DNA from: an uncultured Desulfobacteraceae bacterium
GTDB lineage: Bacteria; Desulfobacterota; Desulfobacteria; Desulfobacterales; UBA5852
DNA length: 64,000 nucleotides
Reading direction: 5' to 3'
Assembly: GCA_913060875.1 (NCBI GenBank)
Contig: CAJXSL010000001.1
Location: forward strand, 1,205,398 to 1,269,397
The position numbers and the translations under genes are program-made. The notes under the pieces were generated by a model, which saw only the letters and a program-made list of their open reading frames with translations, searched no databases and was not told the DNA's origin. Position 1 is the stretch's first letter. Each line of letters starts with the position of its first letter. This document shows positions 1-64,000 of this stretch, piece by piece.

Positions 1-1326
1 CGGGCGGCCGGCGTTCAGGTGGCACAACCCCATGTAAAACTTGAGATAATAGCGATCCGGCAGGAGGGCATCGAATTTCGCCAATTCGGAAAGGGCCTGT
101 TCCGGCGGCTGGTTTTCCACCACCAGTTTGGCGGAAAACATACCCACGCTGGTCCCCTCGGCCCGCTCCCGGAAATGGGTTCCCGGCACGATGGTGTAGA
201 AGGCCGGTATGCCCAGCCGGGGGTGCATGGTGTTGATCACCAGGACTTCCAGGCCCCTGCGGTCGAGGGCGGATACCAGGTTTTCCACTTCCACGCGGAT
301 ATTGTCGTCGGAAAGATCAGGCAGGGTGGCGATATCGACGCTCGTGGCCGGATTGATGAGAAATCCGGCCTGATCCAGGCGGGTGTATTTGGGCAGGCCG
401 CTGGCCACGTAGTTGGCATTGGAATTGAAATCACCTGCCAGCTGGGCCACTTCGGTCAGGGCCCGGCTCAAGGCCTTTTCAGGACCGGGGGTGGTGCCGG
501 CCGTCCACACCAGTTCGCTGGATTCGGGAAATGTGGTCGGATCGTATGCCATTACCCCCACCGTGGGAATCCCCATGTCCATGGTCATATCCTGCACGTA
601 AAGCTGTATGCCGTTTTTTTGGTATTTCTGCAGCATCTCCCGCACCATGGCATCGTCGGCTGATTCGGGACGAATACCGGGCATCGGGGGCGGTTGGCGG
701 CTGGCCAGGGAAGACACGTGCCGCTCGACGATTTCGCAGATCCCCTGGCTCAGGGCCTCTTCCTGGCAGTTGCCGGCGGAGGGCCCGTTGAATTCGTTGA
801 TGGCGTAGAACCAGTCGAAGGGCACCAGGACCTCCCGACCGGCGGTCAGGTTCCAGGCCCGGGTCCAACGCATGGGGATGGTCTCGAAAACCCTGCAGGC
901 CGCGTCCTGATCTCCGGTGGTGTCGTGGACCGACAGCGCGATGGCGTCGAAGGGCAGGGCGTCTTTTTTGAGATTGGCAAAGGTGTCGACAATGAAATGG
1001 GACGGATCTTTGCAAAAGCTGAAGAAGCTGAAACGCTCCGCCAGTTCCATGATGGCGCTGGCTTCGGCCTGGGCCGGGCTGGCCCCCTTGCCCATCTGTT
1101 TTTTGTTGCCGATGATTTCCCGGGCATCCTTGCCGCAGACGCTGAAAAATACCGGAATATCGAGCCGGCCGTTGTCGATCCGGACGGTATGATCCAGGAT
1201 GTCCAGCTGGGCGCCTTGCAGCCGGTCCCGGTAGGTGGCGATGGTTTCCTCCGGGGACATGATTTTGTCCTGGTCGTAGGTGGAGGTTTTATAAGCGTCC
1301 TGCAGGGTGATTTTGACGTCCGTCAT
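1..1326 (-). CDS. YcaO-domain protein, C-terminus cut by window edge
   Basis: An open frame of 442 codons enters from the left edge, so its C-terminus is missing. It starts at ATG 1326 behind an AAAAGGAG ribosome site. Translation gives a YcaO domain: the segments MELAERFSFFSF (about residue 85) and QGICEIVERHVSS (about 180) are the Glu/Arg-rich ATP-binding motifs of the family. The last residues seen (KFDALLPDRYYLKFYMGLCH) look like a TPR helix pair, as in stand-alone E. coli-type YcaO. YcaO enzymes use ATP to activate backbone amides (azoline or thioamide formation) or act as RimO-linked factors. No RiPP precursor or cyclodehydratase partner lies nearby, so the E. coli-type role is the more likely one. 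Family call sure, substrate unknown. Confidence 0.88.
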   Translation of the reverse strand, partial: MTDVKITLQDAYKTSTYDQDKIMSPEETIATYRDRLQGAQLDILDHTVRIDNGRLDIPVFFSVCGKDAREIIGNKKQMGKGASPAQAEASAIMELAERFSFFSFCKDPSHFIVDTFANLKKDALPFDAIALSVHDTTGDQDAACRVFETIPMRWTRAWNLTAGREVLVPFDWFYAINEFNGPSAGNCQEEALSQGICEIVERHVSSLASRQPPPMPGIRPESADDAMVREMLQKYQKNGIQLYVQDMTMDMGIPTVGVMAYDPTTFPESSELVWTAGTTPGPEKALSRALTEVAQLAGDFNSNANYVASGLPKYTRLDQAGFLINPATSVDIATLPDLSDDNIRVEVENLVSALDRRGLEVLVINTMHPRLGIPAFYTIVPGTHFRERAEGTSVGMFSAKLVVENQPPEQALSELAKFDALLPDRYYLKFYMGLCHLNAGRP

Positions 1327-1343
1327 CGATGGGACTCCTTTTA

Positions 1344-1631
1344 ATTGGTCCAGAAAACCTGGTCCTCTGGGCCAGGTCAGAGATAATTGGCTCCGCCGTA
1401 ATCGTCGTATAGGAATTCAGGAGCCAGAATCCAGAAGTCAGAATAAGGTTTTCGCCTTCGGCGCATTCGATCTTTTTTAAAAGACGGAGCGAAGCGACAT
1501 CAAAATCCTTCTGGCTCCTGAATTCTGACTCCTGACTCCTGACTCCTGACGCCTATTGTCTCTCGTGATTGGAGCATCCCCCCTTTCCAGGGGGAACCCA
1601 AAACCGAGTCCTCCGGGCCTGGATATATACT
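1344..1631 (+). repeat. Dispersed ~280 bp repeat, copy 1
   Basis: First of four copies (others 6601-6874, 16817-17105, 38194-38467). It runs from ATTGGTCCAG to GGATATATACT. The left end folds as CCTGG..CCAGG; the right end is a related CCGGG-type hairpin (diverged here). Inside, an inverted pair GAATTCAGGAGCCAGA / TCTGGCTCCTGAATTC brackets a core with GCCTTCGGC and GGAGCGAAGCGACATC. This copy carries three TGACTCC units before TGACGCC. No open frame is conserved. Confidence 0.9.
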
Positions 1632-1782
1632 TGATAACGATGCTGCGCTCGAATCATTAACAGCTGCAATACTGTCAGCCCGAGGGCTTCAAGGGCTGCC
1701 GGGGCCAATCCTGACGCCGATATACCGCCGTGCAAAAGGCCCATAGGGATGCCCTAAAAGGTTGCGCGGGTGTGTAAATCAA

Positions 1783-1809
1783 AAACCTTGGCCTGACAAG
1801 GTTTTTTTT
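1783..1809 (+). terminator. Rho-independent terminator-like hairpin
   Basis: Stem AAAACCTTG / CAAGGTTTT with a 6-nt loop, running into eight T. No gene is recognisable just upstream (1632-1782 holds nothing coding that I can support), so it may end transcription coming out of the repeat. Confidence 0.45.
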
Positions 1810-1857
1810 GAATTGATTCCTGCGGTTGGATCTGCTAAGACAAGCCCCGTTTCCCGT

Positions 1858-1933
1858 GGGGATGTAGCTCAGCTGGGAGAGCGCAGCGTTCGCAACGCTG
1901 AGGTCGAGGGTTCGAATCCCTTCATCTCCACCA
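1858..1933 (+). tRNA. tRNA-Ala (anticodon CGC)
   Basis: A full 76-nt cloverleaf with encoded CCA. The acceptor arm GGGGATG pairs with CATCTCC and includes G3:U70, the alanine identity pair. The D arm is GCTCAGCTGGGAGAGC, the anticodon arm CAGCG-TTCGCAA-CGCTG gives CGC, and the T arm holds GGTTCGAATCC. It reads GCG codons. A terminator follows directly, so it is probably transcribed alone. Confidence 0.97.
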
Positions 1934-1950
1934 TCAATCGTATAGCCTAA

Positions 1951-1979
1951 GGCCGATCCATCAAGGGTCGGCTTTTTTT
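1951..1979 (+). terminator. Terminator of tRNA-Ala
   Basis: Hairpin GCCGACCC-type (GCCGATCC / GGGTCGGC) followed by seven T, 18 bases after the tRNA CCA end. Confidence 0.8.
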
Positions 1980-2073
1980 ATTTTCCGCTCACGAATCGCG
2001 GTTTGAAGACAAGTTGGCGATAATAGAGCCGCATTTCTCATCCATAGAAAACAGCGAAGGCGTACCAAGTTTC

Positions 2074-2525
2074 TTAAGGCGAGTTTCATTGCGAAGAAGA
2101 ACGATTAGTGGGGCATGTCGCATCCGCCATGGACCGCTGCGTCCATGTTGGCGAGGAAATCTGCTGCCGCAATGTCCAACTGAGGGGGATTAACCCGGAT
2201 ATTTCATGAAATTTTTTCTACGCAATAAATTTTATGCCAATATTCAGGGGTATCAAAACTATATGGCGAATGATTTTCAGGTGACACGTTGTACCCTTCG
2301 TCGATTTTCGAAATCATCGATAAAGTTTCACCCTGCGGGCGCGCCCGAGATGCCCATTGACCGCGTTATCAGGCGCTTGCGGTACATGCGTACAGCGGCA
2401 CCCCTGATGCCTTGTCAATGAACATCGCGAACGCGTGAAATATCCGGGTTAGCGGGGTTTGGGGGGTTGGTCTATATTCTAAAGGTGGCGGGTGGCTACC
2501 AAACCGGATGACCGCCTGCCCGGTT
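2074..2525 (+). pseudogene. Decayed paralogue of the 4019-4546 Cys-rich gene
   Basis: Three blocks match the intact gene at 4019-4546. TTAAGGCGAGTTTCATTGCG matches its codons 3-10. GCCATGGACCGCTGCGT...ATCTGCTGCCGCAATGTCCA matches the RCINGCEGICCRNVQ region. TGGTCTATATTCT onward (2459-2525) matches the segment after it. About 75 bases between blocks 1 and 2 are missing, and a MITE (2193-2449) sits between blocks 2 and 3. Removing the element and one TA restores a gap-free 22-base match across the junction. No usable frame remains. The end abuts the 3' end of the opposite-strand gene at 2549. Confidence 0.8.
2193..2449. mobile_element. MITE-like element flanked by TA duplication
   Basis: A 257-bp element with terminal inverted repeats ACCCGGATATTTCAYG at both ends, flanked on each side by TA (2191-2192 and 2450-2451). 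The flanks join into an uninterrupted paralogue sequence when the element and one TA are removed, which is direct evidence of insertion. It has no transposase frame. TA target duplication suggests mobilisation by an IS630/Tc1-mariner type transposase (inference). A 5'-truncated relative lies at 58467-58636. Lone end motifs lie at 17199 and 43935. Confidence 0.85.
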
Positions 2526-2548
2526 TTGATATCCGTTTTCGTAAGCGC

Positions 2549-2932
2549 TCAAACACCAAGCCATTGCCGGGCTTCCTCGACACGCCTGAAGGTTTGAACC
2601 TCAAAGGGCATATTCTCCATTTCCGAATAGGCCTGGAACATTCTGCCAATGCCATACTCAAGCGGCTGGTCATAAACAAAGGCGGTTTTGCCACCCCGGC
2701 GGACTTCGGATATCCGACTCACGATAGCTGCAATTTCCTTGAGTTGGTCGCCCTGGATTGCAGAAAGATCGGCTTTGGTGACATCCCAAAGGATATGAGA
2801 CGTTATCTGCCCCTCGTAATACTTGACGCCCCAATCTTTCAAATCGTCGGCGGTTATCGCCCCCGATACCGTTACGAGGGTCAGGTCTTTATCCGTTTCA
2901 AAGATTGCCGAAATGGTTCCCATGGTGTCCAT
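2549..2932 (-). CDS. SpoIIAA/STAS-like single-domain protein
   Basis: 127 aa. The pattern (beta-rich N-terminus, GAITADDLKDW, HILWDVTKADLSAI, GKTAFVYDQPLEYGIGRMF, and a closing RQWLG) fits the SpoIIAA-like STAS/SEC14-type fold and is closely like the first half of the neighbour at 3071-3829. Alignment to that neighbour's MGKIE start suggests the true start is the second Met at 2923 (MGTIS). Such proteins are small soluble proteins of unclear function in anaerobes. It probably arose by duplication with the neighbour and lies tail-to-tail with the decayed gene at 2074. Family call fairly sure; role unknown. Confidence 0.75.
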   Translation of the reverse strand: MDTMGTISAIFETDKDLTLVTVSGAITADDLKDWGVKYYEGQITSHILWDVTKADLSAIQGDQLKEIAAIVSRISEVRRGGKTAFVYDQPLEYGIGRMFQAYSEMENMPFEVQTFRRVEEARQWLGV

Positions 2933-3026
2933 TCGTGAAATTATGGGGTTGATCGGAACGCTCTGGGCACTGCGTTAGCCCTTTTAAACCGTATGGGGCG
3001 TGCCGGTCAATGAACAGGACAAAAAT

Positions 3027-3045
3027 CATTTATGGACGGACACTA
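3027..3045 (-). repeat. Solo end of the AGTGTCC inverted-repeat family
   Basis: On the minus strand this reads TAGTGTCCGTCCATAAATG, matching the ends of the element at 32349-32559 and the motifs at 16635 and 40948. No partner end is clear here, so it looks like a remnant. Confidence 0.6.
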
Positions 3046-3070
3046 TTTAAAGCCCTGACCGGGCCGATGT

Positions 3071-3829
3071 TTAATCTTCTGCGGAAAGCCATGCAACGGC
3101 GGCATCGTAGTCGAAAAACTGTTCGAGCCGGAAACCCTGGACATCCATGCAGGTCCTGAAGCGTCTGGCCACTTCGATTCGTTCGGCCGTGTTCGGGATG
3201 AGGATGGCGATCTTCTTGTCGAAACCGGATTTGTATTGGCCGCATTCCGCCGCAAAGGCCATCAGATCCTGCATGTCGGATTGAACGGCGGCATCCCGCA
3301 GGTCGACCAGGATGTGGCGGCCCTCGTGGGAATGGACGGCGATGGACAGCTCATGGATAAGGTTGAGGGTGCGGGTGCGATCCAGCCGTCCGCTTTCGGT
3401 TTTCTGGATGCATCCGCCGATTTTGTAGATGGTGGACCCGGTGACCATTTGATCGTTGACGCCGAGCCATTCCTTGGCTTTGGCAAGATCGCGGAAAAGG
3501 CGGATTTCGAGGGCCAGTCCGGTCATTTCCAGGTAGGTTTCGAACATTCGCCCCAATCCGTAGTCAAAGGTCTCCTTGAAAACGAAGGCGGTCCGGCCCT
3601 GTTCGCGTACTTGGGCCAACCGGCTGGCATAGCGGGCCAGATGGCTGATATCATCGGTGCTGATCGCGGATACGTCGGATTCGGTGAAATCCCACAGCGT
3701 CAGGGGGGTGACGCCGCTTTCGTAGTAGCTATCCAGGCAATCCTGGAAATCGGCCGCCCGCATATGGCCGACCACCTTGAAATAGGTCAGGTCGCGGGGG
3801 TGGTCGTAATTGGTCTCAATTTTTCCCAT
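3071..3829 (-). CDS. Tandem two-domain SpoIIAA/STAS-like protein
   Basis: 252 aa with two related halves. Residues 1-125 contain LTLWDFTESDVSAI, GRTAFVFKETFDYGLGRMF and KEWLG and match the protein at 2549-2932. Residues 130-252 contain GRHILVDLRDAAVQSDMQDL, KKIAILIPNTAERIEVARRF and a closing AVAWLSAED with the same strand/helix rhythm. It has no membrane segment or signal peptide. It is divergent from the Cys-rich gene at 4019, with about 190 bp between, and that gene's decayed paralogue lies beyond the single-domain copy. The pair of families may therefore have been duplicated as a unit. Function not known. Confidence 0.75.
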   Translation of the reverse strand: MGKIETNYDHPRDLTYFKVVGHMRAADFQDCLDSYYESGVTPLTLWDFTESDVSAISTDDISHLARYASRLAQVREQGRTAFVFKETFDYGLGRMFETYLEMTGLALEIRLFRDLAKAKEWLGVNDQMVTGSTIYKIGGCIQKTESGRLDRTRTLNLIHELSIAVHSHEGRHILVDLRDAAVQSDMQDLMAFAAECGQYKSGFDKKIAILIPNTAERIEVARRFRTCMDVQGFRLEQFFDYDAAVAWLSAED

Positions 3830-4018
3830 GGTTTTCCAGTGCCGCCTCAGGGTCTCCGGTAGAACGCAGAATTAGTATACCAGTTGATAAGCCTTAATCC
3901 TATCAGTTTTTACCGCCGATCGCTTGAGGGTGAAACCAAAATCCCGGCTTGCGGTTCTGTGAAGATTCGGTGATAGTGGTGGCGTTGAGCAGACAATAAG
4001 AGACCATTCCAGGATACC

Positions 4019-4546
4019 ATGGGCATTAAGGCGGATTTCATTGCGGCGGAGCGGTTCATCGATCGGCTGCGCCCTGCCGACCGGCAAAAGCTGCATCGGA
4101 TCTGCGGAGAAATCCAGGCGGCCGAGACCGAATTATTGAACCAGGCGGGGCCTGCCATGGATCGCTGCATCAACGGCTGCGAGGGGATCTGCTGCCGCAA
4201 TGTCCAGCTGGGGGCGATCATCGGGGTCTGGGATCTGGTCTACATTCTCACGGCGGCGCCGGATTACCGCGAGCGGATGGCGGCCTGCCTGGCGAAGGAA
4301 GTTCCCCTGTTTGCCGCCGACTGCATTTTTCTCGCAAACGGGGTGGGGCCCTGTATCCTGCCGGCCACCGCCCGGGCGGAGGTCTGTCTGACCACCTTCT
4401 GCAGTTCCACGGACGTCATCGCCCCGGAGATCCGGCAGGTCAAACGGAAATTCTATAAACTCGGCTGGTTCATAGCCTCCCGGAAGCCCCGAATGGCGTG
4501 GGATAGTCTGCTGCGGCTGTTGAGGCGATGGCTTAAAAATCCGTAG
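4019..4546 (+). CDS. Cysteine-rich YkgJ-like putative metal/Fe-S protein
   Basis: 175 aa. The cysteines are grouped: RCINGCEGICC (about 49-59), CIFLANGVGPC (about 102-112) and CLTTFC (about 123-128). The Cx3Cx3CC block followed by spaced Cys resembles the YkgJ (zinc/iron-chelating) family, though I do not see a full match. The C-terminus is basic (RLLRRWLKNP), with no signal peptide. ATG 4019 lies in a GATACCATGGG context with weak ribosome-site signal. A degenerate paralogue lies at 2074-2525. A metal-binding role is inferred from cysteines only. Confidence 0.65.
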   Translation: MGIKADFIAAERFIDRLRPADRQKLHRICGEIQAAETELLNQAGPAMDRCINGCEGICCRNVQLGAIIGVWDLVYILTAAPDYRERMAACLAKEVPLFAADCIFLANGVGPCILPATARAEVCLTTFCSSTDVIAPEIRQVKRKFYKLGWFIASRKPRMAWDSLLRLLRRWLKNP

Positions 4547-4679
4547 AGACGGTCCCCTTCGGTGTGGAGGCTTTATATGGGTTTATCCCTCCGGCAAAGT
4601 CGCTTGCATGGGGCCGCTCTTTCTGTCAATGATGGGCATTCACAATGGGTTCACTTTATAATCAGGGAGGAGGGCGCGC

Positions 4680-5075
4680 ATGTCACGATTCGATCAAACC
4701 GCGTGTATCTGGCCGCTGCTGGTTTTTGCCGTCAAAAACCGTCGGGTGCTGACCTATGCGACGCTCGGCAAGCTGATTGGCGTGCCGCCTGCCGATCTTG
4801 GACGGCTGCTGGAGCCGATCCAGTCCCATTGTATCCTCAAGGGATTGCCGCCGTTGACCAGCATCGTGGTGGACGCCCGGACAGGATTGCCAGGGGAGGG
4901 GTTTATCGCGGCCGACAACGTGCCCCAAGCCCAGGCCGAGACCTTTCGTTTCGACTGGTATGGGGTGCCGGTGCCGTCCCGGGAGGATTACCGCGACGCC
5001 GTGCAGCAGCTGCCCAGCCTGGGGCTTTCCCTGGCCGCCCTGATGCGCCAGTCCGATTCCCGGGAACCGGCCTGA
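4680..5075 (+). CDS. Conserved hypothetical protein, 131 aa
   Basis: Starts at ATG 4680 after a strong GGGAGGAGGG site. The core VLTYATLGKLIGVPPADLGR then LPPLTSIVVDARTGLPGEGF (about 22-75) has the rhythm of the winged-helix domain of O6-alkylguanine transferases (TYG-LA-L-G). The reactive PCHR box is absent, so it is at most an alkyltransferase-like fold. The rest is acidic and soluble. It stands alone between two gene-poor stretches. I do not assign a function. Confidence 0.6.
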   Translation: MSRFDQTACIWPLLVFAVKNRRVLTYATLGKLIGVPPADLGRLLEPIQSHCILKGLPPLTSIVVDARTGLPGEGFIAADNVPQAQAETFRFDWYGVPVPSREDYRDAVQQLPSLGLSLAALMRQSDSREPA

Positions 5076-5108
5076 ACCATATCGCGTTTCCCACCGAAAA
5101 GTTCGGTT

Positions 5109-5132
5109 CTTCTCCCAATTAGTTGGGAGAAA
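5109..5132 (+). terminator. Perfect hairpin after the 4680 gene
   Basis: TTCTCCCAA-TTAG-TTGGGAGAA lies 34 bases after the stop. The stem is perfect but no T-tract follows, so it is a weak terminator or a transcript-end stabiliser. Confidence 0.4.
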
Positions 5133-5152
5133 GGGTCCAAGGGGTATAGGAT

Positions 5153-5323
5153 TCAAGTGGCCAAGGGTTTGTTCTCTGGAGATTTAATCAGAGCTTTCAG
5201 CATTCGCTCGATTGGCCCAATTTTCACTGCTAATTTTGGAAAACGTTTCGATACGTTATATAGATGCAAACAAAGCGCATATGTTTTTTGCCATACTTGC
5301 CATTCTTTGTAATTTTTTAGTAT
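5153..5323 (-). pseudogene. Remnant of a four-helix-bundle (S23-type) protein gene
   Basis: The minus strand reads ILKNYKEWQVWQKTYALCLH..VSKRFP and then directly IERMLKALIKSPENKPLAT and a stop. The first block is the N-terminus and the second the C-terminus of the four-helix-bundle / 23S-intervening-sequence protein family, whose members are usually about 115-125 aa. The middle (roughly 60 codons) is deleted in frame, and the expected ATG start is ATA. The region is AT-richer than its neighbours. It is dead as a gene; such genes are mobile and often decayed. Confidence 0.72.
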
Positions 5324-5445
5324 TTCACCTGGATCCTTGACCCCTTGACGCCTGGAACCCTTATGATCCCGAGATGCCCAAGCGGTAATACCCTGTGACC
5401 CAATTGCTCATTTGCACCAACTATTCGGGAGAAGACCCAAAAGCT

Positions 5446-6294
5446 CTAACTGGAGACATCCACCGCGCCGGATATGCGACGCACGGTGGCTTCCACATAG
5501 GCTGGATCCTCAACTTCCAGTGTGATCGCCCCTGACGGGCACACCGACACGCACCGGCCGCAGCCGCGGCATTCCGGCCCGATAACCGCCCGCCCGTCTT
5601 CGAACCCAATCGCATCCACGAAGCAGACATCCTGCCGGCATTTGCCGCAGCCGGTGCATTGGTCGCGGACCACGTGCACGGAAACGCCGGGCATGCGTGT
5701 CAATTTGGCGCTGATATGCGGCGTGATGTCGGGCAGGATTTTCCACAGGCAGCAGCAGGGGCAGCAGTTGCAGACGGTCAACAGACGGTCCGGCGGGCCC
5801 ACGTTGAGCCAGACACTGTCGAGCTTGTTGCGGCCGATCAGGTGCACCAGACCCAGTTCGCGGCAGCGGCGGGTATGGGCCAGGGCTTCCGCCTTGCTGA
5901 CACGCCGCCCGAATTTGGGGTTGATGTCCCGGGCCGCTTCCCCCATGAACAGGCAGCCCAGTTCCACGGGATAGGTCCGGCAATGGGAAGCGTCCCGGCA
6001 GATGCAGAAATGCATGATCCAGTGATAGCTGGCCTTTTCGATGAAGTAGTCCAGCACCTGGGAGGGAACGGCTAAATCCTCCCGGGGGGCGAGGCGTCGG
6101 TTGACGGGGATGACGGTGTCCCGGGGAAGGTACATGATGTCGTCCCCATCGAAAAGCATACGATCGATCAGTCGGCCGATGATCGGTTGGTGGGACAGGC
6201 GGGCCAGGGCGAAGCGTTGGGCAAAGGTGCGGCGGATGAGGGTCTTGATGCCGTAAGGACTGGCCATGGGCGGTTTCCGATTCTCCCGGATCAT
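5446..6294 (-). CDS. Dicluster 4Fe-4S ferredoxin-domain protein
   Basis: 282 aa. The C-terminal third holds CTGCGKCRQDVC (about 214-225, with an extra residue before the last Cys) and CRGCGRCVSVCP (about 243-254), a two-cluster ferredoxin module. The middle has further cysteines: HFCICRDASHC (about 93-103), ELGCLF, and a dense CNCCPCCC block (about 174-182) that could bind another metal. There is no signal peptide. Start 6294 is uncertain; Met 6267 (MASPYG) is an alternative. This architecture is common in sulfate reducers as an uncharacterised 4Fe-4S protein. Electron transfer is likely; partner unknown. Confidence 0.8.
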   Translation of the reverse strand: MIRENRKPPMASPYGIKTLIRRTFAQRFALARLSHQPIIGRLIDRMLFDGDDIMYLPRDTVIPVNRRLAPREDLAVPSQVLDYFIEKASYHWIMHFCICRDASHCRTYPVELGCLFMGEAARDINPKFGRRVSKAEALAHTRRCRELGLVHLIGRNKLDSVWLNVGPPDRLLTVCNCCPCCCLWKILPDITPHISAKLTRMPGVSVHVVRDQCTGCGKCRQDVCFVDAIGFEDGRAVIGPECRGCGRCVSVCPSGAITLEVEDPAYVEATVRRISGAVDVSS

Positions 6295-6356
6295 GGTGCG
6301 GGCTTAGTGGCAGCGAATCGTTGACGTGCGGGCCGGGTTTCGATTATAGCGCTATC

Positions 6357-6545
6357 ATGCCAACCATCGAATATACCTGTCAACACTGCGGCCACCGGTT
6401 TACCCGCGTTGCCCTGCGGGGGGAGGAGATCCCGCCGCTGCCGTGCCCCCAGTGCCGCACCCCGGATGCCCGGCCGGCCAAAGACGCCGCCAGCCTTTTC
6501 GACGGCATTGCGCCCTTCAGCAGCCTGGCCAAAGATACCAACTGA
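6357..6545 (+). CDS. FmdB-type zinc ribbon protein
   Basis: 62 aa starting MPTIEYTCQHCGHRF, the typical FmdB/CxxC regulatory N-terminus, with a second CPQC at about residue 30. The two CxxC pairs should bind one zinc. Start 6357 is chosen because the family begins at this MP-x-Y-x-C; an upstream in-frame Met at 6321 would add a non-family leader. It is divergent from the ferredoxin gene. FmdB proteins are small putative regulators of unclear target. Confidence 0.8.
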   Translation: MPTIEYTCQHCGHRFTRVALRGEEIPPLPCPQCRTPDARPAKDAASLFDGIAPFSSLAKDTN

Positions 6546-6600
6546 ACGCGCTGACCCGCGGCCGGTCCGGCCGCCTCATTCCTAAGGCGAATGAACGCCG

Positions 6601-6874
6601 AGTATATATCCGGGCCCGGAGGACCCGGCTTTGGGTTCGCCCTGGAAGGGGGGATGCTCCAATCACGAGAGACAATAGGCGTCAGAAGACAGAATTCAGG
6701 AGCCAGAAGGATTTTGATGTCGCTTCGCTCCGTCTTTTGAAAAAAATCGAATGCGCCGAAGGCGAAAACCTTATTCTGAATTCTGGATTCAGGCTCCTGA
6801 ATTCCTATACGACGATTACGGCGGAGCCAATTATCTCTGACCTGGCACAGAGGATCAGGTTTCCTGGACCAAAT
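6601..6874 (-). repeat. Dispersed ~280 bp repeat, copy 2 (inverted)
   Basis: Same element as 1344-1631 in the opposite orientation, from AGTATATATCC to CTGGACCAAAT. It has no TGACTCC run (the segment reads TGTCTTC TGACGCC), which accounts for most of its 14-base shortfall against copies 1 and 3. Confidence 0.9.
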
Positions 6875-6913
6875 AAACAGAGGGCCGCTCGGATTACCGA
6901 ACGGCCCTCTGTT
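6872..6913 (-). terminator. Terminator of the CheW operon
   Basis: On the minus strand, AACAGAGGGCCG / CGGCCCTCTGTT forms a 12-bp stem followed by TATTT. A second hairpin (GCCCCGG / CCGGGGC, about 6919-6943) lies between it and the stop codon at 6950. Confidence 0.75.
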
Positions 6914-6949
6914 GAATGCCCCGGTGATTTCAAGCCGGGGCGGCCTTTA

Positions 6950-7423
6950 TCAGGCGGCCTTCTCCAGGATGGCGATCTCCTGCGGGTCGAACACCCGGTC
7001 GATATCCAGGAGGATTTTGACGGTTTCATCCATATTGGCCATACCCAGGATGTAGTCGGTGGAAACCTGCGCCCCGAAGGACGGGGCCGGCTCGATTTCA
7101 TCCTCCTGCACGTTGAGCACCTCGGAGACTTCGTCCACGATGACGCCCATGCGGGTGGTGGCCTCGGTCCCCCGGATATCCACAACGATGATGCAGGTGC
7201 GGTCGTTGTAGTCGATGGCCTCGATCCCGAAGCGCAGGCGCAGGTCGCTCACCGGAATCACCTGGCCCCGCAGGTTGATGACCCCCTTGACGTAATCGGG
7301 GGTCTGGGGAACGGCGGTGACGGGCAGCATGCCGATGATCTCCTTGACCTGCAGCAGGGGGATGCCATAGTCCTCCCCGGCCAGGCGAAAGGTGAGGTAT
7401 TTGCCGGTCAGATCGGTTTTCAT
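6950..7423 (-). CDS. cheW: CheW chemotaxis coupling protein
   Basis: 157 aa, the usual length. Landmarks of CheW are present: YLTFRLAGEDYGIPLLQVKEI (N-terminal beta), PDYVKGVINLRGQVIPVSDL (about 43-62) and MGVIVDEVSEVLNV (about 95-108). CheW links chemoreceptors to the CheA kinase. It follows the receptor gene at 7450 with a 26-bp gap and is the last gene before a terminator. No CheA, CheR or CheB is in the window, so this is a satellite receptor/coupler set that must use a kinase encoded elsewhere. Confidence 0.95.
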   Translation of the reverse strand: MKTDLTGKYLTFRLAGEDYGIPLLQVKEIIGMLPVTAVPQTPDYVKGVINLRGQVIPVSDLRLRFGIEAIDYNDRTCIIVVDIRGTEATTRMGVIVDEVSEVLNVQEDEIEPAPSFGAQVSTDYILGMANMDETVKILLDIDRVFDPQEIAILEKAA

Positions 7424-7449
7424 GGTGACTCCTTTCTCCTGGGGCTTGG

Positions 7450-9360
7450 TTAAAAGTCGGAAAACTGGTCATCGTCCATAGGAATGACCGCCTCGGGGGC
7501 TTGTGCCGCCTGGGGATGGGCGGTGTGGGCCGGTGCCTTCCGCGGAACGGCCTTGGCTGCTTTCAGCTTGCCGATCACTTTGGCGTGGGCCGGCGGGGCG
7601 CTGTGGGCCTGTTGATCCGATCCGCCGATGATGGCCACCAATTCCAGGACCACGGCTTTCATCTGTTCGGCCTGGGCGTTCATCTCCTCGGAGGCCGAGG
7701 CCGACTCTTCCGCATTGGCTGCATTCTGCTGGACCACCTGATCCATTTCGGAAACCGCCTTGTTGACCTGCTCGATTCCCTGGGCCTGTTCGCTGGAGGC
7801 GGCACTGATTTCGGCCACCAGGTCGGCCACCTTGCTGGAGCTCTGGGCTACGTTGTCGAAAGCGCTGTTGGTGGTCTCCACCAGTTCGGAGCCTTCCTTG
7901 ATGCGCTTGACGGAGTCATCGATCAGGGTGGAGGTGTTCTTGGCGGCTTCGGCTGCCCGGATGGCCAGGTTGCGGACCTCATCGGCCACCACGGCGAATC
8001 CGGCCCCGGCCTCGCCCGCCCGGGCCGCTTCCACGGCTGCGTTCAATGCCAGCAGGTTGGTCTGGAAGGCGATTTCGTCGATGGTCTTGACGATCTTCTG
8101 GGTTTCTTCGCTGGTTTGGGTGATCTGCTCCATGGAGGTGGTCATCTGATCCATGGACTGGTTGGCCTCGTCGATGACCTGTTTGGCATTTTTCATCAAC
8201 TGGTCGGCCTGGTTGGCGTTGTCCGCGTTCTGGCGGGTCATGGAGGCCATTTCTTCCAGGGAGGAGGAGGTTTCCTCAAGGGCGGCGGCCTGCTCGGAGG
8301 ACCCTTCGGCCAGGGACTGGCTGGCGGCCGAGACCTGGCCCGAGGCCGAGGCCACTTCATCCGCGCCGGAGTTCATCATGGACACCACCCGGTTGATGGG
8401 CATAGTGATGGACCTGGCAAACCAGAGCACGGCCAGGATGGTGATGGTCAAAAAGGCCAAACCCACCGCCAGGATGACGTTGCGGATGGACCGGGAGGCG
8501 GCCATGAATTCGTCGCTGTCCTGGGTGGCGGCCACGCTCCAGCCGGCGGCCTTGACCGGGGCGAAGCCCGCGATTTTGTCGACGCCCTTAAACGTATAGC
8601 CTTCCACACCAGCTTTTCCGTCCATCATGTTCTGGGTGATTGCTTCCATGCCGTTCAGGCTGCTCAGATCAAGCTCCAGAACGTGATCCGCCTTGGGATG
8701 GGCCACCACAAGCCCCTTGTCGTTGGCCATGAAAGCATAGCCGGTGGTGCCGATCTTCTTTTTGGAGATGGTCTCGATCAGGAAGTCGATCTTGAGGGCC
8801 AGCCCGACCATGCCGACGGTTTGTCCGGAGGATGACTGCAGGGGTGCGGCCGCGAAAAGCGTCGGTTCGCCGGTTCTCTTGGACCGCAGGGCATCACTCA
8901 GCACGGGCTTGCCGTTGGCCATGGCATTCTTGAAATAGTCCCGATCCTTGATGTCGAGGCCCTTGTAGTCGGTTTCGCCGTTGTAGCGCGTGCCGCAAAA
9001 GATCATGCCGTCCCGGCCGGCCAGAAAAAGACCGGCGTAATTCGGCCCCAATCCTTTGAGCACGTCGTGGATCTGGCGGTTGATTGCTGTTTCTTCAATC
9101 TCCGTGAGCAGGCCGTTGGCCGCCGCATCACGGAAAGCGTGGATCGCCGACAGACTGGCCGCTGTCTGGAGTTGTTCCTCCAGCACCAGGTTGACAGCCT
9201 CGGCCAGATCGGTGGCGATATTCAAGGCCTGGCTCTTGGAAGCATCCGCCAGGGAGGTGGAGGCCTTGTTTACGGAAAAAAGCCCTACGACCAGCAGGGG
9301 GATCAGCACGGCGGCGATGCCGCCGGTAACCAGTTTAAAGCCTAACGTTCTCTTTTTCAT
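7450..9360 (-). CDS. Methyl-accepting chemotaxis protein with Cache sensor
   Basis: 636 aa. TM1 is at about 10-28. The periplasmic dCache-type sensor is at about 35-290 ([55 protein letters not shown]). TM2 is at about 292-312, with only a short HAMP-like stretch after it. The cytoplasmic helical signalling domain carries the conserved tip [19 protein letters not shown]. The C-terminus is Ala/Pro-rich with no clear CheR-docking pentapeptide. It should sense a small organic ligand and signal through CheW/CheA. It lies between a receiver protein and cheW in one operon with a sigma54 promoter upstream. Confidence 0.95.
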
Positions 9361-9378
9361 GGGCCTCTCCTTTAATTC

Positions 9379-9741
9379 CTATGCCTGTTTAGTGGAAACG
9401 TGTGAAACGATGGATATGAGTTCGTGGATATTCAGCGGCTTGATGAGGTAGCAGATGACCCCCAGCTGCCGGACCTGCTGCTCCAGGGTCAGACTGTTGC
9501 GGGCGGTCATGGCCACCACCGGCAGGTCAGGGTGATTCCGTCGCAGGGCCGGCAGCAGTTGCAAGACGTCGGCATCCCGCAGTTGGGCACTCAGGATCAG
9601 CAGCTCATAGGCATTCTTTTCCAGACGGTGCTGCGCTTCCGGTCCCGTGCAGGCCCAGGTGGGTGTATGCCCTAAATTTTCGACCAGACGCTGGATGGCG
9701 TCGGCGGTGGTGAATTCATCTTCGGCGATCAGAACATTCAT
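9379..9741 (-). CDS. Stand-alone receiver domain lacking the phospho-acceptor Asp
   Basis: 120 aa, receiver length. The acidic pocket (LIAEDE, residues 4-9), switch Thr (MTARN, about 81) and conserved Lys (IKPLN, about 103) are present. The position of the phosphorylated Asp reads LLILSAQLRD, with Ser (codon AGT) in place of Asp. The neighbouring ELLIL/LRD residues fix the alignment. It is therefore probably a pseudo-receiver that cannot be phosphorylated in the usual way. It is the first gene of the operon with the MCP and CheW; GGAAT lies just upstream of ATG. A scaffold or decoy role in signalling is inference. Confidence 0.88.
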   Translation of the reverse strand: MNVLIAEDEFTTADAIQRLVENLGHTPTWACTGPEAQHRLEKNAYELLILSAQLRDADVLQLLPALRRNHPDLPVVAMTARNSLTLEQQVRQLGVICYLIKPLNIHELISIVSHVSTKQA

Positions 9742-9791
9742 GGGTCATTCCTTGGCTGGCATCCTTGCCGTTTGTTTGCGACCCGTATTTC

Positions 9792-9807
9792 TGCAATGGC
9801 AGTGCCA
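9792..9807 (-). promoter_or_regulatory. Sigma54 (-24/-12) promoter
   Basis: Minus strand TGGCAC-TGCCA-TTGCA, a full match to the sigma54 consensus with correct GG-GC spacing, about 50 bases upstream of the receiver-MCP-cheW operon. The upstream DNA is AT-rich, and the next gene is a sigma54 activator. Confidence 0.88.
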
Positions 9808-9991
9808 AACCAAGGGGGAAGGTCAGAAAAAGTTATAAATATTTGATATAATTATTGAAAATATTTTGCGTGTTTTGAAATCATTCTGGCTGAAGATGGG
9901 AATGAACGGCCCCAAAGATGTGGATAGTGATTATAAACTACTAAAAACATAGTGCAAATTAAGATTGGGAGCGATCGTTCCCCTACCGGGG

Positions 9992-11776
9992 TCAGTTGAG
10001 GTCATGCTGCTTCATTTTTTTGAAAAGGGTGCGGCGATTGATGCCCAGGCTTTCCGCGGCCTGGGTACGGTGCCAGCGGTTGCGCTGCAAAGCCAGCGAG
10101 ATGATCTTTCTCTCGTACGCCTTGAGCATGGCCTGGAGATCGCTTTCTTCGATATTAGATTCGGGCACCGGGGCCGCTGTTGTCGCGGTGTCAGGTGAGG
10201 GCTCGGAGGCAATCAGGTCCAGATGCCCCAGGGCGACATATTGCCGCAGGGCATTTTGAAGTTCGCGTACATTGCCCGGCCAGGTGTGGTTCATCAGCCG
10301 GTCCATAACGTCGGTCGTGATGGGGCGGGTTTTGCGGGGGTCGATCTCGGCCATGAAGTGGTCGATCAGCAGCGGCAGGTCCCCGGAGCGCTCCCGCAAG
10401 GGCGGGAGATGGATCGGGATGACATGGATGCGGTAGAAAAAGTCGGCCCGCATGCGGCCGGCCGCCACCATCTGCTGCAAATCACGGTTGGTGGCCGCAA
10501 TGATGCGGACATCCGGCTGCTTGAGGGTTTCTCCGCCCACCGGGGTATAGCCGCCGCCTTCGATGGCCCGCAGGAGCTTGGGCTGGAGGGCCATTTCGAT
10601 TTCGCCGATCTCATCCAGGAAGAGGGTGCCTTGATCCGCCACTTCCAGATGCCCCTTTTTGATGCGGTCGGCCCCGGTAAAGGCCCCGGGCACATGTCCG
10701 AAAAACTCGCTTTCCAGCAGATTGCCCGGAATGGCGCCGCAATTGACGGCAATAAAGGCCTCCTGTTGGCGGTCGCTCATCTCATGGATGGCACGGGCCA
10801 CGAGCTCCTTGCCGGTGCCGGATTCGCCGGTGATGATGACCGGCGAATCGGTGGCCGCAGCCTGCAGGATGCGCTGATAGACTTCCTGCATGCGAGGGCA
10901 TTTTCCGATAATCCGCCCGAACCGTCGGCGGTTCTCGACCGAGTTCCTGAGGATCGCATTTTCCTTTTGGAGCTTTTCTTCGGCCTGTTTCCTGTCCGTA
11001 ATATCGATGATCACCGATTGTTTTTTGACCACCCGGCCGTTTTCGAAAACCGGGGCATTGACGGAATAGTACCAGCGGTTGTCCTGGGGACTCTGGACTT
11101 CCCAGCGCACGGTTTCACCGGCAAAGACCCGGTGGTTGACACAGAAATCGCAGGGTGCGTCCAGGCCGTGAAGGACTTTGTGGCATAAATGGCCGGTGCC
11201 GTCGTATCCGGTCCGTTCGATCAGGCGCCGGTTCATGAAAGTGACCCGGTAGTCGGCCGCGCAGGCGTAAACGAAACCGTCGATAACGTCGATGATTTCC
11301 CGGATGTTGCGGTTGCTTTGCTTGAGGCCGCGCTCGGCTTCCTTGCGGGCGGTGATGTCCATGAAGGACAGGATGCTCTGCCGGGTACCGGGGATCATGC
11401 CGACCTTCATGGCGATGTCATGCCGCAATCCCTGTCCATTGATGACCTGGCACTCGTATTCGGTGGGCGGCTCACCCTCTCCTGAGCGCCGGGCGATGTG
11501 AAACCCTTTCATCATGTCCACATAATCCGGATGAATGAATTCCGTCCATCGCTTCAGGCCTTCGATTTCGGCGCGTCCGTAACCGGTCAGCTCTTCGAAT
11601 TTGGCATTGGCTTTGACGATGGTCATGTCTTCGGCGACGATGATGGTGGCCGTGCCCGTGTTTTCGAAAATGCTGCGGTAGGTGGCATCCATTCGGGGTG
11701 GCTGCTTTTTGTCGGCGGCCGGTTCCGGTCGTTTGTCATCCAATACGGGTATGGGCAGGAACATGTTGTTTCTCAC
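9992..11776 (-). CDS. PAS-domain sigma54-dependent transcriptional activator
   Basis: 594 aa. PAS 1 is at about 30-145 and PAS 2 at about 155-265, containing GHLCHKVLHG and CDFC, a Cys arrangement seen in a PAS subclass that may bind metal or heme. The AAA+ domain is at about 290-520 with Walker A GESGTGKE, GAFTGA loop and LFLDEIGE. A Fis-type HTH lies at the end (RTQAAESLGINRRTLFKKMK). It has no receiver domain. Upstream of the sigma54-promoter operon at 9379-9741, it is the obvious candidate activator of that promoter (inference). Confidence 0.93.
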   Translation of the reverse strand: MRNNMFLPIPVLDDKRPEPAADKKQPPRMDATYRSIFENTGTATIIVAEDMTIVKANAKFEELTGYGRAEIEGLKRWTEFIHPDYVDMMKGFHIARRSGEGEPPTEYECQVINGQGLRHDIAMKVGMIPGTRQSILSFMDITARKEAERGLKQSNRNIREIIDVIDGFVYACAADYRVTFMNRRLIERTGYDGTGHLCHKVLHGLDAPCDFCVNHRVFAGETVRWEVQSPQDNRWYYSVNAPVFENGRVVKKQSVIIDITDRKQAEEKLQKENAILRNSVENRRRFGRIIGKCPRMQEVYQRILQAAATDSPVIITGESGTGKELVARAIHEMSDRQQEAFIAVNCGAIPGNLLESEFFGHVPGAFTGADRIKKGHLEVADQGTLFLDEIGEIEMALQPKLLRAIEGGGYTPVGGETLKQPDVRIIAATNRDLQQMVAAGRMRADFFYRIHVIPIHLPPLRERSGDLPLLIDHFMAEIDPRKTRPITTDVMDRLMNHTWPGNVRELQNALRQYVALGHLDLIASEPSPDTATTAAPVPESNIEESDLQAMLKAYERKIISLALQRNRWHRTQAAESLGINRRTLFKKMKQHDLN

Positions 11777-12137
11777 CTTACATCCAATGGCGCGATCAAG
11801 CGCATCATCCGGACGGGAATTCCCTGAGCCTGATGCCAGAGAACCCGTCCTGTTATGGTTGAGCCGTCAACAGCGTTATCGTCCTTAATCAAAAAAACTT
11901 AAGATTTTCAGTATCAAATAGGATGATAAAACGCCTGGAGGGGGTGCCGGCAACCATCCTGCCTCAATTGGTGTAATAAACGCTAAAGTTATGCGCCGGT
12001 TGACCGATAGAGGGTATAGGAAACCCGTTGTCTCGTACCATGGCAGAAAATTGCCAAGGGACATGGTTGCCATTATTTGTCGGAAAGGTTTTCCGCGGAA
12101 GATTTGCTCATGAATGCCAACCGAAGGAGTCGATCCG
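11777..12137. other. Intergenic region, 361 bp
   Basis: Divergent control region between the sigma54 activator (minus) and the flagellar-like gene (plus). It holds a sigma28-like promoter (11984-12010) and a ribosome site at about 12124. No gene recognised. Confidence 0.6.
11984..12010 (+). promoter_or_regulatory. Sigma28 (FliA)-like promoter
   Basis: TAAAGTTA - 11 bases - ACCGATAG against the consensus TAAAGTTT-N11-GCCGATAA, with the right spacing. It lies 127 bases before a flagellar-rod-like gene, which makes the match more credible. Confidence 0.6.
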
Positions 12138-12491
12138 ATGATGACCGGTCTAAACAGCGCGTTATCTTCCCTCAAAGCCCATGACCGCAAAATGGCGGTC
12201 AATGCCAACAATATCGCCAATGTGAACACCAATGGCTTTAAACGGGATCAGGCCGTTTTGGAGGAAGCCGGGGAAGGCGACGTCCGTGTGACCCTGCGCA
12301 AGGACCGGTCCCCGGCGCCCGAAGACCCATTGGCGCCGGATGCCCCGAATGTGGAAAAGGAATTGTCCAACGTCGATCTGGCCGATGAAATGACCGGCAT
12401 GATTCCCACCGAAATCGGGTATAAAGCCAATCTCAAGACCATTCAGGCACGCGACGAGATGGTCGGCACCTTGCTGAATACCCTGGCGTGA
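12138..12491 (+). CDS. Short flagellar basal-body rod-like protein
   Basis: 117 aa. The N-terminus has the rod-family motif AVNANNIANVNTNGFKR (about 18-34) and the C-terminus the matching motif VDLADEMTGMIPTEIGYKAN (about 77-96). The variable centre is only about 40 residues. Both motifs form the coiled-coil termini of FlgB/FlgC/FlgF/FlgG rod and hook proteins, but the protein is shorter than any of these usually are and stands alone, outside a flagellar operon. Start 12138 follows AAGGAG. A sigma28-like promoter precedes it. Which rod protein it replaces or modifies is not known. Confidence 0.8.
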   Translation: MMTGLNSALSSLKAHDRKMAVNANNIANVNTNGFKRDQAVLEEAGEGDVRVTLRKDRSPAPEDPLAPDAPNVEKELSNVDLADEMTGMIPTEIGYKANLKTIQARDEMVGTLLNTLA

Positions 12492-12622
12492 ACAGCTGCC
12501 CGGCGTCTATAAACGGCAGCCATGAACGCTGTCTCACGATATGGCACCACTCTAAAAGCGTTGACTTTTTTTTTACACAATCGGTAAGTTAAGCATCCCA
12601 ATACGATCACGAGCAGGTATAC

Positions 12623-15600
12623 ATGGCCGATGCACCAGCGCTTTACAACAGCCGACTGATCAAAAATTACCTTGAGTACCTCGAAAATCATTATCCTGCC
12701 GTTGACCTGGACAGCCTCCTGGCGGCCAGCCGAATCGGACGTGCCGAGGTGGAAGATCCCGGCCATTGGCTGACCCAAAATCAGATCAATCGATTTCACG
12801 AAGCCCTGCAGCAGGCCGCCAATGATCCCCAGATCGCCCGTGATGCCGGCCGTTTTGCCCAGGAGGCCCGTACATCGGGCATGCTGAAGCATTACGCCCT
12901 CGGTTTCCTGACCCCCATGATGGCCTACCGCGCGATAAGCAGACTGGCCTCCGAGTATACCCGGGCCGCCGACATCACGACCCATCCGCTGGGACCCAGC
13001 AGCATCGCCCTGTCCGTAACGCCCCGGGCCGGGGTGAAGGAAAAACCCTTCCAGTGCGCCAACCGGATCGGCATGTTCGAGGCCGTCGCCAAACTGTTCA
13101 CCGGTCAGTTTGCCCGGGTGGAACACCCCACCTGCCTGCACCGGGGCGGAGCTTACTGCGATTATCACATATCCTGGCAACTGCCGCGTTCCAGCTTGTG
13201 GAAACGCAGGCTGCGCCTCGGCATAGTGGGAGCGGCCGTTGCGCTCATGGGCACGGTTGGGTTCTGGCCTGCCGGTCAATGGTTGTGGCAGCTGGGCGGT
13301 TGGGTGGCCCTGCTGGGGCTAGGCTGGGCGGCGACGGTGCTTCTGGAAAATCAGGAACTCCGGCGGTCCCTTGCCCAGAAAGGGGAAGCCGCGGATCAAC
13401 ATCTCAATGAAGTCCGGCATCGCTATGCCAGTGTCTTTCTGATTCAGGAGATCGGCAAAGCCGCATCGGCCCTGCATTCACCGGAAGCCTTTCGCGATGC
13501 GATCTTGTCGATTCTTGAAAAGCGTCTGGATTACAAGGGCGGAATGATCTGGCTGATGTCTGATGACACTCCGGAACGTCTCCAAGGCAACGGATTCGGA
13601 TTGCCGACCGAACCGTTGCGATCGGTTCGTACGATAACCCTTGATGATCCCGGTGAAGTCTTTGGCCGTCTGCTCGAAGATGTCGTTCGCAAGGGGAGCA
13701 TGGTGGTGGCCGACGACCCACGGGAAATCGATCAGCAGTTTCCCGGCGGCGGCGAAGGAATGGCGCGGTTGGGCATCCGTTCCCTGGTGGCGTTACCCCT
13801 TCAGCATGAAGCGAGGATTCTGGGGGCCCTGATGGTCTTTAACGATGGGGACCGGGAGAGAATTTCTTTCAGCGATATCAATCTGATATCGGGGGTTGCT
13901 TCCCAGGTGGCCCTGGGTCTGGCCGGCGCACGCACTTATCACCTGCTGCAGGCCAGGGAGGCCACCTACCGGCTGTTGGTGGAAAACCAGACCGATATGG
14001 TGGTCAAAGTGGATCCGGAGGGACGCTTTCTTTTCGTTAGCCCCTCCTACTGCCGGACGTTTGGTAAAACCGAGGCGGAACTCCTGGGCCGTACGTTCAT
14101 GCCCCTGGTGCACGAAGACGACCGTGAGAGCACTGCACGCGCCATGGACGCGCTCTATCATCCGCCCCATACGGCCTTTCTGGAACAGCGGGCCCGCACC
14201 AAGGAGGGCTGGCGCTGGCTGGCCTGGGCCGATACCGGGCTAGTGGACGACAACGGGAATGTAACGGCTATTATCGGCGTCGGGCGGGATATCACCGAGC
14301 GCAAACAGGCCGAAGCGGCCCTGAAGGAGAGCCGGGACCTGTTCGATGCCTTCATGGGACATCTGCCGGCCCTGGCTTTTATCAAAGATCGTCAGGGCCG
14401 CTATATCTACACGAACCAGGCCTACGAAACGTTTTTTGGCGAACCCCGGGCGCGCCGGCTGGGCAAAAACGATCTGGAAATCTGGCCGGAGGCCGTGGCC
14501 CGGGAATTGATGGCCAATGATCGCCGGGTTCTGGATGAAGGCCACATCGTTCACACCGTAGAGACCACCCATACGGATGATGCCCTCCGCTACTGGCAGG
14601 TCTCCAAGTTCCCCCTCAATATGGGCGGGGAGGCGGCGTACCTGGGCGGGGTGGCCTTTGACATCTCGGACCGCATGGAGGCCGAGGAGGCCAAGCAGGA
14701 GCTGGAGTTCCAGCTGCTGCAAACCCAGAAGATGGAGGCCATCGGCACCCTGGCCGGCGGCATTGCCCACGATTTCAACAATATCCTTTCGGCCATCATC
14801 GGGTTTACCGAGATGAGCCTCCTGGATGTCCCGCCGGAGACCGAGTTGCAGCAAAACCTGCAGAAAGTATTGCAGGCCGGCGGTCGTGCCCGGGACCTGG
14901 TGAAGCAGATCCTGACCTTCAGCCGGCAGAGCCAGATGGACCCCAAACCCATTCAATTGCAGCCCATTGTCAAGGAGGCCTTGAAGCTGCTGCGGGCATC
15001 CCTGCCGACGACCGTCAAGATGGATGCCCTCGTTACATCCACCGATACGGTCATGGCCGATCCGACCCAGATTCACCAGTTGATCATGAACCTGTGTACC
15101 AATGCCCGGGATGCGATGGAGAATATTGATGGCACTCTCACCGTCATCCTGGAATCGGCTACCATGGGCGCGGATGAGGCCGCGCGCTATCCGCGCCTGG
15201 TGCCCGGGAGGTTTTGCAAACTGACGGTTTGCGATACCGGACAGGGCATTCCCTCTCACAATATGGAAAAAATTTTCGAGCCTTTTTTCACCACCAAGGG
15301 CGAGGGACGTGGCACGGGTATGGGCCTCGCGGTGGTGCACGGCATCGTCGAACGCATCGGCGGTGCGATTACGGTGGACAGCAAACCCGGGGAGGGTGCC
15401 TGTTTCGTCATTTTCCTGCCGGTCATTGCGGACCAACCGCCGGATGTCCTGCCGGCATCTTTGAAGGTGCCTGGCGGCACCGAACGGATCCTCTTTGTGG
15501 ATGACGAGCCGTTTCAAACGGATCTGGGCCGGCAGATGCTGGGCCGTCTGGGATATCGTGTCGGTGCGCATACCCGCAGCCTGGATGCCTGGAAGGCCTT

Positions 15601-15856
15601 CCAGGCCGATCCGGAGGCCTATGATCTGGTGATTACCGATATGACCATGCCGGAAATGACCGGCGATGAACTGGCCCGCCGCATCCTGAGCCTTCGTCCC
15701 GATCTGCCGGTGATTCTCTGTACCGGCTACAGCGAGCGGGTGAGTGAAGAGGCTGCCGAGGCTCTGGGCATTCGGGGCTTTGTGATGAAACCGGTGGTCA
15801 TCCGGGAACTGGCCCTTCTCCTGCGTAAAATCCTGGATCCTTCCCCATCGGCCTGA
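12623..15856 (+). CDS. Membrane hybrid histidine kinase (GAF, 2 PAS, HisKA, HATPase, REC)
   Basis: 1077 aa. Residues 1-190 form a sensor-like region ending [15 protein letters not shown], which resembles the Cys-containing tail of V4R-type domains. Two membrane helices follow at about 200-245 with a very short loop. Then come GAF (about 275-440), PAS 1 (about 455-565), PAS 2 (about 570-685), and HisKA with [14 protein letters not shown]. The ATPase has [11 protein letters not shown], and the receiver (about 955-1075) has acceptor Asp in [11 protein letters not shown]. It has no DNA-binding output, so it must pass phosphate to another protein. Ligand unknown. Confidence 0.93.
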
Positions 15857-16112
15857 ACGCCTTCAACTTCTTTTCCAAAGAGAAAAATGGAACCATAAAA
15901 TCGCCTTTCCCGCCAAAAGGTCCTTCCGGCGGAAGCCGGAATCTGTTGCATCATCATGTCATATCGCCCGTGTCCCATCTATCCTGCGCCTCACCAAATC
16001 GCTTTTGGCCCTTTTCCATGCAAAGGCTGCCAGGGGCTTTCCATGCCTGTCAGGCGTGTTTTCAGGCAATTCATTATTAAATTAAAAAAAATAAAAAAGT
16101 AATAAAAATAAT
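15857..16112. other. Intergenic, 256 bp
   Basis: Contains a CCTTCCGGCGGAAGCCGGAAT short repeat half (about 15922-15942), related to the inverted repeats at 23214 and 62736, then an AT-rich run of As before the hsp20 promoter. No gene seen. Confidence 0.5.
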
Positions 16113-16141
16113 TTGACATGGTCGAAATTCAAATTATTATT
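16113..16141 (+). promoter_or_regulatory. Sigma70-type promoter of hsp20
   Basis: TTGACA, 17-base spacer, ATTATT, preceded by a run of A/T (about 16080-16112) that could act as an UP element. No CIRCE inverted repeat is present. Confidence 0.5.
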
Positions 16142-16199
16142 CTTGTCAGGAATGATCGAAAACGATTGGTTAACAAAAATTGCATCAGGAGGTGCTACT

Positions 16200-16637
16200 A
16201 TGCAACTGGTTAAATGGAATCCCTGGCGGGAAATGAACAGTCTGGATCGCCACTTCAACTCACTGTGGGATGATGTTTTCTATCCCGGCTTACGCCATGG
16301 CCTGAAAGAGCGGAACTGGCATCCGGCGGTGGATGTCTACGAGAATGAATCCCATATCATCCTCAAGGCCGAATTGCCGGGTATTGACAAGGATGACGTG
16401 AGCCTCGACGTCAAGGGGCGTGTGTTGAGCCTCAGCGGTGAACGGCGGGAAAACGCGGATGCGGACAAGGATTGTGCTCAGCGCCGGGAACGCTTTTTCG
16501 GGCGATTTGAGCGCGTTTTCACCCTGCCGGCCGAAGTGAATGCCGACAAAATTCGCGCGGAATATAAAGATGGGGTTTTGACCGTCGAAGTTCCCAAGCC
16601 TGAAAAGGAGCTGCCCAGACAGATAACGATCCACTAG
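16200..16637 (+). CDS. Small heat-shock protein Hsp20
   Basis: 145 aa. It is an alpha-crystallin domain (about 38-140) with HPAVDVYENESHIILKAELP, a GDL-like VKGRVLSLSGERR strand, and the ending YKDGVLTVEVPKP. The N-terminus MQLVKWNPWREMNSL is typical of bacterial class A Hsp20. Start 16200 follows AGGAGG; the frame open upstream to 16113 overlaps the promoter and is not coding. It is an ATP-independent holdase for unfolding proteins. The stop codon TAG coincides with the end of a dispersed repeat (16635). Confidence 0.95.
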   Translation: MQLVKWNPWREMNSLDRHFNSLWDDVFYPGLRHGLKERNWHPAVDVYENESHIILKAELPGIDKDDVSLDVKGRVLSLSGERRENADADKDCAQRRERFFGRFERVFTLPAEVNADKIRAEYKDGVLTVEVPKPEKELPRQITIH

Positions 16638-16668
16638 TGTCCGTCGATAAATAGCATCTTTCGACCCC
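16635..16668 (+). repeat. Solo end of the AGTGTCC inverted-repeat family
   Basis: Reads TAGTGTCCGTCGATAAATAG and then CATCTTTCGACCCC, closely like the right end of the element at 32349-32559. Its first three bases are the hsp20 stop codon. Confidence 0.65.
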
Positions 16669-16673
16669 ATCTC

Positions 16674-16701
16674 AAAGGGCGCCCGCGGGCGCCCTTTCAT
16701 T
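16674..16701 (+). terminator. Terminator of hsp20
   Basis: AAAGGGCGCCC-GC-GGGCGCCCTTT followed by CATTTT. Confidence 0.8.
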
Positions 16702-16816
16702 TTAGGATGGTGGAAGCCATCGCCGGCTCTGTGCCGAATGAACGGCCGCGCGTCCGTAGTTCTCCCTCCAAGCGGCATGATCTGCATTGCATTCGCCGTA
16801 TGTGGATGCTATCTCT

Positions 16817-17105
<289 letters not shown>

Positions 17106-17198
17106 TTAACGCCACCAACCAACTGAAAAATAAAGCAATAGGACCACCTGTCCCATGCCTTGCGGGTGATAGTGACACGATAGGATTTTCTGCCGCAA

Positions 17199-17216
17199 GC
17201 CTGGATATTTCACGCG
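17199..17216 (-). repeat. Solo end motif of the TA-type MITE
   Basis: GCCTGGATATTTCACGCG, equal to the reverse complement of the right end of the element remnant at 58467-58636. It lies 15 bases before the DUF3999 start codon. Confidence 0.55.
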
Positions 17217-17230
17217 CGGGAGATGCGTCC

Positions 17231-18589
17231 ATGACTTCGATCGTTCGCGCCATCCTTGTGCTGGCCATTGCCTGGCCGGCAACGGGCCGCACAGCCTTGC
17301 GGATGAATGACTTCGCCTATGGGCTGCGTATTGCCACGTCTGAAAAGACCCCTTTGGTAAAATTGGCCGTTCCGAAATCGGTCTATCGCCATCTTGCCCG
17401 GGCCGATGCCGGCGATATCCGCGTGTTTTCGATGGACGGGCGCATGATACCGCATCTCCTGAAACGGCCTGCCCTGGACGACCAAACGCCTGATGGACAA
17501 AACCTGCCGCTGTTTCCGCTTTACAGCGAATCCACCGCCACCGGAAGCCACGATGTGCGCATCCACACGGATCCCAGCGGAGCCGTGCTGCGGATTACGC
17601 CGCCGCCGGCCGCATCAACCCCGCGACCACCACCGGTCTACCTGATCGATGCAAGTCAGTTGGAACGCAGGCTTGAGCGGTTGATCCTGACCTGGGAGCG
17701 CCTGCGACCAGACGTTTTGGTTGAAGCGCGCCTGGAAGCCAGCAATGATCTGGTGCAGTGGCATCCGGTACTTTCTACGGTGACCCTGGCGGACATCCGG
17801 CATGGCCAACGCCGGGTGCAGAACCGGACGATCCCGTGGCCTCCGGAGAAAGACCCGGCGGCGTATCTTCGGTTGTCCTGGTTAAGCGGAGGAGAAGCCA
17901 TACGGGTTGAGCGGGTGGAGGGCCTGCTGCGCCCTGAAGGAGAGCTGCCGCAACGATTCTGGATCCGGGCAGCCTACCGGACAGACCGTGAAATGCCCGG
18001 CAGCATGCAATTCGACAGCGGCGGGGTTTTTCCTGTCGATCGAATCGACCTGAAATTGCCCCAGGGCAACAGTCTGTTGACCGGTACGGTGAAATCCCGG
18101 GAAAATGAGCGTGCTGTCTGGCGGGTTCATTTCCGGGGGCCGTTTTACCATTTGAAGGTGAGCGATACGACACTGCACAACGATCCGGTGAGGGTCGCGG
18201 AGACCACCGACCGCTTCTGGAAGTTGGATATCGATAGCCCCCAAAGCGGACTGGGTACCAGTGTTCCCCGATTGATGCTGGGCGGGCGCACCCATGACAT
18301 TTTTTTTGCTCCTGATGGCGGCGGCACTTACATCCTGGCCTTCGGAAGCCAAAGGGCCCCGGTGCTGGACCCCCCGCCTGATCTGGTGGAAAAGGTTGCA
18401 TCGGGAGAAAGCGTTACCCGCGTCGACATCGGACGGCGTATCGAATTAGGCGGGGCCGCGCGCTTGGCCCAAACGCCAAGCGGCCCTTCCGGACGTATGC
18501 TGTCCCTGTCCACCTGGCTGTTGGCCTGTGTTTTACTGGTGGCCTTTTTGGCCTGGTGGGTGGTGCGGCGCCTGTTACATCGCTATTGA
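17231..18589 (+). CDS. DUF3999-family exported membrane-anchored protein
   Basis: 452 aa. The signal peptide is at about 1-20 (SIVRAILVLAIAWPATG) and a C-terminal membrane helix at about 425-447 followed by RRLLHRY. The mature N-terminus (FAYGLRI..TPLVKLAVPKSVYRHL..ADAGDIRVFSMDGRMIPH) is the hallmark of DUF3999, a periplasmic beta-rich family of unknown function. Members often sit next to a DUF2339 membrane protein; none is seen here. Start 17231 follows GGGAG; the longer frame to 17030 runs into a repeat. A kinase gene follows after 78 bp on the same strand. Confidence 0.82.
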   Translation: MTSIVRAILVLAIAWPATGRTALRMNDFAYGLRIATSEKTPLVKLAVPKSVYRHLARADAGDIRVFSMDGRMIPHLLKRPALDDQTPDGQNLPLFPLYSESTATGSHDVRIHTDPSGAVLRITPPPAASTPRPPPVYLIDASQLERRLERLILTWERLRPDVLVEARLEASNDLVQWHPVLSTVTLADIRHGQRRVQNRTIPWPPEKDPAAYLRLSWLSGGEAIRVERVEGLLRPEGELPQRFWIRAAYRTDREMPGSMQFDSGGVFPVDRIDLKLPQGNSLLTGTVKSRENERAVWRVHFRGPFYHLKVSDTTLHNDPVRVAETTDRFWKLDIDSPQSGLGTSVPRLMLGGRTHDIFFAPDGGGTYILAFGSQRAPVLDPPPDLVEKVASGESVTRVDIGRRIELGGAARLAQTPSGPSGRMLSLSTWLLACVLLVAFLAWWVVRRLLHRY

Positions 18590-18667
18590 ATTTCTTCTTT
18601 GTCCGTTTGAGATGACGGGTTGATTCACTCCGAAGGTCTGTCACCAATCTGCGGAGAAAGGGTTTCC

Positions 18668-21600
18668 ATGTTATCTCCCCAAACACCCAACGGCGGCAAG
18701 CCGACCAACCCCCTGGCGATTGTCGTGCCGGCCTTGGTGGTCATCCTGGGGTTTATTCTTGTTGTCTTTACTGGCGCCCTGCCCTTGGTGGAAGATCGTC
18801 TGCTGGCCCACAAGAAGGAGATGATTAGAGATCTGGTCCGGACATCCCTGCAGACCCTGGCACATTACCATGAAAAGGAGCAACAGGGTATGCTGTCCCG
18901 TGCCGAAGCTCAGCAGGAGGTCATCCGTCTGGTGCAGGCCATGCGCTACGGGCCGGAAGACAAAGACTACTTCTGGATCAATGATTTCGGTCCGCAAATG
19001 ATCATGCATCCCTATCGCACCGATCTCGTCGGTCAGGACGTGTCGGAGTACGCCGACCCCGACGGCATGTTGCTTTTCCGCGAGTTCGTGCGGGTGGCGC
19101 GCGCTGAAGGCGGCGGCTACGTGGATTACAAGTGGCAATGGCAGGACGACTCCTCCCGCGTCGTGCCGAAAATATCCTATGTCGAAACATTTCAGCCCTG
19201 GAACTGGATTGTCGGGACGGGTATCTACATCGAGGACGTCCGGGCGGAAATCAGGACCCTGCAGCGGCGTTTGGCCATTCCCAGCGGGGTTATTCTTCTG
19301 CTGATCATCATCTTTTCAGGATATTATATTTGCCAGTGGACCCGAACGGAGCGCCGGCGGCGCCATGCGTGGCGGGCCCTGACCGAAAGCAGGGAAAAAT
19401 ACATGGCGGTTCTGGCCTCCAGCCCCAATCCGGTGGTGGTCTATGACCAGAAGGGGCGGGTCCTTTATGTCAACCCTGCCTTTACGCGTGTGTTCGGTTG
19501 GGAACTGGCCGAACTGACGGGCAAACCGGTCGACTTCGTCCCGGAGGCGTCCCGGGGCGAAACCGGGGAGGCGATCAAGGCGGCCTACCGCGACGGGTCT
19601 TTTGCCTTCGAGACCCAGCGCCGTCGCAAAGACGGTACGGTCATCTTTGTGCGCATCAATGCCGCCACCTACCGCCTGAGCGACGGCACCACAGGCGGGA
19701 TGGTGGTGAATCTGGAAGATATCTCCGAACGCAAAGAGGCGGAGATCCAACTGCGGGAAAGCGAGGCGCGCTTCCGGCGTATGCATGAAGCCTCCGTCGG
19801 TGCCATTGGCATTCATATTGACGGACGGATTGAGGATGTCAACCTGGCTCTCAGCCGGTTGACAGGCTTCCGTGAAAACGAGTTGATTGGCATGGACGGC
19901 CTGCAGCTCATTGCCCCGGAATGGCGGGATGCGGTTCGGCAGCACATCCAGGCCGGGAACGAAGCGCCTTATGAAGTGGTGGGATTGCGCAAGGACGGCG
20001 GCACTTACCCTCTGGAGATCCAGGGCAGGAATATCCATTTGGACGATCGCATGGCGCGAATCACCGAATTCCGGGACCTGTCCGAGCGGCGGCGGGCCGA
20101 AGAAGAACTGAGGGAAAGCCAGGAGATGTTCCGGGCCATTGGGTATGCGGCCCGCGATGCCATCGTCATGATCGACAACGACGGTCGGGTGGCCTATTGG
20201 AGCCGGGCCGGCGAAGATATACTAGGCTACCGGCCGGAAGACGTAATGGGGCGGCGGTTGCATAGGATGCTCTCCCCCGAACGCTATATGGCGGATATTG
20301 CGCGGGCTTTTGAAGACTTTCAGAAAACCGGTTCAGGGGCGGTCATAGGTCGCACCATCGAACTTGCGGCCCGGCACCGCGATGGCCTGGAAATTCCTGT
20401 GGAGCTTTCCCTGGCTTCGGTTCGGTTGAAGGGCCGCTGGCATGCGGTCGGCATTATGCGCGATATTTCCGATCGACGGAAAACCGAGCAAGCCCTGCGG
20501 GAGAGCGAAGAAAAGTACCGCCTGCTGACGGAAAGCATCACGGAAACCATCTGGACCATGGATCTGGACCAGAATTTTACTTACGTCAGCCCTACCTGTA
20601 TCGATATTCAAGGCTGGACCGCGGAAGAAATCATGGGCATGCGCGTCGACCAACTCATGCCAGCGGCCGAAGCCGAAAAAGTTCTGGCGGCGTTTGCACA
20701 GGTCATGGCGGAGGGTGCGCGTACCGGAAACTATCGGCGCTCACGCACCATGGAGGTGGAGCTCTACCATAAAAATGGCAGCCGGGTCTGGTCCGAAGTG
20801 ACGGCCACGATTATGGTGGACGATCAGGGCCAGCCCGCTACCATTTTGGGGGTGACCCGTGATGTGACCGAGCGTAAAAAGGCGGAGGCCGAGAAAATCG
20901 AGCTGCTCGAAAAACTTGCCCGCTCCAAGAAAATGGAAGCCTTGGGCCTGCTGGCCGGCGGTGTGGCCCATGATCTCAATAATGTGCTTTCCGGCATCGT
21001 GAGTTACCCGGATCTGATCCTGATGGACTTGCCGGCCGACAGTTCCCTGATGGAGCCGGTCGCGACCATCAAGGATTCCGGACTCAAAGCCGCGGCCATC
21101 GTGCAGGACCTGCTTACCCTGGCACGCCGGGGGGTTACGGCTTTTGAGGTGCTCAGTCTCAACGACATGGTTGCGGATGTCATCCGGTCGCCTGAGCACC
21201 AGGCCCTGGCCGCCTACCACCCCGATGTGGACTTTGTGGCCCGGTGCGAACCGGAGCTGCCGGATATGGAAGGCTCAGCGGTTCATTTGAAAAAGACCAT
21301 CATGAACCTGATTGCCAATGCGGCCGAAGCCCAACCCGGGGGTGGGCAAGTGACTATTTTCACCGAAAGCCGCTATGTGGACCGGCCCCTGTCCGGTTAT
21401 GACACCGTGGCCGAAGGGGAGTATATCGTGCTGCGCGTCGAAGACCGCGGCCAGGGTATCGCCGCGGATGATCTCGCACGCATCTTTGAGCCTTTTTATA
21501 CCAAAAAAGTCATGGGCCGCAGCGGCACCGGGCTTGGCATGGCTGTGGTTTGGGGGACCGTACAGGACCACCGGGGTTATATTGATATCCAAAGCGAAGA

Positions 21601-22072
21601 AAAGGTCGGTACAGTTTTCGAGCTCTACTTCCCCATGACCCGGAAATCTCGCCGGGAGGTGCCGGAAATCTCTCTCGACGCCATCCGCGGCCGTAACGAA
21701 ACGATTCTGGTGGTGGATGACATCCGCGAACAGCGGGAAATCGCTTCCCGGATCCTGGCCCGTTTGAACTATGTCGTGACCACGGCCTCAAGCGGCGAAA
21801 AAGCGCTGGCCTTCCTGGAAGTGAACGATGTGGATCTGGTGATTCTCGATATGATCATGGATCCCGGCCTGGATGGTCTGGACACTTACCGGGAAATGAT
21901 CGCCATCAAACCGGACCAGAGGGTTATCATCGCCAGTGGCTACGCCGAAACGGACCGGGTCAAAACTGCTTTGGACATGGGGGCTGGTCAGTATCTGAAG
22001 AAGCCCTATACCCTGGATAAAATCGGACAAGCCGTCCGCGAGGAGTTGGATCGCAAGCTTTCACGCGCCTAG
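18668..22072 (+). CDS. Multi-PAS hybrid histidine kinase with Cache sensor
   Basis: 1134 aa. TM1 is at about 18-40 and a single Cache (sCache_2-like) sensor at about 50-190 (YGPEDKDYFWINDFGPQMIMHP, WNWIVGTGIYIEDV). TM2 is at about 205-225. Four PAS domains lie at roughly 245-370, 375-490, 495-620 and 625-750. The HisKA-like box reads LAGGVAHDLNNVLSGIVSYP, the ATPase has RSGTGLGMAVVWG, and the receiver has acceptor Asp in LVILDMIMDPGLDGL. The kinase-receiver half is clearly paralogous to the protein at 49143-51560. Start 18668 follows AGAAAGGG. The stop overlaps that of convergent pspF by 4 bases. Confidence 0.94.
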   Translation: MLSPQTPNGGKPTNPLAIVVPALVVILGFILVVFTGALPLVEDRLLAHKKEMIRDLVRTSLQTLAHYHEKEQQGMLSRAEAQQEVIRLVQAMRYGPEDKDYFWINDFGPQMIMHPYRTDLVGQDVSEYADPDGMLLFREFVRVARAEGGGYVDYKWQWQDDSSRVVPKISYVETFQPWNWIVGTGIYIEDVRAEIRTLQRRLAIPSGVILLLIIIFSGYYICQWTRTERRRRHAWRALTESREKYMAVLASSPNPVVVYDQKGRVLYVNPAFTRVFGWELAELTGKPVDFVPEASRGETGEAIKAAYRDGSFAFETQRRRKDGTVIFVRINAATYRLSDGTTGGMVVNLEDISERKEAEIQLRESEARFRRMHEASVGAIGIHIDGRIEDVNLALSRLTGFRENELIGMDGLQLIAPEWRDAVRQHIQAGNEAPYEVVGLRKDGGTYPLEIQGRNIHLDDRMARITEFRDLSERRRAEEELRESQEMFRAIGYAARDAIVMIDNDGRVAYWSRAGEDILGYRPEDVMGRRLHRMLSPERYMADIARAFEDFQKTGSGAVIGRTIELAARHRDGLEIPVELSLASVRLKGRWHAVGIMRDISDRRKTEQALRESEEKYRLLTESITETIWTMDLDQNFTYVSPTCIDIQGWTAEEIMGMRVDQLMPAAEAEKVLAAFAQVMAEGARTGNYRRSRTMEVELYHKNGSRVWSEVTATIMVDDQGQPATILGVTRDVTERKKAEAEKIELLEKLARSKKMEALGLLAGGVAHDLNNVLSGIVSYPDLILMDLPADSSLMEPVATIKDSGLKAAAIVQDLLTLARRGVTAFEVLSLNDMVADVIRSPEHQALAAYHPDVDFVARCEPELPDMEGSAVHLKKTIMNLIANAAEAQPGGGQVTIFTESRYVDRPLSGYDTVAEGEYIVLRVEDRGQGIAADDLARIFEPFYTKKVMGRSGTGLGMAVVWGTVQDHRGYIDIQSEEKVGTVFELYFPMTRKSRREVPEISLDAIRGRNETILVVDDIREQREIASRILARLNYVVTTASSGEKALAFLEVNDVDLVILDMIMDPGLDGLDTYREMIAIKPDQRVIIASGYAETDRVKTALDMGAGQYLKKPYTLDKIGQAVREELDRKLSRA

Positions 22073-23085
22073 AGTCGGTCTTTGAATTTGCGCATCAATC
22101 CTCGCAATTGATCGTAGGTCAGCCCAAGGAGGGCGGCGGCCCGGCGTTGATTGAAGCGGGCCTGTTGGAGGGCTTGCCGCAGGCGTAGCAACTGCAGGTG
22201 GCCCACGGCATCCTTCAACGGCAGGGTTTCCAGGGGATTGCTGGCGGTCAAGGCCGAGGAGGGCTCCGCCGGCGTTGCGGCAGTTGCTGCGGAAGGCGTT
22301 GCCGCACCGAAGGGATCAAAACGGATTTCTTCAATCCGGTCGCCCGTTGTGCGGTAGACGGCCCGTTCGACCACATTTTTAAGCTCACGTATGTTGCCGG
22401 GCCAGCCATACCCCTCCAGGGCTTGCATGGCTGCCGGCAGGAATACGGGCATGTTTTTCCGGCCTAACTCCAGCGCCATGCGCCCGGCGAAATGCCGGGC
22501 AAGAAGCGGGATGTCGCCCCGGCGTTCCCGCAGGGGCGGCAGGTGCAGCACTTCAAAGGCCAGCCGATCCAAAAGGTCCTGTTTGAAGCTCCCCGCCCGG
22601 GCCATCCGGGGCAGGTCGGCATGGGTGGCCCCGATAATGCGGACGTCCACATCCACCGGGGCGGCGCTGCCCACCCGCTCGAATACGCCGTATTCCACCA
22701 CGCGGAGGATTTTTTCCTGGACCTCCATGGGGATGGTGCCGATTTCATCCAGAAAAAGCGTGCCCTGGTCGGCGGCTTCGAAACGTCCCATCCGGCGCTG
22801 CTGCGCACCGGTGAAGGCGCCCCTTTCGTGTCCGAAAAGCTCGGCTTCGATCAGCGACGGGGTCAGGGCCGCGCAATTCAAGGTAATGAAGGCGTTCTGC
22901 CAGCGTTGGGAGAGGAAATGCAGGCGGCTGGCCGCCAATTCTTTCCCGGTGCCCCGTTCCCCGATCAGCAGGACCGGTCGATCCACCGGTGCCACCCGGG
23001 ACAACTGTTCCTGGAAATTCAGGAAAGCCTCGGATTGGCCTAAAGCTTCGCCTTGTTGAGGCCCTGCGGCCGTCGCTATGGTCAT
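22069..23085 (-). CDS. pspF: Phage-shock sigma54 activator PspF
   Basis: 338 aa. It has no N-terminal regulatory domain and starts almost at once with the AAA+ domain: VLLIGERGTGKELAASRLHF (Walker A), ELFGHERGAFTGAQ, and TLFLDEIGTIP. The C-terminal Fis-like helix-turn-helix reads RRAAALLGLTYDQLRGLM. Wording and order match E. coli PspF closely. Start 23085 is chosen to fit that family and has AAAGG upstream; 23133 would add 16 residues. It is divergent from pspA. PspF activates the psp sigma54 promoter and is inhibited by PspA. Confidence 0.95.
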   Translation of the reverse strand: MTIATAAGPQQGEALGQSEAFLNFQEQLSRVAPVDRPVLLIGERGTGKELAASRLHFLSQRWQNAFITLNCAALTPSLIEAELFGHERGAFTGAQQRRMGRFEAADQGTLFLDEIGTIPMEVQEKILRVVEYGVFERVGSAAPVDVDVRIIGATHADLPRMARAGSFKQDLLDRLAFEVLHLPPLRERRGDIPLLARHFAGRMALELGRKNMPVFLPAAMQALEGYGWPGNIRELKNVVERAVYRTTGDRIEEIRFDPFGAATPSAATAATPAEPSSALTASNPLETLPLKDAVGHLQLLRLRQALQQARFNQRRAAALLGLTYDQLRGLMRKFKDRL

Positions 23086-23189
23086 GTTACGCCTTTCGTC
23101 GGGATCCAAGCGTTTGTCATCCGGGTCTTTCATCCGGGGTGGAAAGCCCGCAGGGATCTTCCCGTTTTACGTTAATCCTAAATTGACGG

Positions 23190-23312
23190 TCTCGTAAAAA
23201 GCCTTTTATCTGTCATTCCGGACTTGATCCGGAATCTTTAACTGTCTGATACCAAAAGATTCCGGCTTCCGCCGGAATGACGTCTAAACGGGGAATTCGA
23301 CTTTTTACGAGA
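23190..23312. repeat. Nested inverted-repeat element between pspF and pspA
   Basis: Outer ends TCTCGTAAAAAG / CTTTTTACGAGA are perfect 12-bp inverted repeats. Inside, GTCATTCCGGACTTGATCC and its inverted partner ending CCGGAATGAC form a second palindrome (about 23212-23281) like those at 62736 and 15922. The size (123 bp) and lack of frame fit a MITE or REP-doublet. Confidence 0.75.
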
Positions 23313-23477
23313 ACATCAAAATTACCGATGTGAAGGAAACAATTCATAGAGAAAATGTCGAAATAGCCATATCTTGGCCAAAATAACCAACATATGGTTT
23401 TTTATTATAGGGCCGCCATGGGGGTTGTCAATGGCTATCTGTCTGAAATAATGTCAAATCATATCCATGGGCCGGTT

Positions 23478-23493
23478 TGGCATCAATCCTGCT
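23478..23493 (+). promoter_or_regulatory. Sigma54 promoter of pspABC
   Basis: TGGCAT-CAATC-CTGCT with correct GG-GC spacing. It lies 34 bases before the pspA start, leaving a leader of roughly 20 nt that contains the GGGAGG ribosome site. PspF binding sites would be expected upstream. Confidence 0.75.
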
Positions 23494-23526
23494 CATTACC
23501 CGGGTAAACCATACCGGGAGGCAATC

Positions 23527-24207
23527 ATGGGAATTTTTACACGTTTCAGGGATATTGTCAGTGCCAACATCAACGCCATGCTGGATCGGGCCGAAGATCC
23601 GGAAAAACTGATCAAACTGATGATCCGGGAAATGGAGGACACCTTGGTGGAGCTCAAGGCGGCCTGCGCCGGTGTGATTGCCGATCATAAAAAGACCGGC
23701 CGGCGCCTGGCCGAAGTCCGGGACCGGGAGCGCCACTGGGATGAGCGTGCGCAGCTGGCCGTGCGCAAGGGGCGCGACGACCTGGCCCGGGAGGCCCTGG
23801 TCGAGAAGCGGCGCTTCACCCGCATGGCCGAAGGGCTCGAAGGCGAACGGGTGGAGCAGGACGAATTGATCAATCAGTACCATGATGATATCCAGCAGTT
23901 GGAAAACAAGCTGCATACCGCCCGTGAGAAGCAGCGCATGCTGGTCCACCGGCATGCCCGGGCCCAGAATGCCCGGCGTGCCCGGGAAGAAATCCGGCGG
24001 GCGGGCAACCACGAGACCATCGCCAAATTCGAAGAGCTTGAGCGCCGCATCGACCGCATGGAAGCCGAGGCCGATCTGGTCTCCTACGGCGCCGGTCCCA
24101 CCCTGGACCAGGCCTTCGAGGAGCTGGTCACGGACGATGATATTGAAAACGAGCTGGCGGCCATGAAGTCCCGTTCGGATACGCCGGACAAACCAGCGGC
24201 ATCATGA
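23527..24207 (+). CDS. pspA: Phage-shock protein A
   Basis: 226 aa, almost wholly helical. MGIFTRFRDIVSANINAMLD is the PspA amphipathic N-terminus and EDPEKLIKLMIREMEDTLVE the conserved next helix. Long coiled coil continues to about residue 200. PspA is an ESCRT-III-like membrane-stress effector that also inhibits PspF. Start 23527 follows GGGAGG; the frame upstream to 23467 covers the promoter. It heads pspA-pspB-pspC. Confidence 0.96.
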   Translation: MGIFTRFRDIVSANINAMLDRAEDPEKLIKLMIREMEDTLVELKAACAGVIADHKKTGRRLAEVRDRERHWDERAQLAVRKGRDDLAREALVEKRRFTRMAEGLEGERVEQDELINQYHDDIQQLENKLHTAREKQRMLVHRHARAQNARRAREEIRRAGNHETIAKFEELERRIDRMEAEADLVSYGAGPTLDQAFEELVTDDDIENELAAMKSRSDTPDKPAAS

Positions 24208-24267
24208 CCGGTCGACCCGGGGCGGCAACCCACGGGTTGAAAAACCATTTCCGGGAGCAAAACCCTT

Positions 24268-24522
24268 ATGACGGCAGTGTGGATCATCATGGTCATTTTC
24301 GGCAGCCTGGTTGTTTTGCTGGGCACCATTTGCGGCACGATTCTTCTGGCCATGAAAATCAAGCATGGGGGGCTTTCCGCCCGCAGCCGGGAAGCCCAGG
24401 GCGAAGAAACCCGCATGATCCAGGAAATCTACCAGGGGCTGTCACGCATGGAGGCGCGGGTGGAAGCGCTGGAAACCATTTTAATGGAACGCAAGGAGAA
24501 GCGTCATGACGATCAGGGCTAA
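24268..24522 (+). CDS. pspB: Phage-shock protein B
   Basis: 84 aa. One N-terminal membrane helix (about 4-27) is followed by a charged coiled coil with RMIQEIYQGLSRMEARVEAL, the conserved PspB segment. It lies between pspA (61-bp gap) and pspC (17-bp overlap). With PspC it recruits PspA to the inner membrane under envelope stress. Confidence 0.93.
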   Translation: MTAVWIIMVIFGSLVVLLGTICGTILLAMKIKHGGLSARSREAQGEETRMIQEIYQGLSRMEARVEALETILMERKEKRHDDQG

Positions 24523-24898
24523 ACGACGCCATCGACGGCTGAACGGTTTATATCGATCGCGAGACGGCGTGCTGTTCGGCGTTTGCCGCGGCCTGGCCGA
24601 CTATTTTGACCTGAGTGTTTTCTGGATTCGGTTCCTGGCCGTTGTTGTGCTGGTGATGACCGGGCTGTGGCCCATGGTGGGTATTTATCTGGTGGCCGCT
24701 TTGATCATGAAGCCGGAGCCGGTGCGGCCCATCGAGAATGATGACGAAAGGGAATTTTATCACAGCTATGTGCACTCCCGCGAAGGCGCGGCCCAGCGCA
24801 TCCGGCGGCGGGCCCGGGATCTGGAACGGCGCATTCGCCGCCTGGAGGACAGCGTCACTTCCCGGGAGTTTGACTGGGACCAGCGTATCCATGAATAG
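24506..24898 (+). CDS. pspC: Phage-shock protein C
   Basis: 130 aa. The PspC domain is at about 12-70: LYRSRDGVLFGVCRGLADYF and FWIRFLAVVVLVMTGLWPMVG form the Arg/Gly motif and membrane helix. A basic helical tail (EGAAQRIRRRARDLERRIRR) follows. It overlaps pspB by 17 bases, so translation is probably coupled. Membrane-stress sensor partner of PspB. Confidence 0.95.
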   Translation: MTIRAKRRHRRLNGLYRSRDGVLFGVCRGLADYFDLSVFWIRFLAVVVLVMTGLWPMVGIYLVAALIMKPEPVRPIENDDEREFYHSYVHSREGAAQRIRRRARDLERRIRRLEDSVTSREFDWDQRIHE

Positions 24899-24913
24899 CA
24901 CTTTCGTGCCCAT

Positions 24914-24962
24914 CCCGGCAGCCCGCGCCATTTCGATCTTGACGCGCTGCCGGGTTTCCTTC
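24914..24962 (+). terminator. Probable terminator of psp operon
   Basis: CCCGGCAGC / GCTGCCGGG with a 23-nt loop, followed by TTTCCTT, 15 bases after the pspC stop. The loop is long, so efficiency is uncertain. Confidence 0.5.
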
Positions 24963-25096
24963 ACGACTCCCCGAAAGGGCCGTTCAGGCTCTGCCTTCAT
25001 CCTTACACCATTTTTCTGATCTCAAAGGGAAGTTTATCCCGGGAAAAAGCGGACCATGACGCGCGTGGCATCGAACAGCCCCCCCGGCGGCGGTGT

Positions 25097-25516
25097 TCAG
25101 CCCCCACGGTTCCAGGCGAGCTTGGCGCGTGCCTTGCGGACCGAGAGCAACTCCATGCGGGCGCCCGCCAGGCGGAAGCCGCGGCTGGCTTCATCCAGGG
25201 CGATGGCATGGTGATAGGCATACTGGGGATCCAGCTCCCGGACGTAGACATCCAGGCGTATTTTGCGGTCTTGCACACCGCGGTAAACGATGTCCAGGTT
25301 GCCGACACGCTGGCGGGTATCCCGCTTCAGAGTGACCAGGACGCGCGGTTCATCCGGGTAGGGCAGGGTGTTGACCGCCGAGGCTACATTGACCGGCACG
25401 GGATCGGGAGGCGCGGCCGCCCCGGCTGTGATGAGATACAGCGACGTGCCGAAGACGACCCCCGAAACCGAAAAGAACAGGATCGAGAGCCATTTATGTT
25501 TGCGCTTGTTTTCCAT
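25097..25516 (-). CDS. Hypothetical membrane-anchored protein
   Basis: 139 aa. A short basic N-terminus (MENKRKHKW) leads into one hydrophobic helix (about 9-32, ending TAGAAA), most likely a signal anchor. The rest (about 40-135) is periplasmic and mixed, with VRELDPQYAYHHAIALDEA and a basic end. No family recognised. It stands alone, convergent to pspC. Confidence 0.6.
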   Translation of the reverse strand: MENKRKHKWLSILFFSVSGVVFGTSLYLITAGAAAPPDPVPVNVASAVNTLPYPDEPRVLVTLKRDTRQRVGNLDIVYRGVQDRKIRLDVYVRELDPQYAYHHAIALDEASRGFRLAGARMELLSVRKARAKLAWNRGG

Positions 25517-26111
25517 AACCTAATGAATAAGACACGTTTGGGGTTGGTGCCAACATGCGAATGCCGCCTTAGTCTATTTTTCCCGGGCCGTCAACCGGAC
25601 GGCGGACTCATCTGCGGGGCCTTGTTCCGGTTTGTGCTTGAAATGTCTATATGTACCACAAAAATACTCAAAATAACATAAAAATGTACAAAATATAATT
25701 TTAGTGTCAGTCTATAGAACCGTTCGTATATTCAACTATTCTACTACTCTCCTTTCTTGGTGGCGCCAGACGTCGGGCCGGGGGCGACCGGAACACTTGA
25801 CCATCATTTGCCTTTCCGTAATGGGGGCGGCGATCAAGAGGAGAATTGCGACCCTGTGTCGGCCCTGCAGAGGGTTATCGGCCCCCAACTGAAAAAATGG
25901 AGTGGATTCTAACCGTTTTCTCGGATTGCTATGGACAAAAGCGGTGCAATACCATATAGGCCCTCTTTCGCCGGTGGCGATAGTGAAAGGCATCCCGAAA
26001 CAACCGCCTGAAACCTTGCCGGCCCCATGGCCGCGCTGCATGCTGGCGGTCATTCCGGCCGCCCCGGGAGAGCCAATACAACAAGACCCATCATGAGGAT
26101 GAGCGTAACCC
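25517..26111. other. Gene-poor region, 595 bp
   Basis: The first half is markedly AT-rich (ATAACATAAAAATGTACAAA near 25670), unlike its surroundings. The second half returns to the local composition. The frames here look like chance frames: no family resemblance and no ribosome sites. It probably carries the promoter of typA. Confidence 0.5.
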
Positions 26112-27941
26112 ATGTGTGAACGTATTTCGTCGAATGCAACCCTCCGCAATATCGCCATTATCGCCCACGTCGATCACGGCAAAACCACCCTGGTGGATGC
26201 CATGTTTCGCCAGAGCGGCCTTTTTCGGGAAAACCAGGACGTGGACGAGCGGGTCATGGACAGTATGGACCTGGAGCGGGAGCGGGGAATTACCATCGCC
26301 GCCAAAAACTGTTCCGTTGTCTGGCAGGGGGTCAAAATCAACATCATCGATACCCCGGGCCATGCCGATTTCGGCGGCGAGGTGGAGCGGGCCCTTTCCA
26401 TGGCCGATGGCGCCCTGCTTCTGGTGGACGCCTCCGAAGGCCCGTTGCCCCAGACCCGTTTCGTACTGGAGAAGACCCTGGCCGCCGGCCTGCCCGTTAT
26501 CGTGGTGATCAACAAGATCGACCGCCACGACGCCCGTCCGGAAGAAATTCTGGACAAGGTTTACGACCTGTTTATCGATTTGGACGCCAGCGAGGAGCAG
26601 CTTGATTTTCCTTACCTATACGCCATCGGCCGCGACGGGGTGGCCCAGGAATCCCCGGAGGAGAAAGGGGAGAACCTGCACCCCTTGCTGGACCTGATTA
26701 TCCAGGCGATTCCGGCGCCGGCTTTCGACCCCGAAGCCCCGTTCCAGATGCTGGTGTCCGATCTGGGGTATTCCGATTATCTGGGGCGCCTGGCCATCGG
26801 AAAAGTGGTCAACGGCCGGGCCCGCCACAAGGACAGCCTGGTCTGCATCGGGGCCGGTGATGCCCAGCGCCCCCTGAAGGTCTCCCGGCTGCAAACTTAT
26901 GAAGGGCTGGCCCTCCAGGACGTGGAGACCGCCGAAGCCGGTAATATCATCGTGCTGTCCGGGATCGAAGATGTCCAGATCGGGGATACCATTGCCACCC
27001 GGGAGCGGCCCAGAGCCCTGCCCCGCATCAGTGTGGACGAACCCACCGTGGCCATGCGGTTCACCATCAATTCGTCCCCCCTGGCCGGGCGGGAGGGCAA
27101 AATCGTGCAGTCCAGCAAGATCCGGGAGCGCCTGATCAAGGAAACCCTGCGCAACGTGGCCATCCAGATGGAAGAGACCGGAAACCGGGAAGTCTTTCTG
27201 GTCAAGGGCCGCGGCGAATTCCAGATGGCCATTCTCATCGAAACCATGCGCCGGGAAGGGTTCGAGCTCACAGTGGGGCGGCCCGAGGTGATCTACAAAT
27301 ACAAGGACGGCCAGCGGCTCGAACCCATCGAACATCTTTTTATCGATTGCGACGAAGCGTTTCTCGGTATCGTTACGGAAAAGATCTCCGCCCGCAAAGG
27401 GCAGATGGTCAACATGATCAACCATGGCAGCGGACGCGTGCGGGTGGAATTCACCATCCCTTCCCGGGCCCTGATCGGCTACCGGGACGAATTCCTGACC
27501 GACACCAAAGGGACGGGGATTCTGAATACCTATTTTTCCGGTTACGACGCCTATCGGGGGGATTTTCCCAGTCGTTTCACCGGTTCCATCGTTTCCGATC
27601 GCGCGGGCCAGGCCGTGGCCTATGCCCTGTTCAACCTGGAGCCCCGGGGGCAGCTTTTCATCGAACCCGGGGATCCGGCCTACGAGGGCATGATTTTCGG
27701 GGAGCACAACCGGGCCAACGACATCAACGCCAATCCCTGCAAAGAAAAAAAGCTGACCAACATGCGCGCCTCGGGGCGTGATGAAAATGTCATCCTGTCG
27801 CCGGTCAAGGCCATGACCCTGGAGCGCGCCATCCACTTTATCCGGGAAGACGAGATGGTGGAAGTCACCCCGTGTTCCATCCGTTTGCGCAAAACCGTGC
27901 TGTCCGCCCAGAAACGCTACCGCCAGCGTCCCCGCGATTGA
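26112..27941 (+). CDS. typA: Translational GTPase TypA/BipA
   Basis: 609 aa, family length. GTPase motifs are AHVDHGKTT (about 18-26), RGITI, DTPGHAD (about 76) and NKID (about 130). The later TypA-specific domains follow (GRGEFQMAILIETMRREGFE, PSRALIGYRDEFLTDTKGTG). It is a ribosome-binding GTPase of the elongation factor class involved in stress and low-temperature ribosome assembly. It stands alone after a gene-poor region. Confidence 0.97.
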   Translation: MCERISSNATLRNIAIIAHVDHGKTTLVDAMFRQSGLFRENQDVDERVMDSMDLERERGITIAAKNCSVVWQGVKINIIDTPGHADFGGEVERALSMADGALLLVDASEGPLPQTRFVLEKTLAAGLPVIVVINKIDRHDARPEEILDKVYDLFIDLDASEEQLDFPYLYAIGRDGVAQESPEEKGENLHPLLDLIIQAIPAPAFDPEAPFQMLVSDLGYSDYLGRLAIGKVVNGRARHKDSLVCIGAGDAQRPLKVSRLQTYEGLALQDVETAEAGNIIVLSGIEDVQIGDTIATRERPRALPRISVDEPTVAMRFTINSSPLAGREGKIVQSSKIRERLIKETLRNVAIQMEETGNREVFLVKGRGEFQMAILIETMRREGFELTVGRPEVIYKYKDGQRLEPIEHLFIDCDEAFLGIVTEKISARKGQMVNMINHGSGRVRVEFTIPSRALIGYRDEFLTDTKGTGILNTYFSGYDAYRGDFPSRFTGSIVSDRAGQAVAYALFNLEPRGQLFIEPGDPAYEGMIFGEHNRANDINANPCKEKKLTNMRASGRDENVILSPVKAMTLERAIHFIREDEMVEVTPCSIRLRKTVLSAQKRYRQRPRD

Positions 27942-28041
27942 GTTTCTCTCCATCAATAGCATTGTGATTCAACGTCCGATTCGTTATAGTCATTGATTAA
28001 ACGACGTAACGGCAACCACTCATATGGAAGGAGCCCCTGTC

Positions 28042-28866
28042 ATGTCCCTGCTGACGGTCGATCAAGAACGTTGCCACCGTGACGGTATCTGCGCCGATGT
28101 CTGTCCGGCCATGGTCATTACCCTGGAAGAAGATCACGGCTATCCGACCCTGTTGGAAGACGGCGCCGAACGCTGCATTCGCTGTGGGCACTGTGTAGCC
28201 GTCTGTCCCCACGGAGCCCTGAGCCACGCGGCCATGACAGCCGAAGACTGCCCCGCCGTGGAAAAGGCCAAATTGCCCGAAGCCGCCCAGGTGGAACACT
28301 TTCTGCGGGCCCGGCGATCCATCCGGCGCTATAAAAAAGAACCCCTGGACCGGGAGACCCTGACGCGCATCATCGACCTGGCCCGCTATGCCCCCTCCGG
28401 TCACAACTTTCAGCCGGTGCAGTGGATGGTGGTGGAATCACCAATCGAGGTCCAGCGTTTGGCCGGCCTGGTGGTGGACTGGATGCGGCATCTCATCGCC
28501 GAAGAAAACCCCATGGCGGCGGCCATGCACATGGACAAGGTTGTGGACGCCTGGGAAGACGGCCACGACCGCATCTGCCGAAGCGCCCCCCACCTCATCG
28601 TGGCCCACGCGGCCAAGGCCAACCCCACATCACCGGCGGCCGCCACCATTGCCGTGGCGTATCTGGAACTGGCAGCGGCCTCTCTGGGACTGGGGGCCTG
28701 CTGGGCGGGCTATTTCAACGTGGCGGCCAATTTCTGGCCGCCGCTCAAAGAAGCCCTGGCCCTGCCCGAAGGCCATGCACCTTACGGGGCCATGCTGGTG
28801 GGGCGGCCCCAATACCGTTATCAACGCCTGCCCCTCCGGAATGAACCGCAGATTACCTGGCGCTGA
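28042..28866 (+). CDS. Ferredoxin-nitroreductase fusion protein
   Basis: 274 aa. An N-terminal dicluster ferredoxin reads CHRDGICADVCP (first cluster, spacing CX5CX3C with one Cys position less usual) and CIRCGHCVAVCP. A nitroreductase fold then starts RRSIRRYKKEPLDRETLTRI (FMN-binding) and includes ARYAPSGHNFQPVQW, with LGLGACWAGYF near the end. Such fusions take electrons from internal Fe-S clusters to reduce a substrate on FMN. Start 28042 follows AAGGAG. It overlaps the methyltransferase gene by one base, so the two are co-translated. Confidence 0.9.
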   Translation: MSLLTVDQERCHRDGICADVCPAMVITLEEDHGYPTLLEDGAERCIRCGHCVAVCPHGALSHAAMTAEDCPAVEKAKLPEAAQVEHFLRARRSIRRYKKEPLDRETLTRIIDLARYAPSGHNFQPVQWMVVESPIEVQRLAGLVVDWMRHLIAEENPMAAAMHMDKVVDAWEDGHDRICRSAPHLIVAHAAKANPTSPAAATIAVAYLELAAASLGLGACWAGYFNVAANFWPPLKEALALPEGHAPYGAMLVGRPQYRYQRLPLRNEPQITWR

Positions 28867-29462
28867 TGAAAGATTATTATTGTCGCCATTATCGGGACTA
28901 CTATACGGAAACCGCCGCCATCGACCCGGAACCTTTTCTGGGGCCCTTTGCCGCGCATTTGGTATCCGGCGACCGCGTGCTGGACGTGGGCTGCGGATCG
29001 GGTCGGGACCTGCTTTGGCTGAAGCGCCAGGGCATGCGGGTAACCGGTTTCGAAGGCTCTCCGGGGCTGGCCGGGCTGGCCCGGAAGCATGCGGACTGCC
29101 GGGTTGTCGAAGGGGATTTCATATCCTTTGATTTCGCCGCCCTGGCCGTGGATGCGGTGCTGATGTGCGGGGCTCTGGTCCATGTGCCCCACGAATTGTT
29201 ATCATCTGTTTTGGGCAACATCTGCCGTGCATTGCATATTGATTCGCAACGCCGTATTGCCTATCTTTCCCTGAAAGAAGGTGACGGCCGCCGCATGGAC
29301 CACCGCGGCCGCATGTTTTACGACTGGCGCCCCGCCGATCTGGATCCGCTTCTGCGGGATGGCGGTATGACGATTCTGGATTTCAGACGGGGGGCGGCCG
29401 CGGATGGATCGGGACAGCCCTGGTTGGGCTATGTCCTGTACTGCGGCGGATCCGGCCCCTAA
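28866..29462 (+). CDS. Class I SAM-dependent methyltransferase
   Basis: 198 aa. VLDVGCGSGRDLLWLKRQG (about 38-56) is the SAM-binding glycine motif, and GFEGSPGLAGLARK supplies the acidic residue for the ribose. There is no membrane segment. The start codon overlaps the preceding stop (TGATG). The substrate is unknown; co-transcription with the ferredoxin-nitroreductase suggests a small molecule, but this is only inference. Confidence 0.85.
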   Translation: MKDYYCRHYRDYYTETAAIDPEPFLGPFAAHLVSGDRVLDVGCGSGRDLLWLKRQGMRVTGFEGSPGLAGLARKHADCRVVEGDFISFDFAALAVDAVLMCGALVHVPHELLSSVLGNICRALHIDSQRRIAYLSLKEGDGRRMDHRGRMFYDWRPADLDPLLRDGGMTILDFRRGAAADGSGQPWLGYVLYCGGSGP

Positions 29463-29524
29463 AACGCGACAACCTTGGCCGCGCCCGGCATACGGGGCGT
29501 TCCCGCGCGAGGAGAAAAACGAAC

Positions 29525-31204
<1,680 letters not shown>

Positions 31205-31295
31205 CGGCCGTGACCGACAGGCATCCCTGCTGGGGACATCGCGGACCTTGCGGCCCCAGCCAAAATTGGAATGGAAACAGTGCCCGGAGAAGGGG

Positions 31296-32195
31296 ATGGA
31301 ACTCGACGCACAGTTTGCCGGAACCCTGCTGAAGCCCTATCAAACGCATATTGACGGGCGCCACACCATGAACTACGCGGCGGCCGTGAGTGATGCCAAT
31401 CCGATTTACTTTGATGACGAGCGCGAGAACGGCATCATGGGCCCCCCCATGTTCGCCACGGCGGTGACCTGGCCGATTCTGGGCCACATTGCCGATTATA
31501 TACCGGAGGGAACCTTTCCCCGGGATTTGCTCCTGACCCAGGTCCACCACACCGAGCATTTGCAGTTTCACCGCCCCATGATCCCGGGCGACGATCTAAC
31601 CCTCGCGGGACGCATCGCCGCGATCCTGCCCCACCGGGCCGGCACCCGGGTGGTGATCGGCCTCGAGGCCCGGGATGGGGACGGCCGGGCGGTGTTCACC
31701 GAACACCTGGGCACCATCCTGCGGGGGGTGAACTGCCGTGGTCCCGGCCGGGGGGAAGACCAACTGCCCGTCGTGCCAAATCCCCCCGAAAGTACGGACA
31801 AAGGTTGGGCGGTAGAGGTGTTTATCGAACCCGAACGGCCCCATCTGTACGATGGGTGCACGGGTATTGTCTTCCCCATTCACACCTCCCGCCGGTTTGC
31901 CCGCCAGGTGGGGCTGCCGGGCATCATCCTGCAGGGAACGGCCACCCTGGCCCTCGCGGCCCGTGAGCTCGTGAATCGCGAGGCCTCCGGCAACCCCAGC
32001 CGGCTGGAAGGACTGGCCTGCCGTTTCAGCGGCATGGTGCGGCCGGGAACCACGATCCGTGTCCGCCTGCGGGCGCAAGCGGCCGGCCAACGGGGCCGCG
32101 ATCTTTTTTTCGACGTCCTGGGGGAGGACGGACAGCCCGTCATCAAAAACGGATGGGCTTTTGTTCGCCATGCCGAAAGCAACGGGACATCATGA
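31296..32195 (+). CDS. MaoC-like double hotdog hydratase/dehydratase
   Basis: 299 aa with two hotdog halves. Residues 1-140 include MNYAAAVSDANPIYFDDE, a hydratase-2-like Asp/Asn region, and HHTEHLQFHRPMIPGDDL. Residues 165-295 include FPIHTSRRFARQVGLPGIILQGT and LACRFSGMVRPGTTIRVR. This is the MaoC/enoyl-CoA hydratase arrangement. Start 31296 follows GGAGAAGGGG. An acyl-CoA ligase gene follows on the same strand after a MITE, so a role in acyl-CoA metabolism is likely. Confidence 0.8.
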   Translation: MELDAQFAGTLLKPYQTHIDGRHTMNYAAAVSDANPIYFDDERENGIMGPPMFATAVTWPILGHIADYIPEGTFPRDLLLTQVHHTEHLQFHRPMIPGDDLTLAGRIAAILPHRAGTRVVIGLEARDGDGRAVFTEHLGTILRGVNCRGPGRGEDQLPVVPNPPESTDKGWAVEVFIEPERPHLYDGCTGIVFPIHTSRRFARQVGLPGIILQGTATLALAARELVNREASGNPSRLEGLACRFSGMVRPGTTIRVRLRAQAAGQRGRDLFFDVLGEDGQPVIKNGWAFVRHAESNGTS

Positions 32196-32282
32196 TCCGG
32201 GTGTAATGGTTTCAGTCTATACGCGCCACCTCTGGATGGGGACTCCGGAAGGTTTGACTGATTTACTGGGAATGATTTTCTT

Positions 32283-32314
32283 ATTCTTTTTCTTTTCCGG
32301 AAAAGAAAAGGAAT
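32283..32314. repeat. 32-bp palindrome CTTTTCCGGAAAAG type, copy 1
   Basis: Symmetric about CCGG with one mismatch per arm; nearly identical to the perfect copy at 35555-35586. No flanking gene ends right here, so it may be a bidirectional terminator or a protein-binding palindrome. Confidence 0.7.
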
Positions 32315-32348
32315 CAAATCTGTAGATGTAACGTTTGCTTTTTTAGAA

Positions 32349-32559
32349 AGTGTCCGTCCATAAAGGGTAGATTTTGGTTCCTGGCAAGGCCCGAGCGCGT
32401 TTTCCCGCTCCGCGGGATATGATCCCGCTAGACGGGACTTCCCGTCTAATCGATTCCGGTCGGTGGGTGTCAACCGGAGGAATAGTCCGCTATTTCGAGG
32501 GTTGAAAACGCGCGAGAACGCCGCCAGGGGCCGAAAAATGCCATTTATGGATGGGCACT
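32349..32559. mobile_element. MITE-like element with ~55 bp terminal inverted repeats
   Basis: The left end AGTGTCCGTCCATAAAGG and right end (reverse) AGTGCCCATCCATAAATGG are inverted. The similarity continues inward through (GGTTCCTGGC / GGCCCCTGGC) to GCGCGTTTTC on both arms. The core has GGATATGATCC and GACGGGACTTCCCGTC hairpins. 211 bp, no frame. Solo ends occur at 3027, 16635 and a diverged pair at 40948-41058. Confidence 0.8.
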
Positions 32560-32573
32560 AGAAAGGATTTTCC

Positions 32574-34271
32574 ATGCCCGTTCCGACCTTTATTCGCCTC
32601 CCGCGCCTCAATGATTACATCCGTCACTGGGCCCGGGAAAAACCCAACCATCCGGCCATGATCCAGCATGAAGACGGCAAAACCCTTTCCTATAAGCAGT
32701 TTGACAGCCTGATCGACTTTTTTGCCCTGCGGCTTCTGGATATGGGCATTGGCAACGGCGACCGGGTGGCCACCCAGCTCGTTCTGGTGCCGGAGCACAT
32801 GGCGCTCATGTATGCCTGTTTCAAAATCGGGGCCATCCTGGCGCCTCTGGACGTGCGCCTCCAGGATGCCGAAGTGGTGCGGGACGTCAACAAGATCGCC
32901 CCCAAGGCCTTTTTCTTTCTGGGGGAAACCCCGGTGCGGGATTTCCGCACGGCCGGAAAGGCGGTGCGGGAACAGTGTGACGGTGTCGACTGGCTGGTGC
33001 AGTTCACGGCCGATCCCCAGCCGGGGGACATCCTGCCGGGAGCGGTGGGCATCACCCAGCTGATGGACAAAAAACGACTGGTCTGGCTGAAGGTGAAAGA
33101 CCTTGTCACGCGTCATCTGGAAAAGGCTTATGCCGACATAACCCCCAACACGCCGGCCCTGATCATCTACACCACGGGCACCACCGGCGAGCCCAAGCCC
33201 GCCATGCTGAGCCATGCCAATATCATCGTCCAGAACGAGGTTCTCGCCCGGGGCATGCATCCCCTGGAGGATCCCCGCATTCTCATCAATCTGCCCCCCA
33301 GCCATGTGGGCTGCGTCACCGAATGCTTTATGTCCACCATGTTCATGGGGGGCACGACCGTGCTGCTGCGCATCTTTGACGTGAAACTGACCCTGGAAGC
33401 CATCGCGCGCCATCGGGTCAACGCCTTGGGCCAGATTCCCACCCAGTACCGCATGCTCTGGCAGCATCCCGACTACGACCGCTATGACCTGAGCAGCCTG
33501 GCGTTCGTGGTCTACGGCGGCTCGGCGGTGGACATCCCCTTTCTGAACAAACTATCCCGGATGGCGCCTCATTTCGGCACCGGGATCGGCATGACCGAAA
33601 ACGCCGGATTTGCCACCTTTACCCCCCGGGGCATTGCCATCGAGGAAATGGTGGGGCAGGTGGGAGAAGCCTATCCGGATCTGGCCGAGGTCTCCATCCG
33701 CGGCCCCATGCAACCGGATGGCCAGGCCGGGCCGGAATTGCCGGATGGCGAAGTGGGGGAAATTTGCTACCATCCCCCCATTGTTTTTCTGGGCTATTAC
33801 AACATGCCCGACGAAACCGCCAAAGCGATTTCCCGGGAGGGGATTCTCTACACCGGTGACCTGGGATGCTTCAAGGACATGGGCGCCTACCGGGCGCTTT
33901 ATCTTTCGGGTCGGCGCAAGTTCATGATCAAGCAGAAGGGCTACAACGTCTTTCCCGACGAGATCGAAAACCATATCGCCGAACTGCCGGGGGTGGATAT
34001 GGTGGCCGTGGTGGGCATGCAACACCGGTTGTTCGATGAGGGGGTTTTTGCCTTTGTGCGGCCCGAGGCCGGGGTTGACCTCACCCCGGAGGCGGTCTTG
34101 ACCCATTGCCGCAAGATCGCCTCCTACAAGCGGCCCCAGCATGTGGCGCTATGGCCGGTCACGGAGGAATTTCCCATCACCCGCAGCACCAAGGTGGACA
34201 AGCTGGCGATCCAAACGCTGGCCGCCGAGCGGATCGAACTGTTGCGGCAACAGGGTGGCTGGGACGCCTGA
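32574..34271 (+). CDS. Acyl-CoA ligase / AMP-binding enzyme
   Basis: 565 aa. The P-loop YTTGTTGEPKPAMLSH is at about 200-215, and GIGMTENAGF supplies the aromatic-acyl motif. YTGDLGCFKD (about 425) holds the ribose-binding Asp, and KQKGYNVFPDEIEN is the hinge. A late Lys occurs in TRSTKVDKLAI. It activates a carboxylic acid to acyl-AMP and then acyl-CoA. Medium/long-chain or aromatic acid specificity cannot be read from sequence. Ribosome site AAAGGA. Together with the MaoC-like gene upstream it suggests acid degradation. Confidence 0.92.
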   Translation: MPVPTFIRLPRLNDYIRHWAREKPNHPAMIQHEDGKTLSYKQFDSLIDFFALRLLDMGIGNGDRVATQLVLVPEHMALMYACFKIGAILAPLDVRLQDAEVVRDVNKIAPKAFFFLGETPVRDFRTAGKAVREQCDGVDWLVQFTADPQPGDILPGAVGITQLMDKKRLVWLKVKDLVTRHLEKAYADITPNTPALIIYTTGTTGEPKPAMLSHANIIVQNEVLARGMHPLEDPRILINLPPSHVGCVTECFMSTMFMGGTTVLLRIFDVKLTLEAIARHRVNALGQIPTQYRMLWQHPDYDRYDLSSLAFVVYGGSAVDIPFLNKLSRMAPHFGTGIGMTENAGFATFTPRGIAIEEMVGQVGEAYPDLAEVSIRGPMQPDGQAGPELPDGEVGEICYHPPIVFLGYYNMPDETAKAISREGILYTGDLGCFKDMGAYRALYLSGRRKFMIKQKGYNVFPDEIENHIAELPGVDMVAVVGMQHRLFDEGVFAFVRPEAGVDLTPEAVLTHCRKIASYKRPQHVALWPVTEEFPITRSTKVDKLAIQTLAAERIELLRQQGGWDA

Positions 34272-34315
34272 TTCCGTCCGGGGAAGGGCCGCTTCGCCGG
34301 GCTGCGCGCATGCCT

Positions 34316-34780
34316 CTATGCCGCGGGAGCCGTTTCTTTGGCCGGCGGAATGGTCACCACGGGTACAGTGGCATTTTTGACCACTTTTTCGGCGATGCTG
34401 CCGAAGCGAAAATGGGCCTTGGCCCCCCGGGTGGACATGACCACCATGTCGATGTTTTCTTTGGCGACCAGCTTGAGGATTTCCTGGGCCGGATCACCGA
34501 TGGCGATATGGCGGACATAATAGGGACATCCCTCAAGCTGCTCACTGCAAATGCGATCCAACCGCTGTTTGGCTTTTTGGTTTTGCCAGGCCAGCATTTT
34601 TTCGATGTGGTCCGCTTCGAAATCGCCGTACCACTCCGGATGGTTCAGGAGGGGATTGTCGATGACGTAGAGAACGTGAATTTCCGCTTCGTACTTGCGG
34701 GTCAGGGATCGGACATAATCGAGGGCTTGTTTGGCGCGGTCGGAGAAATCGGTGGGCCAGAGAATTTTTTGCAAGGTCAT
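34316..34780 (-). CDS. Universal stress protein (UspA family)
   Basis: 154 aa. The fold start MTLQKILWPTDFSDRAKQAL and the ATP-binding motif STRGAKAHFRFGSIAEKV (Gx2Gx9G[S/T], about 119-136) mark an ATP-binding Usp. Start 34780 follows AAAAAGGAGG; 34816 would add an atypical basic leader. It is convergent with the acyl-CoA ligase. Confidence 0.93.
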   Translation of the reverse strand: MTLQKILWPTDFSDRAKQALDYVRSLTRKYEAEIHVLYVIDNPLLNHPEWYGDFEADHIEKMLAWQNQKAKQRLDRICSEQLEGCPYYVRHIAIGDPAQEILKLVAKENIDMVVMSTRGAKAHFRFGSIAEKVVKNATVPVVTIPPAKETAPAA

Positions 34781-35147
34781 GGCATCCTCCTTTTTGCGGC
34801 CGTGGCCGCGGTTCATGGAGCATGATGGGTGATTGACCTCTTATAAAGTTAATATGGCCATTTACGGTGAAATAACAAGGTCCGGAGCGATGCCGCAGCA
34901 TGGGCTGGCACGGACCCGCAAGCGGTCCGTCCCCAATGTGACTGTTGCCGCGCATGCACGATAGACATTGTGTTCATTGCCTTGGATTGTATTCGGTTCG
35001 TGGTGTCGGGCATCAACCATCAACCGGGTCGCATGGAAGCCCCCCGGAGTGGGCTTCCAAAGGGTTAGACCCGCGGCTGCCGATGGTTCGATGCGGTAGA
35101 CCAACACATTCCCCAACCGGTCCGTGGGACCAGAAAAGGAGGCCGTC
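34781..35147. other. Intergenic, 367 bp
   Basis: Divergent region between usp (minus) and the ferredoxin (plus). It contains a GGAAGCCC / GGGCTTCC hairpin near 35035-35060 and the AAAAGGAGG site for the ferredoxin. No gene or known riboswitch recognised. Confidence 0.5.
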
Positions 35148-35339
35148 ATGAAAGCACGCGTTACCGAACAGTGTATGGGCGATCGCAACTGCAACAAACT
35201 CTGCCCGGAAGTCTTCGCCTACGATGAAGATCAGCTTTTGTCCGTGGTCCAGTTCGACGTGATACCGGAAAAATATGAAGCCGTCGTGCGGCAGGCCGCC
35301 CAGGAGTGCGGGGCGGATGCGATCATCATTGAAGAATGA
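35148..35339 (+). CDS. Single-cluster ferredoxin with Asp cluster ligand
   Basis: 63 aa. The cluster motif is CMGDRNCNKLCPEVF (about 9-23), i.e. C-x2-D-x2-C-x3-CP, with the last Cys near 54 (ECGAD). The second cysteine of a normal CxxCxxC motif is Asp, as in the Pyrococcus furiosus ferredoxin and Desulfovibrio ferredoxin III, which interconvert 3Fe-4S and 4Fe-4S forms. Start 35148 follows AAAAGGAGG. It is a soluble low-potential electron carrier; partner not evident. Confidence 0.88.
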   Translation: MKARVTEQCMGDRNCNKLCPEVFAYDEDQLLSVVQFDVIPEKYEAVVRQAAQECGADAIIIEE

Positions 35340-35554
35340 CGGGTGAAGATTCCATCGTTGCGGCCGGCGGACCTGCCCGACGTTGTCCTGATTCCTGCCC
35401 GCCGTGGTCCTGAAATCCCCCGCGCGTCGGACGCGGGCGCGGTCTGCCGGTCGTATGTATATTAATACCGATACGTTATTCGTTCTGGTTGTGACGCGCT
35501 ACCTGTGAAGAGGGGCCGGAGAAATTTGACCCATCCAGAGAAATTCAATTCTTT

Positions 35555-35586
35555 ATTCCTTTTCTTTTCCGGAAAAGAAAAGGAAT
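35555..35586. repeat. Perfect 32-bp palindrome, copy 2
   Basis: ATTCCTTTTCTTTTCC followed by its exact reverse complement. It matches the palindrome at 32283-32314 in all but one base. Confidence 0.75.
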
Positions 35587-35733
35587 CAATCACGCCTTTC
35601 ATGAAAACGGCGTGACAGGCTTCAACCGCCCGTGCCCCGCTTCATCCTGCGCGTCGTCGGTGCGGCCGGAGCACGCGGAAACTCACCCGCCTGCGCTTGG
35701 GCTACGGCGGGCTCAGACAGTCCGCGTGCTTTA

Positions 35734-35768
35734 ATCCGTCCGCCCCGCCGATGCTCGGCGCGGGACAA
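35734..35768. repeat. 35-bp repeat shared with 40491-40525
   Basis: ATCCGTCCGCCCCGCCGATG, then CTCGGCGCGGGACAA. The two copies differ at one base. The unit contains a CGCCG/CGGCG-rich hairpin. Confidence 0.7.
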
Positions 35769-35883
35769 AGGGACAACCAAAAACAACAAACCCCTTCTAT
35801 ATCCAATCAAAGGCGTTAACTTAGGCCCTCCGCTTTTGGGAGGGAGATCCACGACTTTCCACGCCCGTTCCAGGAGGATCGTA

Positions 35884-36459
35884 ATGGCCAAATTTCGTGA
35901 CAGTCAAACGGCACGTAACCTGCTGGCATCCTTTGCCGGTGAGTCCCAGGCGCGCAATCGCTATACCTATTTTGCCCGCCGGGCGGCGGAGGAGGGGTTC
36001 CGGCAGATTGCCGCCATCTTCGAAGAAACCGCGGATCATGAGTGTGAACACGCCCTGCGGTTTTTCAAGTTCTTCAATGGGGGCGAACTGGAAATTACCG
36101 GCAGCTATCCGGCCGGTGTCATCGGCACCACCTACGACAACCTCGTGGCGGCGGCCGACGGCGAGCGCTTTGAACACAGTGAGCTCTACCCCGGGTTTGC
36201 CCGCACGGCCCGTGAGGAAGGCTTTGCGAGGGCCGCGGATACCTGGGAGGCCATAAGCGTTTCCGAAAAGCAGCACGAAAAACGCTATCGGGCGTTGGCT
36301 GCCAATCTTATGGCGGATCGAGTGTTTGCCCGGGACCAGGAAACCGTATGGCGCTGCCGCAACTGCGGTTATCTGCACACCGGCAGGAACGCGCCGGAAA
36401 AATGCCCCGCCTGCGTCAAGCCCCGCGCTTATTTTGAACTGCTGGCGGAAAACTGGTAG
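35884..36459 (+). CDS. rbr: Rubrerythrin
   Basis: 191 aa. The diiron domain has AGESQARNRYTYFA and EETADHECEHALRFF plus ISVSEKQHEKRY (Glu/His ligands). A C-terminal rubredoxin domain follows with CRNCGYLHTG and CPAC (about 157 and 174). It is an NADH- or rubredoxin-linked peroxidase that protects anaerobes from hydrogen peroxide. Start 35884 follows CAGGAGG. Confidence 0.97.
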   Translation: MAKFRDSQTARNLLASFAGESQARNRYTYFARRAAEEGFRQIAAIFEETADHECEHALRFFKFFNGGELEITGSYPAGVIGTTYDNLVAAADGERFEHSELYPGFARTAREEGFARAADTWEAISVSEKQHEKRYRALAANLMADRVFARDQETVWRCRNCGYLHTGRNAPEKCPACVKPRAYFELLAENW

Positions 36460-36493
36460 CCCTTCCCGGAAGCGGCCCTGTGAGCCTGGGGTG

Positions 36494-37120
36494 TCAGGGG
36501 ACCGGCGCCACGGCAAAGATAAACGCACTCCAGAGAGAATGGGAGACGACCACCGGTGCCAGATGCTGCCAGCGCCAGTAGAGCAGGCCCCAGAAGGCGC
36601 CGGCCACGGCGGCGGCGCCGATGAGCATGAAATTGAAAGACCAGATGTGGACGCCGGCATAGATGACCGTGCCCAGCAGCCAGCCGCGCCAGTGGCCGTA
36701 GCGCAGCATCAACTGCCGTTGCAGGAACCCCCGCCAGTAGATTTCCTCGCAGGGGCCCGTGATCAACAGCAGGAGGGCAAAGACCACAGGCAGGGGGACA
36801 TGGGCGCCCTTGCCGTAGATGGCGCCGATCTGGTGTGCGGCAAAGGGAAAGATGGCCGTGGCGATGATTTTGCCCAGCCAGAAAATGCCGTAAAGTGCCA
36901 CCGCCGATAAAAATCCCCGGAGAAGGGCTTGGCGGTCCAGCCCCAACTGGCCGCGGTAGTCGGGTTGCAGGCGGAAGGCCAGCAGGGCCAGCAGGGCGGC
37001 CGAGCAGCTGATCTTGATCCAGAAATTGGACCAGGTCAGGAAAAAAGTGACAAACCAGAGAATTGCCGCCAGGCCGACCGTACCCCATATCGCCGTGGGA
37101 TTTACCCGTTGGTCTTTCAT
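36494..37120 (-). CDS. CPBP-family intramembrane metalloprotease
   Basis: 208 aa with about six membrane helices. The active-site motifs are CEEIYWRGFLQ (EExxxR, about 123-133), GVHIWSF (His, about 157) and SHSLW (His, about 193). The family includes Rce1-type prenyl proteases and bacterial Abi proteins. Its start overlaps the end of menA by 4 bases, so it is translated in the same operon. Confidence 0.88.
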   Translation of the reverse strand: MKDQRVNPTAIWGTVGLAAILWFVTFFLTWSNFWIKISCSAALLALLAFRLQPDYRGQLGLDRQALLRGFLSAVALYGIFWLGKIIATAIFPFAAHQIGAIYGKGAHVPLPVVFALLLLITGPCEEIYWRGFLQRQLMLRYGHWRGWLLGTVIYAGVHIWSFNFMLIGAAAVAGAFWGLLYWRWQHLAPVVVSHSLWSAFIFAVAPVP

Positions 37121-38007
37121 CCGACGACCCCCTCGAGAATCAAGGCGGCCACCAGCAGCAGGCCGAAAGCCGTGTCCAGCTTGGCGGTCATGGCGTCGGC
37201 ATTGGCCGGAATGGCCCGGGTCATCTGGCGGAGTAATTTGATGGCCAGGGGCAGGGAGATGAAAATGATCAGGCCCCAGAGGGTCAGCACACCGGCAAGG
37301 GCCAGGGCCAGAATACCGGCATAGGCCAGGACCACCAGGGCCAGATAGGTTTGCAGACCCATGCGGCGTCCCAGCAGGATAGCCAGGGTGCGGATACCGC
37401 GCTGACGGTCGTGATCGATGTCACGGATGTTGTTGGCCAGGAGAACCAGGGCCACCAGCACGCCGAAAGGCAACGACACCCAGAGGGCCTGGAGGCTCAG
37501 GCTCTGGCGCTGCACGAAATAGGCCCCCTCCACCATGAACGGACCCCACATGAGAAATACCGACACCTCCCCCAGCGCCACGTATTTGTATTTGAGGGGC
37601 GGGGCTGTATAGGTCAGGCCGGCCAGAAGCCCCGCCAAACCGATTCCCAGCACGACCCATCCGCAAACCAGCGTCAGATAGATGCCGATGGCGGCGGCCA
37701 AACCGAACAGGCCGTAGGCCGCCCAGCGAACCTGTTCCAGGGGCAGTCGGCCCTCCACCAGGGGGTGCGGACGATACTGGGCCGTGGCCGCCTTGACCGT
37801 ATCGACACCGTTGACCACATCATAATAATCGTTGATCAGGTTGGTGGCGGCATGCAGCAAAACGGCGCTCAGGAGCGCCAGCAGGCCCAGCAGCACGTCA
37901 AAGGGACCATCTAGGGCGGCCAGGGCACTGCCGACACTGACCGATATGGCTGTCATGGTAAAGGACCAGGGGCGGCTGGCCAGAAACCAGTTGCGATAAA
38001 TTTCCAT
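37117..38007 (-). CDS. menA: UbiA-family prenyltransferase, MenA-like
   Basis: 296 aa with eight or nine helices. The two Asp-rich motifs are NLINDYYDVVNGVDT (about 56-70) and NNIRDIDHDRQRG (about 186-198); the second is typical of 1,4-dihydroxy-2-naphthoate polyprenyltransferase MenA. It makes demethylmenaquinone, fitting an anaerobic respirer. Starting at ATG 38007, it is the first gene of a pair with a CPBP protease. Other UbiA-type prenyltransferases cannot be wholly excluded. Confidence 0.85.
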   Translation of the reverse strand: MEIYRNWFLASRPWSFTMTAISVSVGSALAALDGPFDVLLGLLALLSAVLLHAATNLINDYYDVVNGVDTVKAATAQYRPHPLVEGRLPLEQVRWAAYGLFGLAAAIGIYLTLVCGWVVLGIGLAGLLAGLTYTAPPLKYKYVALGEVSVFLMWGPFMVEGAYFVQRQSLSLQALWVSLPFGVLVALVLLANNIRDIDHDRQRGIRTLAILLGRRMGLQTYLALVVLAYAGILALALAGVLTLWGLIIFISLPLAIKLLRQMTRAIPANADAMTAKLDTAFGLLLVAALILEGVVG

Positions 38008-38193
38008 CGAAATTCCTTTGCTGAGGCGATTGAACCGGCACTCTTTTCAGGCATCGGCCGGAATTGGAAATGGTGCAATTTAGGCAATCGCCACCGGCAT
38101 GTCAAATCCTTCCCTGGTTGGACTCCCGGGCCGCCATTGCAATGAAGCGCCCAACCTGATAACAGTTAGGACCACGCTCACCATGACGTGTCT

Positions 38194-38467
38194 ATTTGGT
38201 CCAGAAAACCTGGTCCTCTGGGCCAGGTCAGAGATAATTGGCTCCGCCGTAATCGTCGTATAGGAATTCAGGAGCCAGAATCCAGAATTCAGAATAAGGT
38301 TTTCGCCTTCGGCTCCTTCGATTTTTTTCAAAAGACGGAGCGAAGCGACATCAAAATCCCTCTGGCTCCTGAATTCTGTCTTCTGACGCCTATTGTTTCT
38401 CGTGATTGGAGCCCCCGCCTTCCAGGGGGGAACCCAAAGCCGGGTCCTCCGGGCCCGGATATATACT
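38194..38467 (+). repeat. Dispersed ~280 bp repeat, copy 4
   Basis: Same element as at 1344, from ATTTGGTCCAG to GATATATACT. No TGACTCC run (TGTCTTCTGACGCC only), as in copy 2. It lies between menA and the cysteine-desulfurase-like gene. Confidence 0.9.
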
Positions 38468-38647
38468 GAAGTGGATTCAAAGCCCCATCTGACGCCCGAT
38501 GGCGGTCTTGGCCGCGTGGCGGCATTTCTTGTCTGACGATGGCACCCTTTTCCCAATCGATGCTGTTCCGCCCCGGCCAGAAGACGGTTTGGCGTTTTCG
38601 CCCCGCAAGCGGCCCAACACGCCCGAATCCATCCGGAGGAATGCTAT

Positions 38648-39889
38648 ATGTCTTTTGCTATTGACTTTGTGCGCCGCCAATATCCGGTTTTCCAGGCCCC
38701 TGAAACCGCTCCCTGGGCCTTTCTGGAGAACGCCGGCGGGTCCTATGTGCCGCGTCAGGTGGTCGATCGCCTGACCCATTTTTTCGAATACACCAAGGTG
38801 CAGCCCTACGGCCCTTTCCCCGCCTCCCGCGCAGCCGGGGAGGCCATGGATGCCGGCTACCGTGCCATGGCCGGCCTGCTCAATGCCGATGCGGCGGATG
38901 TGACCCTGGGGCCGTCCACCACCATGAACTGCTACGTGCTGGCCCAGGCCATCCGTCCCCTGTTGCAGCCGGGAGATGAAATCGTTGTCACCAATCAGGA
39001 TCACGAAGCCAATATCGGCTGCTGGCGACGGCTGGCGGAATTCGGTATCCGGATCCGCGAGTGGGGAATCGATCCGGATAGCGGGGAATTGAACATCGAA
39101 GACCTCCGGCGCCTGGTCAATGCCCGCACGCGATGGGTATGTTTCACCTTGTGTTCCAACATCGTCGGCACCATGAACGATGTCGACGCCATCTGCGACG
39201 TGGCCCGCGAGGTGGGGGCCCATACCATCGGCGACGGGGTTTCCTTTGCCCCCCATCAGCTTTTGGACGTGCGGTCCACCAAACTCGATATCTACCTGTT
39301 CAGCGCCTACAAAACGTTCGGCACCCACGTGGGGGTGATGTGGGGGCGCCCCGAGGTGATGACGCAACTCCGGCCCCAGGGGCATTATTTCAACGACGAC
39401 CAGGCCCATTACCGCCTGAACCCTGCCGGCCCGCTGCATGCCGAGATCGCCGCCCTGGCGGGGATCGCTGAATACCTGGACACCCTGTACAATCATCACT
39501 TCGGTGAAACCGATGCGGTTTTCCACGCCAGGGCCCGCCGGGTATTCGAGCTTTTTGCCCATCATGAAACCCATCTCGCCAACCGGGTGCTCGGCGCACT
39601 GGGCCGCATGCCGGGGGTGCGGATTATCGGATGCCCGGCGGCGGAAACGGGTCGGCGGGCGGCCACGATTTCTTTCGTCCAACGCGACAGGTCACCGGCG
39701 GACATAACGCGCCGCCTGGCGGATCAAAAGATCGCTGTACGCCATGGGCACTTCTATGCCTTGCGCTGCCTGGAGGCGTTGGGGATCGACGATCCGGAGA
39801 CAGCGGGCGTGGTCCGCGTGAGCCTGGTGCACTACAATACCGAGAATGAGGTCACGCGACTGATCAAGGCCCTGCAAGTATTGTCGTAA
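38648..39889 (+). CDS. Cysteine-desulfurase-like aminotransferase (class V)
   Basis: 413 aa. The fold start FLENAGGSYVPRQVVDRL, the VVTNQDHEANIGCWRRLAEF region (His stacking on PLP) and YLFSAYKTFGTHVGVMWG (PLP Lys, about 222) fit the SufS/CsdA/class V family. A clear catalytic Cys loop (R-x-G-x-H-C type) is not seen near VRHGHFYALRCLEAL, where RHGHFYA is the usual end motif and Cys follows later. It may be a desulfurase-like lyase, not a proven sulfur donor. GGAGGA precedes the ATG. No scaffold gene lies nearby. Confidence 0.85.
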   Translation: MSFAIDFVRRQYPVFQAPETAPWAFLENAGGSYVPRQVVDRLTHFFEYTKVQPYGPFPASRAAGEAMDAGYRAMAGLLNADAADVTLGPSTTMNCYVLAQAIRPLLQPGDEIVVTNQDHEANIGCWRRLAEFGIRIREWGIDPDSGELNIEDLRRLVNARTRWVCFTLCSNIVGTMNDVDAICDVAREVGAHTIGDGVSFAPHQLLDVRSTKLDIYLFSAYKTFGTHVGVMWGRPEVMTQLRPQGHYFNDDQAHYRLNPAGPLHAEIAALAGIAEYLDTLYNHHFGETDAVFHARARRVFELFAHHETHLANRVLGALGRMPGVRIIGCPAAETGRRAATISFVQRDRSPADITRRLADQKIAVRHGHFYALRCLEALGIDDPETAGVVRVSLVHYNTENEVTRLIKALQVLS

Positions 39890-40002
39890 GGATCTAAAAC
39901 CATAACGGCTGATTTTGACGTTAAAGGTACCGCTTCGGTCCGGGCTCTGGTATACTGCACCGACAAAACCGGCAACCACGATCCGTTCCGCGGAGGCGAA
40001 CC

Positions 40003-40491
40003 ATGACGTCTTTTTCCAGCGCAGACCTTCAAACCTTTATCGAAGCCAACCGCATCGCAGCGACTATTCTGCCGATGGACGGCCACACCCCAACCGTCAG
40101 CGATGCCGCCCGGGAACTGGGGGTCGAAACCGACCAGATCATCAAATCCCTCGTGTTTATGGCCGACGGCGATCCCCTCCTGGTCATCAACAACGGTCTG
40201 GCCCGGGTGGACCGTAAAAAACTGGCGGCCCTTCTGGGCCTGGGGCGCAAGAAAGTCAAATTTGCCACGGCTGATCAAGCCTTGGAGATCACCGGCTTTG
40301 TGGTGGGCAGCATGCCCCCCTTCGGACACCGGCAACGGTTACGCACCCTGGTGGACCCCGCCGTGACGGCCCTGGATACCCTTTACGGTGGTGGCGGCAA
40401 TATCGACGCCATGATGCGCCTGACATCCCGGGAATTGATCCGGGTGACCGCCGCCGAGGTGGTTGCGCTGGCGGAAGCGCCAACGCCTTGA
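40003..40491 (+). CDS. YbaK/EbsC-type aminoacyl-tRNA deacylase
   Basis: 162 aa. It has the YbaK fold: HTPTVSDAARELGVETDQII, KSLVFMADGDPLLVINNGLARVD-type central strand, a GLGRKKVKFA loop and GSMPPFGH (about 100-107). The family clears Cys-tRNAPro or related mischarged tRNA. It lies 113 bp after the desulfurase-like gene on the same strand; a shared cysteine theme is possible but unproven. Confidence 0.88.
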   Translation: MTSFSSADLQTFIEANRIAATILPMDGHTPTVSDAARELGVETDQIIKSLVFMADGDPLLVINNGLARVDRKKLAALLGLGRKKVKFATADQALEITGFVVGSMPPFGHRQRLRTLVDPAVTALDTLYGGGGNIDAMMRLTSRELIRVTAAEVVALAEAPTP

Positions 40492-40525
40492 TCCGTCCGC
40501 CCCGCCGATGCTCGACGCGGGACAA
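40491..40525. repeat. 35-bp repeat shared with 35734-35768
   Basis: ATCCGTCCGCCCCGCCGATG, then CTCGACGCGGGACAA. It begins at the last base of the YbaK stop codon. Confidence 0.65.
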
Positions 40526-40614
40526 TAAGAAACCCGAAACAAAAGAATCCATTGGCACATGTATCGTATGGTCCATGATATCCATGCAACCGGATGACCA
40601 AGGAGGATGCGCGC

Positions 40615-40950
40615 ATGGCATTGAACAAGGACGAATACCTGAAGAAAATGAAAGCGCAGTACGACGACCTGAACTACCGCTGGAACATCGAGCGCAACAA
40701 ACTGGAGGCCATGACCCAGAAAGTCTCGGCTGAAGCCAGGGAGAAGATCGAAAAGGAATGGGAGGAGCTGGGGCGCCTGCGACAGGCCATGAAGGAGAAA
40801 ATCATCGATCTGGAAGTCGCCGGTGAAAATGCCTGGGATGAATTCAAGGATGGGGCCGAAGATGCCTGGGACGATGTTCGCGATGGCACCGAGAAGGCCT
40901 GGCAGGCCTTCAGCGAGGGGTTGAAGAAGGCCGTCTCCCGCTTCAAGTAG
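40615..40950 (+). CDS. Small charged coiled-coil protein
   Basis: 111 aa, nearly all helix. Residues 1-65 are a charged coiled coil (KMKAQYDDLNYRWNIERNKL). Residues 70-105 hold a repeated amphipathic unit with Trp at 11-residue spacing (AWDEFKDGAEDAWDDVRDGT then KAWQAFSEG), as in apolipoprotein-like or PspA-like membrane-associating helices. AGGAGG precedes the ATG at 40615. The TAG stop is the first codon of a dispersed repeat end. Function unknown; stress or membrane association is a guess. Confidence 0.75.
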   Translation: MALNKDEYLKKMKAQYDDLNYRWNIERNKLEAMTQKVSAEAREKIEKEWEELGRLRQAMKEKIIDLEVAGENAWDEFKDGAEDAWDDVRDGTEKAWQAFSEGLKKAVSRFK

Positions 40951-41058
40951 TGCCCGTTCAGAAATGGTCTTTTTTGCCCTGATCAGCGTTCTCCGCAGCC
41001 TAAAACCTTTGTGCGGCCTTGATCAGAACAAAAAATCCTCATTTCTGAATCGGTCCCT
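40948..41058. repeat. Diverged AGTGCCC inverted-repeat element
   Basis: The left arm TAGTGCCCGTTCAGAAATGG and right arm (reverse) GGGACCGATTCAGAAATGAG are inverted, continuing through CTTTTTTGCCCTGATCAG / ATTTTTTGTTCTGATCAA. It is related to the element at 32349. Its first base is the T of the preceding gene's stop codon. Confidence 0.65.
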
Positions 41059-41144
41059 TTTAAACTGGCTTCCCGCAAGCCTTTTGACCCTCGACGACAT
41101 TAGCGCTTCAATGACGATGGATCCTACCGTCTCGGTGGTATGCA

Positions 41145-42080
41145 ATGAAACAACCTCTTAGCATCCTGATGATAGGCCTGCTGGCCGTACTGGTGCCCCT
41201 GGGCGCTGTCGCGGGTGAATCACGGTTTTTCCACAGCGGCGACGGCCGGTTGCGAATGCTCGGCGAAAAGAACGGGCAGGTGTTCGACGGGGTCTATTGG
41301 CGTTCCGGAGGGGGGTACGACCCATCGGCGCTGGCCGCCATTCATCGTGTTTTCGGTGCGCCTTATGACCCTGCCTTCCCCAGGGTCTCCCTGCGCCTGA
41401 TCGCCTATCTCGATTTTCTGGAAGACCGCCTGGGGCCGGGTGCCCTGATTACGATTACATCGGGCTACCGCAGCCCGGCCTACAACACCGGCGTGCGCGC
41501 CCGGGGCGGCCTGGCGGCCAAGGCCAGTCTGCACCAATACGGTATGGCGGCCGATTTTGTCATGGCCGGGGTTCCTTCCGAAAAGGTCTGGCAGACGGTC
41601 AAATCCCTCGGCTTCGGGGGGACGGGCTATTATCACGGCCGCACCGTGCACGTGGATGTGGGGCCGGCCCGCTACTGGGATGAAACGACATCGGGGGTAG
41701 GCACCGGGATTTCGGATGACAACAAATTGATCGGTATCGTGACGGATTTTGATGTCTATCGGCCGGGCGACACCCTCTTGTTGCGCTTTATCCGCATGAC
41801 GGCCTTTCCCATCGGGGTGAGTCCGGTTTTTTCCCTGGAAAGCCGATCCTTGGACGGCAGCGCCGGCAAGCCGATCACCCTCAGGCCGACCTTTGCGATT
41901 TCTGTCGAAGGCGATTGCCCGCAATTTGCCGATATCGACCAGATGGCGGCCGTTCGCTGGCGGTTGCCGTCGAATATGCCGCCCGGTCGCTATGCTGTCC
42001 GCGCTCGTTTTTGCAGCCCCCGGTGGGAAGCTATGCCGGCGGTCGTGGAAACCCCGGCCTTTGAAGTCGAAACCCCATGA
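41145..42080 (+). CDS. DUF882/YcbK-like peptidase M15 family protein
   Basis: 311 aa. The signal peptide is at about 1-23 (LSILMIGLLAVLVPLGAVAG). The peptidase M15/DUF882 domain is at about 35-195 with TSGYRSPAYNTGVRARGG, ASLHQYGMAADFVM (His/Asp metal ligands) and RTVHVDVG (His). A C-terminal beta domain is at about 205-311. It is predicted to be a periplasmic zinc D,D- or L,D-carboxypeptidase-like enzyme acting on peptidoglycan, as YcbK is annotated. Its stop is 38 bp before the radical SAM gene. Confidence 0.85.
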   Translation: MKQPLSILMIGLLAVLVPLGAVAGESRFFHSGDGRLRMLGEKNGQVFDGVYWRSGGGYDPSALAAIHRVFGAPYDPAFPRVSLRLIAYLDFLEDRLGPGALITITSGYRSPAYNTGVRARGGLAAKASLHQYGMAADFVMAGVPSEKVWQTVKSLGFGGTGYYHGRTVHVDVGPARYWDETTSGVGTGISDDNKLIGIVTDFDVYRPGDTLLLRFIRMTAFPIGVSPVFSLESRSLDGSAGKPITLRPTFAISVEGDCPQFADIDQMAAVRWRLPSNMPPGRYAVRARFCSPRWEAMPAVVETPAFEVETP

Positions 42081-42118
42081 TGAGGTGAGCGCAGCGCTGC
42101 GCGTGTGGGAGGGGATCG

Positions 42119-43393
42119 ATGCACGTCCTTTTGATCTCGGCCAATACGGAAACCATCAACATGCCCACCCCGCCCATGGGGCTGGGCAGTATCGCGGCCG
42201 CCCTCGATGCGGCCGGCCACGCGGTTGCCTTTCTGGATTTGATGGCCGTGGAGAACTGGCAGCCGATCCTTTCCGAGGCCCTCACCCGGCCGCAGCCCGA
42301 TCTTATCGGGATTTCCATACGCAACATCGACGATCAGGCGCGGGTGCGGCCCCGTTTTCTGCTGGAGGAGGCCCGGAAAGTGGTGGGGTTCTGCCGGCGG
42401 CATGCCAAAGTTCCCGTGGTTTTGGGCGGGGCCGGCTACAGTATTTTCCCGCAAAGCGTGCTGGACTACACCCAGGCCGACATGGGCATCCAGGGCGAAG
42501 GGGAAAACGCCATGGCTATCCTGGTGGACCGGCTGCAATCCGGCGGATCGCTGGCATCGGTACCCGGCCTCTATCTGCGCGCCGGGGGGGCGCAGGCCCC
42601 GCGGGTTTATGAGCGCCATCTCGACCGGATGCCACTGCCCGGTCCGGAGCGTTTCGATACCCGCCTGGCGGCCGACCCGAACTTTTACCTGCCCATCCAG
42701 ACCCGCAGGGGATGCCCCTTGGCGTGCAGCTACTGTTCCACCGCCGCCATTGAGGGTCGGCTTATACGCAAGCGCTCCCCGGATGCGGTGGTGGCGGCCC
42801 TCTCCCGGTGGCGCCGGGCCGGATTTCGTCGGTTTTTTTTCGTGGACAACATCTTCAACCTCCCCGTCGGCTATGCCCGCACGCTTTGCGCGCGGATCGC
42901 CGCGGCCCGGCTGGATATTCACTGGCGTTGCATTCTCTATCCCGGGCAGGTGGATCGGGACCTGGTTCAGGCCATGGCCGCGGCCGGGTGCCGGGAAGTC
43001 TCCCTGGGGTTTGAAAGCGGGTGCCAGACGATTCTGGATGCGATGAACAAGCGCTTCGCAACGGATGATATCGTCCGCTCCAGCCGCCTGCTGGCCGAGC
43101 ACGGCATTCGGCGCATGGGGTTCCTGCTCTTGGGAGGACCCGGAGAAACCCGGGAGACCGTGCACCGGAGCCTGGCGTTCACCGACGCGCTCGACCTGGA
43201 CGCCGTCAAAGTTACCGTGGGTATACGAATTTATCCCCATACCTCGCTGGCCCGACTTGCGGTGCAGGAAGGGGTCGTAACACCGGAGGATGATCTGCTG
43301 CACCCCCGGTTCTACCTGGTCGAGGACCTTGAAGACGGGCTGGAGGATAGGATCCGGGAATGGTTGGCGGACCGGCCGAATTGGATTTTGTGA
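42119..43393 (+). CDS. B12-binding-domain radical SAM protein
   Basis: 424 aa. An N-terminal cobalamin-binding-like Rossmann domain (about 1-140: PTPPMGLGSIAAALDAAGH, PVVLGGAGYSIFP) precedes a radical SAM core with RGCPLACSYCSTAAIEGR (Cx3Cx2C, about 202-209) and later VSLGFESGC and LLLGGPGETRETV. The DxHxxG B12 motif is not evident, so cobalamin binding is uncertain. This family covers methyltransferases and other tailoring enzymes. GGGAGGGG precedes the ATG. Substrate unknown. Confidence 0.9.
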   Translation: MHVLLISANTETINMPTPPMGLGSIAAALDAAGHAVAFLDLMAVENWQPILSEALTRPQPDLIGISIRNIDDQARVRPRFLLEEARKVVGFCRRHAKVPVVLGGAGYSIFPQSVLDYTQADMGIQGEGENAMAILVDRLQSGGSLASVPGLYLRAGGAQAPRVYERHLDRMPLPGPERFDTRLAADPNFYLPIQTRRGCPLACSYCSTAAIEGRLIRKRSPDAVVAALSRWRRAGFRRFFFVDNIFNLPVGYARTLCARIAAARLDIHWRCILYPGQVDRDLVQAMAAAGCREVSLGFESGCQTILDAMNKRFATDDIVRSSRLLAEHGIRRMGFLLLGGPGETRETVHRSLAFTDALDLDAVKVTVGIRIYPHTSLARLAVQEGVVTPEDDLLHPRFYLVEDLEDGLEDRIREWLADRPNWIL

Positions 43394-43399
43394 GCGTCT

Positions 43400-43918
43400 T
43401 CAGGGCTTGCGCAAGGCGGTTGTGCGCGTGGCGAAGCGGGCCATGCGGTTGACCAGGAGCAGGTTGAACAGTCGGATCATGTTGAAGTAGACCGGTCCGG
43501 TCCAATGCTTGTAGCGGACCGCCGTAATGATGTAGAAGCGCTTGCGGCCGTCGCCCAGGGGTTGGGCCACTACGGCCAGATCCGCGTCCAGATGACGGTC
43601 CCGCGGGCAGCCGGCGATCCAGTAGCGGTCGGCCCGCACCCGGGCGACCGTAAAAAACCAGATGTTGCCACAGGAGAGCATGGGGAAGTCATCCGGTATC
43701 CAATCCGCCATGGCCGGGAGAGGATCCTGGTGAAAGCCCAGCAAGCGCACCAGCGGCGCACGTATGCGGTAGAGCATGCGGATGATCCCGGGACGGTAGG
43801 AAAAGATCGTCACCAGAAACGTCTCCAGGTCACAATCGGCTTCCACCGCCTTGATGCCGATATAGTCGGCCCCTTTCAGCAGCGTGCGGATCGTATGGAT
43901 GCTGTTGAGATAATCCAA
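43400..43918 (-). CDS. DUF2867-family protein
   Basis: 172 aa starting at TTG 43918 behind AACGGAGGAAG. The pattern (DYLNSIHTIRTLLKGADYIG, FFTVARVRADRYWIAGCP, RFYIITAVRYKHWTGPVYFN, plus a basic C-terminus) fits the DUF2867 family of unknown function, often fused to NAD-dependent epimerase domains. Here it is stand-alone and convergent with the radical SAM gene, 6 bp apart. Confidence 0.7.
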   Translation of the reverse strand: MDYLNSIHTIRTLLKGADYIGIKAVEADCDLETFLVTIFSYRPGIIRMLYRIRAPLVRLLGFHQDPLPAMADWIPDDFPMLSCGNIWFFTVARVRADRYWIAGCPRDRHLDADLAVVAQPLGDGRKRFYIITAVRYKHWTGPVYFNMIRLFNLLLVNRMARFATRTTALRKP

Positions 43919-43934
43919 CGGCTTCCTCCGTTGA

Positions 43935-43952
43935 GCCCGGATATTTCACGCG
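43935..43952 (-). repeat. Solo end motif of the TA-type MITE
   Basis: GCCCGGATATTTCACGCG, matching the end of the element at 2193-2449; the similarity runs on for a few bases (CGCGTTAGCG against CGCGTTCGCG). No second end found. Confidence 0.55.
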
Positions 43953-44154
43953 TTAGCGTTCCTGAGGTTCCTTAATACCTCTCCGAGACATTGGGCGTCA
44001 AGAACGGCCGCCTGATCTGCCGTTGTCCGGAAGGGTGGGCTATCCGGCCGGAAGGCGGGCACCGACGGGACGCTTGACGCTTGAACGCTGGTATGAAAAA
44101 AGGGCCAAGCGCAAAGCGTCAAGCTGAAAGGGCGACGCAAACCTTACTTCAACC

Positions 44155-44826
44155 GTGGATATGACCATGTACTTTTCCGAAGAAGATGCCCGGCAGTTGA
44201 ATGCGCGTATCCGTCAGCTCGAAAAAAATACGGGTGTCGAGCTGGTGGCGGTCGTGGTGGAAAAATGTGATAATTACCCTGAAATTCCCTGGAAAGCCTT
44301 TGCCCTCGGGGCTGCCCTGAGTGCCCTCGTGATCCTGCTCCCCACCCTGGCACGCCCGGATTGGCTGTCGACTTACAGTACATTGGTGCATGCCATGGTG
44401 ATCCTGGGGACCGGGACGATCATGGCGCTCCTGACCGTGGTCTGGCCCGGCGGGGCCCGCCTTTTTCTGGACAAGGCCCGTGCCGAAGGGGAGATGCGTC
44501 AATATGCCCAGGCTTATTTTTTGGAAAATGAACTCTTTGCCCTGCCGAACCGCACCGGCATACTGCTCGTGATCGGGCTTTTCGAGCATCAGGTTGTCAT
44601 CCTGCCCGACAGCGGCGTGGACGGCCGACTGCCGGCCGGGGCGCTCCAGACCGTGATGGCTTCCATGACTTCCGAATTGAAGCGGGGAAATCGTAAAAGG
44701 GCGCTTTCATTGGGGGTGGGGGCTCTGGAGGCGAGTCTTCAAACGGCTGGATTTGCTCCGCCGGCCGAGGATACGGACCGCATCCCCGATGCTCTGGTCC
44801 AGGAGAAGGGGGGTGGAGATGATTAG
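44155..44826 (+). CDS. TPM-domain membrane protein (YgcG-like partner)
   Basis: 223 aa. It has a split TPM-type domain: residues 8-40 (EEDARQLNARIRQLEKNTGV) and 120-200 (VVILPDSGVDGRLPAGALQT). Between them are two membrane helices (about 45-65 and 78-100). The start is GTG 44155, with ATG at 44161 or 44167 as alternatives. It overlaps the next gene by 8 bases, a classic coupled pair of TPM proteins (compare the YgcG/DUF5683-type pairs found with LemA). LemA itself is not here. TPM domains are implicated in photosystem repair in plants; the bacterial role is unknown. Confidence 0.75.
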   Translation: MDMTMYFSEEDARQLNARIRQLEKNTGVELVAVVVEKCDNYPEIPWKAFALGAALSALVILLPTLARPDWLSTYSTLVHAMVILGTGTIMALLTVVWPGGARLFLDKARAEGEMRQYAQAYFLENELFALPNRTGILLVIGLFEHQVVILPDSGVDGRLPAGALQTVMASMTSELKRGNRKRALSLGVGALEASLQTAGFAPPAEDTDRIPDALVQEKGGGDD

Positions 44827-45784
44827 GGGATGGACTGTTTTTCTCACCCTTGTCGCGCTGGCCGGGGGATGGGGGACCGCCCCCCTTCATGCCGCCGAGG
44901 TGCCCTATCTCCAGGGGCGGGTCACCGACGACGCCGAAATCATCAGTTCGGAGGTTCGCAGCCGCCTCGGCGACATGCTGGAAGCCCACGAAGACCGCAC
45001 GACCGATCAGGTGGCGGTGCTGACGATTCCCTCGCTGGGCGGAGAGAGTATCGAAGATTTCGCCCTGCGCGTTTTCGAGGCCTGGCAGTTGGGCCAGCGG
45101 GATAGAGACAACGGTGTGCTGCTGGTGATCGCCCCCCAGGACCGCCGTATGCGCATCGAGGTGGGATACGGCCTGGAGGGCAGCCTCACCGATCTGGAGG
45201 CGGGCCGGATCATTCGCAATGTCATGGCCCCGCGGTTCAAGGCCGGCGATTTTGACGGCGGCATCGAACAGGGGGTTTCCGCCGTCCTGGGCCAACTGCA
45301 GGACGCGGATGCCCCGGTGCCCCAGGCGGCGGCCGGCGGCGCCAAAAGCCGGGACACCTTTTTCCAGGGGCCGGATCTCGGCATTGTCGAGCGCATCCTG
45401 ATCGGCGCCTTTATTTTCGGCATTATCGGCCTTTTTACCGTTCTGGGGGTGGTCACCCCGGGCATGGGATGGTTTCTCTACTTTTTCCTGATCCCATTCT
45501 GGGCCATGTTTCCCATCGTGGTGGTGGGCACCACCGGGGCCTTCATGCTGTTGGCGCTTTACCTGGTCTGCTTCCCGGTGGCCAAGGTGATTGTCTCCCG
45601 GCGCCCGTGGTACGGCAAGGCTAAAAAAGATCTCAAACGCAAGGGCCGGGCCTCCATCGGAGGCTGGACCCTGACCTCCGGCGGCGGATCGTGGCGTTCC
45701 TCCAGCGGTGGTTTTTCAGGGGGCGGGGGTTTTTCCGGCGGGGGCGGCAGTTCGGGGGGGGGCGGCGCATCCGGCAGCTGGTAG
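44819..45784 (+). CDS. TPM-domain exported protein with Gly/Ser-rich tail
   Basis: 321 aa. The signal peptide is at about 1-26. The TPM domain is at about 30-160 (YLQGRVTDDAEIISSEVRSR, TDQVAVLTIPSLGGESIEDF, NGVLLVIAPQDRRMRIEVGY). Two or three membrane helices lie at about 195-265. The Gly/Ser-rich tail is GGGFSGGGGSSGGGGASGSW, a YgcG hallmark. Start 44819 is chosen because the longer frame lies inside the upstream gene. It is translationally coupled to the first TPM gene. Confidence 0.85.
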   Translation: MIRGWTVFLTLVALAGGWGTAPLHAAEVPYLQGRVTDDAEIISSEVRSRLGDMLEAHEDRTTDQVAVLTIPSLGGESIEDFALRVFEAWQLGQRDRDNGVLLVIAPQDRRMRIEVGYGLEGSLTDLEAGRIIRNVMAPRFKAGDFDGGIEQGVSAVLGQLQDADAPVPQAAAGGAKSRDTFFQGPDLGIVERILIGAFIFGIIGLFTVLGVVTPGMGWFLYFFLIPFWAMFPIVVVGTTGAFMLLALYLVCFPVAKVIVSRRPWYGKAKKDLKRKGRASIGGWTLTSGGGSWRSSSGGFSGGGGFSGGGGSSGGGGASGSW

Positions 45785-45823
45785 AAGTGTTTTAAAAAAG
45801 TCTTTTGATTCCATCTCTGCGTT

Positions 45824-45883
45824 GGAAGCTAATTCCAAGTCCTCGAAATACGAATGTATTCCTCCGGCTTGAAATCAGCTTCC
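45824..45883. other. Long intergenic inverted repeat
   Basis: GGAAGCTAATTCCAAG and CTTGAAATCAGCTTCC are inverted with a 28-base loop containing ATACGAATGTATT, itself a small palindrome. It follows the TPM pair by about 40 bases. Terminator or remnant repeat; no T-tract. Confidence 0.5.
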
Positions 45884-45982
45884 GCCTTGACCTGAAATCA
45901 AAATCCAATTTTTAAAATCACTTCTATCGCCTGCAAGGAAGGCCTTTTCATAAAAATAGTCCATAACACATCAGGAACGGTT

Positions 45983-46948
45983 ATGCTGGACGGAAGACAA
46001 CAGGAGCGGTTCGAGCGGCAGGGCGAGATGCTGGCCAACCGGGTGAAGAAACGCTTCAAGCACCTGCACAAACGGTTTGCACGCGAAGACATCGACGTCT
46101 TCCGGCTCTACGACGGTGATATTCCGGAGATTCGGGCGGCGGTGGACTGGTACGCGGGGCACCTGGTGGTGGCCGAATATGTACGCCGGCAGTCGGTTCC
46201 GGAGTGGCTGCCCATCATGGGGGCAGCGGTGGCGCGTGGTTTGGCGGTGCCGGCGGACAAGGTGCACCTGAAAAATCGCCAGACGGGAAAGCAGGATGGC
46301 AAACGCTACGAACGCCTGGCCCGCACCGATCAGAAGATCGCGGTGAAGGAGAGAGATTTCACGTTCCAGGTGAATCTCAACGATTACGTGGACACCGGTC
46401 TTTTTTCCGATCACCGCAATACCCGCCAGATGGTGCGCGATATGGCGGCCGGCCGGGATTTCCTGAATCTCTACTGCTACACCGGCACGTTTTCCTGTTA
46501 TGCGGCCCGCGGCGGGGCCCGCACGACGGTTTCGGTGGACCGCTCCCGGACAGCCCTTGACTGGGCCCGCCAGAACATGGGCCTTAACGCGATTCCCGAA
46601 GAAGGCCACCCGTTGGTGCAATCCGGCACCCTGGCGTATTTGGAAGACGCCCGCGCGGCCGGCCGCACCTTCGACCTGGCGGTGGTGGATCCGCCGTCCT
46701 ATTCCTCCGATCGTGCGGGAAACCGCGATTTCGATATCGCCCGGGACCATCCCCGCCTTCTGGCCGCGGTCCTCCAAGTGATGCGCCCGGGGGGCACCCT
46801 GATTTTTTCCACCAACCACCAGGGGTTCGAACTCCGCCTGGAAGGTTTCGCATTCTCCCAGGCTGCGGAAATCACCGCCCGCACCATTCCGGAAGACTAC
46901 CGGTGCAAACATAAAACCATCCATCGCTGCTGGCGGCTGGAAATCTGA
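45983..46948 (+). CDS. RlmK-like 23S rRNA (guanine-N7) methyltransferase
   Basis: 321 aa. It resembles the C-terminal half of E. coli RlmKL: ERQGEMLANRVKKRFKHLHK, GLFSDHRNTRQMVRDMAAGR, FLNLYCYTGTFSCYAARGG (SAM site, about 160-178), and VVDPPSYSSD (NPPY-like, about 236). In E. coli this half methylates G2069 of 23S rRNA. A separate RlmL half is not seen here. The PUA-like N-terminal shape of RlmI is absent. Confidence 0.85.
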   Translation: MLDGRQQERFERQGEMLANRVKKRFKHLHKRFAREDIDVFRLYDGDIPEIRAAVDWYAGHLVVAEYVRRQSVPEWLPIMGAAVARGLAVPADKVHLKNRQTGKQDGKRYERLARTDQKIAVKERDFTFQVNLNDYVDTGLFSDHRNTRQMVRDMAAGRDFLNLYCYTGTFSCYAARGGARTTVSVDRSRTALDWARQNMGLNAIPEEGHPLVQSGTLAYLEDARAAGRTFDLAVVDPPSYSSDRAGNRDFDIARDHPRLLAAVLQVMRPGGTLIFSTNHQGFELRLEGFAFSQAAEITARTIPEDYRCKHKTIHRCWRLEI

Positions 46949-47008
46949 CTGCAAAGCCGTCATCCCCATCAAAAATTAAATGGATTGTGTCGGCAGGAAA
47001 GTAAAAAC

Positions 47009-47758
47009 ATGAAGGCAACATTCAAAACCAGAATCAACCGGCAAGATCTGCTCATTGGGACCATCCAAACCCTTCCATCACCGGAAATCGCCGAAGTTCT
47101 CTGCGGGGCCGGGTTCAGCTGGTTATTTATCGACCTGGAACACGGGGCCATGGGCATCCGGGATGCGCAGGCCATTCTGCAGGCCGCCGCCCCCCAGGTT
47201 CCCTGTCTGGTGCGTGTCCCCCTCAATGATGAAATCTGGATCAAAAAGGCGCTGGATATCGGTGCCGCGGGAATCATCGTGCCCCAGGTGCGTACGGCCG
47301 AAGAAGCGGAACAGGCCGTTGGCCGCTGCCAATATCCCCCCGATGGGTTGCGGAGTGTCGGCATTGCGCGGGCCCACGGATACGGCGATCGATTCCAGGA
47401 CTACATGGCAGCGGCCAACGATGAGGTCGTTGTGGTCATCCAGATCGAGCACGTCGATGCCCTGGAAAACCTGCCGGCGATCCTTGACGTAGCGGGGGTC
47501 GATGGCATTTTCGTCGGGCCCTATGACCTCGCGGCGAGCATGGGGAAGATGGGGCAGCCGGGCGATGCCGATGTCCAAAAAGCGATTGATAGGATTACGG
47601 CAGGTGCCAAACAGCACAACATGCCGCTCGGGATATTCGGCGCCACCGCGGACGCCGTGAAACCCTATATCGATCAGGGCTATGCCTTGATTGCCGTCGG
47701 TATGGACACCCTCCTTCTGGGCCGCGCGGCTAAAGATATCACTGCCGCGTTGACGTGA
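47009..47758 (+). CDS. HpcH/HpaI-family aldolase
   Basis: 249 aa TIM-barrel. FIDLEHGAMGIRDAQAI (metal-acid ligand), VPCLVRVPLNDEIWIKKALD (active-site Arg), GAAGIIVPQVRTAEEAE and VGPYDLAASMG (C-terminal Asp) are the family motifs. It should cleave or form 2-keto-hydroxy-acids from pyruvate and an aldehyde, with a divalent metal. Substrate unknown. Start 47009 follows AGGAAAG. Confidence 0.9.
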   Translation: MKATFKTRINRQDLLIGTIQTLPSPEIAEVLCGAGFSWLFIDLEHGAMGIRDAQAILQAAAPQVPCLVRVPLNDEIWIKKALDIGAAGIIVPQVRTAEEAEQAVGRCQYPPDGLRSVGIARAHGYGDRFQDYMAAANDEVVVVIQIEHVDALENLPAILDVAGVDGIFVGPYDLAASMGKMGQPGDADVQKAIDRITAGAKQHNMPLGIFGATADAVKPYIDQGYALIAVGMDTLLLGRAAKDITAALT

Positions 47759-47796
47759 TCGTTCGGCCGTTATGACACGCGGAAGGGCTGGGGCCT

Positions 47797-48933
47797 TCAC
47801 CGGGAACCGGCATCAGCGGCGGCTTCAATGGCCAGCCTGACTTCCTCCTGCAGCAATTCGTTCTTATTCACCTTGAATCCCTGAAGGGCCTGCCTCGCCG
47901 TCTCACCACCGACACGGCCGAGGGCCCAGGCGGCCATGGCCCGGACGCGATCGTCACCGCTCGATTCCAGGGCCCGGGCCAGCTCGGGTACGTAGCGGCG
48001 GTCCCGGGTGTTCCCCATGGCCCGGGCCACGTTCATCTTCCAGCGCCACAGGTCATCCGTTGCCATGTAGAACATGTGCGGCCACACACGGTTTTCGAAA
48101 TAGGGCGCATCCATGGCCAGCAGCGCCGCCAGATCGAAATCGGGCGTTTTTTGAACAACCTTCTGGTTCAGGGGAAGATCGGCGGCCAGCCAGGCCGCAT
48201 TGCGCGGGCACACGTTCTGGCAGCGGTCGCAGCCGTAGATGTATAGCCCCATGGGTTCTCTCAGGTCCCTCGGCGTCAGCCCTTCGCCGAAATAGGTCAG
48301 GAAGGAAATGCACCGACGCGGATCGATGGTGCCGTCGCCCTTCAGGGCCCGGGTGGGGCAGGCGGCGATGCAGGCGTTGCGGCACCAGTCCGGGCACCCC
48401 ATTTCGATCGTGGGCGTACCCGGGGTAAAGGGATGGTCCACCACCACCGCGATGGGCAGGACCCACGAGCTGTGGCGGGCGACGCGATTGGAGTAGAACA
48501 GGCAGTTTTTGCCGAACGTGCCCATGCCCGCACGGGCGGCGGCCACCCGATGGGGGAGATTGAAAGGCACTTTGGAATCGATGCCGTGGTCGCGCAAATG
48601 GCTGCGAAAGGCTTTGATGCGACGGGCCAGCCCATCTTTGGTGATCCGGTCGTCATCCAGATAGCAGCGGCCGAAGTGGCCTTCCATCACACGGGGGTAG
48701 GCCTCCCGGAAATAGACTTCCATCAGGATGATGATGCTTTGGGCGGTGGGCATGATGGCCCGGGGATCGGTGCCCTGCATCAATTCGAGCCCGACCGCCG
48801 CGGCCCAACCGTATTCGGCCTGTCGTCCTTGCAGGAATTCACGATGGGATTCAAAAGGTTCGGCGGTGGTGAATCCTACATCTTCGAATCCGTTGGCATG
48901 GGCAGCCTGACGAATATCATTTTGTGATAGCAT
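47797..48933 (-). CDS. QueG-like ferredoxin-type reductase with HEAT-like tail
   Basis: 378 aa. The epoxyqueuosine-reductase-like core has AARAGMGTFGKNCLFYSN, CRNACIAACPTRAL (first cluster, about 185-198) and YGCDRCQNVCPRNA (second, about 233-246). An alpha-helical tail (DDRVRAMAAWALGRVGGETA) is HEAT-like, as in some QueG proteins. Homology to the B12-dependent QueG/reductive dehalogenase group is clear, but the sequence diverges enough that queuosine function is not certain. Start 48933 follows GAAAAGAGAACAACC. Confidence 0.8.
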   Translation of the reverse strand: MLSQNDIRQAAHANGFEDVGFTTAEPFESHREFLQGRQAEYGWAAAVGLELMQGTDPRAIMPTAQSIIILMEVYFREAYPRVMEGHFGRCYLDDDRITKDGLARRIKAFRSHLRDHGIDSKVPFNLPHRVAAARAGMGTFGKNCLFYSNRVARHSSWVLPIAVVVDHPFTPGTPTIEMGCPDWCRNACIAACPTRALKGDGTIDPRRCISFLTYFGEGLTPRDLREPMGLYIYGCDRCQNVCPRNAAWLAADLPLNQKVVQKTPDFDLAALLAMDAPYFENRVWPHMFYMATDDLWRWKMNVARAMGNTRDRRYVPELARALESSGDDRVRAMAAWALGRVGGETARQALQGFKVNKNELLQEEVRLAIEAAADAGSR

Positions 48934-49142
48934 GGTTGTTCTCTTTTCCTGATGGCCTGGTTGGGGGGGGAAAACGTCGCCACGGTTCCCTTTCATATCG
49001 TGGATGCCCATTCAGCATAATGAATTACGGCAGGAAGCGCAATGATGGCGGGAGGAGGGTAAAGCGTTTCGTGGGGATGATTTCCATGCTCGGGCGCGCT
49101 CTCAGAAGGGAATGCGTGCCCATCGTGTGCGCATGCCGACGG

Positions 49143-51560
49143 TCATGAAGATGCCGGGTGGCTCGGACGGTCCAATTCCTCGCGTACCACAAGCCCGAGT
49201 TGTTCAAAGCTATAGGGCTTTTTGATGTACGGCCCGGCACCCAGTCGTTGGGCTTCGGCAACGGATTTGTTTTCGGAAAATCCGCTGGCGATGACGGCTT
49301 TCTGGCCGGGGGACTGGGCAATGATGCGGCGATAGGTCGCCAGGCCGTCGATGCCCGGCGGCATGATCATGTCGAGGAGCAGGATGTCGGCCGGATGGTT
49401 TTGTAAATAGGATACCGCCGCCTCGCCGCTGGGAACATGCGTCACCTCATAGCCAAGCCGCAATAGGATCTGTGTGGCAATATCCCGCTGCTCCTTTACG
49501 TCATCGATCACCAGCACACGCTCTCCCCGCCCCCGGTACTGCTCCGGCGGGATTGTTTTATCGACTTCAGGGAGGTGGCCGTTGCGGCTCATGGGGAAGT
49601 AGAGGGTAAACGTCGTCCCCTTGCCGGGGGTGCTTTCCACGTCGATGTAACCGTGGTGATCCTTGACCGTGCCCCAGACGACGGCCATGCCCAACCCGGT
49701 GCCGGAGCGTCCCATTTGTTTCTTGGTGAAGAAGGGCTCAAAAATTTTTTCCATATCCTCCGGCGCGATACCTTCGCCGGTATCACTGACCTTGAGTTTC
49801 AGGTATTCCCCCTCGTTCACGTCGTCATAACCGCAGACCGTATCGTCGATATAGGCCTGGGCCGTTGTGATGTCGATCACCCCGCCATCCGGCATGGCCT
49901 CCGCGGCATTGGACACCAGGTTCATGATCGTTTTGGAAAGATGAACCTGGGACCCGTTTATCAGTCCCAGATCGGAGGCGAATCGGGTCTGGATGCGAAC
50001 CGCCGGATGATAGAAAAGAATTTTTTTACATTCCGGACTGTCGACGAATTGGGAGACCAGGGTGTTCAGGTCAACGGGATCATGGACGGGGATGCCCCGG
50101 CGGGCCAGCGTTAACAGGTCCTGGACGATGGCGGCGGCTTTTTCACCGGAGGATTTAATGGTCATCACCGAGTCGCGCAATGGATGATCCGGCGGCAGAT
50201 CCATGAGAATAAGCTCCGGATAGCTGATAATGCCCGACAGGATGTTGTTCAGGTCGTGGGCAACGCCGCCGGCCAGCGTGCCGATGGCCTCCATTTTCTC
50301 GGCGCGGCTGAGCTTGATTTCCAGTTCCTGGCGCTTTTCTTCGTGGGCGATGCGGTCCTGGATCTCGGCGAGCAGCTTTTGGTTGAGCTGGGACAGTTCA
50401 CTGGTGCGTTCGGCAACCCTGTCTTCCAACAGGTTGCGGGATTCCTCCAGTTTGACAACCTGGCGGTTGATAGTGTCGGCCATGGCATTCAATGCCGTGT
50501 ATATGGTTTGAAACTCGATAAAGTCAGATGGCCGCACGGGTATTTGATACGTCAGGTCGTTTTGAATCCGCTTGGTTTCGCCGATGGTCTGGCGGAAGGC
50601 CCGGATCATGCGCCGGGCCGAAAACAGAAGGAAAGCGAGAATGAAAACGTTCACCAGCAACGAGAATTTCTGAAGGTTGGCGATCTGCTTTTTGAGTTTA
50701 TGGTAGGCGGTTTCGATGTCTTCTTTGGCGGTATTCAGTTGACCCATGATGAGGGCCTGGTTGGTCTCTTTTTCTGTTGAAAGCTGGAGAATGCGATGCT
50801 CGATATCCAGGAAACGTGTAAAACTGTTCTCGAAAGTGCGTCCGTTGAGGAGCAGTTCTTCCACCAGCAAGCCATCCTGGGCATCCAGCGAGTAATCTTC
50901 GAGTGTGTTGATCATTCGGTAGAACGTATGGATTCGTTCATCGAATTCCATGCTGATGGCGGTGGGCGGAATGCCGTGTTCGAGTTTGGCGAACGTTTCG
51001 AAAATATCCAGCATACTGGTCTGGATGGCAACCGCGGCCTGGATGATGTCGAGTTCGGGGGCCGATCTTACCGGACTGCGCGCGAAATCTTTTTCGGTAT
51101 CATAGTCCTGGTCTGTTTTGCCCCTTGAAAGGCTGTTTTTCAGATAGGCGATGTGGTGTTCATGGATGTAGCGGACGCTGGAGGTCAATGATGGCAGGAG
51201 GCCGTTCAAATGGTCATGCAGACGCTGACGCTCGAGCACCAGATCGGTAAGCTGGACAACGAGATGATAACGTCTGTCAAAGATGTCCGGATCCAGAGCC
51301 TGCTCCAGGCTTTGGGCCGTGGTGCCTAAAGTTTGGTAATGGCGGACCAGGGTACGGCCGTCGCCGGCTTGCTCCAGGGCCCTGGTTTCCTCGGCCATCG
51401 TTTCCAGAAAGGCGCGCTTGCTATCCAGAATGGCATGGTGGGTTACTTCCGACAGATTGACACGGTGTCGAAAGTGATAATCGAGCGCGATGACACCCGC
51501 CTCGACCAGAATGGCGGCAATCAGGATATAGAGGGTTTTTTTAAGGGACTTGATGGGCAT
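49143..51560 (-). CDS. Hybrid histidine kinase coupled to the rhodanese gene
   Basis: 805 aa. TM1 is at about 10-28. A long, mostly helical periplasmic domain (about 29-300) carries no known family signature. TM2 is at about 303-322, then a HAMP-like linker and coiled coil (about 325-420). HisKA has LAGGVAHDLNNILSG, the ATPase RSGTGLGMAVVWG, and the receiver (about 680-800) acceptor Asp in ILLLDMIMPPGIDGL. Its kinase half is paralogous to the protein at 18668-22072. The start lies 3 bases after the stop of the exported rhodanese gene, so the two are translated together; a periplasmic rhodanese and the periplasmic sensor may work together (inference). Confidence 0.93.
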   Translation of the reverse strand: MPIKSLKKTLYILIAAILVEAGVIALDYHFRHRVNLSEVTHHAILDSKRAFLETMAEETRALEQAGDGRTLVRHYQTLGTTAQSLEQALDPDIFDRRYHLVVQLTDLVLERQRLHDHLNGLLPSLTSSVRYIHEHHIAYLKNSLSRGKTDQDYDTEKDFARSPVRSAPELDIIQAAVAIQTSMLDIFETFAKLEHGIPPTAISMEFDERIHTFYRMINTLEDYSLDAQDGLLVEELLLNGRTFENSFTRFLDIEHRILQLSTEKETNQALIMGQLNTAKEDIETAYHKLKKQIANLQKFSLLVNVFILAFLLFSARRMIRAFRQTIGETKRIQNDLTYQIPVRPSDFIEFQTIYTALNAMADTINRQVVKLEESRNLLEDRVAERTSELSQLNQKLLAEIQDRIAHEEKRQELEIKLSRAEKMEAIGTLAGGVAHDLNNILSGIISYPELILMDLPPDHPLRDSVMTIKSSGEKAAAIVQDLLTLARRGIPVHDPVDLNTLVSQFVDSPECKKILFYHPAVRIQTRFASDLGLINGSQVHLSKTIMNLVSNAAEAMPDGGVIDITTAQAYIDDTVCGYDDVNEGEYLKLKVSDTGEGIAPEDMEKIFEPFFTKKQMGRSGTGLGMAVVWGTVKDHHGYIDVESTPGKGTTFTLYFPMSRNGHLPEVDKTIPPEQYRGRGERVLVIDDVKEQRDIATQILLRLGYEVTHVPSGEAAVSYLQNHPADILLLDMIMPPGIDGLATYRRIIAQSPGQKAVIASGFSENKSVAEAQRLGAGPYIKKPYSFEQLGLVVREELDRPSHPASS

Positions 51561-51563
51561 GGT

Positions 51564-52385
51564 TCAGTCGGCAACCGAGCTGTTTTCGGTGGGGTAGTCC
51601 AATTTGATCCATCCGCGCATCCCAAACTGAAGCCCTTTGATGTTGGTCAACCCAAACTGGCTGAGATAGCGCGTAACATAGGCGTCGCGATTGCCCGTTT
51701 CGGTGATGGTTACCACCAGACCGGTTCTGGGTATCGCGGCCCGAACAGCCGGATCCTGAAGATCGTCCAACCGCAGTATTTGGGTATGGCAATTGGACCG
51801 AATGCGCAGCGGCGGATTGTCCGGGCGCAAATGGTTTTCGTTGCGAAAATCCAGAATCGTCACGATGGGATTGCCATGGCTATCGACGCATCCCTGAGTT
51901 AGGGCGTCATCCAGTTTTTTCTGCAGCGTATCGGCCGCGATGAATTCCGTATCGATTTCCGGCAGGGGGTTGATCGATTCCAAAGGCAGCCCTGACTTGC
52001 GCCAATCCTTGATGCCGCCGTTATAGATGCGGATGTTGCGATAGCCGAGGTTTTTAACGGCAACTGCCGTCTTGTAGGAAAAAACTCACCGGTAGCCCAT
52101 GCAATAGGTGATGATCAAGCGTTCCCGGTCGGCTCCCAGACGATCCGCCAAATCGGGAACCCGGCTCCAGGGTATGTTGATCGAGCCCGGAATGGAATGA
52201 TGTTCGTAAATGAGGCCATCCAGCGTGTTGACCAGGATAAAGTCCAGTTCCCCGGCCTCCCGTTCCGCCAACAGGTGGTGAAGCTCCTGGGTTGTCATGA
52301 TTTCAAAGCGTTCCATGCCCGCGGCAGGCGAAAGCAAACCTGTCAGTATCCAGATCATGGCGGTTATCGATAGCTGTTTGAACAT
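51564..52385 (-). CDS. Exported rhodanese-like protein, probable selenoprotein (in-frame TGA)
   Basis: Two open frames (52385-52086 and 51983-51564) lie in one reading frame and join through a single TGA at 52088-52086 into 274 codons. Residues 1-24 are a signal peptide; SD is AGGAG. Rhodanese domain 1 runs on past the TGA: ITYCMGYR-[TGA]-VFSYKTAVAVKNLGYRN, then IRIYNGGIKDWRKSGLP. In related proteins the loop reads C-x-G-x-x-C-x-x-S; the TGA sits at the second Cys, where Sec would be an isosteric replacement. Domain 2 (about 150-265) has VVTITETGNRDA with no catalytic Cys. A SECIS-like hairpin follows the TGA. The alternative is a nonsense mutation. Confidence 0.72.
52050..52085 (-). promoter_or_regulatory. 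SECIS-like hairpin just after the in-frame TGA
   Basis: On the mRNA, immediately 3' of UGA, GUUUUU pairs with AAAAAC as the lower stem, and ACGGC-AGUU-GCCGU forms the upper stem with a four-base apical loop. The loop begins 20 bases after UGA and has G as its second base. This fits the published bacterial SECIS rules (short apical loop with G in the first two positions, about 16-37 bases from UGA). Confidence 0.6.
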
Positions 52386-52689
52386 GTCATTGCTCCTGGT
52401 CCGGTTCCAAAGGATTCCGGAGGACCACCGGAAAAATAGTGCTGCTAAGGGCGCACCTGTAAGCTGCTGGTCGGATTGTTATCGGCCGATCCTGCCAATG
52501 GTTTAGGTTAAAATCGAACCTCGGCAGCGGCAGGGGTGACAGCATAAAGACCCCCCCTCCGGATCGCCAAGAATCCCGGCAGAGGTCTTGGATCACCGGT
52601 TCAAACCCTGCCCTGCGCCCGGATCACCAGCGGACAAGGGCATCCGACAGGGCCTCCTTCCATGATTTTGGATATGCGGTCCTGCTGCT

Positions 52690-52857
52690 TTAAGGCGTAC
52701 CCGGTCTGGCCAGGCCGAAGGAGAGCTTCTTAGCTTCATCAGGGGTTACGACCATCATCCTTTTGTCGCAACACTTCAAATCACCTTCGCCGCCTTTCAT
52801 GACGGAGATGATGCAACCGCAATCCGGGCATTTATGGACATCGGCCTTCTTGGTCAT
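52690..52857 (-). CDS. Desulforedoxin-like 55-aa mini-protein
   Basis: 55 aa with AAGGAGG before the ATG. Residues 10-30 carry CPDCG and then LKCCDKRM, i.e. CxxCG-x14-CC-x-x-x-M. This is the pattern of the desulforedoxin / desulfoferrodoxin N-terminal domain (Fe(SCys)4), with an extra Cys next to the pair (CGC). The tail ends in RPGTP. The superoxide-reducing second domain of desulfoferrodoxin is missing. It lies about 300 bp upstream of the rhodanese-kinase operon on the same strand, which may matter. Redox carrier or zinc-binding adaptor. Confidence 0.8.
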   Translation of the reverse strand: MTKKADVHKCPDCGCIISVMKGGEGDLKCCDKRMMVVTPDEAKKLSFGLARPGTP

Positions 52858-53201
52858 GACGGACCTCCTTGGGAATCGGTTAGCCCATACGCCAGGGATG
52901 ATGTCCGCGGGCTGAAGGGGACCGGCCTGATCGTGGGAGAGGGGGGAAGGGGCGGTGCGTGGCGTTACAAATGAGAGGGGATGGTTATCTTGCGGTTAAG
53001 CGCTCGCTGCTGCATTGGCTGCTTTTATAGGATCTTTGGCGGGCAGTCACCACTGCCGCTGATCGTATAATCTACATTAAGCATCCGGATACCTTCTGTC
53101 GATTCCGCTTTCCAACCCGCTGCATAAAAAGATCCTTTTTCGATTCCCGACCCATGTAAAGGCGGCATTGTTGACCGTCGGGCCGTATCGTCACCCCAGG
53201 G
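52858..53201. other. Intergenic, 344 bp
   Basis: No gene or clear signal apart from the ribosome site for the mini-protein at its left edge. Divergent promoters for 52690 (minus) and 53202 (plus) are presumably here. Confidence 0.5.
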
Positions 53202-54338
53202 ATGCAAGGCAATACCATGACCATCGAGGTCCGTTCATCGCAAATCTGTCGTGTCTGCGGATTGTCCGGCGCAAAGGTGGCTGAAGCGCTGGGGGTTTGT
53301 TGCCGCTGCCTGCGCCGCCGCCCGGATGAGGCCCTGCCCCCGGCCATGGCCGTCCACGGCCGCATCCGCAGCCGGCTGGCCCTGCCCGCGGATCCACCCC
53401 GTGATCCCGCCGGCGTGTCCTGCAGGCTTTGCGTGCATACCTGCCGCATGGCCAAAAACGCCGTGGGATATTGCGGCCTGCGGCGCACACCCGGCCCGGC
53501 ACGGGACCATGTCGGGGCCGGCCGCGGCAAGCTGTCCTGGTATCATGATCCCCTGCCGACCAACTGCGTGGCCGACTGGGTCTGTGCCGGCGGTACTGGC
53601 ACAGGCTATCCGGATTATGCCCATTGCCGGGGTGCCGAAAGGGGCTACCGCAATCTGGCCGTTTTTTTCCACGGCTGTTCGTTCAACTGCCTCTACTGCC
53701 AGAACTGGGATCATAAACAGCGTGCCGCCGAGCCGGAAATCCGCTCGGCCCGGGAGCTGGCGGCTGCCGTGGACCGGCGTACAAGCTGCATCTGCTTTTT
53801 CGGCGGCGACCCGTCCCCCCAGCTGCCATTTTCCATCCGGGCGGCCCGAATCGCCCGGGCAAACACCAATAGCCGCATTCTACGCTTTTGCTGGGAAACC
53901 AACGGGTCGATGCATCCAGGCCTGCTCGACCGGATCATGGACCTGGCCATTGACAGCGGCGGCGGCGTCAAATTCGACCTCAAAACCTGGGATGAAAACC
54001 TGCACAAAGCCCTCACCGGTGTGACCAACCGGCGGACGCTTGCCAATTTCCGGCGGGCCGGGCGTCGCATTCCGGAACGGCCTGTACCGCCGCCCCTGAT
54101 TGCATCGACCCTGCTGGTGCCCGGCTACGTGGATGTTGAAGAAATCCACCAGTTGGCGCGCTTCATTGCCGGGATCAACCCCGCCATTCCCTATGCCCTG
54201 CTGGCGTTTCACCCCCAATTCGCCATGGCCGGTCATTCCCTGCCCACCAGGGCCTACGCCCACGCATGCCGCCAGGCCGCATACCAAGCCGGGCTGGAGA
54301 CGGTCCGCATCGGGAATCGACATCTTTTAATTTCGTGA
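53202..54338 (+). CDS. Radical SAM protein (PFL-activase-like)
   Basis: 378 aa. The N-terminal Cys-rich region (CRVCGLSGAKV, CCRC, CRLCVHTC, YCGLRR; about 16-95) is followed by the radical SAM triad CSFNCLYCQN (about 160-169). GGDPSPQLPFSI and WETNGSM support pyruvate-formate-lyase-activating type chemistry. This pattern is close to the AmmeMemoRadiSam-class radical SAM enzyme of unknown substrate. The N-terminal cysteines may hold auxiliary clusters. Start 53202, or Met 53217 with AAGG upstream. Confidence 0.85.
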   Translation: MQGNTMTIEVRSSQICRVCGLSGAKVAEALGVCCRCLRRRPDEALPPAMAVHGRIRSRLALPADPPRDPAGVSCRLCVHTCRMAKNAVGYCGLRRTPGPARDHVGAGRGKLSWYHDPLPTNCVADWVCAGGTGTGYPDYAHCRGAERGYRNLAVFFHGCSFNCLYCQNWDHKQRAAEPEIRSARELAAAVDRRTSCICFFGGDPSPQLPFSIRAARIARANTNSRILRFCWETNGSMHPGLLDRIMDLAIDSGGGVKFDLKTWDENLHKALTGVTNRRTLANFRRAGRRIPERPVPPPLIASTLLVPGYVDVEEIHQLARFIAGINPAIPYALLAFHPQFAMAGHSLPTRAYAHACRQAAYQAGLETVRIGNRHLLIS

Positions 54339-54360
54339 TGGATGGGTAAGACGGACGGGC

Positions 54361-54435
54361 CTACCAGAGGACGAGAATAAGCCAGAGCAGGGTCAGGAGT
54401 CCGAACGGCAGCCAAACAGTTTTTGGGGGTGTCAT
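54361..54435 (-). CDS. Possible 24-aa single-helix membrane peptide
   Basis: AAAAAGGAGCTGGCAATG gives a strong ribosome site, and the peptide MTPPKTVWLPFGLLTLLWLI then LVLW is one hydrophobic helix with a Pro/Lys start. It is convergent with the radical SAM gene. An in-frame upstream ATG (54453) would give 30 aa starting MKKELA but has no ribosome site. Short peptides like this arise by chance, so confidence is moderate. Confidence 0.4.
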   Translation of the reverse strand: MTPPKTVWLPFGLLTLLWLILVLW

Positions 54436-54504
54436 TGCCAGCTCCTTTTTCATTTGGATTGGTACTGCTCTGATACTGGTGACGCTTAAGGCAATGTCAA
54501 CAGT

Positions 54505-54951
54505 TCACGCCATCAGGCCGCGGGTGGCCCAGGCAACGATCAGGTAACGCGCGGCTTTGCCGGCGGCCACCAGGATGATGAAGCGCGGCAGGGGCACCTT
54601 CATCAGGCCACCCACCAGGCACAGGGGGTCGCCCACGATGGGCGTCCAGGCCAGGAGCAGGGACCAGCTGCCCCATCTGGCATACCATTGCTCCGCGCGC
54701 CGGCGGTCGGCATCGCTGATGCGCAGCCAGCGGCGCATGATCCACACGCCCCCCCAAACCCCCACGGCCCAGGTGGTAACGGCCCCCAGGGTGTTGCCCA
54801 GGGTGGCCACGGCCACGGCCGCTGTCAGATCCACCTGCCGGGCCACCAGGGCGGCCAGGAGCCACTCGGACGCAATGGGCAGCACGGTGGCGGCCAGGAA
54901 ACTGATGCCGAAGAGGGCCGGCAGGCCCCAGTCGATAAGAAGGGAATCCAT
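54505..54951 (-). CDS. yqaA: YqaA-type DedA-related membrane protein
   Basis: 148 aa with about four membrane segments. ALFGISFLAATVLPIASEWL at the start and WYARWGSWSLLLAWTPIVGDP (about 90-110) then GLMKVPLPRFIILVAAGKAA match YqaA (SNARE-associated/DedA superfamily), compatible with membrane lipid transport or homeostasis. It stands alone, divergent from the proV operon. Confidence 0.85.
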   Translation of the reverse strand: MDSLLIDWGLPALFGISFLAATVLPIASEWLLAALVARQVDLTAAVAVATLGNTLGAVTTWAVGVWGGVWIMRRWLRISDADRRRAEQWYARWGSWSLLLAWTPIVGDPLCLVGGLMKVPLPRFIILVAAGKAARYLIVAWATRGLMA

Positions 54952-55341
54952 GGTTTTGGTCTTTTAGGCGGATGGCGCTGGGCTGTCAATGGAATGCACC
55001 GAACGCACAGCGGGTAGACTTGAGTGTCTAATAGCCCGCGGGTCGGACCCTCTGTAAAACCAAACGGACGGCTGTCGACGAAATCGCTTACGCCTTGACA
55101 AAGCTTTCAATACAAAGTAAATGTTGCCTCTTTGTTTTCTCAGACATTAACAAAATCCAAACGATTTAAGCGTAAACGGCGATTTGATATTGCTGTTTCG
55201 ATCATTTTTTTCGTTTGAAGTAATAATAATTTTTTGAATATCATCTGGCCCGGTTACGGGCCATTTGTTTGCTGCGAGGGCCCATCCGATCGTTGGTCTT
55301 GGGTTGCCATAGGCTTGTAAAGCCCGGGGAGAGGGATATTT
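54952..55341. other. Intergenic control region, 390 bp
   Basis: Divergent region of yqaA and proV. It holds a sigma70-type promoter for proV (55095-55123) and AT-rich DNA after it (about 55140-55240). No gene recognised. Confidence 0.5.
55095..55123 (+). promoter_or_regulatory. Sigma70-type promoter of the proVWX operon
   Basis: TTGACA, 17-base spacer, TAAATG. The -35 is perfect, the -10 weak. It leaves a leader of about 210 bases before proV, which could carry osmotic control. Confidence 0.45.
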
Positions 55342-56577
55342 ATGGAAAAGATAAGGGTTGAAAACCTGACCAAAATTTTTGGTCACCAACCGAAAGCCGC
55401 CCTGCGGATGCTCAAGGAGGGGGCCGGCAAGGACAAGATATTCGCCAAGACCCGCAATACGGTGGCCGTCAACAACGCCTCTTTTTCGGTCAACGAAGGG
55501 GAGATCATCGTGATCATGGGGCTTTCCGGCAGCGGCAAGTCCACATTGGTGCGTTGTCTGAATCGGCTGATCGAACCCACCAGCGGTAACATCATCATCG
55601 ACGGCGTAAACGTGCTGGATTTGGATGAAAACGCTCTGCGCCATTTTCGCCAGCAGCACCTGGGCATGGTGTTTCAGAATTTTGCCCTGTTTCCGCACCG
55701 GACCGTCTGTGAAAATGTCGAATTCGGGCTGGAAGTCCGGAATACGGATCCGGCCGAGCGTCACGGACGGGCGCTCAAGGCTCTGGAGCAGGTTGGCCTC
55801 AAGGGCCAGGAGGATCAAATGCCGGCCCAACTTTCCGGCGGGATGCAGCAGCGTGTGGGGTTGGCACGGGCCCTGGCCCTGGATCCGGACATCATGCTGA
55901 TGGACGAGGCCTTTTCGGCGCTCGACCCCCTGATCCGCCGCGACATGCAGGATGAACTGCTGACGCTGCAGGACGAGATGCAGAAGACCATCGTCTTTAT
56001 CAGCCACGATTTGGATGAGGCCATCAAACTCGGCGACCGCATCGTTTTGATGAAGGACGGCGCCATCGTGCAGGTGGGCACGGCCGAAGAAATTCTGACC
56101 AACCCGGCCGACGATTACGTGGCGCGCTTTGTCGAAGACGTCGACATGACCAAGGTCATCAATGCCGAATCGGTGATGAAAAAGGTCGAGATCATGGCCT
56201 ATTACAAGACCGATGGCCCCAAGGCGGCCCTGCGCAAGATGCAGAAGGCCGGCATCACCAAGATTTTCGTCCGCAAGGGCCAACGGGTGGTCGGTCTCGT
56301 GACCGCCGACAATGCCGTGCGGGCGGCGAAACGCGGTGACAAGACCCTGGATAGCATTATCGATTCCAATATCCGGACCGTGAGTTCCGACACCTCGGCC
56401 ATTGAGTTGTTTCCCCTCCTGGCCGAGTCCAACGACCCGGTGGCCGTGATCGATGAGAACGAACGCATGCAGGGCATCGTCAACCGCGCCACCCTGCTGG
56501 GGGCCATTGCCGATACCCTGCAAATTGAAGAAAACGGCGGCCAGGACGCCCCGCCGACGGAGGAAATTTACGCATGA
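55342..56577 (+). CDS. proV: Glycine betaine/proline ABC transporter ATPase
   Basis: 411 aa. Walker A GLSGSGKST (about 60-68), signature LSGGMQQRVGLARAL, Walker B IMLMDEAFSALD (about 190-201). A pair of CBS domains (about 280-400) can bind nucleotide or sense ionic strength, as in OpuA. The start VENLTKIFGHQPKAAL is ProV-like. GAGAGGG precedes the ATG. It overlaps proW by 4 bases. Confidence 0.96.
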   Translation: MEKIRVENLTKIFGHQPKAALRMLKEGAGKDKIFAKTRNTVAVNNASFSVNEGEIIVIMGLSGSGKSTLVRCLNRLIEPTSGNIIIDGVNVLDLDENALRHFRQQHLGMVFQNFALFPHRTVCENVEFGLEVRNTDPAERHGRALKALEQVGLKGQEDQMPAQLSGGMQQRVGLARALALDPDIMLMDEAFSALDPLIRRDMQDELLTLQDEMQKTIVFISHDLDEAIKLGDRIVLMKDGAIVQVGTAEEILTNPADDYVARFVEDVDMTKVINAESVMKKVEIMAYYKTDGPKAALRKMQKAGITKIFVRKGQRVVGLVTADNAVRAAKRGDKTLDSIIDSNIRTVSSDTSAIELFPLLAESNDPVAVIDENERMQGIVNRATLLGAIADTLQIEENGGQDAPPTEEIYA

Positions 56578-57410
56578 ACGCCTACAAAATCCCGATTGGC
56601 GACGCCATTGAAGCGCTGATCGATTTTTTTGTCACCAATTTTTCATTTGCCACCAAAGCATTCTCCGGGCTGACGGAAAACGGCATTGACCTGCTGGTCA
56701 ATCTCATGATGCTGCCGCCGCCACCCGTTTTGATTGCGATTTTTGCAGGACTGGCCTGGCTGTTGAGCCGTCAGAGAAGTATTGCGCTCTTTGCCCTGGC
56801 AGGGCTTGTGCTGATCTGGAACATGGGGCTATGGGCCCCCACCGTCAGCACCATCGCCCTGGTGCTGATCGCCACGCTTTTTGCGGTCTGCACCGGGGTG
56901 CCGCTGGGCATTTTAGCGGCCCTGAACGAAACCGCCCACCGGATCATTACCCCGATTCTGGATTTCATGCAGACCATGCCGGCCTTTGTCTACCTGATTC
57001 CGGCGATTCCTTTTTTCGGACTCGGTCCGGTGGCGGCGATTTTTTCCACGGTGATTTTCAGTATGCCCCCGGTGATCCGACTGACCGACCTCGGCATCCG
57101 CCAGACGCCCAAGGAACTGGTGGAGGCGGCGGATGCCTTCGGCTGCAACCGTCGGCAGAAGCTGTTCAAGCTCCAACTGCCCATCGCCATGCCGACCATC
57201 ATGGCCGGCATCAACCAGACGATCATGCTGGCCCTTTCCATGGTGGTCATTGCCGCCATGATCGGCGCCAAGGGGCTTGGGGGCGAAGTCTGGAAGGCGA
57301 TCCAGCGCCTTCAGCCGGGGCGTGGCTTCGAGGCCGGCATCGGCATCGTCATCGTGGCCATCATTCTGGACCGCATCATGCAGAAAGTTGGCAATAAAGC
57401 CAAAACCTGA
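56574..57410 (+). CDS. proW: Glycine betaine/proline ABC transporter permease
   Basis: 278 aa with about seven helices. The EAA-type loop is ELVEAADAFGCNRRQKLFK (about 182-200), and VPLGILAALNE and FMQTMPAFVYLIPAIPFFGL are ProW-like. ATGA overlap with proV; it is separated from proX by 50 bp. Confidence 0.96.
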   Translation: MNAYKIPIGDAIEALIDFFVTNFSFATKAFSGLTENGIDLLVNLMMLPPPPVLIAIFAGLAWLLSRQRSIALFALAGLVLIWNMGLWAPTVSTIALVLIATLFAVCTGVPLGILAALNETAHRIITPILDFMQTMPAFVYLIPAIPFFGLGPVAAIFSTVIFSMPPVIRLTDLGIRQTPKELVEAADAFGCNRRQKLFKLQLPIAMPTIMAGINQTIMLALSMVVIAAMIGAKGLGGEVWKAIQRLQPGRGFEAGIGIVIVAIILDRIMQKVGNKAKT

Positions 57411-57460
57411 CCGACAATGCCATCGGGCACCTTAATTCAACCTCAATAAAGGAGTGTTTT

Positions 57461-58312
57461 GTGAAGAAATTTTCAGTTATTCTATCGGCTGTTCTGATGC
57501 TGAGTCTCATAACCTGGACCCCGTCCGCCCTGGCCGGTAAGGACAAGGTGGAGCTCGTTTACGTGGAATGGTCCTGTGCCACGGCGAGCACCAACGTCGT
57601 CAAAGCGGTTCTGCAGGAAAAGCTCGGTTATGATGTGGAAATCACGCCGGTCAGCGCTGCCGCCATGTGGCAGGCCCTGGCCACCGGGGACGTGGACGGC
57701 ATGACCACCGCGTGGCTGCCGGTGACCCACGGCCATTACCTGGAGAAAGTGGCGGACAAGGTCGAGAACCTGGGCGAGAACTGTGCCGGTGCCGGCATCG
57801 GCATGGTGGTGCCCCAGTATGTGACCATCAGCAGCATCGACGAACTCAATGCCCATGCGAATAAGTTCGACGGCAAGATCATCGGGATCGATCCCGGGGC
57901 CGGCATCATGAGCAAAACCGAAAAAGCCATTGAAACCTACGGCTTGAAAATGAAGCTCATGGACAGCAGCGGTGCCATGATGACCGCCACCTTGGGCAAC
58001 CGTATCAAAGACAACCAATGGGTGGTGGTCACGGGCTGGACCCCCCACTGGAAGTTCGCCCGCTGGGACCTCAAATACCTCAAGGACCCCAAGGGCGTTT
58101 ATGGCGGCAGTGAGCACATTGCCACCGTGGTGCGCAAGGGGCTCAAAGCGGACAAGCCCGAAGTTTACAAGGTTCTGGACAATTTCCACTGGACCCTGGC
58201 GGAAATCGGCCAGGTCCAGGGCTGGAACGCCGAAGGGGCCGACCCCTACGAATCCGCCAAGCGCTGGATCAAGGAAAATCCCGCCAAAGTGGCCGAGTGG
58301 ATCGGCCAATAA
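57461..58312 (+). CDS. proX: Glycine betaine-binding periplasmic protein
   Basis: 283 aa. Signal peptide at about 1-25 (SVILSAVLMLSLITWTPSALA) and OpuAC/ProX fold after it (VYVEWSCATASTNVVKAVLQ, YDVEITPVSAAAMWQALATG, TGWTPHWKFARWDLKYL) with Trp residues for binding quaternary ammonium compounds. It starts at GTG 57461 behind AAAGGAG. Compatible-solute uptake fits a marine or saline habitat (inference). Confidence 0.96.
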   Translation: MKKFSVILSAVLMLSLITWTPSALAGKDKVELVYVEWSCATASTNVVKAVLQEKLGYDVEITPVSAAAMWQALATGDVDGMTTAWLPVTHGHYLEKVADKVENLGENCAGAGIGMVVPQYVTISSIDELNAHANKFDGKIIGIDPGAGIMSKTEKAIETYGLKMKLMDSSGAMMTATLGNRIKDNQWVVVTGWTPHWKFARWDLKYLKDPKGVYGGSEHIATVVRKGLKADKPEVYKVLDNFHWTLAEIGQVQGWNAEGADPYESAKRWIKENPAKVAEWIGQ

Positions 58313-58320
58313 TCTTCAAG

Positions 58321-58360
58321 ATGCCGGCATTGGCCGTAGGTCCGGTGCCGGCATTATCTT
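58321..58360 (+). terminator. Probable terminator of proVWX
   Basis: ATGCCGGCA / TGCCGGCAT with a 16-base loop, then TATCTTT, 9 bases after the proX stop. Confidence 0.55.
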
Positions 58361-58466
58361 TCGTCCCCTGAAGGATGATCCCCTGTCTGACCCAAGGGTG
58401 AGCCATTCCGTGTCTTGCCCACCATCGCCGCCCTGATGGGGTGGTGTATGACCGCCGTGCCGTCCT

Positions 58467-58636
58467 GGCGACACGTTGTACCTTTCATCGATTGCCAAAG
58501 TCATCGATAAAATTTCACCCTGCGGGCGCGCCCGTGATGCCCATTGCCTGCGTTATCCGGGGCTTGCAATAGCATTTGTGCAGCGATGCCCCTGATGGCT
58601 TCAAATGAACATCTCGAACGCGTGAAATATCCAGGC
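58467..58636. mobile_element. Truncated copy of the TA-type MITE
   Basis: Matches 2280-2449 of the MITE at 2193 over its right two thirds: GGYGACACGTTGTACC, AAATTTCACCCTGCGGGCGC-like core, and the end CGTGAAATATCC. The left ~87 bp is absent or replaced. It lies 31 bp before an operator. Confidence 0.8.
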
Positions 58637-58666
58637 CAGGGTGTTGGAAAAACATCTTGATATTAA

Positions 58667-58695
58667 TGTTTCATAAATATAGTTTGTATGAAACA
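58667..58695. promoter_or_regulatory. Putative RpiR-family operator 1
   Basis: TGTTTCATA - 11 bases - TATGAAACA, a perfect 9-bp inverted repeat, 57 bases before the creatininase gene. A related site lies upstream of the rpiR-type gene (61716-61748). Best candidate binding site of that regulator. Confidence 0.65.
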
Positions 58696-58752
58696 AATGG
58701 TTCATGGTGTCTCAGGTTCTCTCGGGCAAATTTTTTAAGGGAAGGGAAAGGC

Positions 58753-59460
58753 ATGAAAATCGAAGACCTGACATGGGGAATGGTTGAATCTTTAATAAAA
58801 AAAGAAAAACGGGCCGTCCTGCCGCTTGGCAGCGTGGAGCAGCACGGCAAGCTCAGCCTGGGAACCGACATGATCCTGGCGCGGAAGGTGGCCTTGGAAG
58901 CCGCCGAGCCATTGGGCGTGCCGGTCTATCCGGTTCTGGCCTACGGTGTGGCGCCCTATTTTGCAGCCTACCCGGGAACCGTAAGCCTGAAGATGGGCAC
59001 CTATCTCAAAGTGGTGGAAGATATTCTGGAGAGCCTTTATCAGTCCGGTCACCGGAAGATCCTCATTGTCAACGGCCATGGGGGCAACGCTTTTGCGGGG
59101 GGCTTGGCCCAGGAATGGCTCGGGACCCATGAGGATGCAAGGGTGAGGCTCCATAACTGGTGGGCTGCCCCCCGAACCTGGGAACGGGTCCAGGCTGCGG
59201 AAAAGGGCTCCTCCCACGCCTCATGGATGGAAAACTTCCCCTGGACCGAAGTGGACGGTGTGGCCTACGAGACGCAAAAATCAAAGCCGCCTCTGGATCT
59301 GGAGATTCTTCGTCAGAAAGGTCCCCGGGCGGTCCGCGCCTTTGTCGGGGACGGCAACTTCGGGGGGACGGAAAAGCGGGATGCCGCGCTCATGGAGGAG
59401 ATCTGGGATATTGCCGTCAAAGAGACCCGGGACATTCTGGAAAACGGATGGGCCGACTGA
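58753..59460 (+). CDS. Creatininase-family amidohydrolase
   Basis: 235 aa. PLGSVEQHGKLSLGTDMILA (about 24-43, metal-binding Glu/His/Asp), LIVNGHGGNA (about 113) and a later Glu/His region fit the creatininase superfamily, metal-dependent amidohydrolases acting on cyclic or linear amides. Start 58753 follows AGGGAAGGGAAA; 58657 would overlap the operator. It is the first gene of a five- or six-gene cluster and ends 2 bases before the next. Confidence 0.9.
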   Translation: MKIEDLTWGMVESLIKKEKRAVLPLGSVEQHGKLSLGTDMILARKVALEAAEPLGVPVYPVLAYGVAPYFAAYPGTVSLKMGTYLKVVEDILESLYQSGHRKILIVNGHGGNAFAGGLAQEWLGTHEDARVRLHNWWAAPRTWERVQAAEKGSSHASWMENFPWTEVDGVAYETQKSKPPLDLEILRQKGPRAVRAFVGDGNFGGTEKRDAALMEEIWDIAVKETRDILENGWAD

Positions 59461-59462
59461 TC

Positions 59463-60647
59463 ATGGCGCGGGTAAAAAAACTCACGCCCATCATGTGCAA
59501 TACCCTGGGACCCGATGACGTCCGCATTGCTGAGGCGCTGCTGGCCAGCCCCGATGCCTGGGATGATCCGGCCCCGGTCCGGGAAGCCGAAAACTGGCTG
59601 GCCGCGTGGCTGGGCCTGGATCAGGCCTTCGGGTTCATGGGGGGGCGAGCGGCCCTCTATGCCATTGCCAGGGCTCTGAATCTTTCCCAGGGCGACGAAG
59701 TCATCGTGCCCGGCCTGACCTGCCAGGTGGTGGTCAATGCCTTTGAATACAACGGCGCCACCTGCGTCCATGCCGATATCGAAGAAGAGACCTTCAACAT
59801 GGACAGCCGGCAGCTGGCCGCCAAGCTAACCCCCAGGACCCGGGCCGTTCTGCTTCAGCACACCTTCGGGGTTCCGGCCCGTGACACCCGGGCCATCGTG
59901 GCCCTGGCCCGCAAACACAACATCACCATTATCGAAGACGTGGCCCACGGTTTGGGGGGCCGGCTGCAAGGGCGGAAGCTGGGGACTTTCGGGGACGTCT
60001 CTTTTTTCTCGACCGAACGGACCAAGATGATCAATACCATCCACGGCGGTTTTGCGGCCACCTCGGACCCGGCGATCCGGAAGGGGCTGGCTGATATCCA
60101 AAACCAATCACCATTCCCGCCGACCGAAAAAATCAGGGATATCCTCACCACCCTTTTGTTTTGCTACTACACCAAAGTCCACCCGGATCGGGTCAGCCGC
60201 TTTGACTGGGCGATGAAGAAATACGGCCACAGCCTGATTGCCCAGATGACCGACCTGGAGTTCAAAGGACTCTTCGAGCCCATGTACGGCTGCCGAATGT
60301 CCGGCCCCATCGGGACACTGGCACTGAATCAACTCCAGAAATTCGAACCCTTTATCCCCTTGCGACAGGCGGCCGCCCGCAAATGGGAAACCTGGGCCCG
60401 GGGCAGGGGATATGGCACATCGCACCCCGGCCCGGACGCTTACTGCACCTGGTTGAGGTTCCCGGTCATCGTGCCGGAACCGCTCAAGGCCGACACCACC
60501 TGGATCGAAGATGAACTCGGCATGGAACCCGGGGTCTGGTTTCAGAGCCCCTGCCATCCGCAGGAAAGAGTGATTCCCGGCATTCCCACCGGATGGAAAA
60601 TTGCCCGGACCGTGATCAACCTGCCCACGGGACTGTGGGTCGAATAA
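59463..60647 (+). CDS. DegT/DnrJ/EryC1/StrS-family aminotransferase
   Basis: 394 aa. FGFMGGRAALYAIARAL (about 55-72), DEVIVPGLTCQVVVNAFEYN and VSFFSTERTKMINTIHGGF (PLP Lys, about 192) mark the PLP-dependent DegT family, which usually transfers amino groups to sugars or keto groups. It is unusual to find one with a creatininase-family and a reductase gene. It starts 2 bases after the creatininase stop. Confidence 0.88.
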   Translation: MARVKKLTPIMCNTLGPDDVRIAEALLASPDAWDDPAPVREAENWLAAWLGLDQAFGFMGGRAALYAIARALNLSQGDEVIVPGLTCQVVVNAFEYNGATCVHADIEEETFNMDSRQLAAKLTPRTRAVLLQHTFGVPARDTRAIVALARKHNITIIEDVAHGLGGRLQGRKLGTFGDVSFFSTERTKMINTIHGGFAATSDPAIRKGLADIQNQSPFPPTEKIRDILTTLLFCYYTKVHPDRVSRFDWAMKKYGHSLIAQMTDLEFKGLFEPMYGCRMSGPIGTLALNQLQKFEPFIPLRQAAARKWETWARGRGYGTSHPGPDAYCTWLRFPVIVPEPLKADTTWIEDELGMEPGVWFQSPCHPQERVIPGIPTGWKIARTVINLPTGLWVE

Positions 60648-60660
60648 AAGGAAAAACAAA

Positions 60661-61692
60661 ATGGACCAACGCAATGAACACGTCATCTGGGGCACCGGCG
60701 CCATGGGGGGCATCATTGCCGCCTATTGGGCCCGGCAGGGCCTGTCGGTGACCTGTGTGGACACCAACCAGGACCATGTGAATGCCGTGGCTGAAAACGG
60801 CCTGTCCATCACCGGCCCGATCGAGGCCTTTAACCAGGCCCTTGCCATCATTACGCCGGATCGGGTCAAGGGGCCCCTGAAAAGGGTCTACCTGGCCACC
60901 AAATCCATCCACACGGCCGGGGCGATCCGGCAGATTGCCCCCTTCCTGGCGGAGGACGGGTACGTGGTATCCTGGCAGAACGGGCTCAACGAGCATGAAA
61001 TCGCATCCGTGGTGGGCAAGGAACGGACCATCGGGGCGTTTATCAATTTCAGTGCCGATCTGGCCGATCCCGGGGTTATCCATTTCGGGGGCATGGGCGC
61101 CACCGTTGTGGGGGAGTTGGACGGCAGGGCGACGCCCCGCATCCAGGAGATCCACGCCCACATGAAGATTTTCAACCCGGAGGCCATCATCACGGACAAT
61201 ATTTATGGATACCTGTGGAGTAAGCTCGGCTACGGGGCCATGCTCTTTGCCGAGGCCACCTCGAACCGGGGCATCACGGAAATGTTTGAAATGGAAAAAT
61301 GGCATGATCTGCTCATTGAACTGGGCCGGGAGATCGTATCCGTGGCCCGGGCCGAAGGAATTCCGTTGAAATCTTTCAACGGGTTTGATCCGGGCGCCTT
61401 TGAAGCCCATGCCGGCCGGGCACAAGGCCAAGCCTCCCTTTTGGCCCTGGCCGAACACAACCGGCCCCACACCAAGACCCACAGCGGCGTATGGCGGGAT
61501 CTGGCCGTTCACCGGCGGAAAACCGAAGTGGATACCATCATGGGAGCCGTCATCCCCGTGGCGGAAAAGCACGGTATCGCCATCCCCCTGACCCGACAGG
61601 TCATCCAGGCCATCCATGCCATTGAATCGGGCCGGGATGTTCAGGGCGACCACCACATGGACCGGATGGCCGCCGGGCTGACGCCCCAATGA
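60661..61692 (+). CDS. Ketopantoate-reductase-like dehydrogenase (ApbA/PanE family)
   Basis: 343 aa. The Rossmann start is VIWGTGAMGGIIAAYWARQG. VYLATKSIHTAGAI and VVSWQNGLNEHEIASVVG are the usual PanE motifs (Lys at the active site, about 80), and WSKLGYGAMLFAEATSN is in the C-terminal helical domain. It reduces a 2-keto acid or similar with NADPH. Context (amidohydrolase, aminotransferase) makes pantothenate synthesis unlikely; a catabolic role is more probable. Confidence 0.87.
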   Translation: MDQRNEHVIWGTGAMGGIIAAYWARQGLSVTCVDTNQDHVNAVAENGLSITGPIEAFNQALAIITPDRVKGPLKRVYLATKSIHTAGAIRQIAPFLAEDGYVVSWQNGLNEHEIASVVGKERTIGAFINFSADLADPGVIHFGGMGATVVGELDGRATPRIQEIHAHMKIFNPEAIITDNIYGYLWSKLGYGAMLFAEATSNRGITEMFEMEKWHDLLIELGREIVSVARAEGIPLKSFNGFDPGAFEAHAGRAQGQASLLALAEHNRPHTKTHSGVWRDLAVHRRKTEVDTIMGAVIPVAEKHGIAIPLTRQVIQAIHAIESGRDVQGDHHMDRMAAGLTPQ

Positions 61693-61715
61693 AATCCGAA
61701 AAAAGAGTTGAAAAA

Positions 61716-61748
61716 TTTGTTTCATAAGGGTAACTAACCTGGAACAAA
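61716..61748. promoter_or_regulatory. Putative RpiR-family operator 2
   Basis: TTTGTTTCA - 15 bases - TGGAACAAA, inverted with one mismatch, 52 bases before the RpiR gene. It shares GTTTCATAA and GAAACAAATG/GGAACAAATG elements with operator 1. Confidence 0.55.
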
Positions 61749-61799
61749 TGATTCAGTTCCGGTTCGGCGCATCATTTCCAACAGGACAGGAAACGTCTT

Positions 61800-62675
61800 A
61801 TGGGCAACAGCAAGAGCAGGGAGAATACCACGGTTATCGACCGGATTGCGGCCCAGATGAAACATTTTTCCCTCACCAATAAGAAGATTGCGGACTTTGT
61901 TATCCATAACAAGCATGAAATTGGTTTTGCTTCGGTCACGTCCTTAAGCCAGCAGGTCAACGTGAGCAAGGCCTCTGTTGTCCGGTTTGCCCAGGCCGTG
62001 GGATTTGAAGGCTTCAATGAGTTCAAGCAGGCCATCCAGAAGGAACTCATGCAGCAGTTGAGTCCCTACTCCAAAGTGCTGTGCAATGATCTGGACATGC
62101 TGTCCAAGGAAAAGCAGCTCAAAAAACTGGTGGACAACGAAATCGCCAACCTGGGCAAAACCCTGAATGCCCTGGATGTGACCATTGTGATGGATATCGT
62201 GGAGCACATGGGCAAGGCCGGAAAGATCTTCGTGAGCGGGTTCGGGCGCAACGGCCCCATGGCCAAAAAGTTCATCCACTCCTTGAGGATCATCACGGAC
62301 AAACGCATCGAGCAGATCACCGGCGCCGTATCGGATTTTTCTCCGGCCCTGTCCTCGCTGGCCAAGGGGGATATCGTCTTCATCATGACCCTGCCCAGTT
62401 ATTCGGCGGAAGTCTTCCCCCTGGCCGAGTATGTCAAAAAGCAGAAAGGATTTCTCTGTCTGCTCACCGATTCGCCCCGATGCCCCATCTACGATTTTGC
62501 CGATGCGGTTCTTCTGTGTGAGAGCAACTCGATAACCCTGGCCAACTCCTATGTGGCGATCATGGCGGTGACGCAGGTGATTACGGACATGTTCTTTTTG
62601 TACTGCAAGAAAGAGGGGGTCCGAAGTGTCCGAACCATCTGGAAGATGGAAGAAAAGGGATATGATTTCCAATAG
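61800..62675 (+). CDS. RpiR/MurR-family transcriptional regulator
   Basis: 291 aa. N-terminal RpiR helix-turn-helix (about 8-85: KHFSLTNKKIADFVI, SVTSLSQQVNVSKASVVRFA). C-terminal SIS domain (about 130-265: KIFVSGFGRNGPMAKKFIHS, IVFIMTLPSYSAEVFPLAEY) binds phosphosugars or related ligands. It is likely to control this cluster and itself through the two operators. Lies between the panE-like and asparaginase genes. Confidence 0.93.
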   Translation: MGNSKSRENTTVIDRIAAQMKHFSLTNKKIADFVIHNKHEIGFASVTSLSQQVNVSKASVVRFAQAVGFEGFNEFKQAIQKELMQQLSPYSKVLCNDLDMLSKEKQLKKLVDNEIANLGKTLNALDVTIVMDIVEHMGKAGKIFVSGFGRNGPMAKKFIHSLRIITDKRIEQITGAVSDFSPALSSLAKGDIVFIMTLPSYSAEVFPLAEYVKKQKGFLCLLTDSPRCPIYDFADAVLLCESNSITLANSYVAIMAVTQVITDMFFLYCKKEGVRSVRTIWKMEEKGYDFQ

Positions 62676-62735
62676 TGCAGCGGCTTGCCCGAAAAAGCAG
62701 GTCATATTAACCCGGCGATTAATCATGCCAAGGTT

Positions 62736-62810
62736 GTCATTCCGGCGAAAGCCGGAATCTATTGGCCAATGGGCGGCTTGCATGGAGATCCCGGCTTTCG
62801 CCGGGATGAC
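62736..62810. repeat. REP-like inverted repeat
   Basis: GTCATTCCGGCGAAAGCCGG and, after about 35 bases, CCCGGCTTTCGCCGGGATGAC. Similar sequences occur at 23212-23281 and 15922. Flanks GTTAA-type sequences (ATTAACCCGG / CCAGGTTAAT) are also inverted. Confidence 0.7.
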
Positions 62811-62871
62811 GTGAATTTGTAGATTTTGTTGCCAGGTTAATAACGAATCCAATTATTCAGGAGACATCCAT

Positions 62872-63789
62872 TTGAAGCAGGTATTGGTTATCCACGGAGG
62901 GGCCGGGGTTATTCCCCAGACCTTTCCGCCTGAAAAAATCGCGGCCTATAAACAGGGGCTTGCAAGGGCGCTGGGGAAAGGGTTTCTGGTTTTAAAGAAT
63001 GGCGGAAGCGCGCTGGATGCGGCCATGAATGCGATCCTCGAGTTCGAGCGGGATCCTTTGTTCAACGCCGGCCGGGGCGCAGTCTATACGGCCGATGAAA
63101 CCCATGAAATGGATGCGGCCATTATGAACGGCCGGACCCTTGATTTTGGCGCGGTCTGCACGGTTCGCCATGTCAAGCACCCCATTCGCCTGGCCCGGGC
63201 CGTTATGGAACAAAGCCCCCACCTGTTTTTGTCGGCGGACGGGGCTGAAACCTTTGCCCGGGAAAAAGGGCTGGAATTTGTCGACAACCGCTTTTTCGAC
63301 GATGCCTACAGGTACCAGCAGCTCCTGGAAGCCAAAGAGGCCGGCGCCATTGTAAGGGACCACGATATCGAAGCGGCCAAGCCCATGGGCACGGTCGGGG
63401 CCGTGGCCCTGGATGCGAGCGGCAACCTGGCGGCGGCCACATCCACGGGCGGGACCACCAACAAGGCCTGCGGCCGGGTGGGCGATACCCCCATTCCGGG
63501 AGCGGGCACCTATGCGGACAACCGGACCTGTGCCGTCTCCTGCACCGGGTTCGGGGAAGAGTTCATGATCAAAGCGGCCGCCTACGACGTGCATGCCCGG
63601 ATGATCTACCAGGGGCTTTCCCTGGAGCAGGCCGCGCGGAAAGTGACTTTCGAGCACCTGGAACCGGGGTCGGGGGGCCTGATCGCTTTGGATCGGCACG
63701 GCAATTTTGCCCTGCCATTCAATACGCCGGGCATGTTCCGGGGGGTCCAGACCAACGATTCCGAACCCCGCGTCAACATATGGGAGTAG
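62872..63789 (+). CDS. Isoaspartyl peptidase / L-asparaginase (Ntn-hydrolase)
   Basis: 305 aa. HGGAGVIP at the start, NAGRGAVYTADETHEMDAAI (about 64-83), and the autocleavage/nucleophile Thr in KPMGTVGAVALD (about 175). The following TSTGGTTNKACGRVGDTPIP binds substrate. It is a plant-type/IaaA family enzyme that hydrolyses beta-aspartyl dipeptides or Asn. It starts at TTG 62872 with CAGGAGAC upstream. It is followed by the start of a binding-protein gene. Confidence 0.93.
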   Translation: MKQVLVIHGGAGVIPQTFPPEKIAAYKQGLARALGKGFLVLKNGGSALDAAMNAILEFERDPLFNAGRGAVYTADETHEMDAAIMNGRTLDFGAVCTVRHVKHPIRLARAVMEQSPHLFLSADGAETFAREKGLEFVDNRFFDDAYRYQQLLEAKEAGAIVRDHDIEAAKPMGTVGAVALDASGNLAAATSTGGTTNKACGRVGDTPIPGAGTYADNRTCAVSCTGFGEEFMIKAAAYDVHARMIYQGLSLEQAARKVTFEHLEPGSGGLIALDRHGNFALPFNTPGMFRGVQTNDSEPRVNIWE

Positions 63790-63818
63790 ATGTGAATTGC
63801 TTTAATTCGGTGCGGTTT

Positions 63819-63850
63819 ACCCGAACATATCATGAAATGTTCGGGTTCAT
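63819..63850 (+). terminator. Hairpin between asparaginase and binding-protein gene
   Basis: ACCCGAACAT / ATGTTCGGGT with an 8-base loop, then TCATTT. Could reduce transcription into the next gene. Confidence 0.6.
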
Positions 63851-63883
63851 TTGCCAATACCAACTTCAGCAAAGGAGAACGAA

Positions 63884-64000
63884 ATGAAAAAACTGTTAAC
63901 CGGCTTGGTCATCCTATGCATTGCCGCGGCGTTCAGCCTGCCCAGTGCCATGGCCAAAGACAACACCCTGACCATCGGCCGACCCTCCGATGCCATTTCC
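63884..64000 (+). CDS. Solute-binding protein, 3' end beyond window
   Basis: The visible 39 residues are a signal peptide (MKKLLTGLVILCIAAAFSLP, SAMA) and a mature start KDNTLTIGRPSDAIS, typical of peptide/dipeptide ABC-transporter binding proteins (SBP family 5). AAAGGAG precedes the ATG. It probably begins a peptide transporter operon supplying the isoaspartyl peptidase; this is inference from the first residues only. Confidence 0.7.
   Translation, partial: MKKLLTGLVILCIAAAFSLPSAMAKDNTLTIGRPSDAIS

Follow-up and report, generated by a model that had tools for sequence, protein, structure and literature searches.

Several forms of selenorhodanese have been listed, one of them fused to a DsbD-like part (PMC13188914). 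TsoB (NF045694; Haft and Tolstoy 2025) is a rhodanese/DsbD fusion selenoprotein, listed with a U-x4-U motif in a review (PMC13188914). The LYCAU rhodanese-related (seleno)protein (NF041203) is small and exported, and its Sec lies close to the catalytic site, in a C-x-U spacing (PMC13188914). For signalling, the closest described system is TorT-TorS, which consists of a periplasmic protein and a hybrid kinase whose helical sensor region, also periplasmic, sits between two membrane helices. The TorS sensor is built of two stacked four-helix bundles, and its signals are TorT and TMAO (PMC8534201).

The locus described here lies in a stretch of DNA of 64,000 nucleotides, which is referred to as the window. 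The rhodanese gene occupies 51564..52385 on the minus strand, as are all the features below, and encodes 273 residues, as judged from ORF read-through and from the 17 family members, with one in-frame TGA and a terminator TGA at 51566-51564. An ORF of 99 aa (52385-52086) starts with the ATG at 52385, and the next frame continues it in phase via the single TGA at 52088-52086. An earlier note on this DNA had proposed that two frames join through one TGA into a two-domain rhodanese. Because both frames are joined in phase in this way its coordinates are right, and the Pfam match across the TGA and the two domains modelled by AlphaFold2 agree with it. The active-site loop reads YC(95)MGYR-TGA(100)-VFSYKTAVAVKNLGYRNIRIYNGGIKDW, with the TGA five residues past the catalytic Cys, again as the note had it. 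Its first residue is Cys95 (TGC, 52101..52103), and its last is the TGA read as Sec100 (52086..52088).

The protein begins with a signal-peptide-like N-terminus (residues 1-24, MFKQLSITAMIWILTGLLSPAAGM, 52314..52385), the hydrophobic stretch of which is conserved among orthologues. The signal peptide of the earlier note thus stands as a feature recognised from the sequence only, and suggests that the rhodanese is exported to the periplasm. The catalytic rhodanese domain follows (residues 24-139, 51969..52316). Pfam Rhodanese PF00581 matches this domain only, at 50.8 bits (cut-off 22.2) over residues 59-130, spanning the TGA, and neither half on its own side of the TGA gives a Pfam Rhodanese score. 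AlphaFold2, run with 15 family rows, predicts two rhodanese-like domains (pLDDT 89), and the predicted domain 1 matches the solved rhodanese 3tp9 with a Z of 17.1 and an rmsd of 1.4 over 103 residues. The alignment and the model identify the second rhodanese-like domain (residues 148-265, 51591..51944) as degenerate: it has TETGNRD at the place of the catalytic Cys. In the orthologue alignment its C166 is nearly invariant and its C199 invariant.

TsoB is the best NCBIfam match for all nine family members scanned. The TsoB loci that were fetched have the loops UAGLAU or UAGLTU, with Sec at both loop positions and the same spacing as in the U-x4-U members of the present family, so the chemistry of the loop is not unique. 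The window protein is nevertheless not a TsoB, since its score of 53.7 bits falls short of the cut-off of 805 and the match covers residues 24-139 only. TsoB continues with its DsbD-like part (about 170-571 of the profile), whereas the window protein has the degenerate second rhodanese domain instead, and a gene for a sensor protein directly after it. TsoB exceeds its cut-off in 44 of 291 genomes of the order, and has no match in the host genome. Membership of LYCAU was likewise rejected (38.4 bits, with the cut-off at 115); that family differs both in its C-x-U spacing and in being a single domain of 126 positions. Double rhodaneses with C-x4-C loops provide a further comparison. One example is L012, a more distant rhodanese from the same genome, which has YCGGLKC twice and thus the same spacing, with its second Cys at the aligned Sec position. 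However, it has Cys only, consists of two complete rhodanese domains, and is about 34% identical over one domain. A different rhodanese in genomes of the same genus (L014:1501-1878, L015:1489-1869) reads YCKGPG-TGA-VKSKMAA, which is also a C-x4-Sec loop. The earlier note had known of no described case of its arrangement. This is right only in part, given the U-x4-U listed for TsoB (PMC13188914) and the C-x4-U of L014 and L015. The double-rhodanese architecture and the fixed receptor partner appear new, within an incomplete coverage of the literature.

The host is a bacterium of sulfate-reducer type. Its genome (5.88 Mb, 99.7% complete) was searched for the machinery of selenocysteine insertion, as the earlier note had suggested. 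It encodes selC (tRNA-Sec, 75.6 bits), SelB (355.6 bits), SelA (616.4 bits) and SelD, the last of these twice. The two SelD genes (C7:188817-189743 and C15:54858-55781) have one in-frame TGA apiece. Orthologues of the rhodanese were collected by a contig search, a phylum-wide sample, an order sample and one further order, and after removal of duplicates there were 17, including that of the window. They come from independent assemblies and from several orders, and include Desulfosarcina, Desulfogranum, Desulfocapsa, Fundidesulfovibrio and other genomes. Position 100 is TGA in all 17, with homology running on past it in every one, and Cys, TAA or TAG is found there in none. A search of some 800 genomes with the profile of the family brought up no all-Cys orthologue. 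The note had written the motif of related proteins as C-x-G-x-x-C and proposed looking for Cys in place of Sec; this applies to the distant L012 and to no orthologue (0/17). It is instead the catalytic Cys that alternates with Sec, the first loop position being TGA in eight of the 17 (U-x4-U, or U-x-G-x-x-U).

Two members that are closely related, L035 and L039 (joined at support 95/89, with end branches of 0.09 and 0.04), are unlike at the first loop position. This implies that Cys and Sec interchange there, while Sec is fixed at the second. It follows that the second position, and not the classical nucleophile, carries the indispensable selenium. A single clade of double-Sec proteins was considered and rejected: the tree needs six changes, with bootstrap values of 5-7, and its well-supported branches force only two.

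In a SelB-dependent SECIS element, the apical loop has a central GU and lies about 20 nt from the UGA. Bacterial SECIS loops have a G within their first two positions. The window has a hairpin at 52056..52071, GACGGC-AGUU-GCCGUU, whose apical loop is 20 nt past the TGA and has its G at one of these positions, as do both loop forms of the family. A hairpin of SECIS form at the right distance, as the earlier note described, is thus present. Its folding energy is modest compared with shuffled sequences (z -2.2 alone and -0.5 in a wider stretch), and at gathering thresholds Rfam finds one tRNA and nothing else in the whole window. Since the folding of a single sequence is weak as proof of a SECIS, covariation was used instead, over 16 sequences, at positions 18-23/28-33 counted from the U of UGA plus the loop-closing pair. 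Standard pairs make up 94.6% of the hairpin together with the A-U/G-C loop-closing pair. Cells changed on both sides number 15, against 6.8 +/- 2.3 in shuffles and 0-4 in slid controls, these counts being inflated by shared ancestry, and none of 500 shuffles reached the covariation score of the hairpin. The loop is A-GU-U in ten sequences and G-GU-C in six, with zero exceptions, and the A-U/G-C switch that flanks the GU sits at silent third positions (GCA-GTT against GCG-GTC). L035 and L039 also differ in this loop-closing pair, and the switch was therefore not only inherited once. Without an RNA element, paired silent switching of this kind would be difficult to account for. Given that the pairs covary, silent third positions included, to a degree not seen in any of the 500 shuffles, the hairpin is very probably a SECIS. 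In the U-x4-U members, where the first UGA is 15 nt upstream of the second, a single hairpin may be enough for the two.

Together, the Sec machinery, the invariant TGA, the covarying hairpin and the Cys of L012 provide strong support for a selenoprotein with a C-x4-Sec pair, which the earlier note had thought probable. We consider it very probable that the protein is a selenoprotein, with Sec predicted at the UGA.

The feature that we consider most informative was absent from the earlier note. Each of the 17 loci has, directly downstream of the rhodanese, a gene for a membrane protein with a conserved sensor domain; it is always on the rhodanese strand and at most about 90 nt away. In the window this is a hybrid sensor histidine kinase (49143..51560), identified by Pfam and locus comparison, with sensor, HAMP-like, HisKA, HATPase and REC domains. 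Its start lies 3 nt past the rhodanese stop, and the preceding 20 nt contain no Shine-Dalgarno-like motif. The terminator TGA of the rhodanese is in frame with the kinase ATG (51560-51566, TGA ACC ATG), so that reading through the stop would yield a fusion; the same is seen in one relative (L032:4760-4768, TGA TCC ATG) and is not conserved in the others. The first 320 residues of the partner are conserved, with the motifs RYIHEHHIAYLKN and FEDYSLDAQDGLLVEELL. They contain the periplasmic, all-helical sensor domain (about residues 30-300, 50661..51473), defined by alignment, AlphaFold2, fold search and co-occurrence, in which E58, H136, N142, E169, S224, D226, D229 and E234 are invariant over 14 aligned rows. 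No Pfam family matches this domain above its cut-off, the only hit being a weak HAMP after it, and the sensor alignment contains no conserved Cys that might act as a partner thiol. Of the partners scanned with Pfam, nine, including that of the window, have the make-up of a hybrid histidine kinase (HisKA, HATPase, REC, and in some PAS or Hpt). The partner in Fundidesulfovibrio agrisoli (L037:4806-7229), however, has the same sensor domain and is a GGDEF-EAL protein with no histidine kinase. The output thus differs while the sensor domain stays, and the constant pair is therefore the selenorhodanese and the periplasmic domain, with an exchangeable output.

It is worth adding that five of 18 sensor domains (L038, L056, L057, L087 and L091) share a motif for c-type haem, CxxCH, at one position of the alignment (about residues 81-96), in the variants CLNCH, CSQCH, CMECH, CTSCH and CSECH. 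The receptor may therefore sense something by itself, or have a second input. The sensor domain of the window, like the remaining ones, is without CxxCH.

The rhodanese and the sensor domain also occur together across genomes, in searches whose E-values are per genome. A search of 389 genomes of the order turned up the rhodanese in 12; all of these have the sensor domain, which is otherwise present in just one genome, G481. There (L087:1-500) all that precedes the receptor gene is what appear to be the last codons of a rhodanese (MIKLNYPVQKTEE), which suggests a disruption or an assembly join. In none of the 17 loci does the rhodanese lack its sensor-domain neighbour. The module is patchy, being present in those 12 of 389 genomes and in four of the 395 that made up the phylum sample; the five other genomes of the host's own family lack it. 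No wider operon is conserved, any other neighbouring family being common to at most two loci. A viral or plasmid origin was considered and rejected: phages and viral contigs contain no relative, and plasmids have distant rhodaneses only (27-38% identity). On the strength of the perfect linkage and the co-occurrence, the rhodanese and the receptor very likely form one functional unit, and the conserved neighbour also lends support to the sensor role raised in the earlier note.

AlphaFold2 predicts long helices for the sensor domain (pLDDT 86). The top Foldseek match of this model is the TorS sensor-TorT complex, with a probability of 1.0 but an E of only 0.01. VIA-align gives a Z of 16.8 for McpS and of 14.4-15.3 for TorS over 206-234 residues. 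Unrelated helical chains reach 14.5, so the match to TorS is a lead and not a proof, and the resemblance of the modelled domain to the TorS sensor fold is suggestive only. The sensor identity is only 8-13%, and the receptor is paired with a selenorhodanese rather than with a binding protein of the TorT type. This lead, together with the response of TorS to TorT and TMAO, is the reason for proposing an arrangement like that of TorT-TorS, with a Sec rhodanese in the role of TorT.

The explanation that we favour, with moderate confidence, is that a selenorhodanese in the periplasm relays a signal, redox or sulfur in nature, to a receptor resembling TorS. SelB and tRNA-Sec would insert Sec at the UGA, directed by the downstream hairpin. 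In the periplasm, the Cys/Sec pair would react with an oxidant or with a sulfane-sulfur or selenium species, forming a selenenylsulfide, a diselenide or a per-sulfide or -selenide; candidate ligands are oxidants, sulfane-sulfur, thiosulfate, tetrathionate and selenium species. The modified rhodanese would then dock on the helical domain of the receptor, as TorT does on TorS, and docking would alter the kinase or cyclic-di-GMP output. Docking as the route of the signal we rate slightly above an even chance. That the signal is a redox or sulfur species, as the chemistry of the motif suggests, could equally be right or wrong.

The rhodanese could instead be a periplasmic sulfur or selenium transferase or reductase, with a sensor that regulates it or is simply co-expressed, and no direct signalling contact. 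Its domain 1 clearly has the rhodanese fold (Z 17.1) and an intact active-site loop, and selenorhodaneses are listed in several forms, the DsbD-like fusion among them (PMC13188914). However, no gene of a substrate pathway is conserved nearby, and the rhodanese is never found apart from the sensor domain in the 17 loci. That domain, moreover, is kept while the output changes, which favours contact of the rhodanese with the receptor itself. We therefore regard a purely enzymatic role as unlikely, though a serious alternative.

Less likely still is that the UGA gates expression, such that in the absence of selenium translation would stop at codon 100, the coupled kinase would not be made, and the operon would sense the selenium supply. 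The close spacing in the window would suit such coupling, as would the several orthologues in which the two genes are adjacent or overlap. Against it, gaps of 13-83 nt separate them in L033, L037, L038, L057 and L063, some with Shine-Dalgarno-like motifs, and a pure gate would not need its Sec in the active-site loop. Gating may also operate in addition to reporting by the selenorhodanese. As for a sequencing error or a decaying pseudogene with a nonsense mutation, nothing speaks for it except the TGA itself. The recurrence of the TGA in 17 independent assemblies, the homology beyond it in all of them and the compensatory silent changes in the hairpin mean that this reading, to which we give almost no weight, is in practice already refuted.

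Reporting by the selenorhodanese to its receptor has a stronger form, which we hold to be evenly poised: a selenium-based signalling module in which the Cys-Sec or Sec-Sec pair would itself do the sensing on behalf of a TorS-like receptor, and the output, a phosphorelay or cyclic-di-GMP, would be interchangeable. Our literature search, of incomplete coverage, found no described selenoprotein that is the fixed partner of a sensor receptor. Standard gene calling stops such genes at the TGA, and the family is therefore probably mis-annotated at present. Its hosts include named and apparently cultured organisms (Desulfosarcina alkanivorans PL12 and Desulfogranum japonicum DSM 18378, both with C-x4-U, and Fundidesulfovibrio agrisoli SG106 with U-x4-U), so the idea is testable. 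The fixed Sec with its alternating Cys or Sec partner provides a natural series for asking what a second selenium adds, that is, a selenenylsulfide compared with a diselenide. The majority of predicted selenoproteins are regarded as redox enzymes (PMC9312934). If the proposal is true, this would be a selenoprotein with environmental sensing, rather than catalysis, as its main task.
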